Shown: in pieces, positions 1 through 64,000 of the stretch | How positions within the stretch are numbered: position 1 is the stretch's first letter | How the letters are laid out: the number at the start of each line of letters is the position of its first letter | NCBI RefSeq assembly: GCF_037975245.1 | Contig: NC_092565.1 | Span: 21,659,499-21,723,498, forward strand | DNA length: 64,000 bases | Direction: 5' to 3' | Origin: Apostichopus japonicus | Lineage: Eukaryota; Echinodermata; Holothuroidea; Aspidochirotida; Stichopodidae | The notes under the pieces: model-generated | Databases searched by the model: none | What the model was told of the DNA's origin: nothing | Seen by the model: only the letters and a program-made list of their open reading frames with translations | Program-made: the position numbers and the translations under genes

Positions 1-312
1 GTTATCATGTATAAAAGGTTTTCAGACTTTGACACCTATTGACCTAATTTGACCTCTACCAATTTCAATAGCGTTCTAGTATTTACCAAGCTGGATGTAC
101 ATAGTAAGTATATGAAGTTCAAGAAAGCTGTACTACTTCAGTTATCGTGTTCCCAAGATTTCAGACTTTAATGTTGCTCGTAAATGACCTTTGACCTATT
201 CTTCTTGTTCAGATCCACATACCAAGTGTGAAGTTAATCCACCATTAATGTTTTGGGTTAACGCGTTTACAAGCAAGTGTCACATACATACCGGCAAGTA
301 ATAAAACAACCA
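1..312 (+). repeat. Dispersed repeat, copy 1, with DR1-like sites
   Basis: This copy aligns by eye with a second copy at 8219-8545. Shared blocks include the opening GTTATCATGT, TTTTCAGACTTTGAC, CTCTACCAATTTCAATAG, the GCTGGATGT block, GAAGTTAATCC, AGTGTCACAT and a GGCAAGTAATAAAA-type tail. A perfect TGACCTTTGACCT (AGGTCA direct repeat with 1-nt spacing on the minus strand) lies at 185-197. No coding capacity is seen. It may be truncated by the left edge. It resembles short AT-tailed repeats common in marine invertebrate genomes; the family name is not known to me. Confidence 0.7.
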
Positions 313-606
313 CGGCTATGGCCCTATAGTGTCTTTGAAGCCTTGTAGACGTGAAATGCTGCAGTATGAGGCATGCCTATGATTCAGTTTGTATACGTCA
401 GGATCTGCTAAAATTTAAATTTTTGAATGGAGACAAAGAAGGGATAATACCTCGCCGCCCACCCCCTCTCCCCTCCCCCCCCCACACACTCACACAAATC
501 CCCTTGATCCGTGGGCGATAAAGTAACTGGTCACGATCATAAATGGTATGCCGTTGTACTTTATTTATTTTATTTTTATCCTAAAATAAGGCTTCAAGAT
601 GTATAC
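313..606. other. Intron or flank of the SRCR gene, no further exon seen
   Basis: AT-rich sequence with a C-rich tract around 465-500. It lies on the downstream (minus-strand) side of the SRCR exon, so it should be intron. I looked for the second half of the SRCR domain here on the minus strand and did not find it, so the next exon probably lies beyond the window edge. Confidence 0.5.
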
Positions 607-880
607 CTGGACCTCTTCCATAATAAGCTCTGAAGAAGTATGTCTCTGCTCGGATGAATCCCAGTTCCCTGCAAGCTACATTGGCAACCTTGATGTTGAA
701 ACCGTCATCACATACTGTTCCCCAAAGAACGTCACTTCCTAAAGATACCTCCAGCCGGCCCTCAGCTTCAGACGGTCCACCTGAGAGTCGCGTACGGAAA
801 TTCCTGGGTTGGTTTCTCTTCGCTGCGTGGGCCGCGCCGCATAGACACATAGCAACAAGAAACACAGTAAGGCCAGACAT
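607..880 (-). CDS. SRCR-domain protein, first coding exon (partial gene)
   Basis: Encodes 91 residues plus one base. The chosen start (ATG at 880-878) is followed by a hydrophobic stretch ending in CGAAHA, a good secretory signal peptide. An upstream in-frame ATG would put the stretch too far in. From about residue 35 the sequence matches a scavenger receptor cysteine-rich domain: GRLEV, WGTVCDDG, then VACRELGF and a YYGRGPG turn. The exon stops mid-domain at a GTATAC donor (606-601 on minus). RELGF in place of RQLGC, and a domain split by an intron, both fit group A SRCR domains, which lack one disulfide and are encoded by two exons. The product is probably a secreted or membrane pattern-recognition or adhesion protein. 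How many SRCR domains follow is unknown because the rest is off the left edge. Confidence 0.75.
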
Positions 881-2628
881 CTTTGGCCAGTTCAAGGTCT
901 GTAAGATTAAAGTGAAATAATACAAGTTTTATTATTAATCAGATGATAAAAGCCTCTACCAAGCCTAGTAATTTTCTCTGGTATACTTATGTACATATAA
1001 TGAAATATTTTGTAATTTGAAATCATAACTCATTTTTCTGACCTCCTGGCTGATAACTCGATCTGAGACGATATGATCAAGTTGAATATACAATGTAAGG
1101 CCAAGTAGATTACCTTTGACATGTGCTGTCAAAAATATCATCTGTTATATTTTCTGTATGGTGTTATCTTCTGCAAGTCAGATTGAGATTTTCTTTCTAT
1201 CGCCGATGTCAATAATTACGCTATTTGATACGATTATTTGATACTATTATTAGCGGTATGTGAAATCCGTGGAATGAGCATTCGAGAAGGCACTGGCATG
1301 CATGAAGACCCTTTTTCCTTCCACTGTGTCCCTCCCTTTCCTTCCACATGCACCCTCCCTCTCCGTTGTTGTGGGGTAGCACGCCAGGATAGTGCATTGC
1401 TGCGAAGTATACTTCGTGGTATAGTTATGAATTCGTCATTAGTTAACAAAAATATCGTTTTCTTAAAAAGCAAAAACAATACTATAATCAGTATGTGGAT
1501 ATATTTGTTGCTTGTTTGAAATAGCTACAGGAAAATGAAGAATTTCATGTGACAGTTTTATGTCTGAGCCGGTAACGAAACCTCGTTTGACGAGCCTGAT
1601 GAATAAACAGTTATATGTACGGTATAGAAGTTGCGCATGGGACAACAGCCTTCGTGGTGACACTCATTTGACACCAAGCAAAACGTCCTGGTTTTACAAA
1701 CAAACCAACTCTAGATGTTTATAGGCAACGAAAATCAACAAAACCATACTATACACTCAGCTAAACGACGTACAGGGTGTTATGGCTATAACGTGGGCAC
1801 TTATAATTGTAACCTAATAAAATTGAGAATTTTAAACTGATCAAACTGTCAGAATCCTTTCTAACTTGAATTTCGCTTTCATACCTATACCACTTTAACA
1901 CATGCATTGCTCATTACAGTGATTCTGTAAAGGAAATAAATTCAATCCCTTAATCATCTCAAAACTCATATAACAAGCTTTTAATACTTGAAACGGAAAC
2001 TTATCCAATGGTACAATAATCTTGGAATGACTTACCCGGCTTCCAAAAGAGTGTTTATCTTATTATAAGTCACTTGACAGAGATATCGACAGACCTTTAC
2101 TGTGTACAGTTTGCACGGTATTGATCTGTAACGGTAGTATTCTGTTCCGATTGCAACATGTGGTTTTCTTTATTCTGTCACTTGCAATTGTCACAACTTA
2201 AAACGTATATATGCGTGTGTACTTTACGTGAGAATTAGCAGTGACATGCACAGGATTTCAAAGGTGGTTGGGAGTCAAGTTCTAAATCCCCCCCCCCCCC
2301 ACCCACTCCTACTGATTCAGGTAGGGCTATGAAATTTATGGAAGGGACTCGAGTTCAAGTCCCCAGAGAAGGATCTAATTCTTCTCCGACTGAATGTAAA
2401 CAATCCCCCTACTGACGGGGAACATGCATGGCCGACAACAGATAGTGTCCTATAAGAATAAGCAATCAACAGAAAACTGAAACCGATATAAATGCATTTC
2501 ATAAGTCTTGAAAGAATATCCAATCATTTATGAGGCCAAATGCCATCTTGACAAAAAAAGGGATAACGAATGTAAATGTATATTATTACGTAGAGAGAGT
2601 ATTGAGAAAGTACCGTATGTGCGGGACC
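881..2628. other. Intergenic, no gene recognised
   Basis: AT-rich sequence upstream of the SRCR gene, which presumably includes its promoter and 5' UTR. Short open frames at 1234-1663 and 2317-2699 show no family resemblance, no low-complexity-free conserved motif and no splice context. A poly-C run lies at about 2288-2300. Near 2345-2385 there is a tRNA B-box-like GAGTTCAAGTCCC, suggesting a decayed SINE. Confidence 0.5.
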
Positions 2629-3005
2629 CAGTGGCGGAGCTAGGGGTATTGGTCAGGGGGTCAAGAATGGTCTGTAGGGGCGCTTTCGACATTATCTAAG
2701 CGGAGCGCCACCACAGGTTGGCGCGGAGCGTACAGACATTTTTTGAGTAAAGATACTCCCTAGATCGCCGGAAATTACCATTTCCAGGCCTTGCTAATTT
2801 GCAGATAAACGAAGAATAAATAGGTGTCATCGCAAACAAAATGTGACAAATGTCAATAGGTAGATGAGAGTGCAATAAAGTCAATAATCGCGAATAAGTA
2901 AAAAGTGGTAAAAAGCTGAAAGGGCGCCAGCAGTCCATTTGGGTCCGTCAGGGGGGAGGGGGGGTGGTGCATCCGCCCCCTGACTGTATGGACGCTCCGC
3001 CACTG
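2629..3005. mobile_element. hAT-like MITE, 377 bp (element A)
   Basis: Bounded by perfect 12-bp terminal inverted repeats, CAGTGGCGGAGC and GCTCCGCCACTG. The flanking 8-mers GCGGGACC (2621-2628) and GTGAGACC (3006-3013) match at 6 of 8 positions, consistent with an aged 8-bp target duplication as made by hAT transposases. No transposase is encoded. The subterminal block at about 2700-2736, with the core GGAGCGCCACC and GGTTGGCGCGGAGCG, recurs in three other elements of this window. Confidence 0.85.
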
Positions 3006-3013
3006 GTGAGACC

Positions 3014-4119
3014 ATGCAGGTAATATCATATACATGTGTCAGATATGCAATGTATATACAACCTTGTCTATACCGTTCTTATTGAAAGTCTAAGATCATG
3101 GAGGGCTACGTTATAGAACATTTCTTGGCAAGTGAAAGCAACCTAGATCTCGTAAATTATTACTATTGTATATAACAGTCTAAACAGATCCAAGGAGACA
3201 TTTACCATATCAGCACTGAAGGTTTAACGTCTTAATATGACAAGTAGGCGTTGAATGGAAAGTTCAAATGAGGTCAATTATAAGTGAAAAGCAATATGTA
3301 TAGTATGCTGGAGCATGAAGCTGACAAAACTTGTTGGAACTATCAGGATTCAAACCGTCTGGGTTAGATTGGGTGAACTCATATAGGTTACTATAGCTAC
3401 CTGATTATATATAGGTAATGTTTTTAACGTGTAAATAGTCAATATTAGAACTGATTCTGCATTCCTACCAAATTTATGTAAATTCATATGAGATTTTTTT
3501 TGTGCGTAGTTTTTATTCGGCGAGTGGAATGAAGATATCACAACTCTATGGCTTTATAATGGCACAAACCGGCATTCATAACAATAGCAAGTTCAAATTG
3601 ACAAATATATTTTTCAAATTTCTTAAGAACCGATGTTATTTACGGGATCATTAAACAATGTCATGTACATCATAACGCCAGTCGTCATCATATTTCCCAA
3701 TAATAGACTCCAATATATAACAGAAGCGTTTTCAATAAGCGGCCCATGTGGCTCATGCAATGCGTCCTAGAAGGATACAACATTACTAGAGAAAGGGACT
3801 ACATTTCGTGTATGATATTTATGCTTCTAACTATATCCTCCCCAATGACATGTGCTGAGCTCCAATCGCAATCATTTGTATCAGGCAAAGGCTATGTTCA
3901 GTTTAGAGTGTTCGCCTCACAATCCTTAGGTTCCAGGATCAAAATTATATGCCAGGAGCCAGATTCTCTTGACCTATTCAAATATCGCTGCAGTGCTGGT
4001 GATGTGGGGAGTCTTCCGTGGATTTGGTATTTCTGGTTTGTGAACTTGGGAAAGGGGGTTTGTTTCTGTTCTTCACTTGATTTCGAAACAACTTTGTTCG
4101 TCATGGCTGCACTGCCTTT
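3014..4119. other. Intergenic, no gene recognised
   Basis: No recognisable exon. An open frame at 3746-4195 (149 codons) runs into the retroelement-like tail annotated next. It shows no domain, and its hydrophobic and tryptophan-rich residues look like chance translation. Confidence 0.45.
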
Positions 4120-4390
4120 GCCTACCTTAGTATTTGAGAAAGTGGTCACTGAGATGATGCGGCATATACTCTCGTCCGTCGGATGGGGACGTTAAATGGC
4201 GGTCCCGAAAGCAGGAATGGGAGCGAATTCACACCCCTGCCTCGTTATCCTCTGAACACTTATGGAAAAGAGAAGGCTTGAAATAAGCCGGTTTTCATAT
4301 ACAATCTAACACGGATAGGGTATCAAATAAGCTACTGTAAGGCTTCCTGATCCCTGGGACCTTAAACTAAAACTAAACTAAACTAAGAAT
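4120..4390 (+). repeat. Retroposon 3' end (SINE or LINE tail)
   Basis: Contains a CGTCGGATGGGGACG block followed by GTTAAATGGCGGTCCC, a motif I recognise from 3' regions of short retroposons in several invertebrate genomes. It ends in a simple AAACTAAACT-type tandem tail at about 4365-4386, which is typical of retroposon 3' termini. The 5' boundary was not determined. Confidence 0.45.
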
Positions 4391-5084
4391 ATACACCTCA
4401 TAAACACAATACTGTCCAACAATATGAGAGTGACACTTTAACGTGTTCAACTAAAGTTTACTGTGCGAACAGGTTCGGCAAGTAGCAAACTCATGGATGT
4501 TTGTTTACCTTATAAATATAGGATCGGCTAGGTACTTGAGAGGAACTTCCAGGTTACATTATCCAAAACGATATAAGTGAACATATGAGTTGCTGTTTAC
4601 ATGAAGTCTTCCTGAATGACCCATGGTGTCAAGTTCTTTGTTTCTTGTTTTTGTCGTGATTGCTATAGCAACGTCACCCATCCACTCGTCCACTTAGTCG
4701 GGTTAAACTCTTATGGTATGGTATCTGTTAGTACTGTTTCATGAAGCAACACACTTGTCTTTCCTTGTTAAATTACACCAAGAAAGCAAATATAGCATTC
4801 CTGGTTGAGACATTCAGTTACCGGTTTTTGAATCTATATATATATGATTGTTTCCTCTAATACTTGGCAATTATTCAACATTTTATAATTGTAGCTCGTT
4901 TTAAATGGTTACCGTGCCGTGATAGGTTCTTTTCGATTTTTCGTAATGTAACAAACAATACATACTGCTCCCGAGTAGCAGGAGAATAGAGCAGCCTGTA
5001 TTGTCACGTGACACATATCAGACGTCATGAAACACAATATATAACTTGCGTTCGTAGTTGGAAAATCCAGAACAGTGAAAAACC
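4391..5084. other. Intergenic, nothing recognised
   Basis: AT-rich unique-looking sequence. No exon, RNA gene or clear repeat seen. Confidence 0.4.
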
Positions 5085-5912
5085 TTCCAGCCTCCACCGG
5101 GATTCGAACCCGGGCCTCCCGCTTCATATGTGGACACCCTAACCGCTATGGACGCTGATTGTATGTCCAGAGGTTCGAAACCGGTAAGGAAGGTCGTAAT
5201 TCCACTGTAGGCACCTGCCACCTGTATCGAACAATACTAGTTCTGTATTGGTGACATATTTGCCTTACTCTAGAGATCAAACCTGATGCTAACCAACTTG
5301 AAATCATTTGTGATTCCTTGAAAGCCGGATCTCGAAAGAGATACTTTGAACAAACTCTGTTAAATGAAATGGCAATAAACGACAAAGGCAATGATTATAT
5401 AAATAATTGAAATTGTAGTGAGTTGGAAAATCCATATCAGTGACAAAACTTCCAACCTCCGCTTTACATGCGGACACCCTAACCACTATAGGCTATGGAC
5501 GCTGATTGTATGTCCAGAGGTTCGAAACAGGTAAGGAGGGTCGTAATTCCACTGTAGGCACCTGCCACCTGTATCGAACAATACTAGTTCTGTATTGGTG
5601 ACATATTTGCCTTACTCTAGAGATCAAACCTGATGCTAACCAACTTGAAATCATTTGTGATTCCTAAAGCCGGATCTCGAAAGAGATACTTTGAACAAAC
5701 TCTGTTAAATGAAATGGCAATAAACGACAAAGGCAATGATTATATAAATAAGTGACATTGTAGTGAGTTGGAAAATCCATATCAGTGACAAAACTTCCAC
5801 CTCCACCCGGATTCGAGCCCGCTTTGCATGCGGACACCCTAACCACTAGGCTATGGACGCTGATTGTATGTCCAGAGGTTCGAAACCGGTAAGGAAGGTC
5901 GTAATTCTACAT
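5085..5912 (-). repeat. tRNA-like SINE head in a tandem triplication
   Basis: On the minus strand each unit begins with a tRNA-like segment. In the first copy a perfect T-arm stem-loop (CCGGG, TTCGAAT, CCCGG) lies at 5097-5113, and a D-arm/A-box-like AGCGGTTAGGGTG lies just upstream. A unit of about 355 bp covering 5150-5507 is repeated at about 5508-5862, followed by a third partial start to about 5912. The second and third tRNA-like heads are decayed: the second has lost the T-arm and the third has GGATTCGAGCCCG. The unit shares GTATGTCCAGAGGTTCGAAA, a second B-box-like site. This fits a tRNA-derived SINE that was then tandemly duplicated. A functional tRNA is unlikely, because the acceptor stem does not pair. 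Confidence 0.65.
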
Positions 5913-8218
5913 CTACGAACAGCTGTTGTCACATACTGTTGTCACGTTAAGAGAGAACAGAGTCGCGCTTGTGGGTCGTGAACCTAAAATAGGTCGCCAA
6001 GCATTTAACGGAAAACGAAAAAAAAAAAAAACGAAAACGCTAAAAACATCGCTAAACAATGTTTCCGATGGATCTTTTAGTAAACTTGTAGCTTGTCTAC
6101 TAATGTTCAGTCAAATCAATTTTCATCAAATCATTCAGTGTGCAGTATACTCATCAATTATACCAGGGAGTATATGTTGGGTGATTTTATACCTTCGATT
6201 AGCCTAAATTAAAGAATTTGGGAAGTAGGGACGTGGAATTATATAAATTTAAGTGGTATTTTGTTTTCGAATTGTGAATGACTTTTCGTTATTTAGTTAC
6301 CATCTTTTGGGAACAAGCAAACTCAACAATGTACTCTGTATAATATTCTCGTAAGTTAACATTACAAATAACTGATCAATACTGCTTTAAGTCTGTAGAA
6401 GTACTTAAACAGCCGTTTTATAGATTTTTCTGTCTGATCGTCGCCAGCTTGACACTTAAGATTTACATCGATGGAAAATAAAGTAATTGTTCCGTTATTA
6501 CTAGTAACATCGGACGAGGAGTGATTTCAAACGAGAGACGAAAAAAGTTTGCACACGGCACTTCCTGAATATTAAGAATACCAATGGTTTCAATCAAATT
6601 AGGTTTGTAATGTTGAAGACCAATACCAACCACTGCTATTAGTCCAGGTTGAATGTCTAGAACATTTTAATGTTTGAGGTATTACCCTTTAAATAGGACG
6701 CAGAATGTTTCCTTGATTAATTCCACATGAATCTTGTTTATAACATTTCCAAACCTGTACTGCGTGCTCATGCACACAACATATACCCAAAAGAACAACA
6801 CTTTCATTGAACGTAAATCGTTGGGGAGGAGGAGGGGTGGGGCTAGCCGGCTCTTTTGCAGATATAGGAACTACAAAACGAAAATCGAGCGACATTTATT
6901 TAATGATATGAGAACTATAGCGCTTATCAGCATTTAGCCAACTAAGGGTGTATTGTAATGTATTGTAATGATGTGATCTGATAATGATATTGAACAAACG
7001 TTCACCTATTTTACTAGGTGTCACCGGGGAGCTATTATTCTCTCTAGAGTCACTATAGCAACATTGCCAACAAATAAATTAAATCTTAACACGAACAAAA
7101 CTTTCAGCGCTGTCTAAGAAGAGGCATTTCACTTGTAAATATGCCTTTTTAGATTCTGGGATTAAAATACATCGTTCAAGCAACTACCTTTTAGGAAACA
7201 GTACTGCCCCTTTAAGTTTACGAGTGGATCTGTGATTCGATATAATTGACTCGTTACAATATTTAAGAAGTGTTCGACAGGCCACATGCCGTCTCATTGT
7301 AAACTTATCAGACATGCCACACATAAGTTTGTTTTTCGCCGGTCAGCCGGGTCGTCTAAAAATGACACGCAATATTTTGTCAAATTCAAACGTATATATC
7401 ATATATCTATATCAGGTGCATGCAAGGATAACCCAATTAGACATACAGAGTAAAAAAAAGTAACATATCAAAGACAGTTAAGTGAGAACCAGAAAGCCTG
7501 CCACTTGGCTCTGTGATTGCTTGCCATTCAGTGTCTTCAAAATTCAAAATAACTATATGACTAATGTAGAGCAAATGAGTTAAATTTGTTCAAGAAATAA
7601 GTGAGAACCAGAATAGGTAAAAGATTTCCAACTCTTATATGTAGCACTCGTTTGCGGGCATCAATCATGTCATTTACTGGTAAGGATTTTACAGTAGAGA
7701 ATTGCTATTCCAAGATGTTTCCATATCCAGAAAGAACCGTCTTCCAATGTGCAATATAGACACGTAAATGCGCTGTATGAATAAATGGACATTTTCCTTT
7801 TACCAATTTTGAGTAAGCAAATCCCTTTAATAATTGTTATTAATGAATGAGAGTTCCATCACATTGTTTATACACTGTGAAATATTTTCACAACCTACTG
7901 CCAAAGCAAACGTAATCTAGTATGAATCACAGGGAAACTTTTTGAGACCAATTTTGAGACCATTTGAGATAACCTGCTGACTCCTTGAGCCAATTTTTGC
8001 ACCATTAGAGATAATCTGTTGACCCCTTGAAGCTAAGAGGGTGAAAACTGAGAAGAACTTTTAAGTGCAGTTTAAAACAAGAATATGAACTCTCTGAAAC
8101 TGATTTCATTCTGTTGAATACCAATAGAGCCCATTCACAAAACTGAACAGAACTGAATGAGAGAGACCAAACTATGTTCACAAAAAGAAAGTAATAACAT
8201 TGGAGAATTCACAGGTTG
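5913..8218. other. Intergenic, no gene recognised
   Basis: AT-rich sequence. Open frames at 5926-6207 and 6689-6937 have no recognisable features. At 7935-8040 there is a weak local duplication of a TTGAGACCA / GAGATAA(C/T)CTG segment. Nothing else is supportable. Confidence 0.45.
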
Positions 8219-8545
8219 GAGTTATCATGTTAAACACATTTTCAGACTTTGACTCCTGTTGACCTCATGTGACCTTTGACCTCTACCAATTTCAATAGGT
8301 TTCTTGTATTCACCGAGCTGGATGTGCATACCTTTTTAACCCCAAACGACCACTGAACTTCACAGAAAAGAACAGGGTTCTTGTGACGGATCGGATCCAC
8401 TTACCAAGTTTGAAGTTAATCCGGCTTAAACTTCTTGAGTTACCGTATTTAAAAGGAAGTGTCACATGCACACAAACATACACATCACACACGCCATCAT
8501 CATCGCATAGATTCCTTCTGCCTTCGGCAAGGAATAAAAAAACAC
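8219..8545 (+). repeat. Dispersed repeat, copy 2, with DR1-like sites
   Basis: Second copy of the family at 1-312, in the same orientation. It carries TGACCTTTGACCT at 8270-8282 and a further TGACCT half-site at about 8260, giving three half-sites in a row. The copy ends in GGCAAGGAATAAAA followed by an A-rich stretch. Between the conserved ends it differs by insertions and deletions, so it is old. Confidence 0.7.
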
Positions 8546-11280
8546 ACTTGAGAAAAATAAACAACTGAAAACAAACAAAAACTTGGCAAAACTGCCTTCA
8601 ACTATTTCTCCGTGGGATAATAAAGACCTGATGTAACCCTGCAGTAAACCACACAGTCTTTCGATTAACTTGTGATCATAAATTCTAAACGGTTAATAGT
8701 TTCCATGCATGCCCTGATTCCAAACCTTTACCCTTTATAAATTGTGAATTCCATAGGCTTTATTCGCAAATCATAACTTTGTTTAAAGAAAAAAATTAAC
8801 CCAATATACTCCCTCTTGATTGGTGATTAAACTCCCACGTGACCAGAAAGTATGGCAAGTTAGTTAACACCAAACATCAGCACATACACCATAACCAAAC
8901 ATTTGGGGCAACCCATTTTAGGGGTGGGGAAAGGGTAGGAGGGGCGGTTACGATCTTTCTATCTATTGTTCAGGAAGCCGTGCAAGGATCGGAGCGTATT
9001 AATTGGTCATTTTTAGTACAATTACTGAAATATATATATATACTCTTTCTCACGAACGCTTATTCCAGACGATAACCCGTTGGCAAATTCTAACGGTCAA
9101 AATTTGTGGTAAAAACTTTTGTCTGCCAGTCTGTTGCGGATACCTCCAACCGCGATATGGTCGGATGAATCATATATATAACTTATGTTTGGAACTTATC
9201 AATTGTTTGATGCGATATCTATATAGGCCCAGCCACAGTAGGGGAGCTGGTCACAGGTTACTAATCAAACGAGAAGAAGTGTCCTGTCTAGCGCGAGTTT
9301 CGTCCAGAAGATCTAAATTATCTTTAGCAAAATGGAATTCCTGGCGTGGGTGGGTGGTGTTTTGGGGTGTCATGGGAAATTTGGATAATGTCTGCAATGT
9401 GGAACAACTTACCACAACGTTGCTGCATTTTAAAACTATATGCGAAGAAATATCTTCGATGTAAAGTGCATAGAAATTAACAAAGATTCAAACAGATTGT
9501 TTTTATCAGGGTAGGGAGGTGGTCATGTTTCTTATCATTTCACTCTAATTTCTCAAGAATTGAAATATGTCGATTTTTTTTAAAGGAGTGAAGTAAAAGC
9601 TTAATGTGTATTGAAAGATTTCTGTAAAGGTTTGAAACAAAACCCGTACGGAAATAACAGATTAACAACCACCATGTAGGACTCCGTTTTCGGCGTTGAT
9701 AAGGATACTGCTGAGGATATATCATCGCTCACTGACTCCCAATTCCACGACACATTATGAAGGATGATCTATTGCTTTGTCTGACAGTCTGAGTTTCATT
9801 GCCATTGTAGAAAGAGAAAGACACTTGTTTTAAGAGAAAGTCATGAGTTGTACAAGTCTTGGTTCACACGGAACAGACATACAGACAGCTCTATAGAAGC
9901 CCAGCCGGTGGGCAATAAATAAAACGCAAAAATAAGATAAAAACTTGTTGATTATTTACATTTCATGAGGTCAAAACTTAAGTTGATTTTGATGAAAATC
10001 TAAGTTGAAGTTGAACCGTGTGACACCGATGGAATGTGCTATGATGATCCTTGGGTAACTTAACGCCACAAATGAAACTATGGAAGTAAGTTGTTTCCTT
10101 GGCAATGATGATGATAAAGAGGGAAAAAAGGAAAAAAATCTGGGTGGAACTTTGTATGAGCAAAGCCTGGCATACCCCACAAAGTCTGGCATTCGTGAAT
10201 AACGGGGTTATGATAAGTCAACTTCAACGAAGGTTTCGTTTGAAACCGAATACCGTTTGTCGATTATGTTATCGGTTTATGACAAATTAACCGGAGGTAC
10301 AATGGTCTAAGGAGGGAGGGGTGTGATTTGGTGCGTCCCGATTTTATCGCCGGGGGACATAATAAAATAGTCAACGTCATCACTCTTCTTTCATAACTGT
10401 CCTCCCATAAAGTGTACGCTACTTTCTAATCATGTTTAAAACAGGTAATAAAGTATTGCCCATCAGCAAAATTCAACCTCACTCCTCCATCCCGACCCCT
10501 ATACCAACATCAAAGGTTATCGTATCCCGGGGTGTTCCAGCTATGTGCAATACTTAAACTCTTAAGGAGTATAGCGCAGCCAATTTCGTGCCGAAACGTC
10601 CCAACCCCCCCCCCCCCCCCCGACCAAGGGGAGGGATGGGAAACAATATCCAGTGCTGCGCATCAAATAGTGAATGGAGAAATAAGTGACAAGAACGGTT
10701 GACAGTAACAATTGACAATATCCCACCCTGCAATCAGCTCTTGAAATCCCCAGTAATCGTTTTCGTGCGCTTTAAAATGACAGACAACCATAGCAACCCG
10801 TCAGTCCCAATTTTTACATGCAAGAAAATCACTTAGTTACGACAATGTTGTAGGTACTGATATATGCTTTAAAAGTCATAAGACCGTTTTGAAATAATTT
10901 CACAAGTTTCTGCAGTACCGTGCGACCAGCGGCCGATCCGAGCTTCACAGAAGCTGGAGTATCGGTATGATACCGAAGTGAGCCTACTACCGAAAAAGCG
11001 GTGCAAAAGATAAACTAAACCGATTAATCCATTAATTACCAACATTGTCGGGAAAGATTTCCTTTCGCAGAAGGGCATCACATGGCGCACAGATTATTTT
11101 ACCATTGTGGAAGTAATACCTCCGTGCTCCAATGTTGCCATTTCACGCACCTGTAACCGTTTGAATACAAACTATTGTGGGAAAGATGATTACCGTATTT
11201 CCTACTTACACGCCGTGGTGATCAAAAAGAAAACCTGGTTACACAGAAAAACTATAAAAGGGAGCAGTGAGACACAACTG
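8546..11280. other. Intergenic, no gene recognised
   Basis: No exon with a family resemblance. Open frames at 8839-9464, 9971-10290, 10869-11090 and 11107-11337 are short and without motifs. A long C run is at about 10605-10621. Confidence 0.45.
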
Positions 11281-11288
11281 TCCACAAT

Positions 11289-11870
11289 CAGTGGCGGAGC
11301 TAAGGGTATTGGGCAGAGGGGCGAGAATGGCCTGTAGGGGCGCTTTCGACACTATCTAAGCGGAGCGCCACCACAGGTTGGCGCGGAGCGTACAGAAATT
11401 TTTTGAGTAAAAATACTCCCTAGATCGCCGGAAATGACCCTTTCCGGGCCTTGCTAAGTTGCAGATAAACGAAGAATAAATAGGTGTCATCGCCATTTGT
11501 GACAACTCGGAAGTTTATATGGGTGTTGAAAGTACATGCGCATCATCACAATGGCCTATGGTATCTTTGTGAGTGCTCATGTTTTCGAAAAACTAGATCG
11601 AAAACCCCGTACAGTTCTTGGAATAGTTTCGTAGAACGAAATTAAGTGCCGATAAATTAAAGATCGCCGTGCGTTAGAGCATCATTTGTCAGAAAATACA
11701 CCAACAAAATGTGACAAATGTCAATAGGTAGATGAGAGCGCAATAAAAAAGTCAATAATCGCGAATAAGTTAAAGAGTGGTAAAAAGCTGCAAAGGGCGC
11801 CAGCAGTCCATTTGAGTCCGTCAGGGGGGGGGGGGCATCGCCCCCTGACAGTATGGACGCTCCGCCACTG
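11289..11870. mobile_element. hAT-like MITE, 582 bp, perfect 8-bp TSD (element B)
   Basis: Termini CAGTGGCGGAGC and GCTCCGCCACTG are identical to element A. The target duplication TCCACAAT is perfect (11281-11288 and 11871-11878). The body aligns with element A except for about 210 bp (roughly 11494-11703) present here and absent there. No transposase frame is seen. The intact duplication marks it as a younger insertion than A. Confidence 0.93.
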
Positions 11871-11878
11871 TCCACAAT

Positions 11879-12721
11879 ATTGGCGTCTGATTGAACTGAA
11901 GCTAGAATTGGACAGTCTAATGTAAAGTACCGAAGAGTTGTGCGCAGTGTGGATGAAAAACTATACCCAAGATTAGTGTTGCCAACAAAATGACAATGAG
12001 ACAATTACCATCTTATAAATGGAGAGACAAACCTTAGTTTAATAACTTTTTACCAATGTATAATATGTTACAATTTAGGAACATTATCATGTCAACCGTG
12101 TAGCCTCAAATCTGAGACCAGTGTGCATAAGAAAAACTTCTATTCAATATCAAATGGTTATCAAGTTTATTCACTCGTTACCATGCACGCGGCAAGGTTG
12201 AGGAATTTATATTCAGACTATATTCAGACGAGTTTAGAAGTTATAAATAAAGCCCAGTCTAGACGAGAAATTGAATGAAATATAATAAACATCTTACCTT
12301 TGATTCCTGAAGACGCTTTACAGGGTACTCCACACCGATCGTATTTAGCAGTAGAGAACAACCTTTGATCTGATCCAACTGAGCTTTGTGACATCTACTT
12401 GGACCGACTGCTGAGCTGTGCGGACGACGCTATCACCTCTCACGGAATGAAAACTGTGATAGATGAGGCTATACCTGTGCCAATCAACTACCGACTGGTT
12501 GGAAATCTCTCGAAGAGTGAACTACTTCCGCTCACGTTCGGTTTGATCGTTATTGCAATGTCAGCTGCCCCACATAAAAAAATCTGACGTTATGAAACAA
12601 TGTAAATTGGTCTAAGGTCAATTCTCATGGGTGAACCGACTTATGACAAGTATTGCTATGGATACCACTATCACTACCACACTATGACTAGTGAGGATGT
12701 ATATGGCACGCAGATGTAACT
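11879..12721. other. Intergenic, no gene recognised
   Basis: Nothing recognised. An open frame at 12399-12587 lacks motifs. The region ends at the target-site duplication of the foldback element. Confidence 0.4.
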
Positions 12722-12729
12722 GCGCCGTT

Positions 12730-14570
12730 ATGGCGGGCCATCAGTCTCAAATCATGGGAGATCGACTTATACCGATTTAAATCGACATATACCAGTTTCC
12801 TTCGACATATACCAGTTTCCTTCGACTTATACCGGTTTCATTCTACATATCATCGATTTAAATCGACATATATCAGTTTCATTCTACATATCATCGATTT
12901 AAATCGACATATACCAGTTTCATTCTACATATCATCGATTTATTTTACTTATCATCGATTTAAATCGATGATAAGTAAAATAAATCGATGATATGTCGAA
13001 GTAAACTGGTATATGTCGATTTAAATCGATGATATGTAGAATGAAACTGGTATATGTCGATTTAAATCGACATATCATCGATTTATTCTACATATCATCG
13101 ATTTATTTTACTTATCATCGATTTAAATCGATGATATGTAAAATAAATCGATGATATGTCCATTTAAATCGACATCTACCAGTTTAAATCGATGATATGT
13201 CGAATTAAATCGGTAGAAGTCAATTTCCGTGGACTTATACCAGTTTCTAGCGTCTCAAATTGACATATACCTATTTAAATCGACATATCATCGATTTAGC
13301 TCATTAACATATTCCAAATCCCGATTTCGGTGATGATTGACATGTGGAGATACATCACGTGTAGTCACCTGACAAGGCGGGCGAGTAATTTAATAGTTCC
13401 AAAATTACGAAGCTAGCAAGGGTGTTCATCATGGTTATATGTCAATGGTAATTATGAACAATTACTTGCAAAAAGATTTCGGTGTCACAATAAGGCTGAA
13501 ATAACTGATATGTCAATGACGTGCAATTATCTCAATGCAAACTGGGCTTGTCTACTCGAACACGTGGCGCTATAGTACAGGAATACACATGTAACTGAAT
13601 AGGCCCAAAGTACGTACGCAGATGCAATTACCTACTCCAGTTACACCATAAACAAAGATGATATTGTTCTGCAGTGAGGCCTACTGTAAGGTTACGTTTT
13701 AATGTAGCTAAGTATATACCCATGGGGTTTAACAGTTACAGTATTCAAGCTCAAATCATGCATTCCACTGTGCTCGTGTTTATTTTCAATTATTCGCCCG
13801 CCTTGTCAGGTGACTACACGTGATGTATCTCCACATGTCAATCATCACCGAAATCGGGATTTGGAATATGTTAATGAGCTAAATCGATGATATGTCGATT
13901 TAAATAGGTATATGTCGATTTGAGACGCTAGAAACTGGTATAAGTCCACGGAAATTGACTTCTACCGATTTAATTCGACATATCATTGATTTAAACTGGT
14001 AGATGTCGATTTAAATGGACATATCATCGATTTATTTTACATATCATCGATTTAAATCGATGATAAGTAAAATAAATCGATGATATGTAGAATAAATCGA
14101 TGATATGTCGATTTAAATCGACATATACCAGTTTCATTCTACATATCATCGATTTAAATCGACATATACCAGTTTACTTCGACATATCATCGATTTATTT
14201 TACTTATCATCGATTTAAATCGATGATAAGTAAAATAAATCGATGATATGTAGAATAAATCGATGATATGTCGATTTAAATCGACATATACCAGTTTCAT
14301 TCTACATATCATCGATTTAAATCGACATATACCAGTTTACTTCGACATATCATCGATTTATTTTACTTATCATCGATTTAAATCGATGATAAGTAAAATA
14401 AATCGATGATATGTAGAATGAAACTGGTATATGTCGATTTAAATCGATGATATGTAGAATGAAACTGGTATAAGTCGAAGGAAACTGGTATATGTCGAAG
14501 GAAACTGGTATATGTCGATTTAAATCGGTATAAGTCGATCTCCCATGATTTGAGACTGATGGCCCGCCAT
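12730..14570. mobile_element. Foldback-type element with long palindromic inverted arms
   Basis: The left arm (12730 to about 13390) and right arm (about 13789-14570) are reverse complements. The outer ends read ATGGCGGGCCATCAGTCTC and its complement. The inner ends are near ACCTGACAAGGCGGGCGAGT and its complement. Flanking 8-mers GCGCCGTT (12722-12729) and ACGCCGTT (14571-14578) match at 7 of 8, supporting insertion with an 8-bp duplication. Most of each arm is a tandem of motifs such as CGACATATACCAGTTT, ACATATCATCGATTTA and the self-complementary TCGATTTAAATCGA, so arms differ in length by copy number (about 660 against 780 bp). The roughly 400-bp centre (13391-13788) has no coding frame. 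Foldback elements of this architecture are usually non-autonomous; which transposase moves it is unknown. Confidence 0.85.
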
Positions 14571-14578
14571 ACGCCGTT

Positions 14579-15602
14579 GGCAACATATCGCGTACATGTA
14601 TGTAGACATAATCTTAGCGCGCGTTGATTTGGCAGGACTTCTGTAAGTAATTGCTGTTCAAATTGATATTGTTTCTCTTTCGAGACGGTTATGAAGCGAT
14701 CGATATGTCAGCCTTTCAAAAGACCTACTTAAATGTATAGACACTTGATAATGAAAGCAGAGAAAGGTTGTTTAATTGTATCAGCCAATTTTAGAAACCT
14801 ATCAATTGTCACTTAAAGGGTAACTGCAATTCATCAAACTAAACTATCCTTTCGATTTTTCTAGAAATACGGAAGATTAATTGAATCAACTAAACGTATC
14901 CCAAACGTTTTGTCAGGCTCCCAGACACATATTCATATTTATTAGTCTTATTGGTCACACAAAAATAGGATGAAATCGTTACTTACAAAATAAGGTGGAC
15001 TGTTTTTATTCAGTTAATTCCAAAATTAAACTCGGGGACAAAAAAATAAATCTATTAAATGAGACACAAACCCAACCATCATCATTGGTCTATATAATAG
15101 AGATAACTGTGATTTAATAACTTCACCAAACAACTAAGAATTTGTTTATTCCATGTGGGAGATTCTACAAATTCATCCACCGGGCATTGTGATACATTCC
15201 ACTGAAATTGAATACTTCTAAAAAAAAAATTGTTCTTTAAACTCGATATTAGAGGACAATAAATACAACAACTTCGAGAGCTTTGAATACACTCCAGAGA
15301 AATTCCGTTCGGTCGGTCTCGAAATCGGGGCAGAGGTTGGGGAGCCCGAAGAGTGGTTGACGTACGTTATGAGGAGGGACTAAGAGGAGGGTTCTGAGGG
15401 TAGGGCTTTAAGTGCAAAAATGACGTCATCACTCGTTGAAAAAGTTTATACGGACCGAAACCGTGTAGTCATGGCATATTTGAGAGCATTAATTCTAGCC
15501 GAAACTGCGATATGAAATTTGGGTACTGTAAATCGACAAATTAGCGTTTCGCAACACTCAAAAAGGTTCGCAACACCACCTACAAACAAAATAACGAAAA
15601 TA
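14579..15602. other. Upstream region of DDX56
   Basis: Presumed promoter and 5' UTR of DDX56. No TATA element at a convincing position and no upstream coding exon were seen. The region just before the start codon is AT-rich, preceded by a GC-richer patch near 15300-15420. Confidence 0.4.
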
Positions 15603-18600
15603 ATGGCCTCTACGAGTTCTGCAGATGGCAAACAAACCCTTCAATTTCATGAAATGGGTCTGGATGACCGGTTGTTGAAGGTAATGTGACAGAAAAACAA
15701 TTTTTATGTGATAATTTTATAAACGTGACAAGAAATATTCTCCACATGGCCAGTGGCTATTTTAATTCGTATATAAATATTGTAGAGTAGGTATTCCGCG
15801 AATAAGAAACGTGAGGCGGTCCACGTCTGATTTTATGAAATGGGAACGCTTGTTGTTATTATAGTTCATTTGTTATGTGTGGAAGTGCTGCTATTGCTAT
15901 GTTAAATACAAACCTGTTAAGTAAATGATAACAGCCTACACGATCGTTTGTAGCTTAGATGTATAGTGCCAGTTCCATCCATATAATGGGCCTATAGGGC
16001 AAATAGTATGACTATAGCTTGTATAAGGTTCAACGACTGGGGGATGGAAGGGAAGCAGTGGGAATGGTTGTGGCATTTTTGCCTAACAAAATTTTCTGTT
16101 TGCCCTTACAAAATTGTATTGAATTTCACGTAACAACAATACCTAACAGTTAGCTCATGGTAAATGTACCATGAACAATCAAGCCATAAAGTTTCAAGTC
16201 ATAATCGACAATTATGAATTTTTGAGTAGACATTCAAATTTAAAATTTTGTGAGTACTGTAACATTCTTGTCAAGTATACTGCAAAGTACCCCTCAATGG
16301 TAAATTCATGGAATTTATCCAAATGTGGGCTGAAGTTACAATTTTCTTAATTTAGTTCTTACAGTTCTTAGCGTGACAGCATTTAATCAGCAACATACAG
16401 TAGCATAATATGTGTGTTTGTACAGCTCACTTCAACATTTTATTATAGGCTATAATTGTGTATCTTTCTTTCTCTCAGGACATTGCAAGCCAGGGTTGGG
16501 GTACTCCCACACTTATCCAGGAGAAAGCAATTCCTTTGGCACTGGAAGGCAAGGATATTGTGTCTCAAGCAAGAACTGGTTCAGGGAAAACAGCAGCATA
16601 CTCTATACCAGTCATACAGAAAATTTTGATAGGAAAAAGAGTAAGTTATCCATTGTATATAAAAATTGATCAGTTTATACCAATTAATACAGGTTATTAT
16701 TATTGCTATTATATTTTGAAATATTTACATTTGAAAATATGAAATCGTGTAATGTACACACACCAATCATACCATAATTGTATGTAAAAGTGAAAGTAAA
16801 TTGATGGGAACAGCTTCTGGAATACTGTCTGTGAAGTGAAGTTCTGTTCTAGCACTGAAAATATTTAACAGAGCAATGCAATAACCACTTGAGTTGCATT
16901 ATACTGATAATGTCAAAACTTCAGTCTCATTTAAAAAATTTGCATTCTAGAACTGTGGAGCATTATGGAACTAAACTTCACAAAATCTAAGTTACCTGTT
17001 ATATATTTAAACAACTTCAAAAACCAGGCAAGTTACTTGCTTTAAACAAGTGAACTCAATTGCTCGTAAAAAAATGCCTTTCAGTATAGTACAAGTAAAA
17101 ACATCATGAAATAAAATGTTCACCAAAATTCATTTTGTATTGAACATGTAATACTGCAATATTTATTCGGTGTAGATGTCTTGCCTTATCTGAAGTACTA
17201 TATTTGTTACCTGTTATATATTTAAACAACTTAAAAAATCAGGCAAGTTACTTGCTTGAAACTCAATTGCTCGTAAAAAATGCCTTTCAGTATAGTACAA
17301 GTAAAAACGTCATGAAATAAAATGTTCACCAAAATTCATTTTGTATCTAACATGTAATACTGCAATATTTATTCGGTATAGATGTCTTGCCTTATCTGAA
17401 GTACTAAAATGCCTCATTGATAGCCAGTGTGTGTCTTTCTCCTGCATAAATTTTGTGCAAATGTTAATATTATGACTCAAGCTGAAAGGATTACAATGCA
17501 TTTCTCAGCAAGCGTCTAAATTACAAAAGTTTTGTCCTAGAATTACTGCAGATTTTGTGTACGTCAATGACTTTAAAAAGGGAAAATCTTATGGAGGAGA
17601 ATATCGTTTGAAGCCTTTGACTTTCTTCTTCATTGTATTCAGACAGCCAGAGAGCAAGCTGTGAAGGCCCTGATCCTTGCTCCTTCCAGAGATTTGTGCA
17701 AGCAGATATATACAAACGTCAGGGTAAGTGTAAGCCTGGTAATGTGTTTGTTTGTTCTTTATGCATCAGGGTTGTTCATCTGTTTCTGTTTCAAATGTTA
17801 TGTTCAACACCCAACAAATTGAATAAAATGAATTCAGCATTGATACATGTCTTATCCATTGAATTAATATCACAGACCATCTGTACAAATCCAAAGGTGC
17901 TGGGTTTTGTAGCCTATGGCTCTACAAGTTGTGGCTATTTTGCAAAACTTTCATCACTTTGTGGATATTAATCATTTCGAGATAAGACAGCATTGTGGCC
18001 CTTCGACATTCCTATTGGATAATCCAACACTGGGAACATTGAGCAGTCATTGGTCACTAAAGAGCACGTACAGGACACCATAACTGTGTTCACCCACATG
18101 ATGATGGCATTTAATACTCAGATCATTCGAAGAAATTAAAGAAAATAATTTGTATACCTTTTCATGTCTACTACAGTAAGTTTTTCTTTATTTCTTGCAA
18201 TCTTAGGGTCTTACCTACTCCTGTTCCAGAGAAGTGTCATGTGTTGATCTCTCAGGCCAAGTTGAAATAGCAGCACAAAGGTTTGTTGAAGCTAGAAAGT
18301 TCTTTTCCGGAATATGAATATGTTTTTGATATTTGTCTCCATCAACAAGTTTGTAAATTTTTCGTCTTCCAGTGAGGACTCGCTTCTCAGTGAAACTGGT
18401 GCCACTGAGTAAAAGGTGTTTGAGAACACTTTATATACTGTACCAGTTTGCAGATTGCACCTTTGACCAATGCAAAGAGGAGGTCTAATGGAGCTTGCTT
18501 TGGGGCAATGCCCTACTTTTTTACAAGGCGAGAAGAAATACTGACTCCTTGGCCATGATGTATACTGTACCAGTTTGCCAAACAAATTAAAGCAAGTGAT

Positions 18601-21600
18601 AGTCTTAAACCAACTCCCACCTGACCCCCTCCCCTCCTGCAATAGAAGGGGTAAAGGTATACTAAGAAATTCAGCTAAGAAGATTGGTTTTTCTTTGGAC
18701 CAAAGTCATGAAATGCTATTGCCAAGTCTAGTTCTTGACCTAACAGTATCATTTTACAAGGTGGAATATGTAACTCCACTGGATCCTGTGTGTTGAAGAC
18801 TTTTTAAAAAGTTTCCAAGTACTTGCTACGGAGTATGGACTCTTTATTTCCAATTAAGGAAAGTAAATCCACAACAGGAAAACTTAATTGTACTTCCAAG
18901 AAGTTCTTTGTTGTTTGAGTACTCGTCAAGGAGGTTCTGTTTGGAAAGTTTTTATGGAAAAAGTGGGGAAAAAAGTGGAAAGTGGAAAGAAAAAAGTGGA
19001 AAGTGGAAGAAAAAAAATCCTACTTATGTTGTAAAAGAGTCTGCTACATCAACAGGAAGTCTGAATAACTAGGAACAGTGAGTGAAGGTTTTGCTTTTCT
19101 TTCAAATATAGGCCCCTATTAATGGAGAAGCCAGATATTGTGATCAGCACTCCCAGGAGACTGATGGCACACCTCGAAGCTGGAAACATCACCCTAAAAC
19201 ATTCCTTAGAGATGCTGGTCGTCGATGAAGCCGATTTGATTTTCTCCTTCGGCCACGAGGAAGACTTCAAAAAGTTGGTAGCCTTTCTGCCAAAGATTTA
19301 TCAGGCCATGTTGATGTCTGCGACTCTGACAGACGAGGTACTGGATATCAAGCAACTGGTCTTGCATAATGCGGTGAGTAAACGTCGAACAGCAGTATTG
19401 AGTTCTGTTGTTTGGATAAAGGTTGAAGTAGGGGGAGTCTCATCTGTGTATAAAAGTTAAAGGGACTGATGTATGGATCCTAGCTGGATATATTCCAGAG
19501 GCAGAAGGTCCAGCTAGGATTAAACAGATTAAGGCCATCTGACTGAGCAGATAAGGAATTTGTTAACAGTTCCGTTTTTTTCTTCTCTTCTCTCCAAAAT
19601 TATCTTAGAATTACCAATTGGTCAAGGCTTTTGATAGTGTTAAAAATCGAATCTCAGTTTGCATTTTCTTTCCCAAAACATTTCTTAATTGTGATACTTT
19701 TCTAACACATGTGTTAGTCACATCTGTCCTCAATATTGTTCTTCAAATTATTTGTATTTGCATTGATCATCAAGAATTGTTTCCCCTTTATTACAGATAA
19801 CTTTGAAATTGAAGGAATCACAACTTCCTGAATCTGATCAGCTCTCTCAGTATTATGTAAAGTGTAGAGACGAGGACAAGTTTCTCCTGCTGTACTGCAT
19901 GTTCAAACTGAACCTAATTAGAGGGAAAACCATTATATTTGTCACAGATGTTGACAGATGCTTTAGGTAAGTACACAGAACTCTATCGCTATATTGCAAA
20001 GAGTGTGCAGAAAACTGTCCAAAAAATTTTAAAACAAAATAATTCCCACAATGGCCTTTCTGCTAATTTTTTCCATGTCACGTTTTCTTGGGCAATCCAA
20101 AAAATTGAAACCAGAAAGCCGGTTGGTTTAGTGAATCCTTGTCATAAATATCTCCTTGTCATAATTTACAAAGTTTCCTTCCGTTTTGGTTTTGGAATAA
20201 TTATTTTCCTTTCTTCTTGTTCTTTTGAATAATGGTGATCATATGTGATTTATCTTGTTCATCGTCTGACTGTTAGCATTTTCAACTTTAGCAGCATTTT
20301 TCAACATTTGCCTCAAGTTCCCAACTTACTAACGTACCAAATTGCATGATTTGGAGAATTCATATCATCGATTTATCTCCATGAAGGATGTACTCTAATC
20401 TTTTTTGGGCCTTTATTGTGGTTGTTATCTGATACTAAATTCTTTATTCTTCACTCACAGACTTAAGCTCTTCCTGGAGCAGTTTTCTATTCGCTCCTGC
20501 GTCCTCAACTCCTTGCTGCCGGCAGGATCTCGCATGCATATCATTATACAATTCAACTGTGGCCTTTATGACATCATCATTGCCGCTGGTGACTCGTACA
20601 AGTTCAAAGGAAAGGATCAAGTTGCCAATGAGGAAAAGTAAGTAGCAAAGGATGAGTGCAGAATGCAAAGGTTGTGTTTTTTGTACGTGTTGTACGTGAC
20701 GCAAACTAATGCAAGAACCGTATTGTGTTTTCTGTGTCTGGCATTGTTTATTTGGAGACAACAGAGGTCAAAGTTTGACAACTTTTCAAATGCAATACAT
20801 ATTTGTAAACATAACTTTTAGGAATTTGGTATTTGGTATGTGGATTCACCTAACTAAGCACAAGAATCTTGTTGTTTTTATCCTGGGGTCAAATGCCATT
20901 TGGAGACAAAGAGGTCAATGCTGGAAAGCTTTGTAAACACAAACTGCAAAGGTAATAGTTTGAATAAACTTGATACTTTTGGTTTTGGGGTGTTATTAAG
21001 TTCTTGAACCCAGTGTACACAGTTTACATCTCATGTAAAATGCAGCAAGGAATCCCAAAGTCTGTCTTTTACATGACTTTTTCAATTCTGTGTATTAGGT
21101 CTGTAAATAAGTTTGGTTGTGTTTGTGGGGGAGGGTGAGGGTGAGGAGGAGGGGCACAGACTTTGAGGAGCAGTGGGACATGCGACTTTGACATGAGGGG
21201 TCAAACTGTAAAATCACTGCAAAACTTTCTGGCAAAATAGATCCTCTGTGCATCCTGTACTTCTATTTCCACTATTTGAATTTTTCAATAAAACAGCACT
21301 TTTTTATTACATTTGTGTTTCCTTTTTATCATAAAGGGGCACACAATTTTCCCAACAACGGGACTTTTTCCATTACAAAAAATGGACACTTCAGATTTTG
21401 TAAAAGGACAATTTTTCACAAAAACTAGGGTAGGGCACTTGCCTTGTACCCTCCCTCCCCCCCCCCTCCACTTCAATGGTATTGCAATTCCATGGTTACT
21501 CAGTTAATTATCATATTAGCTCTCCTGATAGTAAGAATATTTTTATTGGCTAAGGTGGGATTATGTCAACAAATCTTTTTGAATACTAACTTAGATATCT

Positions 21601-24600
21601 ATCCCTCAGTTGTAATATATCAATTTTTTTCTTTCCTAACATTCCAAAAAGTTCTCATACATATTTTCTGTTTTTCACATTTGTTTTGCCTTGCTTCTGT
21701 TGCAGGGAGAAACTCAAACAAAAAGTTAAAGATGTGGAATTTGGGGTATCTAGAGGAATCGACTTCCAAAACGTGTCAAATGTGATTAATTTTGACTTTC
21801 CCGGATCGACCAAGTCATACATTCACAAAGTTGGAAGGTGAGTCACATATTATATCCATGCGAGGTTATCGGTAGCCGTTCTAGATTTAGGGAATCATTT
21901 TGACAGGAAGTAGGGTCCATATAATGCTAATATATTTATATTTGACTTGTGGTTTATTGCCTTTCATAAACACTCAACTTGTCATCAATTTCACTCAAGG
22001 TTGTGTATTCAGGGTACATATTGTGTTAAGTTTGTGTTGTGTATTCAGGGTACATATTGTGTTAAGTTTGTGTATTCAAGGTACATATTGTGTTAAGTTT
22101 GTGTATTTAAGGTACATATTGTGTTAAGTTTGTGTATTCAAGGTACATATTGTGTTAAGTTTGTGTATTCAAGGTACATATTGTGTTACAGTACCTATTA
22201 TAATGCTTTTCCTGAAAATGTATTATATCACAATAACAACAAAAGGAAAGCCCACCCTGAAATGTGCTTGCAAGCAGCTTTAATATATTTTTACACAAAC
22301 TTGAAGTCAAAGAGGTGGTGTAAATTTGTAACACTCGTTCCAATTCATCAGCATCCACATATCCAGTACCATTTTTTATGTTAACTTTCTTTTATATAAA
22401 TTCAATTGTTTATTTTTGTGTGTTTGTTGTTGTCAAAAATGAAAGAAATATCTGGAAGTATAAATTCTAGACCTTTCATATTGTAGTTTTTACATTTCTA
22501 TTAATACAAAAGATTTGTATTTGTTACTCATTTGAGGTCATCCAAGTGAGTTTCAGCTGCATTCCAGTCTTGTCAAGCAGACTGTGCCATAATAGACACC
22601 CAAACAGTACCTGTTTACCAAAGACACAGCTACAAAAGATGCTCACAGTTTCAAATTTGGCATGATCGTCCACATATTTTTAGCTAATCATCAAACATTA
22701 AATAATACATTATATCTTCAAATGAAACATTTCTGTTTCTCTCAGAGGGATGTGCTTTGTGGACCTGATTAAGGAAATGAAAAAAAAAAATAAGTAAATT
22801 TTTGAGGAAATTAAGTAACTTCTGACATGGCCATATCCCCCCTCTTGAAAAAATGTTGTGTTCTTTTCTTTGTGTAGGACTGCCAGGGCCAACAAGATGG
22901 GAACTTCTCTTTCATTTGTGACTGAACATGAGATGGAGGCATTGAGTGAAGTTGAGGAATATTTAACTAATGGTAAGTTGGATGAAGGTTACACATCGAG
23001 AGGAAAGTTGACTTGAAAGGATTTTCTGGTGGCTGAAATTGATTGTTTAGCCAAATTTGCTGGAAACTTTCTGCATCTTACGGCAAACATCTCATCCTCA
23101 TAGCATTTTGGACTTGTTAAGGTGCTGTCAGATGTTAAGGTCTTTTCGTAAATATAGTAGCAATTTTCAACGAAATGATTTATTGTTCAATCGATATGTG
23201 AACAATTTTCAACAAAATGCTAAATTCCTTAAATCTTATAAGTTAGGAAGTCAACATTGTGCTGCAAAATGACAAACTGCTGATCTTATAAAATGTCATC
23301 AAATATATAACAAACAAATTTAGAGAATACATTCCAACCTAGCTGGACACATATGCTACCCTTCCAGTATTGAACTATTTTTGAATGATACCAACCTTTA
23401 TTCACAAATTTCAACATGTTGTTTACTTAATCTTTCAAAGAAAGATTAAATGACTAATCTTTTTTTATTCACTTTTCATTTTATTTGTTAAATCCATGTG
23501 ACAGCTTCTTTTGTATATGAAGTTAGTCTGTTAAGTTTCTCAAGCGGATAACTTTACCCGTATAAATGTTGCTTTCGTAATAACAGTCATTATCTGTCTG
23601 TTGGTTGTGACAACATTTAAAACAATCCAAATTCTTTCTCTTGTTATGAACCAGATGCCGGTGTGTGTGCTTTGAAGCCGTATCAATTTAAAATGTCTGA
23701 GATAGAAGGATTCAGGTACAGGGCCAAGGTAAGCGATTCATCTATATAATCTATGAAAATTTCGAAAGAGCAAACGCTTGGGTGAAAAGTCTAACCACAG
23801 AATATTTGTATAACAATCAGTTCACTATTGGAAAAATAAAAGGTGTTGCCAAATTGTGAAAATTTCCAAGTAATATTTGAGCAATTTTCAACAAAACGAT
23901 GACATGATCCTTTTACGTTACTACTTTGCTACAAATTGTAGAATATCTTACTTCTAATTAGTAATCAAGTTACATGATTCAGCTACAAAGTGACAAAATG
24001 ATTTCAAGGGATAAACTGATCCGGTATCGCATCAAAAAATGCCATGCAAAAATGGAAAAATTGTTATACAAAGTGCAGAGATATATTGCAGTTTTTTACA
24101 GGCAGGAATATGTTATAAGAGAAAGTTGACAGCTTTCAAACCAGCCTCACAACATTTTTAAAACTAAACATTTCCCTGGATTACTGGGTTTGTTATCCTG
24201 AGGCCACTTGTTTGACACCCCTCTCTAGCCAAATCTTTCTTTGCTCGATTGTTTCCAGTTAGTTTTTGGATGTTCATTAAAATACAGATGTGCTGTATGC
24301 TCTAATCAATTCATCATTTTGCTACCAAATGCTAACTTGATGGTCTTTGTACAAAGTGTTAACTTTGATATTTCTGAGTTTGTGAACTAATTTTCAAGAA
24401 AAGAGTTGTTAAATTTGAAAGAATTGAGTAAAATTGCATGCAAAATATTGAAAATTATCATTATCCAACAATTTGCTAATTTTCAATATTTTACAAATAA
24501 TCGTGTCCATTGACATTCGTAGATATAGCCTCCTAATTTACATAATCATTTTAGCTGCCCAAAGAACTGTCTAAATGACACCAGGGCTGGGCTTATGTCT

Positions 24601-27600
24601 CTGACTGTTTCTTCTTGTTATCTCTATGTAAAGTTGTCTAATCATGGAAGATAATGTAAAAAATGTAGAAAATTCATACCAGTGCGTTTAATATCACAAA
24701 GGAGTGGGTTGGAACAGAAGGATTTTTTTTTCCCTCTGATCCTGCAGAATTTTATCTATATAATAGTTTCATGGTTTTTGTCTTTATATTTCAGTACAAG
24801 TATTTATGATGTTCACTTTCATAAATATGCTTTGCAAACTTTTAGAAGCTCTCTACTGTACTTTTTAATTTTATATAGTATTATCTGTTTAAGGATAAAA
24901 AGAAATATATAGAGATATCTGTATTGTCAAACAAAAGCATAATTTCGATAAATGGTGGAACTACTATGTTTTAATTTTAATTTTTTTCATATTTTTTCTT
25001 CTCACAAGGATGCTATGAGAGCTGTTACTAAAGTAGCCATACGAGATGCCAGGATGAAGGAACTGAAACAAGAAATCATGAACTCGACCAAACTGAAGAC
25101 TTACTTTGAAGATAATCCCCGAGACATGCAGCTTCTGCGACACGACAAGGTCCTTCATCCCGCCAAAGTACACTCGGAACTGAAAAATGTACCAGAATAC
25201 TTAGGTGAGTATTGTTATAGATTCATGAATACAGATCTGGCAAAATGTCTTTCCATTAAAAAGATAAACACTTAACACTGATTCTGTAAAAATGTCTATA
25301 TTTCTTGCAAATCATCCTCCTCTTTTTCAATCCCACACAAAAAATTAAAAGTAACTTTTATCACACAAAACATTTAAAAAAGTATCTTTATCACAGCCAA
25401 GGATGTAGACCTAAATATTCACCTATTTTATACTCTAAATATGCCTCAGAATTCACCATTTCATATCTAAATTTTTTGTGGTAGTCAATGACTGGAGGGC
25501 CACATTCCCTCCATTTTAATATCCTTGATCTGCCCATGAACTGTAAATAGAAATTCAGCTCTCTGGAAGAAGTTCTGTCAACACTAGCATTATATTTAGT
25601 ACCAAGAATCGGCTTAATAGCAATTCAGCTTTCGTGAACAAAATGGATATGTTAACAAATTTGTTATGTAAGGAATTTTAGCATTTAGATAAAAATCTTA
25701 GAATATAACCAAGGCTAGCTCTGTGAATGAAATATGTCAATATTTGATAAGAAGAGGTGTGTTAAATTAATATGTGACAAGTGGGTTCCATTTCACCTCC
25801 CACCAAATGCATTTTCAAATAGCTAGTAATAAGTGATGTGGAATTGCTTTGCAAAACTGGCAATATGGTTTAGCATATGAGAATATGACAATACATTCTA
25901 ATGCATCCAACTGCTTTTATACAGTTTGCTTTGTTTTAATCCTGCAGTCCCCAGACTCCTCAAAGATGTTAAACCGAGACAAAGCAAGAGCAAGAAAAAG
26001 AAGAGGACTGGAGGAGTTAAATCAAAGACAATACAACGCCAGGTAAGAAATAAACACATAGGTCATCTGGGTACTGGGTTTGACATGGATAGTATACTAA
26101 TCCAGGCCTGGTGGAGTTAAATCAAAGAAAATACAACGCCAGGTAAGAAATAAACATAAAAGTCATTTGGGTACTGGGTTTGACATGGATAGTATACTAA
26201 TCCAGGCCTGGTGGAGTTAAATCAAAGAAAATACAACGCCAGGTAAGAAATAAACACATAGGTCATCTGGGTACTGGGTTTGACATGGATAGTATACTAA
26301 TCCAGGCCTGGTGGAGTTAAATCAAAGAAAATACAACGCCAGGTAAGAAATAAACACATAGGTCATCTGGGTACAGGGTTTGACATGGATAGTAATACTA
26401 ACCCAGGCCTGGTGGAGTTAAATCAAAGACAATACAAACGCCAGGTAAGAAATAAACACATAGGTCATCTGGGTACAGGGTTTGACATGGATAGTAATAC
26501 TAACCCAGGCCTGGTGGAGTTAAATCAAAGACAATACAAACGCCAGGTAAGAAATAAACTTAAAGGTCATCTGGGTACTGGGTTTGACATGGATAGTATA
26601 CTAATCCAGGCCTGGTGGAGTTAAATCAAAGACAATACAGTGCTAGGTAAGACATAAACATAAAGGTCATCTGGGTACAGGGTTTGACATGGATAGTAAA
26701 ACCAACCCAGGCCTGGTGGAGTTAAATCAAAGACAATACAAACGCCAGGTAAGAAATAAACTTAAAGGTCATCTGGGTACTGGGTTTGACATGGATAGTA
26801 TACTAATCCAGGCCTGGTGGAGTTAAATCAAAGACAATACAACGCCAGGTAAGAAATAAACATAAAGGTCATCTGGGTACCGGGTTTGACTGGATAGTAT
26901 ACTAATCCAGGCCTGGTGGAGTTAAATCAAAGACAATACAACACCAGGTAAGAAATAAACATAAAGGTCATCTGGGTACCGGGTTTGACTGGATAGTATA
27001 CTAATCCAGGCCTGGTGGAGTTAAATCAAAGACAATACAATGCCAAGCAAGAAATAAACACAAAGGTCATCTGGGTACTGGGTTTGACATGGATAGTATA
27101 CTAATCCAGGCAGTGGTATAAATTAGAAGAACTTGAAGATGTTCTTATATGTCATCTATCTTGCCCACCCCATTCCCACCATTCTAACACCAACCCCCCC
27201 CCCCTCCCCTTCAACCTACACATATAGGTTTACTGTAATAACCTGATCAAGTTTGTATGTACTACTTTCTTGAACATTCTAACCCTCCACATTATTTGAC
27301 ACATTCAATGTTAGTTCAAATCAGAGAAATTTGCCAGTGAGGAAGAAATTCTCTGACCAATTAAATTAATGCATAAGTTTCACCATAGGTGACCATAGTT
27401 AGACTTTGTAGTGAATCCTGGGACAATACCGATAACATTCAGTCATATCTCCTATTATTGGGTGACAGAGCAAAGAAACTTAGAAGCTTTAAAGAATGTT
27501 GATGGTACTTCATTTATGGTAGCCAGTCCAGGGTTTCATAAAGTAGGGGATGTTGCTGTGGGGTCTTAGAAGCTGACTCCCATATTTTGTTTTTTAAACA

Positions 27601-27725
27601 TTTGATGATTGTTGTTGCTTGAAGATTTTAAAACACTTGGGGTTTATCTGTGTTTTTCTTCTTTCTCTTTTTCAAAGATTAAAAAGAGGGCAGATCCCTT
27701 GAACAGCTTTACCTTCAAAAAGTAG
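15603..27725 (+). CDS. DDX56: DDX56, nucleolar ATP-dependent DEAD-box RNA helicase
   Basis: Thirteen coding exons: 15603-15680, 16479-16640, 17643-17723, 18207-18280, 19112-19373, 19797-19966, 20461-20637, 21706-21837, 22878-22972, 23655-23728, 25009-25204, 25948-26042, 27678-27725. Joined, they give 547 aa, the length I recall for human DDX56; every junction is GT/AG and in phase. Visible motifs: Q motif (PTLIQE, 36-41), GSGKT (60-64), DEAD (170-173), SAT (201-203), RGID (351-354) and motif VI HKVGRTAR (375-382). A lysine-rich insert precedes motif V, and a basic C-terminal tail (KSKKKKR) suits nucleolar targeting. The family unwinds RNA during 60S ribosome assembly. Motif VI has Lys where Arg is usual at its second position. 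The start is the first ATG before [11 protein letters not shown]. Intron 12 contains a tandem amplification of the exon 12 donor region. Confidence 0.96.
16992..17407 (+). repeat. Tandem duplication of about 210 bp in DDX56 intron 2
   Basis: The segment beginning TTACCTGTTATATATTTAAA and ending CTTATCTGAAGTACTA occurs at about 16992-17206 and again at 17210-17407 with few differences and a short deletion in the second copy. Purely intronic. Confidence 0.85.
22000..22192 (+). repeat. 31-bp minisatellite in DDX56 intron 8
   Basis: About six copies of a unit containing GTGTATTCAAGGTACATATT followed by GTGTTAAGTTT. The first units are irregular and the last lead into unique sequence. It lies about 170 bp downstream of exon 8 and shares nothing with that exon. 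Confidence 0.85.
26013..27115 (+). repeat. 100-bp tandem array copying the DDX56 exon 12 end and its 5' splice site
   Basis: The last 30 nt of exon 12 (from GAGTTAAATC to ACGCCAG) and the donor GTAAGAAAT recur every 100-102 bp. The true donor GT is at 26043. Copies follow at 26143, 26243, 26343, 26445, 26547, 26647, 26749, 26849 and 26948. A final degenerate copy at about 27048 reads CCAAGCAAG. Between donors each unit carries about 70 bp including CATCTGGGTACTGGGTTTGA and a TACTAATCCAG that looks like a branch point plus AG. The two are only a few bases apart and lack a pyrimidine tract, so an acceptor is doubtful. Read-through from exon 12 meets a stop at 26118-26120, replacing the last 16 residues of the protein. 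Confidence 0.93.
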
Positions 27726-30319
27726 AAAGACGACACAATGACCTACCGAGTAGACACGGTGACCTACCGAAGACACAGTGACCTACCGAACGTCTAGCAT
27801 ACAAGCTGATGCCTTGGAGCTCAGACAGTGTGGCAAAAACATCTTCATCTTTACAGAAGAGACGGTTTAACAGGCTGGTGGCATCGAGTAACTTGTGGGA
27901 GATGAAGATAGCTTGAATCTCTGGATCAAAGTTTGCCTCAGTCTCATCTTGAGGACAATAATCTTTTGCTAACCGAGTCAAACATGTCAGGTTTATTCCT
28001 GATCAAATGTCTGAATCTTGTATTCTGGATTCTTTGACTGTGTTCATTGCGTGAGTGCGTTTAGTGAAGTGGTGAGAATACCAGCCTTTTTCTGTACGCA
28101 CAACAGCATAAGATAAATTTCAAACACACCAAATCAGTGTTGTAGGGCGTCGTCACCATAGTTACTAAATATCACATGTCAAATTACTTTTTTTCCATAG
28201 ATGTATTATGGTGACTATGTGTCCATGATGTGACTCGAGCCAGGAAAACAAAACTGGTCTTGACTTTTCGTGACCGTTAAATGAATTGCAGGAATTCAAT
28301 TCTTCCAAATACTGGGCCATGAACAAGCACAGTAGGAGCAGTAGTTATGTACCAAACCCAGAGAGTTATGTACCGGAGGAAGACTTCAAGTTACAAACGA
28401 GAGTAATAATAGAAAGTTTTCCATATTCTAATATTCATGAGTTTGAAGCAGCTAGTTGTGTTTGTACCAATAGATCTTGTCACACAAAAACCCCTCAACC
28501 ACAAAATATGGAGTTTGATGCATTCACAGCAAAGCAGAAGTTGGAAACCTTAAGTATTTCTCTCTTTTTTTCCCCTTTCTTTATTTTACTTCTTCCAGGG
28601 AAACAACTTAGGTGTTATTTTATTCATTGAACTACAGCAAAATGAATGATTTCATCAGGGCAATTAAGGTGTACATATCTCTGTATCTCTTTATATCATT
28701 TATCCATAGAGGAAATAGCATTTCTGTTTCATTTTTATTGTAAAAGAGACCATTGCTAGCTTAGCAAACACTCCAAATGTATTACATTTCAAGGATAATT
28801 CCACGAGAGGATTACAGTTGGAAAGTAAAACTTTTGATCTGATTTTGTTTAGGAATTCTCATTCTTACTTTTCTTATATTATTGGGGGGGGCAGAGCTGT
28901 GGCATGGCACCCCTCCTCTTGACCAGTACTTGGGCGGAAACATTCAGGCAACAGTCATTGACGATTTAGGCAAGAATCGGGAATGATTTGAGTGAGACTT
29001 GGGAACAATTTGAGCTATAATTAGGAACATTTTGGGCAAGGATCAATGCAAATTCGGGCATGTGACCATTCATCATTTTGTTTTGGTAATTTTTAAATTG
29101 AATTTCACTTGTTCAGAGGCTGCCCAAATTTTTTAACAACTTTTGCCTGAGTTTTGAGTGCCCTGAAGTTCGTGGGGGGCTGTCTGCCCCCTCCCTCACC
29201 TCACCACATGTATTGTATGCCATGTCTACAGGAAAGTGTACAGCAGGTCTTAAGAAACCCAGGATAAGTATGAGAAAAGAAAACTTTCTGAAAATTTAGT
29301 AAAGAAGCAAATTTAAGAATTTATAAACAATGTAATAAATAAGAAAGAAAGGAAACCATTTTCTTTTTAGTCTGTTTTATTTGGCAAGTATTGTTTCAAG
29401 CACAGAGAGAAAAATATGTCCCACTGATATCACTTTTAAGACAATTTCAACTTTCCAAGCAATTAATGGCATCGTTTGTTGCTCCATGAAGACACATGGA
29501 TCACATCTTTTTTACCAATTTCTCTAATTCTTATCGCCATGAAACAGCAAATGATGGGACTTGTTCAAGTAGATATTATTTTAGCGACAGTTATTCAAAA
29601 GATAAATATGAACACTACCTCTCATGCCAAATCTAAAAGTATAGCAACTGAAAAGAGTTCAAAAGACACAAGCAAATGAATGTGAATTTGCACGACAGCA
29701 GGAAGAATTTTCATTTGTGCCTTTTGCGAAAGGCTGGTCAGCTGGCTTGGAGGTAATAGGAACGTCCCAGATGGTGTCAACTCTCCAAACTGAACAATAA
29801 TCACTACAAACTGACAGTTTTACGCCAAAATCTCTCTTTGATAACATCAGAACATCTACTAACAATTCTCTCTTCCACGTAAAAATGTAACATGTATGTG
29901 TCTCTGTAGCAATTAGTTTTTACAATCAGTACACGAAATGTTACAAATGTTTCATTAAAAGACCCTTTTCAGCATGTACTCTTTTTATGCCATATGATTC
30001 ACTGAAAATCAATTTCCTGGATTAATTTTATGGAAAACATTTCATTTAGCAAGTTATTGTCCTTTTTTAATGACACTGCACAAATCCTAATAAGTTATAC
30101 TGCTATGCACTAACAATGAACAGCAGATATTGACAACAAAATAACTGACAAATTCAACCTAACCTGGATAACATTCTTTTCGGTTAATTATTTAACACTT
30201 GTCATTTATTTGTCACATAGTACTATTTTAGAAACTGTTATGAGTGGAGAACAGATATGCTAACTTTGATATCGCTCAAACACGTATAGAAAAGATTTTT
30301 TAAGACTTTGGAGAGCGTT
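27726..30319. other. Tail-to-tail intergenic region: DDX56 3' UTR and flank
   Basis: Directly after the stop lie three copies of a GACCTACCGA-containing unit of about 20 bp (27727-27795), in the presumed 3' UTR. A minus-strand frame at 27715-27981 and a plus-strand frame at 28286-28630 are open, but have no recognised domain and no clear splice or start context. Around 28885-29195 G-rich then C-rich sequence may mark a decayed element. A candidate BNIP1 polyadenylation signal (AATAAA on minus) is at 30210-30205. Confidence 0.45.
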
Positions 30320-30612
30320 GTTGTCAAGTAGTTTAAGGCAGCGATCTAAGGTTTGCAGGTTCGAGACGTCCTGGCCAGATCATTACGTTGTGTCCTTGGA
30401 CAAGGCACTTTATCTCCATTTCCTCTCTTCACCCAGGTGTATGAATGTTATATAGTTGCGGGTGCCAGTTTGTGACTGCACCATATGGCAAGTTCCCCAG
30501 GGGACACGTAAATGTGGTGCACTGTGGTGCCCCGGGAGTGATTGAGTTGTGCACACTTTGGTATGTTGGTGTGACATGTTACCAATTACCAGGGGTTAAG
30601 TTGTAAAGCAAT
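30320..30612 (+). repeat. tRNA-derived SINE in the BNIP1 3' flank
   Basis: Contains an A-box-like TAGTTTAAGGCAGCG, then a B-box GGTTCGAGAC near 30359-30368. The characteristic body TGTCCTTGGACAAGGCACTT follows, then TCTTCACCCAGGTGTATGAA, a combination familiar from tRNA-derived SINEs in marine animals. It ends near a G run at 30617-30629. It lies in the antisense orientation within the likely BNIP1 3' UTR. Confidence 0.65.
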
Positions 30613-30869
30613 GTGAGGGGGGGGGGGGGCTTTGGCATCAAGCAAGACTGTAAACCTTCAACTTAAGGTTTTCCTTCAGAAAAAGTTTGAGATTGTCATG
30701 GGGAGCAGACTTGGTCCCTGACAACACAAGACTCATCCAATGAAAAGGTGCAAACAAAGGAAGCCACTGTAGTCTTCTTCAGTCTTGAGGTAATAAACGA
30801 TTAATAATATCCTTAACTGCATAAATATAAATGTATTGATACTCCATGTTTTTAACTTAGATATTGTCA

Positions 30870-33800
30870 TCAAAATATCCTCTTCTTCAAGATGTAGACA
30901 ACTGTTCCGAGGAAAAATACAACTGCGAGGAAAATGAGCAGTCTGTCCGTTAGTTCTCTTCGATTGTACTTGGTGAGTAGTTTTCTACTGGTCTGAGTAA
31001 CGGCGGCCATTCCTTTGAATTCCTCATCAGCTGATCCCAAGGTATCTGAAGATGTATCTGAAACAGACGACAGAGAGTTACGGGCAAATTTGCAGATGGT
31101 AAATATATGCTGCAAGTGTTAATGATGAATGGGAACATCCATTTTATTGATAAGTGACAAAATTGTCTCTTTATTCAGATGAAAAGTGCTTCATTTGCTA
31201 ATTAACTCAAATAACTTTAGCAAAAGAAGTCTCCCTCTCTCGCATATTAACTTATCTTGAACTGAAGAACATATTCGATCTGTTTAAAACGAGAAAGAAG
31301 AAACATTGGCATTTTCAACAAAAACCAAACAGTAGTACTTTCTTGCAGGATGAAAGAGCAAGACAGAGCATGTGTCGATCACATTTATAACAGCAACATT
31401 GTTTAACTTCGGATTTTGAATTTGGTAAAGGTTGTTGATGGGAATGAAGGATCAAAACCTGTTTAGTAAACGCAGCATGGCTTCTAAATCACCACAGTAA
31501 CCACAGCTTCTTATGTAACCACGACTTCTAATGTAACCACAACATGGCTTCTAAGTAACCACATGAACTTCAGCTTCTAATGTAACCTAAGCTTCTAATG
31601 TAACTGCAGCATGGCTTGTAAGTAACTACATTAACCTCAGCTTCTAATGTAACCAAGGCTTCTAATGTAACTGCAGCATGACTTCAAAATCACCACAGTA
31701 ACCACAGCTTCTTATGTAACCACGACTTCTAATGTAACCACAACATGGCTTCTAAGTAACCACATGAACCTCAGCTTCTAATGGTAACCAAAGCTTCTAA
31801 TGGTAACCAAAGCTTCTAATGTAACTGCAGCATGGCTTGTAAGTAACTACATTAACCTCAGCTACTAATGTAACCAAGGCTTCTAATGTAACTGCAGCAT
31901 GACTTCAAAATCACCACAGTAACAGGGACGTAGCCAGGGGGGAGCGACCGCTCCCCCCCTTTCAGTGTCGATTTTTTTTTTAAACTACCGTTTTTAGCAT
32001 GGTATTTTGTCAGTGCTCTTTTTTATCTTGAATACTCGTCAGCTCCGTTAACTCGATTGTAATCGTAGTAACATTCACGCCTAATGATTCAACTACTTAC
32101 TTAGTTTGGCAGATGCAATTAGCTAAATTTAGCTTATAGCCAATTACAAGCCTACAGTTGGCCACTGTGTAATAAAATACATATTGCCTACCTATCCGCA
32201 CTCTATGGAATGTCACGAACTGTATGCACAACAACGTCGACAACGTTCGTTCTATGAGTCGTCCTAAGGTGTTGCACGAACAGCATGTTATGAAGCTAAG
32301 CTAGCAATCGTACGTGATACGCACTTCCTGTAATAATTATTACACTGCTAATACACTGCGATAACGATATTTGTTTTTAGGCCACTGCATATCTGGCAAT
32401 ATTACAAAATATGAAAGTTTATATTGTCCATCAGTTAAGTTCGTCAAATGTATTAAAGTCCAGACATTGGACAATAAACAAGAATCATCCTACTGGAAAA
32501 ATTGTAAAAGAGCACTATGTTTGTCTTTCTGATATATTATGTAAAAGAACATGTAAAAGAATTCAAACAGGAAACAAAATCTGTTGATTATGATATCATA
32601 TGATCAGGGGCGTAGCCAGTATGTAGCACTGTAGGCCCGGGCCTACATTCTTTTGGCCAAGTTATCTTTTTTTTAAAACACCCATAATTCAAATCGATAA
32701 GCTTGCTGGAGGAGTTTAAGAGTCTATAGACAGGAAAAACTATTGAAATGAACGTAGCAAGAATATGGCTAAATTAGGTGACCTATTCTTCTGTCATCTA
32801 GGCTGTCATTTCTATCGCGTGCCGTTTCATTCAACACTCTACCCGCCGAAAAAGACTAGGATCCGATCTTGTCAGTTTTTTAACATGTAGTTAAGAACCC
32901 GTTTACGCAGATAATATTTCAATTGAGAAAACAGTTGAGAAATTTGCATCAGATTGCAATCGTCGGATACATCTCGCCTTCTCTTATTAGGCTAACTTAA
33001 ACATTTAATAGCTACAGTTGTATCAAAGACAATTACTGGCTATAGTTATATCAAAGACATTTCAGGCCTATCTTTGTATCTATAAGTATCAGAAGTTGAA
33101 ACGTAAGACTACTCTGTATGTGTACCTTGCTAATTTTAAATACATTATGTAGTATTGAATTAGACATTTAATAGCTACAGTTGTATCAAAGACAATTACT
33201 GGCTATAGTTGTATCAAAGACATTTCAGGCCTATCTTTGTATCTATAAGTATCAGAAGTTGAAACGTAAGACTACTCTGTACATGTACCTTGCTAATTTT
33301 AAATACATTATGTAGTATTGAATTACGTACTATTTTAACTCATTTGTTTTTTGGGTTTAAAAGTGATATTGAATGAGGTGTCTCAAGTTAGCAAGAGGCC
33401 AGGGAACCAGAATGAACACTCGGGAAGGGCCGTTTCCGGCCATCTGGGGGGTTTGTAAAACCAAAAATTTTCTTGTACGCTCCGCACCAACCGATGGTGG
33501 CGCTCCGCTCAGATAGTCGTGCCTACAACTTTGAAAATTCATATCAATCGCAAAAAGTGCTCCCCCCCTTTCAAATTCCTGGCTACGTCGCTGCACAGTA
33601 ACCACAGCTTCTTATGTAACCACGACTTCTAATGTAATCACAACATGTGTCTATAATATTTCTGAACCCTTCGTAGGTATTACTTACATAGAGCTTGATT
33701 TGTGAGTTCGCTGTTTTTAACATTGTCTGACATTAATTTATTCAAACTCGAAAGGTTCTCTGTGATGCTGCCGGCTGTTTTGGCTAAATTTTCCCTGTTC

Positions 33801-36800
33801 TTTCTGTAAGTGAAAGAAAAGAACAACATATTAATGATCATTTGCATAGATGACATCACAGATCACTTAGCTTGATCCTCTCCAGTTAAGAAGGGATTAG
33901 CCATAGATCATTTGCATACATGACATCACAGATCACTTAACTTGATCCACTCAAACAAGGGATTAGCCACAGATCATTTCTATAGATGACCTTTTACCTT
34001 GATCCACTCCAGAGAAGAAATGAGGGCCCAGCCAGTCAAAATAAGTAAGGAAGTAAGTAAAAAAAGTAAGGACAAACTATTGAAATGAGGTTTTCAACTC
34101 ATAGTGTGCAATATTTTTCTTCTCAAGATGTATGTATTTGTATGTAAGTATTTTAGATGCTCCTGCAAGCAGGAACTCGTGGAGAAGCCTCATTGGCATA
34201 TCAAAGCCGCAAGCTGACCGAAGTCAGTCTCTTACATTCATATTTAACGTCCATGATTATGAATTGTCAACAATTCTGTAACTGGACGACATACATTAAT
34301 CTTGGAGTGACTCGAACCGGGGACCTTATGATTGGAAGGCACTGGCGTTAACCACTGAGCTAACATTCCACAAGATAAGTCTAACATTGTCTGCTACTGG
34401 AATATCCCAAATGAATCATAATAACAAACCGACAGAAACAATGACAAATCAAACAAGGAATTACATTTGATTTTAAAGAAATAGCAGAAATTTTGCAACA
34501 TAAGAGAACAATTGAGTAAGTTTCAGATAAACTTCATAGTTCGTTTCTATATATATTTTCAATATTTGTAGGGCCAAATTCAAAACATGGTTAAGCTCTA
34601 CTTTACAAAGAAGACGTCTGAAGTAGAATGGCAGATGCCAATGTTGATTTTTACTAGAGAACTTACAAATAAAGCAGAAAAAATTCACTGCTGTAACATT
34701 TGGAATTAGAAATCAAGCCCTTCTTTAAACTGCTGTGTCATCATGCATTGTTGATGAAATTAAAACCTTACCGTTTTCTTATTTCCGGATCAACCTGGCT
34801 ATCCATTAGTTCATCTCGCTTTCTCCTTTCCAATTCAAACATACAGGAGAGGTTGGCCTTCTTAATAGCTGTCTGTGTACTGTAATGTAAGGCAAGAAGG
34901 AGTTACAAGGAGAACATCATTTAGAAAAAGAAAAAAAAAGAAATCTATCTCTTATTTTCTGTTTGGAACATAAAACTATTATCATGAACCAAGCAAATTG
35001 TCACTTATATCGATGAAGGTAGAAACATTAATATACACACACAGACACACACATCCACACACCCAGTCAGACTATGAATTTCATACACATAACTTAATAA
35101 TTACACATATTCTAAAAAGCTGACAATATCTCTTTAAGCACTGTCAGGGTACACACAGGCGCGTAGCCAGGAATTTGCCAAGGGAGGGGTGAAAATGTAG
35201 GCAAACTATCAGAGCCGTAGATACGGCATTGCAAACTATCTAAGCGTAGCGCCACCATAGGTTGGCGCGAAGCGTACAAGAAAATGTTGGCTGAAAATGC
35301 CTCCCAGATCGTTGGAAATGGCACTTCCCAGGCCTTGTAAGTTGCATCTTAGCATTTTCTCTTTTGAAATTACTAACGATATCATAGAAACATTTAAAAA
35401 AAAATTAAAAATATGCTCAAGGGGGGGGGCGGCTGCCCCCTTTGCCCCCCTTGGCTACGCGCCTGGGTACACAGAGGGTAGGATATAAGTATTATTACAA
35501 GTAATGGCAGAGAATAATTTACATAGCATCACATAGCATAATGCTATGCAAAGTGCTATGCAAAATGGTCGAAAAAGTCCAAAGATATATAGAAGTTTTG
35601 TACAGAAGCTGAAGTACTTAAAGACAAAATTCAGATGCCTTTGAAACTGCTTAATTTGAACACAGAATCATTCTTTGAATGGCCTCTCCGAGGGAGTGAG
35701 GTCCTTATCAGGGCCACATGGTTTTTGCAGTCGACTTCTTATGTGTGTACTGTACATAACCCATGCTCTCACAAATATACTTACTAATTTTTATGTAACT
35801 ATCATATGGTGGGAAACATACAAGAATGAAAATATCTCTTCCTCCTACCTCAAGTATTGTTTCCTGTACTTTTGTACCTCAGCTAGTAGTCCTATTTTAT
35901 CATCTTCTTTTTCTTGTTCTTTTGCAATTCTCTCTAACTCCTGAAAGAAAAAGGAAAGAATATTAAAATATTTAGATGTATGAAGTGCTGACTGGTTTAC
36001 TTGCTGATTACTTCAAAAAACAACTTCTCTAAGTAACAACTTGCATTCAATCAAATGATACTGAATACCAGTGGCATATAGCTATGGGGAGGGATCTAAG
36101 GAGGCCGCACTCCCCCCCTCACTGCCCCCCCCAAACAAAATGCCCAAAAGGTATTTTATTTTAGAAAACAGGTTCTGCCTGCACCTCCTAGATAAGCATT
36201 GGGCTCCCCTCAGGAAAAAAAAAGTCTAGCTATGCCCCTGCAACAAACATTCACACTTGGCTACAAGATTAGAGCCACTTAACTTGAAGAATAGAGTTGA
36301 CAAAATCAGTGCCAAATTAAATTTCTAGTTCTTGATGTCACTTAAAGAAGTATTGGTGATACGGGGGGAGGGAGGTCATTTCCCCCAGATTTTCCTCTTG
36401 CCCCTAGTTGGCCCCCCCCAACAGATCTGGTACTGTTCCAAAATATGTAGAGCTAGCCTAATGGTTTGTACTAGAGACAACTTCCAATGCCTACCAAAGT
36501 CGATCACAGAAACAATTTTTTTATTGGCTCAAAGCTGCTGGTACTAATATTTTTTTGCTCACCATAAAATTCCAAATTTTTGACAGGCTGTACTGTAGAT
36601 ATGTGAAAAATTTGTCAAGTAATATAGCACCATTTTGCGTTTAAGTCATGTTACTTGTAGAAAACTTCCCATATCAGTGTTATATTTTTTCCCCCATAAA
36701 ATATATTCCTTTCCCCCCTAGTTGAATTAACACAGAACAATGCACCATTTAAAGGAGTATGTAATGAGGGGAATACGATGGGATATTCAAAAGGGTGGTG

Positions 36801-37667
36801 TTAATAATTTAGAAATGAACTGTTTTCCAGCTATTTACAACTTACTTCAATTTTCTTCTTAAGTTTCTGCATTTGTACTCTCACACCAACATTTACATCA
36901 TCCAGTTGTGAAAGGGAAACACTCTTCTTCAATTGCTGTTAGGAAAATTATTGGAATTTTATATATTATAAAATGAAGCTAATGTGATCAAAATGTTTCT
37001 CTATATCTGTGCAATTTTTTGTATGTAGATGAAGAATGATAATTTGTTGAATAAAAAAAAAAAAAAATCATCACAGAAAAATCCACTTGGAATCACAGCA
37101 CTAAATAGAATTGTCAATCAAGGATAAAGACAGTTGGTTGGCTCACAAGTCTTATGCTAGGGCCCACCCTATAGCTGGCTGTTAGGAGATTGCAATTGCA
37201 CACAATGCATACTTGCATACTCTATCATGCATGGGGGCCTTCTTAAAATGATCACATAGAATGGTTGTCCTGCAAGTGATTTGCTTTTTTTTAAATATGC
37301 TTAGCCTACATTCAGCTCTTGTGTACCGATTTGTGATTACAAATGTTTCTGACTATGTCATTTCGTTTGGCAGTTTTAACCAAGTTACTCACATAACCCA
37401 CAATCAACACCCCCACAGACGAAGTTACCACTAACGTTTTGGATTGATAATATAAATCCTGTGTAACGAGTGATGCTAGACTAACGTTACAAGTAATAAC
37501 GTGAGAATGAACCGACCAAAACATACGGAACGACAAGACTTAGCCTAGGTAAACTCGTGTTATACATGCATATTGTGCCACTTTACCTCTAATATCGCAT
37601 GAATTTCGAGATCTGTTTTTACAATATCCTGAACACATGATTTGATTCTCCGTTCATTTAACGTCAT
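30870..37667 (-). CDS. BNIP1: BNIP1/Sec20, ER-Golgi SNARE
   Basis: Six coding exons on the minus strand: 37667-37587, 36935-36846, 35940-35849, 34879-34772, 33803-33688, 31057-30870. All have GT/AG junctions and fit in phase, giving 224 aa (human about 228). Residues 1-27 (MTLNERRIKSC...) are followed by a long charged coiled-coil region. The Sec20 core comes next, including RENLAKTAG and DEEFKGMA. The diagnostic LLTKYNRRELTDRLLIFLA then leads into a single C-terminal transmembrane segment and ends KKRIF. The family is a tail-anchored SNARE in the Use1/Sec22/syntaxin-18 complex for Golgi-to-ER retrograde fusion, also linked to apoptosis through Bcl-2-family binding. Introns hold two hAT elements with intact duplications, a minisatellite and a SINE. 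Its start faces the ENTPD gene across about 1.2 kb. Confidence 0.95.
31480..31922. repeat. Minisatellite of CTTCTAATGTAACCA units, about 200-bp higher-order period
   Basis: Short units of 18-20 bp (CTTCTAATGTAACCACAG, GCATGGCTTCTAAGTAACCA and variants) are organised in a longer period of about 200 bp. The segment ATCACCACAGTAACCACAGC starts near 31487 and again near 31688. A third long unit is interrupted at 31922 by the hAT element and resumes at 33594-33650. It lies in BNIP1 intron 5. Confidence 0.85.
31923..33593. mobile_element. hAT-like element, 1671 bp, perfect 8-bp TSD (element C)
   Basis: Ends CAGGGACGTAGCCAGG and CCTGGCTACGTCGCTG form a 16-bp inverted repeat with one mismatch. The target duplication CACAGTAA is perfect (31915-31922 and 33594-33601) and falls inside the minisatellite. 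The right subterminal region (33478-33512) holds, in reverse orientation, the same GGTTGG / GCGGAGCG block seen in elements A, B and D. No transposase frame was found. At 32607 a second terminus-like CAGGGGCGTAGCCAG occurs without a visible partner, suggesting a nested or composite element. Confidence 0.9.
33000..33331 (+). repeat. 166-bp direct tandem duplication inside element C
   Basis: The segment starting ACATTTAATAGCTACAGTTG and ending TACATTATGTAGTATTGAAT is present twice back to back with a handful of substitutions (TATA/TGTA, TATGTG/TACATG). Confidence 0.9.
34150..34378 (-). repeat. tRNA-derived SINE-like repeat in BNIP1 intron 4
   Basis: On the minus strand it reads TTAGCTCAGTGGTTAACGCC (A box), then, after a poor anticodon arm, CCCCGGTTCGAGTCACTCC (B box). 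The rest of the unit (CGTCCA, TGTCAACAATTCTGTAACTG on plus) would be the SINE body. The acceptor stem does not pair, so it is not called as a tRNA gene. Confidence 0.6.
35156..35465. mobile_element. hAT-like MITE, 310 bp, perfect 8-bp TSD (element D)
   Basis: Ends CAGGCGCGTAGCCAGG and CTTGGCTACGCGCCTG are inverted repeats. The target duplication GGTACACA is perfect (35148-35155 and 35466-35473). The body carries the shared subterminal block (GTAGCGCCACCATAGGTTGG, about 35245-35265) and CAGATCGTTGGAAATGGC-type sequence alignable with element B. It lies in BNIP1 intron 3. Confidence 0.93.
36069..36240. mobile_element. Degenerate hAT-like MITE, 172 bp (element E)
   Basis: Imperfect inverted ends CAGTGGCATATAGCTATGGG and CTAGCTATGCCCCTG, with no clear target duplication. 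G- and C-rich interior (CCCCCCC runs) as in the other elements. It lies in BNIP1 intron 2. Confidence 0.55.
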
Positions 37668-38893
37668 CTTGATGTATGGCTACACAAGACACTCAGGCGT
37701 AGAATATACACTAGGCCTACTTTCGTACTGAACCAAAATTTAATAACAGAATCTTGATCTAGGAAAATTACGTAATAGTATTGAAATGTGATCGTATGCC
37801 TTCGTTTGTCGCCGAATGATTCATTATAGCGATAATTTTTAGCATCAATCATAATGCATAGTATTATTTAAATAAAAAATTGTGTTTAAAAATATTTTTT
37901 ATTGAAACTTGAAGTACAAACTATTTCTTTGAGCAAGATGTGTTTACTACTGGCAGCAAATTTCTAAGTTTGAAGTACAACTAAGTCCGTGTCTGTAGTA
38001 CACGTTACTCAAAACAGATCAGCACAACTAACCAACTTGTACATTTGACTGTAACGGAACTTACGTGAGAAACGTATGTATTTGTTACTGTACAACTGTG
38101 AGCCTTTACAATACTACAGTACCATGTCAAGGAAAACATTTTATGCAGTTGTCAGCAAATAGTGTCCTGATGCAGCTCAGACGTCGTTAACAAGTAGAGG
38201 AGGAAAAAATACTAATTAAGTCGAGGAGAAAATTTCAAAGGATATTTAAAAGGTGTCCGATTTCTCTCTGATCGCGGAGTTGTCGTTTGTGGCAAGTTTT
38301 CTGTAGGCCACACACCTAATGACCGAAGATTCGAAACTTGATGTGAAATGATATCAGCATATGGCCCGGTAAAGTTGCAATTGCTTGTTAGAATGTTTGT
38401 TATCTGCCATTAGTATTCGTACTTTAAGCCAAAATATATTTCAATCACGAAAAAGAATTTCCTTGTTCCGATCGAAAAAAAGTTATGACCAAACGTGAGG
38501 CTGGCTTGACGTTAGCCTAGGCTTTAGACATAAATGTGCAGACTGTATAGAGTATCCTATGCAGATATGTACAGTAGAGTTTCGAGTGGTTATCATCATC
38601 CAGTCATTGCAGCTCAGGACTCCCTAACCCCTCCTGTCTGAACCAAACTTTAATTTTAGCTCATTTGTTGCATTAAATTAGATCAAAGCAGTAAGAAATA
38701 TTAAAGTCAGGCCAAACTTTCTTAGTGGAGGAACAGCCATCAGAATGTGACTGAGTGGTGGCCATCTGTCTTCAGTGAATGGGTATGCGGTACCTGGAAG
38801 TACAATGCTGCATCTCTGGTTATAACTAGTTATAATATTTATTTAAATAATTTTTGACATGCCTTATTTGATTCTTTTCACAGCAGTTTTCGA
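37668..38893. promoter_or_regulatory. Shared 5' region between BNIP1 and the ENTPD gene
   Basis: The two start codons diverge across about 1.2 kb. An acceptor-like TTTGATTCTTTTCACAG at 38867-38883 precedes the ENTPD start codon by about 10 bases. So a noncoding first ENTPD exon probably lies somewhere in 37.7-38.8 kb, and the true promoter-to-promoter distance is shorter still. No TATA box or CpG-island-like stretch is evident. A bidirectional promoter is an inference from geometry only. Confidence 0.45.
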
Positions 38894-41800
38894 ATGACTT
38901 TTCCAACTGTTTGGCAGATTAGTGTACGCAAGCCTAGCAGGCAAAGACGTATTGCTGTTCTCTTGATTGTTGTAAGCCTGTTTCTCATTTTTACATATCT
39001 GGCCCATGAAACGCTATCACAGCACCATGAAAAGGATGCTGTCTTTAGGGAATATGCCAGAAAATATGAACACATTGAGGTGACAAATACTGACGATGAC
39101 AACCTTTATTATGGCATCGTCATTGATATGGGATCAAGTGGATCTAGGGTATTTGTCTATTTCTGGCCTCAGCATACAGGTAAATCTAATGAACTCCTGC
39201 ATATTCAGCAGATGAGGGATCAAGAGCGGAATCCTGTCGTCAAGAAAATCAAACCAGGTATAAATAATCTATAATTTGATTTTAAATTATAATAAAGGTA
39301 AAAATGCACATATTTTTCTAAGACCGAGGAAAGAAAAAACTATTTTGAAAAGACAAATGGGAAGACTGTAGACAAAATGCATTTCAATTAGTGCGAGACA
39401 AATTTTAGTTGGTGTTATTAGAATTTTAATCAGTTTTAGTCATAAAGGGAATTTAAGAGACTTGTCATATTTTCATACTGAGTACCTGTACAGGAATAGC
39501 TACATCAACACAACTAGTACTCAAACCTTTTTTCTTTATTGAACTGTTTGATGCCAGGATTAAAATTCTGCACTAAAGCATCCAGTAATTGTCGACAAGA
39601 GAACTGTCAATCACTTAAGAGTGTTTTCAGGCTCTAGAAGTAGGTGAACAGTTATGAAACTAAGGATAAAGATAACGTCCATTACACTAACATTATCAGC
39701 ATGACAGAAGTCTATTTGGTTGATAATTGCTTCCCTCATTTAGCCTTTTTACTCTTTTTCCCTACCTTTCATTGGGAAAAAAATTATTCATTGAATAAGC
39801 AGAAATAAAACAGAAAAAAAAGAATGAAGAAAAATAAGTTTTCTTTGTAAAATCTGGCAGTATGACAAGAAATTATATCAGAAAGTCAAGACATTAACAT
39901 ATGTGAAGGTTATTTGGCTTCAGGCATGCCTGTAATGATTTAGAGACTTCACGTTAAAATGACACAATTGTATATTATCGTACTTGCTCCTCTCTCCACA
40001 GGGATTTCCAGCCTGGCTGACTTCCCAGAGAAGGTAGATGGATATGTAAAGAATCTGCTAGACTATGCAGCTAAACACATTCCAGCATCAAAGCACCATG
40101 AAACACCACTTTACATTTTAGCAACAGCTGGCATGAGAATGCTTCCACAAAGGTGAATTACGTTGCTCACTTTATAACTTTCTCTTTCGTGGTGGAAGAC
40201 TTAAAATGGTGTACTCTTGTATTAAGGAGTGGCAGCCGCTTGGGTCCGAGACTTGGAAAAGTTTGACTCTTGGAAACCTAATACAGGAAGGAAATTCTGA
40301 CCTCCTCCAAGAAAAACAAAGCACAATTTCTTGTGAAATCCCTTCCCTGCTGCTTTTTGGATTATATTGATCAAACTTTAGGTGTGATCCCTGGTTTACA
40401 CTGTATGCAAGGTCATGTGACACCCAGAGCAAGGTAATGGCTATACAGGGATTACTACCAACTAAACCAGGATAAGTCAGTTGGTAGAGCCCAGGGCTGG
40501 ATAAGGCAGTTGGTAGAGCCCAGGGCTGGATAAGTCAGTTGGTAGAGCCCAGGACTGGATAAGTCAGTTGGTAGAGCCCAGGACTGGATAAGTCAGTTGG
40601 TAGAGTGCAGGGCTGGATAAGGCAGTTGGTAGAGCCCAGGGCTGGAAAAGTCCCAGGGCTTGATAAGTCAGTTGGTAGAGCGCAGGGCCGGTTAAGTCAA
40701 TGGGTGGAGTGAAGGGGTGGATAAGTCAGTTGTAAGAGCACAGGGCTGGATAAGTCAGTTGGTAGAGCACAGGGCTGGATAGTCAGTTGGTAGAGCACAG
40801 GGCTGGATAAGTCAGTTGGTAGAGCACAGGGCTGGATAAGTCAGTTGGTAGAGTGCAGGGCTGGATAAGTCAATGGGTGGAGTGAAGGGGTGGATAAGTC
40901 AGTTATAAGAGCACAGGGCTGGATAGGTCAGTTGGTAGAGCACAGGGGTGGATAAGTCAATGGGTGGAGTGAAGGGGTGGATAAGTCAGTTATAAGAGCA
41001 CAGGGCTGGATAGGTCAGTTGGTAGAGCACAGGGCTGGATAAGTCAATGGGTGGAGTGAAGGGGTGGATAAGTCAGTTATAAGAGCACAGGGCTGGATAG
41101 GTCAGTTGGTAGAGCACAGGGCTGGATAAGTCAATGGGTGGAGTGAAGGGGTGGATAAGTCAGTTATAAGAGCACAGGGCTGGATAGGTCAGTTGGTAGA
41201 GCACAGGGCTGGATAAGTCAATGGGTGGAGTGAAGGGGTGGATAAGTCAGTTGTAAGAGCACAGGGCTGGATAGTCAGTTGGTAGAGCACAGGGCTGGAT
41301 AAGTCAGTTGGTAGAGCACAGGGCTGGATAAGTCAGTTGGTAGAGGGCAGGGCTGGATAAGTCAGTCGGTAGAGCACAGGATGTATAACCCTTAGGTCAC
41401 TGAACATTTTGAATCCTGTTCTAACCAAATCCTTCTTTGCTCTTTTTCCACTTTATTTGTAACCTCACAGTCAGTTATCGTTGGTCATTTACTAATATAA
41501 TAATTTTTCTGTCTCTCTTCTTCAGCAGACTTTTAACATCACTTTGAAAATTTTCTTGTTTCTTCATTTTATAGTAAGCAAGATAATTTACTTAGCAGAT
41601 TAAGGGAAGGTGTGCCTCAACATTACAACTTCCTGTTCTCTGACAGTAGTGTGGAAATTATCAGTGGCAAACAGGAGGGTGTCTATGCCTGGATTGGAAT
41701 TAATTACGTTCTGGGCAGATTTAATCATGATGAATCTGGTATGAATTTTGGATTTCACTTTCCTCTTGCTTCTCGATGATTAATCGAGATCGTCCCCTTT

Positions 41801-44800
41801 TTTGGAACGAAATATATTGTCTGCAAGCAAACTTAGTTGTTGTGATATTCTAAGGTTTCTGTGGTGTTAAAAAATATCAATGTTTTTAAGATAAAGCAAA
41901 CTAACAAGAGTACACATCTAGTATAGACATCACTATATGTGGCATTTTTCAACAAACAAACATTGATGGATGCACATTAGCTCCACAAGCTTGATGGGGA
42001 AAGACTGCTTTGAAGTGGGCTTACATATTTTTTTGTAACAAGTAGTAGCACTCACTAACGATATTGCAGGTATTTCACAATATGAAGAGAGAGTTATCTC
42101 CTCCCCATAGACCTCCCCAGGATGAGGTATCCCACTTTTGAAAGGAATAAATATGGCAACCCAATCCTTTTCTCATATCCTATTCCTACTATGGAAAATT
42201 AATTGTGAGCTACATCTACTCCCCTGCCCCCCCTCCCCCCCCCATTATTATGTAGGAGTAGAAAGTCAATATTTAATAATATTACATTTCTTTCCTTTGT
42301 TTTGTTCATTTATTTATTAGATCCTTACAAAGTAGCCATAGATATTCCCGGGGATGGAAGGCTGGTCAGGAAACGTACTGTCGGTGTGTTGGATATGGGA
42401 GGAGGCTCAGCTCAGATTGCCTTTGAAGTTCCTCAGAAGATTGAATTTACTAACAAGGTGATGATTGCCATCTTTGGCTGCGTAATGTTCTATGTGATGT
42501 CTTTGTTCTGAGTGGTAAATGGTTGTTTGCCTAAAGTACATAGCACATAACTTATAATGATCCAAAACCACATTGTCAGGAAGCGGTTGCAACTCTGCCT
42601 CTAGCTTAAAATTTCTCTTTTAAATTTACAGTATTTTTCATGTTGTTCATTCCTTATCAATATATAATTGATCACATTTGTCTTTAATCAAAACATTGCA
42701 AGAAATAGCCAGTCCTAGGAACAATGTTTCTTGTACAGTATGTTTTAGGACCAACTTGGGTTTTCATATTGTGAAGGATGTGTTTGCCATTTGTCTCCTG
42801 GATGCGTAGGAACTTCTGGCCAAAGGTCACATTGCCGAATTCAACCTGGGTTGCCACCAACACGAGTCTGATCACGTCTACAGAGTCTATGTTACAACAT
42901 TCCTCGGCTATGGCGGCAATGCAGCCCGTCATCGATACGAGAAGTTACTCTTCAACGGGACGAGAGGTACAGAGGACAGGTAAACTACCGTATCTCGTAG
43001 ACGTCGGGAGTGGAATTACTATATCTTTAAGTTAAGGACATGTGTTATCAATATCTAACAAGTGGGTCTAAGGGATATCTAACATATTGAATCTTCGAAT
43101 TGATGGTAGACTTTACTCCTCATCGTCTTGATCTAAATGTTGAGTTGATTATAGAGATTTTTGGCTAAGCCCATCCATTACTTTTGTATCTAATGTGTCA
43201 TTTGTTTGAGGATTGTTATAGGATGAGAAAGCTTTAAGAATTCCTTAAGGAATGGTTAGTGGTAATGAAAAGATCTCTGAATCACATGACTTGAACTTGA
43301 AAAGGAATTTCCAACTCTCAAGAGATTATCGAGAGGGGATTATGTTTGGAGAGATTGAAGCTTCTCGCTCTCTCTGAGATTGTTGTTTCTCCATCTCAAA
43401 GAACCAGGTGCAGAAAGATCAAGGGGTAGATGAGGGTAAAACCCCCTCCCCCCATTCAACCCCATAATTGTTTTTGTTAACTAGTCATCAGTATAACCTT
43501 GCATGTGGACCTAATTTATTGCCTAAAAATGCCTCAGAATATCACCATCTTCACCTCTAAATTTTCACCTTTTTTTTCTCTCCTACCAAAGAGTTGCAGT
43601 TAACAAGGGGGATTTATTTTCCTGTTCAAGATATGTTTCACACTATCACAGCCACTTATTATACCTCTTTATCATATTCAGTTTTGGCGACAGTATTGAT
43701 GACACATAACTATCTATTTTAAGGCAATACCATTGTCAATTGACGTTATACTTGTTCATGTCCCTCGTAGTTAATTAGGTCCATCCTACCACAATAAGGA
43801 CAAAATTCTGAAGAAAGTTTGATGTATTTTTTTCCTCTTTAGTGACAGCCCTCTGGATAGGAGAGGAACATCATCAGCAAATCCGCTCTTGGATCCATGC
43901 TTACCAAAGAGTCTGGAAGACACCATTTCTTTTGACAAGAAAGATATTTTCCTGAAAGGTTCAGGGGATTACGATAAATGTCAGGACAGACTGAAACCTC
44001 TCTTGAACTTGACAGTGCCATGTGAGAAAGAACCCTGTTCATTTAATGGTATCTTCCAGCCTAGCGTTAGGTTCAACAATAGTGAGTTCTATGGCTTTTC
44101 GGAGTACTGGTACTGCATGGAAGACGTGCTGAGGATAGGTGGCGTCTATGAATATGACCAGTTTCGAAAAGCTGCAAAGGTGAGCTCTTAAAATTGCTCC
44201 CCCCCAACACCCCCACCCCAAAAAAAACAACCTCTAATGCAATTTAGGACTTCCTTTATTTAGTTGAATGTTTTTCACATTTACTTTTGTTTTCAGAGTG
44301 TCAGTGTACCCTAAGTGATCAACGTTTTTATTTCAAATGGTTCTGAAAAATTATTAGAAATTTAACATCGTTCAATCTATACTTTATGGTAAGCAGTGAT
44401 CTTTTTTTGTTATAATCTAATTTCGAATAAGCTGGTCTGCTACAGATACGTATGGAAATGTTATCAATTTTAATCTGATTCTTTAAACACTTGGCAGATG
44501 CATTAGATTCATCTTGGACAAAACAGCTGTGTGTACTATGTAAAAGTTTCACCCAAATCAATACCAGATGTTTTTAATAATGTTGCTCATTGCATTGATT
44601 AACCAAAATGCATTTATTGTCCAGAGTACTTTACAATATTCATAGGTCAATAGAGAATGAAAAGTTAGAAACCTTGTAAAACATGGTATCTTTAAGTAGG
44701 ACAAACTTGAACAGATTCACCCAAATATATATCTGATGTACTACTTTCTGTACAGCGATGATTTACTCAAATTGTATTTGGTGTCCCAAGATGAGTAGAA

Positions 44801-47800
44801 GGAATGTTTGTCTGTGTAGGTCAAAGGTCATTGAAGGATATTAACTGACAAAATTGAAAACCCTATGAAAAGTGCAATTTATCAAGAAAATGTCAACCTC
44901 AGATCAGGTAATTTTCTACGAGGGCCAGAAAGAAACCTTGGTTATTTAACAATTTAGGTCAAGGTGAACCAAAATCTCACTGTACCTTAGCTGAGGAAGG
45001 TGCATGATATAGCAGTAATGTGCTCAAGTGTATCATCTTAAGAGTAAGGTTGTTGGCAGCTTTTCTTGGTGAGGGGGAGGGAGGGGGCCAGATTGAGATC
45101 CTTCAATTCCCAGATTTGTCCAGCAGGCCACATTTTGTGAAGCTCTGACCTAGTTGGATCCAAAATTTCTATCAGTCTGATGTTTCAAATCTAAAGCATT
45201 TAGGAAGTACTAGTTTAGTGCATGAGCTGTCTTGCTTTCAGTATCAAATAAGTATCAAATATCAAATCATCAAATATCAAAATAATTATCAAATATCAAA
45301 AATCAGTATCAAATAAAAAATTCAGTGCTTTTAGTATCAAATATTATGATCAAATAGACAAGCATTTAACGTTAGTTTAATAAACTGCTACAATTGAGTA
45401 ACTGTAAAATGGTATTATATGGGTTAATGTACTTACTGGGTATAAAATAAATAGATGTTACATCAAACCAGATTCCATTGGAAGAGTATATTTGACCTAT
45501 AAGGGCAACATGTCCATTAAAGCAAGATATGTGGCCACTGTTTTAGGGTATCATTTTGAGGAAAGCATTTCCAAAGGTTAAAACAATATAACAAAATTCA
45601 AAACATTAATTACATTGATAAATATGCCTGTACATTTAAAAACAGTTTAAGTGGAACATAAATTTTAAGTATGTAAAGTGTCATATACTGTAGTCAAGTG
45701 GGGTAAAAAAAAAACAATTTACCTAAAGTTTGCTCTAAAAATTGATGAGTAAGAGGTATTGTTTCGGTTCCAATGTTCAAGTGTGTGGAGTGGGATTCTT
45801 TTAGAGAAAATCTAATAAAAATAACTTTTTTGTAAATGGAAAGTGTCGTTTTTTGCGAAAAGTGTTGTTTTTTTTTACCCCCAAAATTTGCTTAATTCGG
45901 GGTATAAAAAACAATGCCGGGGTAAAAAAAAACAATGCTATAAAACAGCTATTTTCTTCATGAATGTATCTTAAAATCATGTTTGCATATAATTACATCT
46001 AAGTATGAGCTTCTACCTTTACATGAAAAAGGAAAAAAATTGTGAAATTGTCTTAATTCGTAATTATGGATGGCTCGTGTCATATGTCATGCTCAGCCAT
46101 ATTCATACTGTACAGTGTGTATATGATGCTACACAAATGTGGTGTCATATAGTAGAAACATTACAGTTGAGCCAATTTCAGTTACTTTTGCCCAATTATT
46201 TAACATTTTTGACACATGACAGACATGAAAACTATTTGCCTAACCTCTAAAATCAACATTATGGAAAAATGTATCCATTCAGGCAAAATAGGGAGTACAT
46301 TGGAGCCGGAAAGTACTTGTTTTTTTTTTACCCCATTCGCATCATTTTTTGGGGGTAAAAAAAAACAAGGGCCCCACATGCAGCGTGAATGAAGTTGGAG
46401 TAATTCTACCATGGGGGAGTGTAATATCACTAACTGCTATGCTGTAACTGCTGGAATAATCTCCACATCATATAAGCTGGGTATGTAGGAGAAAGTTTCG
46501 GATATGTGGTACAAACTTCAAATTTCGCTATTTTAGCATTCGCTTGATTCGAAGCGGTGATTGGCAGCGAAGTGACATAGAGTTCCAGAAATTATATAAT
46601 AATAAACTAGACATATAGGACTATCACCCAAAATAAATTGGAACTTTAGCTAAATATTCCCCTTCTATAAAAAGGGGTTGTTTTTTTTTAACCCAACTAC
46701 CCCCTTGTTTTTTTTTACCCCAACTGACTATATTTATGTGAAAGAACCTGATAAAGTACTAAAGCACTATATTTGTGGAATCATTGATGGATTTGTTGAT
46801 AGGACATGAAATATGGCTACCATGTATCGATCAAGAAAATCTCGAAACTAACTTGTTTTCAAGTCAATATTGACACATTTCTCGATGCGGGTCGAGAGTG
46901 AAATCACATTTATTCCCATCAAAATGTAGGTCGTTGGCCTAGTTAAAACATCAATCAATCAAGTTTCAGTTTAGATAGTGAAGAGAAAATCTCTACTTAG
47001 GAGTGAGGTTTCACTTTGCTGTTAAATGTGTCTACTACTATTTTTCTAACTATTCATTAACCTTCATTTGGTTACGAAATGTGGGAAGGTGTCTTTGTGT
47101 GATCAATGATGCATAACAATGTAATGATGTTATGATGCTGTGTTATAATGTCATAATGCTGTGTAACACTGTTATGATGCTGTGTAATAATGTTACGATG
47201 ATGTGTGATAATGTTACGATGCTGTGTGATAATGTTACGATGCTGTGTAATAATGTTACGATGATGTGTAATAATGTTACGATGCTGTAATAATGTTACG
47301 ATGCTGTGTAATAATGTTATGATGATGTGTGATAATGTTACGATGCTGTAATAATGTTACGATGATGTGTAATAATGTTACGATGCTGTAATAATGTTAC
47401 GATGCTGTGTAATAATGTTATGATGATGTGTGATAATGTTACGATGCTGTAATAATGTTACGATGCTGTGTGATAATGTTACGATGATGTGTGATAATGT
47501 TACGATACTGTGTGATAATGTTACGATGCTGTGTGATAATGTTACGATGATGTGTGATAATGTAACGATGCTGTGTGATAATGTTACGATGCTGTGTAAT
47601 AATGTTATGATGATGTGTAATAATGTTACGATGCTGTGTAATAATGTTATGATGATGTGTAATAATGTTACGATGATGTGTGATAATGTTACAATGCTGT
47701 GTGATAACGTGATGATGCTGTGTAGTAATGTGATAATGCTGTGTAATAATGTTATGATGCATGTTATAATGTTATGATGATGTGTAATAATGTTATAATG

Positions 47801-50800
47801 CTTTGTAAACTTGTTTTGATGCTGTGTAATAATGTTATGATGCTGTGTAATAATGTTATGATGATATGTAATAATGTTTTGATGCTGTGTAATAATGTTA
47901 TGATAATGTGTGATAAAGTTACAATGCTGTGTGATAATGTGATGATGCTGTGTAATATTGTTATGATGCTGTGTAATTATGTTATGATGCTTTGTAATAA
48001 TGTGATGATGTTGTGTAGTAATGTTATGATGCTGTGTGATAATGTTACGATGCTGTGTGATAATGTTACGATGCTGTGTAATATTGTTATAATGCTGTGT
48101 AATAATGTGATGATGCTGTGTAATATATGGTGCTGTGTAATAATGTCATGATGCTGTGTAATATTGTTATGATGCTGTGTAATAATGTCATGATGCTGTG
48201 TAATAATGTCATGATGCTGTGTAATAATGTTATGATGCTGTGTAATAATGTCATGATGCTGTGTAATAATGTGATGATGCTGTGTAATAATGTTACGATG
48301 CTGTGTTATAATGTTACAATGCTTAATAATGTTATAATGCTGTGTAATAATGTCATGATGCTGTGTAATAATGTGATGATGCTGTGTAATATTGTTATGA
48401 TGCTGTGTAATAATGTCATGATGCTGTGTAATAATGTCATGATGCTGTGTAATAATGTCATGATGCTGTGTAATAATGTTACGATGCTGTGTTATAATGT
48501 TACAATGCTGTGTAATAATGTTATAATGCTGTGTAATAATGTCATGATGCTGTGTAATAATGTGATGATGCTGTGTAATATTGTTATGATGCTGTGAAAT
48601 AATGTCATGATGCTGTGTAATAATGTCATGATGCTGTGTAATAATGTTATGATGCTGTGTAATAATGTCATGATGCTGTGTGATAATGTTATGATGCTGT
48701 GTAATAATGTTACGATGCTGTGTAATAATGTTGTGATGCTGTGTAATAATGTGATGATGCTGTGTAATAATGTTATGATGCTGTGTGATAATGTTATGAT
48801 GCTGTGTCATGATGCTGTGTAATAATGTTATGATGCTGTGTAATAATGTTACGATGCTGTGTAATAATGTTATGATGCTGTGTAATAATGTCATGATGCT
48901 GTGTAATAATGTTATGATGCTGTGCAATAATGTTATGATGCTGTGTAATATTGTTATGATGCTGTGTAAATAATGTTATGATGCTGTGTAATATTTGAAG
49001 GTTATTTTCATATCTGACCAACCTCAAGCAGCTGCCTCAATGCATACAAACATTAATTACTCACAAGAAATATAACAACCTTAAATAATTCACCATGTCT
49101 CAAATGATCAGAACCGCAATGTATTCCTGTATCCGGGCTCCTTTTGTGCACAGTATCTGGCATACTACCTGGAACCGTTTCGTTTTGATCTCTTGCAGAG
49201 CCATTGTTAAATTATCAATTTATAAAAAGTCAACCCTGCAGAGAGCAAAGAAATTTCAGGCTAGAATTGTGATTCAAACCAGTGACCTTATCAGCCCAGA
49301 GCCTGTTAGTCAAAATCCCTATGAGTAACACAAAATGTTGCAAAACCTGATGATAAAATGTAAAGATTTAGTGTGCCACTGTAGATCAAAGTTTATGATA
49401 AGGACGATTATGAAATTGAGAACTTTGAATTATATTTTCTTGTCTTTCAGAATTACTGTGCAACAAGATGGTCTTTGCTAAAGGAACATTATGAGAAAGG
49501 ACTTTACTCAAAAGCAGATGAGTTTAGGATCAAGTGAGTATCATAAATCTCTACTTGTCTCTTGTTCTCTTTCGTTTCTCTGTCGTCCCTTTTAGAAACC
49601 TCTCCCTTTGTTTTTCTCCCCCTTCCTCCCCCTCCCCCAAGTCTAGCCTCCCCATTTATGTTTACATTGACTCATGTCTGATTCACCCTTCGTTCTTGCA
49701 TTCCTTATCAAGGTAGCTGTCCCTATTATTTTGCTTGTTTGGGTTAATAGTTGATACAGAGACTGTGCCAGTGTGGCCCTGATAACAGCCCTCCCCCCGA
49801 CCCGCTCTTGAGCCCAGTTGAGTTATTTAGTTTACCGCTATAATAACACAAGCAGTTTCTTACAGAGACTGTGTCAGGGTGCCCCTGATAATAGCCTTGC
49901 TCAGCTCAAGAACAAGCAAAAGCAACACTAATTGTTTTTAGAGGGAAGGATTATTATACTTGTATCATAGGTTGAAATCCTGTTGTAGCCAATTATTTTG
50001 TTTTGCTCTTTGATAGAGACTTTATCTCTCAGTTAGTTGTCTGTTTGACTTCATAATTAGCTTTGGAAATTTAAATTCCAAAATCCCTCCCAAATGGGAT
50101 GCCTCACAAATGCTCCTTTCACTTTGCCTTCCAGAGTTGGCAAGAATTAACTGTTATATTCAATGCATTTCCTACAGTTAATACTGCCAATTCCCCCCTC
50201 CCCCCTCCTGAGCCCAATAGAATGATTTAGTTTATCGCTATAGTAACACTAAGCAGCTTCTTACCAGATTGAGAACAGTGATATTCTTCAGCTTAAGAGA
50301 AGTAACTATGGAATTAAATTATTGATGGAGTTCTTTCTTTTTCTGAGTAAGACCACCATCAGAATAATAAGAGGTGGTTGAAAAGTCAAGCTACAGTAGT
50401 AAATTATTGATGGATTTCTTTTGTTTTTGAGTATTAAAACTGTCAGAATAATAAGAGGTGGTTTAAAAAGTCAAGCTACAGTAGTAAATTGTCTTTCTCA
50501 TCTAATTATTAATATTTTGATAATTTCACTACAGGTATAAATAATTTCACTGCATTGAGTTTTACTGTATACTTGTTTAAATTTACAAGTTAACACAAAC
50601 ACTAAGCTCAATTCTAAACTCTCGCAGTCCCTCTTGCATGTCAAGCCCTAACCGATAGATGTTTGAGCCATCTACTTGTGTAGAGTTTTACGTTCAAGTA
50701 TTTAAACCGATTTTTCAGACTATGAAGTTATGATGTTTTTCCACATATTATTTTCCTTTATTTCCTATGTACTTCATCTTTTAACACAAACACTTGCAGA

Positions 50801-53800
50801 GGGAAATGTTGTGAAGATCTCAACCCCGAAGAAATGTAATGAATGAGATCTGTCAACAAAGTATATAAACTTTGTATCATTTATATGCAGTTATTGCAGT
50901 ATTAAAGTTTTCTTCCAACTATCCATATTCTACATTTGCAAATATCCCTACAGTAGATTGTGAAGGAGTTTGTTCCAGGAATTGCATCATCCTACCTGTG
51001 CAATTAAGTGTTCCAAACTGTGATAAGACGGTGAAGTTTCTTATTGCCTGATAATGATTCAAAAGCTAGTTAACATTTTTTCCCCCATCTCCACCAATAG
51101 ATTTCAGTGTTTTAAGTCAGCATGGATTACTACAGTTCTTCACGAAGGCTTTAAGTTTCCAAGAGGTTACAAATATCTCCGTACAGCCAGTCTCATACAT
51201 GACAAGGAGGTACAGTGGACGTTAGGTGCAATATTACACAGGACAAGGTTTCTACCACTTAGGTAAGTGAAACACTAGTATTACACAGGACAAGGTTTCT
51301 ACCACTTAGGTAAGTGAAACACTAGTATTACACAGGACAAGGTTTCTACCACTTAGGTAAGTGAAACACCAGCATTGCACAGGATAAGGTTTATAACACT
51401 TAGGTAAGTGAAACACTTGTATTACACAGGACAAGGTTTCTACCACTTAGGTAAGTGAAACACTAGTATTACACAGGACAAGGTTTCTACCACTTAGGTA
51501 AGTGAAACACTAGTATTACACAGGACAAGGTTTCTACCACTTAGGTAAGTGAAACACTAGTATTACACAGGACAAGGTTTCTACCACTTAGGTAAGTGAA
51601 ACACCAGCATTGCACAGGATAAGGTTTCTACCACTTAGGTAAGTGAAACACTTGTATTGCACAGGACAAGGTTTCTACCACTTAGGTAAGTGAAACACTA
51701 GTATTGCACAGGACAAGGTTTCTACCACTTAGGTAAGTGAAACACTAGTATTGCACAGGACAAGGTTTCTACCACTTAGGTAAGTGAAACACTAGTATTA
51801 CACAGGACAAGGTTTCTACCACTTAGGTAAGTGAAACACCAGCATTGCACAGGATAAGGTTTATAACACTTAGGTAAGTGAAACACTTGTATTACACAGG
51901 ACAAGGTTTCTACCACTTAGGTAAGTGAAACACTAGTATTACACAGGACAAGGTTTCTACCACTTAGGTAAGTGAAACACTAGTATTACACAGGACAAGG
52001 TTTCTACCACTTAGGTAAGTGAAACACCAGTATTACACAGGACAAGGTTTCTACCACTTAGGTAAGTGAAACACCAGCATTGCACAGGACAAGGTTTATA
52101 ACACTTAGGTAAGTGAAACACTTGTATTACACAGGACAAGGTTTATAACACTTAGGTAAGTGAAACACTAGTATTACACAGGACAAGATTTATAACACTT
52201 AGGTAAGTGAAACACTAGTATTACACATGACAAGGTTTATAACACTTAGGTAAGTGAAACACCAGCATTGCACAGGACAAGGTTTATAACACTTAGGTAA
52301 GTGAAACACTTGTATTACACAGGACAAGGTTTATAACACTTAGGTAAGTGAAACACTAGTATTACACAGGACAAGGTTTCTACCACTTAGGTAAGTGAAA
52401 CACTAGTATTACACAGGACAAGGTTTCTACCACTTGGGTAAGTGAAACACTAGTATTACACAGGACAAGGTTTCTACCACTTAGGTAAGTGAAAACACTA
52501 GTATTACACGGGACAAGGTTTCTGCCACTTGGGTAAGTGAAACACTAGTATTACACAGGACAAGGTTTCTACCACTTAGGTAAGTGAAACACCAGCATTG
52601 CACAGGATAAGGTTTATAACACTTAGGTAAGTGAAACACTTGTATTACACAGGACAAGGTTTCTACCACTTAGGTAAGTGAAACACTAGTATTACACAGG
52701 ACAAGGTTTCTACCACTTAGGTAAGTGAAACACTAGTATTACACAGGACAAGGTTTCTACCACTTAGGTAAGTGAAACACTAGTATTACACAGGACAAGG
52801 TTTCTACCACTTAGGTAAGTGAAACACCAGCATTGCACAGGATAAGGTTTCTACCACTTAGGTAAGTGAAACACCAGCATTGCACAGGATAAGGTTTATA
52901 ACACTTAGGTAAGTGAAACACTTGTATTACACAGGACAAGGTTTCTACCACTTAGGTAAGTGAAACACTAGTATTACACAGGACAAGGTTTCTACCACTT
53001 AGGTAAGTGAAACACTAGTATTACACAGGACAAGGTTTCTACCACTTAGGTAAGTGAAACACTAGTATTACACAGGACAAGGTTTCTACCACTTAGGTAA
53101 GTGAAACACCAGCATTGCACAGGATAAGGTTTCTACCACTTAGGTAAGTGAAACACTTGTATTGCACAGGACAAGGTTTCTACCACTTAGGTAAGTGAAA
53201 CACTAGTATTGCACAGGACAAGGTTTCTACCACTTAGGTAAGTGAAACACTAGTATTGCACAGGACAAGGTTTCTACCACTTAGGTAAGTGAAACACTAG
53301 TATTACACAGGACAAGGTTTCTACCACTTAGGTAAGTGAAACACCAGCATTGCACAGGATAAGGTTTATAACACTTAGGTAAGTGAAACACTTGTATTAC
53401 ACAGGACAAGGTTTCTACCACTTAGGTAAGTGAAACACTAGTATTACACAGGACAAGGTTTCTACCACTTAGGTAAGTGAAACACTAGTATTACACAGGA
53501 CAAGGTTTCTACCACTTAGGTAAGTGAAACACCAGTATTACACAGGACAAGGTTTCTACCACTTAGGTAAGTGAAACACCAGCATTGCACAGGACAAGGT
53601 TTATAACACTTAGGTAAGTGAAACACTTGTATTACACAGGACAAGGTTTATAACACTTAGGTAAGTGAAACACTAGTATTACACAGGACAAGGTTTATAA
53701 CACTTAGGTAAGTGAAACACTAGTATTACACATGACAAGGTTTATAACACTTAGGTAAGTGAAACACCAGCATTGCACAGGACAAGGTTTATAACACTTA

Positions 53801-56037
53801 GGTAAGTGAAACACTTGTATTACACAGGACAAGGTTTATACCACTTAGGTAAGTGAAACACTAGTATTACACAGGACAAGGTTTCTACCACTTAGGTAAG
53901 TGAAACACTAGTATTACACAGGACAAGGTTTCTACCACTTGGGTAAGTGAAACACTAGTATTACACAGGACAAGGTTTCTGCCACTTAGGTAAGTGAAAA
54001 CACTAGTATTACACAGGACAAGGTTTATAACACTTAGGTAAGTGAAACACTAGTATTACACAGGACAAGGTTTCTACCACTTAGGTAAGTGAAACACTAG
54101 TATTACACAGGACAAGGTTTCTACCACTTGGGTAAGTGAAACACTAGTATTACACAGGACAAGGTTTCTACCACTTAGGTAAGTGAAAACACTAGTATTA
54201 CACGGGACAAGGTTTCTGCCACTTGGGTAAGTGAAACACTAGTATTACACAGGACAAGGTTTCTACCACTTAGGTAAGTGAAACACCAGCATTGCACAGG
54301 ATAAGGTTTATAACACTTAGGTAAGTGAAACACTTGTATTACACAGGACAAGGTTTCTACCACTTAGGTAAGTGAAACACTAGTATTACACAGGACAAGG
54401 TTTCTACCACTTAGGTAAGTGAAACACTAGTATTACACAGGACAAGGTTTCTACCACTTAGGTAAGTGAAACACTAGTATTACACAGGACAAGGTTTCTA
54501 CCACTTAGGTAAGTGAAACACCAGCATTGCACAGGATAAGGTTTCTACCACTTAGGTAAGTGAAACACCAGCATTGCACAGGATAAGGTTTATAACACTT
54601 AGGTAAGTGAAACACTTGTATTACACAGGACAAGGTTTATAACACTTAGGTAAGTGAAACACTAGTATTACACAGGACAAGGTTTATAACACTTAGGTAA
54701 GTGAAACACTAGTATTACACATGACAAGGTTTATAACACTTAGGTAAGTGAAACACCAGCATTGCACAGGACAAGGTTTATAACACTTAGGTAAGTGAAA
54801 CACTTGTATTACACAGGACAAGGTTTATACCACTTAGGTAAGTGAAAACACTAGTATTACACAGGACAAGGTTTCTGCCACTTAGGTAAGTGAAACACTA
54901 GTATTACACAGGACAAGGTTTCTGCCACTTAGGTAAGTGAAACACTAGTATTACACAGGACAAGGTTTCTGCCACTGAGGTAAGTGAAACACTAGTATTA
55001 CACAGGACAAGGTTTCTACCACTTAGGTAAGTGAAACACTAGTATTACACAGGACAAGGTTTCTACCACTTAGGTAAGTGAAACACCAGCATTGCACAGG
55101 ATAAGGTTTATAACACTTAGGTAAGTGAAACACTTGTATTACACAGGACAAGGTTTCTACCACTTAGGTAAGTGAAACACTAGTATTACACAGGACAAGG
55201 TTTCTACCACTTAGGTAAGTGAAACACTAGTATTACACAGGACAAGGTTTCTACCACTTAGGTAAGTGAAACACTTGTATTACACAGGACAAGGTTTCTG
55301 CCACTTAGGTAAGTGAAAACACTAGTATTACACAGGACAAGGTTTCTACCACTTAGGTAAGTGAAACACTAGTATTACACATGACAAGGTTTCTACCACT
55401 TGGGTTAGTGATACACCAGTGTTACACAGAACTATGTTTACACGGTCACAGTTACAGGTACAAGACTTCAGTTGTTTATAAGTAGAGACTAGGATTTTAT
55501 TCATAGGTTAGAGTATGAGCAGGTTAAAGGTTAAAGGTTATTATAGTACAGCAACACTGGCTTGATTGTAAGTATGTTTACATACTAACTTCAAGTCTGA
55601 TGTGAAACCCTCACCACTACACTTGAATGGTCATGGAATTAACTCCTTTCTTCTTAATACTTGCTACTATATTTGTGAATACTATATCATCTCATTTATG
55701 CTGCTGTACATCGTATGACCAAAATTTGAATCACTTCTTTTTCTGACTTTTATATCCTTTTATTTTTAATCATTCCAGAGAGATTCAACAGAGTTCCTTG
55801 CAGCAGAATAAACCCCCTTGGGTAAAGTCACCGAACCCCTGGCTCTCCAACCAGTACCTGCTCCTCCTCTGCTTCATAATCGTGGGCATCTTCATCTTTG
55901 TGTACATAAGATGGTTAAGAAGCATGAGTCCTCAGAGAGGTACCCTCGCCAGAGTACCAACAATGGCCTACTTCATGACGGAAGAAGGACAAGTGCAGGA
56001 CGGTGTCTATGAAACCAAGGGACTCCTCCCCAGCTAA
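38894..56037 (+). CDS. ENTPD4: Ectonucleoside triphosphate diphosphohydrolase, ENTPD4/ENTPD7 type
   Basis: Nine coding exons: 38894-39257, 40002-40152, 41575-41738, 42321-42457, 42810-42979, 43843-44179, 49451-49533, 51101-51262, 55779-56037. They join in phase to 608 aa (human ENTPD4 about 616, ENTPD7 about 604). An N-terminal membrane segment spans about residues 20-37. Apyrase conserved regions: DMGSSGSR (78-85), LATAGMRM (161-168), SGKQEGVYAW with the catalytic Glu at 206, DMGGGSAQ (251-258), and FYGFSEYWYC in exon 6. A second membrane segment is at about 549-566. Two anchors with the catalytic domain in the lumen is the intracellular (Golgi/lysosome) plan, where the family hydrolyses UDP and other nucleotides. 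ENTPD4 and ENTPD7 cannot be separated by eye; the symbol is provisional. Exon 5 uses the CAG/GTAAAC donor at 42980, not the upstream GT at 42967, because only it keeps the frame. Introns 2, 6 and 8 hold large arrays. Confidence 0.94.
40469..41380 (+). repeat. 29-bp minisatellite resembling a tRNA A-box region
   Basis: About 31 copies of a unit containing GGATAAGTCAGTTGGTAGAG and CACAGGGCT. The segment TCAGTTGGTAGAGC matches the D-arm of many tRNAs (A box TRGYNNARNNGG), though two consensus positions differ (AG for GC before TCAG). A variant unit (GATAAGTCAATGGGTGGAGT) alternates in blocks, giving a higher-order pattern. It lies in ENTPD intron 2. No B box is present, so a tRNA gene is excluded. 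Confidence 0.85.
45236..45360 (+). repeat. ATCAAAT-rich simple repeat
   Basis: Irregular tandem of AGTATCAAATATCAAA-type words in ENTPD intron 6. Confidence 0.7.
45693..46728. mobile_element. Tc1/mariner-like non-autonomous element with A-tract ends
   Basis: The ends read GTCAAGTGGGGTAAAAAAAA and, on the opposite strand, GTCAGTTGGGGTAAAAAAAA, each flanked by TA (45691-45692 and 46729-46730). That is the target duplication expected of Tc1/mariner-type insertion. The GGGGTA-plus-A-tract motif occurs repeatedly inside, on both strands (about 45872, 45900, 45920, 46325, 46354, 46690). No transposase frame is visible; 46005-46250 is open but featureless. It lies in ENTPD intron 6. Confidence 0.65.
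47108..48992. repeat. 21-bp minisatellite, about 89 units, open on both strands
   Basis: The unit is close to ATGATGCTGTGTAATAATGTT. Because 21 is a multiple of 3, frames stay open for long stretches in both directions (up to 316 codons on minus at 47977-48927, with an ITQHHNI heptapeptide, and MLCNNVM on plus). These are not credible genes: the unit drifts at DNA level, indels shift frame, and the array lies inside ENTPD intron 6. The left part (before about 47700) is richer in GTTACGATG, the right part in GTCATGATG, so two expansion phases are likely. Confidence 0.95.
49090..49330 (-). repeat. SINE-like repeat in ENTPD intron 6
   Basis: On the minus strand a tRNA-like portion is suggested by TAACAGGCTCTGGGCTGAT followed by GGTCACTGGTTTGAATC (B-box-like). 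It resembles the layout of the 34150-34378 repeat, with the tRNA-like part at the high-coordinate end. Boundaries are uncertain. Confidence 0.4.
49745..50490 (+). repeat. Local duplications in ENTPD intron 7
   Basis: CAGAGACTGTG(C/T)CAG-GCCCCTGATAA blocks recur near 49757 and 49863. A GAGCCCA-TTTAGTTTA-CGCTAT block recurs near 49811 and 50211. A unit of about 79 bp ending GTCAAGCTACAGTAGTAAAT is tandem at about 50320-50490. Old, diverged intronic duplications. Confidence 0.65.
51231..55425 (+). repeat. 47-bp tandem array copying the ENTPD exon 8 end and its 5' splice site
   Basis: The unit is the last 32 nt of coding exon 8 (ATATTACACAGG to CTACCACTTAG) plus the first 15 nt of the intron (GTAAGTGAAACACTA). 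It is repeated about 89 times by length over 4.2 kb, immediately downstream of the real donor (GT at 51263). Nearly every copy keeps TTAG/GTAAGTG. A few read TTGG/GTAAGTG or TGAG/GTAAGTG, and only the last copy (about 55400) has GGTTAGTG. Variants (CAGCATTGCACAGGATAAGG; TTGTATTACACAGG; TTTATAACACTTAG) recur in blocks: 52481-52669 reappears at 54175-54363, 1694 bp away, so large segments have been copied too. From exon 8, read-through gives TAA immediately after the junction codon (51264-51266). Confidence 0.97.
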
Positions 56038-57722
56038 AAGGATTGACCAGTAGATGACCCATCACATTTAATCACTGCAGCAACTATAGAGATATAGACA
56101 ATAGGGGTCAGAATTTCTCTCTCCAATCTTTTGGTAATTCATCTTAAAGGAATTTAAACGACATGATTTCTCTCTTCATCACGTAGGCTTAAAACGGAAT
56201 CTCTTTTTTTACTTTGTAGGGGTTCATATCAGAACAGATGTTTAAGGTCTTGTAACAGCCTAGTGCTTTTCAAAACAAACATCGTTTTACACGAAGACTG
56301 TCACACTTTCATAGCAGAGCTACCTAGCCTATTCTACTTTGCATATCGGAATCAGGGCTTAAGTCATTATTGTCATTCAATGCTGAGACTAAACAGAGAC
56401 CTGCTGTTTGCAAACTTTATAAGGAAAAAGAAAGCTGTGTTGAATTTTGAGTTGAGTGTTGAGAGGATAATTCAAGTAACTGTAGTGGATTACCCAAGTA
56501 ATTTGAGTGGATTACTCGAGTAACTTAAGTGGATTACTCAAGTAACTTGGGTGGATTACTCAAATAACTTGAGTGGATCCGATCAAAACCTATAGTGTGG
56601 TATTAATGAAACACAAACAGCCACTTCAAACGTTGTGAAATCTCGATACTTTAACCATGCCACAAGTAACCTTACCTTCACCTTGTATTTGTATATGACT
56701 TTGAAACATTGGATTTTCTGTGCTTGATGTATTATGTAACATGAGTTAAATCTGTAAACATGTTGGAAACAATAGCTAAAACTGTTTGTGTTTGTGTGTG
56801 TGTGGTTTTTATTTTTTACTGAAACAGATTTGCTTTTTCCAATTTTTTTATTAACTTTTGTAATTAGTAATACCATGATGATCATACCAAGTGATATATC
56901 TTTTAATTACAATTTGATGTTTTATGTAAATCAAATATTAAAGGAAGCCTCAGGTTATTGGGAGAAATTCCTTCCATACCCTCTCCACTTCATCCCTTGT
57001 ATTATGACCAACCCTCTCCCCTCCCCCTCCACCCCCCTCCAATATACATATTGGATATTAAATTGTTGCTTCCCCCATTCTCACACTCACAAACTCCCCT
57101 TAATGGCCTAGTTACCCCCAATGCAATATGCAGAAATAATTCGGCATAAAAAAAAGAGTTACCTCTCAGTATCTTGTAGATCCCGTAGAATTTACTTTAT
57201 CTTTACCAAGTCGAACTTACATTAGTCCGGTATAAGCCAACACCTGTTTTTTTATTTTTTATGTAAACTTCTTATCAACAGAGTAATTTTTTGAGAGAGG
57301 GAAGTGTCAAGAACAAGACCCTTTCGGCTGCTGTGGATACATTGCCATCTGTCCAAACCTGTCTTGTATGTTTTTAAAGAAGTGACTTTTAAATGTCAAA
57401 CATTCTGAATCACAACTAGTTTGTGTCATTTAGCATACCATATTTACTGATAATCTTGTTTTTGAACATGGCAAACATCACGTGGAAGCTGTCATATTTG
57501 ATCTGGTTCCACGAAATGTGTTTTGATCAACATGAAGTACATTGGATCATGACTATTGAAGGAGAGATACTGTGAAAGAATTGTCAGAATCTCCAAGTCA
57601 AAGCAAACTGTGTTATAAGAACCTTAGCTTATGTCTTCTCAAACTCGTTTCTTCTGTTGCTCACAGAAACTGAAGGAGTAGAACTTTGAGCCAATCATGC
57701 AGCTGGATTGAATGCATGTGAG
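56038..57722 (+). other. ENTPD 3' UTR and flank
   Basis: Presumed 3' UTR. An ATTAAA at about 56937 is a possible polyadenylation signal; others lie further on (AATAAA near 59066), so the transcript end is not fixed. A 22-bp palindromic array lies at 56471-56578. C-rich tracts occur at 57010-57040. No coding exon is recognised. Confidence 0.5.
56471..56578. repeat. 22-bp tandem of palindromic CAAGTAACTTG-type units
   Basis: About five units of GTGGATTACTCAAGTAACTT. Each holds the near-perfect palindrome ACTCAAGTAACTTGAGT, so single strands could fold into serial hairpins. It sits in the likely ENTPD 3' UTR. Confidence 0.85.
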
Positions 57723-58161
57723 CATAGGCGTAGGAGCCTAATTTGATTTGGGGGGGCTGTAACGACTTGCCCGAAAAATATAACCAAAATTTTTCGCGCG
57801 CTCCGCGCGCGTTCAACGTCTTAATGTGCATATCACATGGGCATTCATCGGTTATTACATCACATGCCTTTAACCGATGAATGCCTATGTGATGTGCACA
57901 CTAAGATGTTCAACGCAGGCTGAGCGCGCGGAAAATTTGGGTTATATTTTCCGTGTTATTACCCTTCCATATTGGTTATAATTATTGGGAAGTCGTTACA
58001 ATAATCACGATAATAATAATAATATCAGTTTAACCATTGAAAAACACATTGCAAATTATTCTTCTTTCAGTAGGTGCCCGAAAAATTATCAGCATATTGC
58101 CCGAATTTTCACCAAAAATTTTGGTTGGGGGGGCTGCAGCCCCCCGCCTCCTACGCCTATG
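57723..58161. mobile_element. hAT-like MITE, 439 bp, with a central hairpin (element F)
   Basis: Ends CATAGGCGTAGGAG and CTCCTACGCCTATG are perfect inverted repeats. The 8-bp duplication CATGTGAG is perfect (57715-57722 and 58162-58169). Inside, about 46-bp inverted arms (57809-57854 and 57871-57916, including GGCATTCATCGGTTA and its complement) form a stem with a loop of about 16 nt. No transposase. Confidence 0.9.
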
Positions 58162-58169
58162 CATGTGAG

Positions 58170-60654
58170 CACTGTGCATTCACTCTGTCATGTAATTTTG
58201 ATTTCAAAGATTTGTGAGCAGTCCAGATCAGGCACATTAGGCACTATATATGAGTGCCCTTGGCTAGAACACTAGAGAGACCTACTCAAAACTAGGGTAA
58301 GAATTTGGTTAGGTGGTGGGAGGGGAAGGGGAAGGGGTCAGATACCCAGGTTATGTCTTTTACAAAGATTCCATAACAATGCATTTCGTTTGCAAGACTG
58401 ATTTGGTTTCTTTTCAATGAAAAATGAGCCAAAAGTTTTAAAACAATTGCAACATCCTTTTGGCATGTCATAATTTACAAACTAGTCTCATGGAAAAGTA
58501 TCTGAGGTGATAAATTGTTCGAAAGTTAAGTAACAGGAAGTTGCATTTTATATAAGCATTCTTTTAGTGAAAAAAAAAAAGAACAGGGAGGGTATCATTT
58601 TGATGACCAGGTAAGGAATTGTTGACCAAAAAGACTATCTGTTGGGTTTATGATGTACTTGACATTCCATGGTTTCAGTGGTTGTTACAGCGTAGTCCCT
58701 GAGGTGTTTTAGTATTCTATCCAGGTTACTGATTTACAAATGGCACATTTTTTTTTCTTGCTCCATCCAACCACAAAATTAGAAGAAGAAGAAGGGGAAA
58801 AAATGCAGAAACTTTTTGACTTGTTTGAAAACTTGAAGTGATCCAGTCAAACATCCCATTTGTTTATATTTCCATCTGGCAGGTATGTCTCTCTCTGACA
58901 AGCAAGAGCAATTGCCTGCAAATATTGATGATTCTCCCCCCCCCCCCTCTTAACCCTGAATACTATTATTTTGATTTCTGTAAAATTAGTGCATGTTTTG
59001 GCCTAGCACAATGAATATTTTATGTTGACAGAGATATATTTTAAATTTTTATTGTGGTCAGGTTAAATAAAAACCCTATTGGTTAGACAAATTTTTAGGT
59101 GGGTAGGGGAGGAGGTTGCGTTTGCTCTGAGGTGACAGGTCATAGATTCTCCACTTATTATTATAGATTCTCCACATATTAACTGATAATCATGTATGGA
59201 AATGAGGGTACCACCGTTTTCCCCCACTCCACCCCTAAAGTATTTTTGTGGGCGATTGGTCTGCCCTCTCTCCCTCCCCCATCCCCTCTCTTCGTGTTCT
59301 CTCCAGCCTGCATATTGGTTCTGAACTATAAGCTGGCACTATGAGGTGCAATAATTTTGGGTACGTTATCAGCGAGAGTGATTGTAAAAACTATATAATT
59401 GATAGACACACAACGGGCACATGGCAAAAGTAAACTTTTGTGAAGTTGACCAAATTCGACTTGAAAATACTGAAATTTGTCTATCGGAATGTCAAAGCTT
59501 GACTTCGTGCTCAGTCTAACTACATGTAATTAATTTGTCGATTTATGGCTCTGAAATTTGTCAGTGAAGTCTCTTCAACTTTTTCCTTTAAAATTTTGTC
59601 AGAATTAACTAAGAAGAACACATTATAAATTTCACTATGACTGGGAAAAGTTAACGTTTTCTCTCAGAATAAAAAAATATATAAAATAAAAAATGGAGAA
59701 AAAAAAATAGTACGGTGAAGGAAAAAATGTGCTATTTCAAATCTTCCGACAAATGTATATTTATTCTAATCAAAAAAAAAAAATGTAAAATATTTCAAAT
59801 CACTTTAAAGCCTTCGAAAATGCACAAAAATTTTCAAGGAATCTGTTAGGTTAATTCATTTGCACGATATACAATCCTATGCCGAAGTGTTAAATTGTAA
59901 ATTGTAATTATACCAGTAATTCTAGTATTTTTCGATTTGTTCAACTATTACATTTTGTTGGGTAATCATAGCATGGTATCTATGCTGTATTGTGTGACTA
60001 AGCTGCTGTTTAGATTTCTCTCAAGTACATGTTGTTTTCAAGGCACTTTCTTTGATGATTAATATTTTAACTTTATAAATGTGCAAATATTTTAGTTGCT
60101 ATGGTAGTTTAAGTCTTGTAACCATGCAGTCGAGGTTGTTTTTGTTACTTGATTTTGAGAGGGAAGTTTTGAGTGGTTGAGAGACATTGTTTCCAAATTG
60201 TCTTTTGTAGTTAGTTTGATTTGTTATGTTGCTTTGGAGTAAATGTTAATTTTTGTTTTGTTTCTTTGCCTGCATTCACCATGTTCTTTCTAAAGAGGTA
60301 AAATGTTTTACATGATGAGTTCAAGAAAGCTTTGAATTGCAAAGTTCTTTATGTGGTTGTCATCCACATTCCATACCATTTGCTGTAAAATATTTTAAAG
60401 TATAGGCAGGATCTTTAATCATATTTTTTTTGGGGGGGGGGGGGTTGGACTCTCACTGCTGAGCAAATATGGAAAAGGTATATCCGAAAGAAAATGTGTG
60501 TCCATGAACAAAAGAATGGATTTCTTTTGCAGCAAACAAACATTTCCTACATATATTTTGTAAGTGAAGATGTGGAGAATTGGGTTGAAATTTTGAATAT
60601 TTGCATACTTATTGTTGTCTTATTGAAGCTATCTAGGGTTGAATATTCTATTCA
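58170..60654. other. 3' flank, no gene recognised
   Basis: AT-rich sequence with homopolymer runs (A at 58570-58580, C at 58938-58948, G at about 60431-60443). It may include distal ENTPD 3' UTR. No exon or structured RNA recognised. Confidence 0.45.
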
Positions 60655-60896
60655 CAGCATCACTTTTGGGGAATGGGGTGGCAGTGGGGGAAGGGGTGGC
60701 AATTGAGGAAAGGGAGTTAGTGAGAGGGTTGCAATGGGGGAAAGGGAAGTGGGGGAGGGGTGGCAAATTGGGAAAGCGAATTGGGGAAGGGGTGGCAATG
60801 GGGGAAGGGCATGGGGAAGGGGTGGCAATTGGGGAAGGGGTTGCAATTGGGAAAGGGAATTGGGGAAGAGGCTGGCAATGGGGTAAAGGGAATTGT
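60655..60896 (+). repeat. G-rich minisatellite of GGGGAAGGGGTGGCAATT units
   Basis: Irregular tandem of an approximately 18-bp unit with variants (GGGGAAAGGGAAGTGG, GAATTGGGGAAGGGG). Many closely spaced GGG/GGGG runs on the plus strand make G-quadruplex formation plausible. Open frames on both strands here are composition artefacts. Confidence 0.85.
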
Positions 60897-63476
60897 TATT
60901 ATTAAACAGCCAATTTGTCAGTATCAAAGAATTTTCACTATTTTACTACCTGCCTCTTAGGTATGGTGTGTATAAATTGATTATTATTTTATTTTTTAAC
61001 CCAGAAGAATCACCTTGTGGAGGTAAATTGTAAGAGAACTAAGACCAATTTAGTTATTGTAGTAAGTAACACAGAAATGTCATAAATAAATTCACCAATT
61101 TTTCACTTAATACTTTACTGTTATATTTATTCAAAATTCATAAGTGGAACCTTTGCCAAGTTCCTTAAAGCTTCCTCTGGGTAGACCTATCTATCTACCG
61201 ATAACGTTGTATCCCAGCCAGAGCCCCTCATCCCAGAAATCCTGGATACCAACACTTTTCACTTTCACTTTCAATGCATTTTCTCACAGTTCATTAACTA
61301 AGGGAATAAGAACCCCATTACAGTGGGTGGCTAAGCTAGGGCTTCAAAGAATGCCTCTGGTCAAGAGTGAAAGCTGAATCTCTTCATCCAGGGAGTTGTT
61401 CCATAACAACTCCCTGCTTCATCTATTAGTACAGTGCCAACACAAAGCCAAACATTCAACCAGACAGTTCTGCCTGATTATCTTACTTGAGTGGCGGTTG
61501 TGATCCGTGGACTCAAAACATCGGAACCAAACCTTGGGGGCCCCTGGATATAGGCTGCTGTGGTTCATTGAACCACCTATTATTAAAGCTTCTGAATCAA
61601 TATACCTTCAACACACACTAACAGTTAGAGGAGGGGGGGTGAGTGTGGGGGTGTGGGTAATTGTGATACCATCAGAATATGACTCGTTGGTTAATTTGTA
61701 CAGAATAGTGACCTGTATTGATTTTGATGTTGATAATATAGTATATTTAGCATATTTTATTTTAGTATAAATTCAGGTCTCTAGTTAAATTCGCTGGCGT
61801 ATAATCCCTCGGGGGAATATAAACCTCAATATGATGTAGTCCAGACCTTTCAGATTTTTCTTGTCGGAGCATGTTTTGAATTTTTTTTTCTTTCTTTAGT
61901 TCTTTTGGCTGAAGGCATTTACATACACCATATTGTGTCGCCTGTCGCTTATTTTATACACTAGATAACAATGTGCATAGATAATTTCTTAAAGAGAATG
62001 AATGGTTGGTGCAATATTCTATACAAATACATACATACATATACAAATACATATACAAGTACATACAAATTACATACATACAATATTTGATCAACTAACA
62101 AGTAACAATGAGATGTCTTTCTGAATCGCTGTCATATCAAGTCCATATCTGGAATACATGGTTTGAGAGTAACACATTTCTTTTCACGTATCTATGAACA
62201 GTTTACAGAGAGAGAGAGGGCTTCAGGGGTGCCATCATCCTTTTGTAGTGGGTGGGGGGGGGTTAAAATGGTCGTCTAGGCTGGGGTTTCCCCTCCCCTT
62301 CGAGAAATATTGAAAAATGGAGATTTGCTTAGATTTGAAGTATTGCTATATTTTGCAAATTTTTTAAACAATGTCTTGGAACGTTTAGGTTGTACTGCAT
62401 ATTCATGTTATATATTTATGTACTTTACACTAGGAATCTTTCTTATAATCTGTTTTCCAGTGGGTGGGGGAAGGGGGATGAGCCCCCTGATTTTTTTCTG
62501 GGGGCAGAAGTATATGTGGTTGCTCCCCTGGTGAGCAGGATAATAACATTTTTAGTGGATTATGGAAAGAAATTTTGAAGAGGCATGCATTGACATGATC
62601 AGAAGCTGCTCCTGCAAGGATAATCTGGCCAAAGTAAATGCCTGCCTTAAGAACAATGTTTAGACTAATTAATGGAGGCCTAGGACTGAGATATAAGTTG
62701 AAATGAAGCTTTTAACTTATATAGTTTTTTTTTTCTCTCTTCACGGACAATCTCTTTAATTTAGAAGTGCCTCCTATTATCTAAGAACAATATGTCAGAA
62801 CAGTTAATGATAGATTTGCATCCAAAACTTTGGAAGGAGTGGGAGGTATTCATTGGAAGTCTTCTTGTGAGACATTCACATCTTTATGGAGGCCTAATTT
62901 TGTTATTTAATTCTTTAGGACTTCTTTAAGTAAATACTACGAACAATTCGTATTATAGTTTATCTGAAGATCAAGTATCACTCACATGTTGTTGCTGCAT
63001 TATGCATGGACATTATACTAGGTAGGCCTCATTATACTGGGATATATATACATGTACATACACACATACATACACACACACACACGCCCACATACACCCA
63101 CATAATATGAATTGTGCAATATTTTGCAACTTTTGAAGGAATGTTGAAATTTTAAATGTTCTGGTTGTACAGCATATAGGCTTACTTTTTTTAAATATAT
63201 ATATTCATGTAGGCTACTGCCCACTAGGACTTTCTGTAATATCCTGTCGGCCAGATAGGGGTCAATGTGACCGGCTATACTATTTATAATAAAGAATTTA
63301 TAAGGTAATTCTAGTAAATTTTTACTCCTTGTCGGAGGCTACAGAAATCTATGCCATGGGGATGACCAGAGTGCATGTATGTGACACATGTTTATAGTAA
63401 CTCAAAAAAATTCAGATTAAAATTTCATAGTCATACTTGGTAGTCAAAGTCTGGAAACCTTCAAAAAGTAGAGGGA
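60897..63476. other. No gene recognised; microsatellites
   Basis: Short ACATACATAC/ATACAAATAC tracts at 62020-62085, a CA-rich tract at 63055-63103, and G runs at 61630-61660 and 62250-62262. Open frames at 61144-61377 and 61507-61770 have no motifs. Confidence 0.5.
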
Positions 63477-63680
63477 GGTGTGGGGCACAGTGGATCAGAT
63501 TTTGTGAGGTGCCAGTTATACTTCGTTCCTTGATATATATTATTACTTGTTTACATGGATAAAATGGCAATTGTCTATTACTATCATAAAATACCTCATA
63601 AGGTTAATATTTAAAATGCATTAATTAATTATTGAATAATTAAGACATTTCAAAAATTGATCCACTGTGCCCCATACCCG
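63477..63680. mobile_element. Possible MITE with GGGGCACAGTGGATCA ends
   Basis: TGGGGCACAGTGGATCAGAT (63481-63500) and its complement ATCCACTGTGCCCCA (about 63660-63674) face each other across about 150 bp of AT-rich DNA. Just beyond, related but degenerate words follow (GGGGCAGAGTGAATCACCCC, GGTACAGTGAATCATT). So either the element has clustered subterminal motifs or several are nested. No target duplication could be assigned. Confidence 0.5.
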
Positions 63681-63780
63681 GGGCAGAGTGAATCACCCCA
63701 TGGGGGGTACAGTGAATCATTAGAAAAGAACAGCTTAGCTAACTTTTTCTAGTGAATACAATACACTGAAAATTGTAAAG

Positions 63781-64000
63781 AGCTCAAGGTTATTTAAAAG
63801 GCAACAAGAAAATAGTAATAGCACACTAAAAACCAACTATATATGGCCTAACATCATAACAATGAAACCATATCCTACTTTTCAAAATATGACATATTTT
63901 TGATATCATCCTCAACTGATTTGAATATATCAAAAGATCGACAAGGAAATAGGAGAGCTCAAGGTGATTTAAATGGCAGCAAAAGTAATTAGCACACTAC
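63781..64000 (+). repeat. Direct repeat of about 175-bp period running off the right edge
   Basis: AGCTCAAGGTTATTTAAAAG with CAACAAGAAAA-TAATAGCACAC at 63781-63826 recurs as AGCTCAAGGTGATTTAAATG with AGCAAAAGTAATTAGCACAC at 63956-64000. The second copy is cut by the window end. Confidence 0.75.

Follow-up and report, generated by a model that had tools for sequence, protein, structure and literature searches.

How does a gene come to carry a 5' splice site in 89 tandem units inside one of its own introns, and which donor would it then use? The question is raised by a 64,000-nt stretch of the Apostichopus japonicus genome (the window; C5:21659499-21723498), in which the end of a coding exon and the adjoining start of its intron are multiplied within that intron. 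A 20-mer taken from the cyclin A 3'UTR primer of A. japonicus (PMC6721757) is present once in this genome, consistent with the species. The earlier note on this DNA had described an approximately 89-fold amplification of the end of exon 8 and its donor in intron 8, and this description holds. TRF reports 89.2 copies (94 % matches, score 7217), and splitting the array gave 89 units over 4.2 kb, 84 of them 47 nt and five 48 nt long. Two details needed correction. Each unit is made up of 31 nt of the end of exon 8 and 16 nt of the start of intron 8, not of 32 and 15 nt; the 32 + 15 phase was rejected, as the base immediately upstream of 51232 is not the one with which the unit ends. The array also begins at 51232, and position 51101, originally given as its start, is the start of exon 8.

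The 89 units fall into 20 sequence types, the commonest of which accounts for 25/89 and includes the first unit. Nearly all copies retain the donor, as had been proposed: GGTAAGTG is kept in 88 of the 89 units. The donor reads TTAGGTAAGTGAA in 82 units, TTGGGTAAGTGAA in five, TGAGGTAAGTGAA in one and TTGGGTTAGTGAT in the last, which is the only unit to have lost the donor core. The array contains long exact repeats, the largest of 849 bp at a distance of 32 units and two others of 633 and 343 bp, and these show that multi-unit duplications have occurred recently. When the genome (671,581,487 bases in 35 contigs) was searched with a 225-base query comprising exon 8 and two units, all 39 matches fell here, hence the array is confined to a single locus. 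Like other minisatellites, it consists of head-to-tail units in the 10–100 bp range that are homogenised and found at one locus. The unit length of 47 nt is not a multiple of three, and each frame of the array contains 116–120 stops.

The gene that contains the array was examined using Pfam, PDB and the open frames (Table 1). PF01150 (GDA1_CD39) matches in five places of the window. The best match of the peptide encoded by exons 8 and 9 is human ENTPD4 (PDB 6wg5, E 3.9e-23), the next being ENTPD1 (E 0.058), and the join, ...RTRFLPLR/EIQQ, aligns to human ENTPD4 ...RTRFLPLRDIQQ. When exons 2–9 are joined via the first donor of the series, they form one frame with 0 stops and AG/GT borders, and the exon 8/9 border preserves phase within the host gene. 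Exon 9 encodes a C-terminal membrane helix. The 5' end listed for exon 1 is the start of the open frame and its real start is not fixed; similarly, the end listed for exon 9 bounds only the stretch used for joining, and its true 3' end is not fixed. On domain content and closest match, the host is of the ENTPD4 type, i.e. a predicted ENTPD4/7-type nucleoside diphosphatase gene. Because the joined frame is open, homology to ENTPD4 runs across the join and PF01150 covers exon 8, the unit derives from exon 8, and copy 1 is the predicted real donor. The proposal that the true donor is the first in the series is therefore upheld at the sequence level. Exon 8 is homologous to the unit, and the earlier note's reading thus passes the check on homology that it had set itself.

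Table 1. Coordinates in the window of the ENTPD4-type gene, its intronic array and the second donor array
Feature	Position	Strand	Basis or detail
Founding exon of second array, ends ACGCCAG/GTAAGAAAT	25949..26042	+	Sequence
Second exon-end donor array, ~100-bp unit, 11 copies	26004..27111	+	TRF; sequence
Exon 1, first coding	38858..39257	+	ORF 38858-39274; PF01150 match 39089-39268
Exon 1 donor	39257/39258	+	Context AAACCAG/GTATAAAT
Exons 2-4	40002-40152, 41575-41738, 42321-42457	+	Joined open frame
Exons 5-7	42810-42979, 43843-44179, 49451-49533	+	Joined open frame
Exon 8, 162 nt	51101..51262	+	PF01150; human ENTPD4 6wg5; joined open frame
Tandem array, 47-bp period, 89 units	51232..55429	+	TRF and unit split
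Predicted true 5' splice site TTAG/GTAAGTG, exon end 51262, first in series	51259..51269	+	Phase, homology, U1 duplex
Intron 8, 4516 nt, array for most part	51263..55778	+	
In-frame TAA directly after predicted true donor (CTT AGG TAA)	51264..51266	+	Reading frame
Exon 9 start (AG/A GAG ATT CAA CAG...)	55779..55950	+	6wg5 homology; joined frame

Two further arrays in this gene contain no donor, one with a 29-bp unit in intron 2 (40470-41380) and one with a 21-bp unit and approximately 80 copies in intron 6 (47120-48993), both found by TRF. By eye, the 29-bp unit resembles a tRNA A-box; ARAGORN and Rfam searches of this array returned nothing. Rfam and tRNA searches over the ENTPD4-type gene as a whole offered no explanation either, the one weak match, to mir-3613, lying far under the cut-off.

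The array donor is strong, as the earlier note had also held. U1 genes of this genome begin AUACUUACCUG, and the duplex of U1 with the array donor has a calculated energy of -11.5 kcal/mol compared to -14.0 for a perfect site, while the donors of exons 1–6 (n=6) range from -4.2 to -9.6 kcal/mol. The idea that the locus is a natural experiment in donor choice stands, as the full exon precedes only the first copy. The rationale that had been offered for that choice survives in part. Exon definition is a natural answer and would probably favour the sole copy that is preceded by a whole exon, but closeness to the acceptor is not in itself a reason to expect the first donor to be used. Classic experiments that set two strong, identical donors against each other found a preference for the intron-proximal one, hence the choice made in this gene is a real question.

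The array is not an isolated oddity. The window includes a second donor array at the end of an exon, with units of approximately 39 nt of exon end and approximately 61 nt of intron start. GGTAAGA is kept in 10 of its 11 copies, and the last copy lacks the GT. Pfam finds a DEAD domain in the exons upstream of the founding exon, which was judged by eye to be part of a DEAD-box helicase gene, presumably DDX56; a PDB search with the tail of the founding exon joined to one from upstream yielded nothing beyond a chance match. Elsewhere in the window, at 12761-14538, palindromic ATCGATTTAAATCGAT-like repeats form two clusters, in which the periods are 20, 41, 61 and 163 bp.

The genome was then searched for three donor motifs recurring at regular spacing, and the 5' edges were fetched for 22 distinct loci from among the matches listed, mainly on contigs C1–C4. 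Fifteen of the 22 arrays begin, by eye, where a coding exon ends (L001, L002, L006, L007, L008, L010, L022, L023, L025, L026, L028, L029, L030, L031 and L033), with L022 and L023 representing one duplicated locus. Homology backs ten of the 15, via Pfam in nine and a PDB match in L008, which is serine palmitoyltransferase 1 (SPTLC1). The Pfam families are YJU2, ceramide glucosyltransferase (UGCG), tyrosine phosphatase, amino acid transporter (twice), aldo-keto reductase, HMG-CoA synthase (HMGCS), PIG-U and talin, the talin match being borderline (E 0.0095), and PDB matches also support the YJU2 and UGCG arrays. L026 had been taken by eye for a TBC domain and has no Pfam match. Across 16 arrays, the unit includes 2–47 nt of exon and 2–132 nt of intron and, because these parts differ among arrays, the exon-end arrays represent separate births. 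Approximately 33 Mb, made up of C1 and the initial 11 Mb of C2, contained ten loci, of which six were judged by eye to lie at exon ends; a rough estimate scaled from these suggests that exon-end donor arrays with this motif and spacing number on the order of a hundred genome-wide. Among the papers listed by open-access literature searches for minisatellites, or tandem repeats in general, located at splice donors, no report of exon-end donor arrays appeared.

Some of these arrays have features of their own. The talin array (L033, C4:27302300-27303700) has a 33-bp period and an open frame in which VRIQQLNESAK is repeated, and it could be translated into protein as read-through. The first unit of the PIG-U array (L031, C3:27933600-27935000) holds a 14-bp sub-array, GTAAGAGATTACTA, that creates extra donor-like sites. 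Two arrays on C1 that lie 0.5 Mb apart belong to one unit family; one (L028) is at the aldo-keto reductase exon end and the other (L027) has no evident exon.

Hit counts alone say little, because the excess of overlapping hits over those obtained with the reversed motifs is modest (976 versus 789, 957 versus 727 and 532 versus 401) and the motif is rarer genome-wide than its reverse (44102 versus 59166). Judged by the reversed-motif control, arrays that lack a donor motif are roughly as frequent as arrays with one. We therefore used the exon-end test, in which Pfam (E <= 0.01) was run on the open peptides that terminate at the first donor. Matches were obtained for 9/22 array starts and 13/120 random motif copies (one-sided Fisher p = 0.0014), a comparison in which eight of the 22 arrays are of AGGTAAGA and the baseline was built from AGGTRAGT copies only. 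The baseline combined 60 AGGTRAGT sites from the first 2 Mb of C1 (Pfam match in seven; 57 peptides scanned after dropping three duplicates) and 60 spread over C1–C9 (Pfam match in six), the latter selected for a TGCA lying 20 nt downstream and with repeated families thinned to one member; in both sets, peptides of <20 aa were left out of the scan. Counting the duplicated pair once gave p = 0.0038, and AGGTRAGT arrays alone gave 5/14 (p = 0.023). In the strictest subset, AGGTRAGT arrays with the pair counted once, the figures were 4/13 and p = 0.064. Hence, array founders are enriched approximately three- to four-fold in real exon ends.

Arrays of the acceptor motif TTTNCAGR gave 1276 hits versus 1171 in the control. 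The 3' edges were fetched for 11 of the approximately 30 loci listed, and by eye one of the 11, L021 (C1:17108300-17110600), lies at an exon start; it is of the NDUFB2 type, with a Pfam NADH_B2 match. A nearly identical unit is found at C1:21418416-21418509. Another of the acceptor-motif picks (L020, C1:5679600-5681900) looks, by eye, like an AG/GTAAGG donor array at a coding exon end when the other strand is read.

Taken together, we consider it probable that the intron 8 array is a neutral minisatellite that was founded on the end of exon 8 and is tolerated since the extra copies are intronic. The founding event would have been a tandem duplication that placed a copy of the 31 exonic and 16 intronic nucleotides within the intron. 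The array would then have expanded to 89 units through slippage, unequal exchange or segmental duplication within it, the latest steps being large ones, among them the one behind the 849-bp repeat. The coding copy would be held by selection at the protein level and the copies downstream of it would be free to vary. We infer that the array is neutral and that the first donor is the one used; it would then be tolerated because the frame exits through that donor and leaves all further copies in the intron. A possible helper is removal of the intervening copies as small AG/GT-bounded introns. The same process appears to have struck many other coding exon ends, each yielding its own unit, and the best reading of the whole is of a minisatellite-prone genome in which exon-end arrays are tolerated.

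The excess of exon ends raises the question of whether active 5' splice sites are themselves preferred birthplaces of minisatellites in this lineage, with a factor linked to transcription across strong donors (DNA that is U1-bound or in an R-loop, or nicking near AG/GT, for example) seeding the duplication and the AG/GT copies being neutralised at once, either by choice of the first donor or by stepwise removal. Array birth may indeed not be blind to splice sites. A birth process that favours genes in general could alone be sufficient for the excess, which therefore does not by itself imply a link between birth and splicing. We regard splice-site seeding as a tentative suggestion of rather low probability. 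If it were true, introns would grow mainly from their 5' ends and many genes would be left with arrays of spare donors.

Less probable, and in our view unlikely, is that the array is tolerated by stepwise removal, with each TTCTACCACTTAG/GTAAGTG serving as both acceptor and donor, so that the intron is spliced out in steps of 47 nt or a multiple, the donor is regenerated at each step and the mature message is unchanged. TTAG/GT is present in 82/89 units and AGGTAAGTG (AG/GTAAGTG) is kept in 83/89, and these create repeating one-unit GT..AG pieces. However, each piece would be very short for an animal intron. The sequence ahead of AG/GT is TTTCTACCACTTAG in 52/89 units, but in 23/89 it is TTTATAACACTTAG, which makes for a weaker acceptor side. 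There is a precedent in human UBC, where an array of AGGT sites is used both ways and yields a ladder of isoforms (PMC10809524); the same source reports that dual-specific sites are under-represented at annotated sites and score lower than one-way AGGT sites.

Use of the decoys could also be regulated, some transcripts taking a decoy donor or stopping within the intron and giving either an ENTPD4 that ends ...FLPLR and lacks the membrane helix or nonsense-mediated decay. Owing to the TAA directly after the predicted true donor, one retained extra unit, or retention of the intron, is predicted to end the protein at ...FLPLR, past the PF01150 domain and ahead of the hydrophobic helix of exon 9, and all 88 decoys would produce this identical truncated protein. 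A premature stop that lies far enough upstream of a junction, 50–55 nt, usually leads to decay of the message, and by this rule all of the decoys but the first would also invite decay. However, the stop belongs to the first codon of the intron and not to the array, and we consider regulated use of the decoys improbable.

A function as a platform for U1, whether in telescripting, in speeding up splicing via U1 recruitment or in sequestering U1, is very improbable. The array offers 88 copies with a duplex of -11 kcal/mol or better in 4.2 kb, and no GT-centred site outside it reaches that value within 38801-56300. Against this, intron 8 contains neither AATAAA nor ATTAAA, the two hexamers scanned, so the telescripting that the earlier note had envisaged, in which U1 sites guard the polyadenylation signals of their own intron, would have neither of these signals to suppress. 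Units and genes differ at each recurrence, with no evident common gene function. Three of the nine donor positions vary among units compared to 12 of the other 38 (p = 0.70), and by this measure there is no sign of special conservation of the donor bases. Deviations from the consensus are fewer in donor cells (8/801 versus 153/3382 elsewhere), which could hint at constraint, though one inseparable from the descent that the units share. Sequestration by one locus also seems unlikely given that there are at least 42 U1 genes, 41 of which are clustered at C20:29019462-29087219. Many of the spacings in this cluster are near 856 bp.

Finally, exact repeats as long as 849 bp could lead an assembler to inflate or collapse the array, but artefact is the least probable reading, as the order of the 20 unit types includes several different internal duplications, similarly built arrays recur at many loci and published A. 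japonicus HiFi reads, presuming that they underlie the same assembly, average 14.7 kb at 64x and exceed the array in length (PMC10344927).

Donor choice among identical sites has so far been studied with built constructs, and this genome offers many natural ones, which differ in copy number, spacing and length of the exon part of the unit and for which the correct products are known by homology. The arrays also represent a concrete route by which introns may lengthen from their 5' ends. They place exon ends inside fast-changing repeats, where the coding copy could be changed through exchange with other parts of the array.

Several known systems resemble the intron 8 array in part. The known recursive splice sites, or ratchet points, of long introns are single and well spaced and have strong pyrimidine tracts. 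They share with the array an acceptor-like stretch directly before AG/GTAAGT, but here there are 89 units at 47-nt spacing and the tract is modest. Intronic minisatellites and VNTRs are alike in period, homogeneity of the units, higher-order blocks, a decayed last copy and confinement to a single locus; the ENTPD4-type founder differs in that it holds the end of a coding exon together with a complete 5' splice site, and founders of this kind recur across the genome. Intron gain by tandem duplication, as described in PMC2891723, likewise involves duplication of exon sequence carrying AG/GT, whereas the duplication in the ENTPD4-type gene probably spans an existing exon/intron border, so that an old intron would have grown and none been created. 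A further comparison is human UBC, in which Duan et al. (2024, PMC10809524) describe a tandem array of dual-specific AGGT splice sites and link tandem repeats with splice sites. In both genes, AG/GT is found in each tandem unit, and the UBC repeat is tolerated since splicing is able to drop it. The UBC units, as described there, are 228 nt long, coding and in frame, and are variably kept in the protein, whereas those of the ENTPD4-type array measure 47 nt, contain stops, are intronic and out of frame, and probably extend the pre-existing donor of a pre-existing intron.
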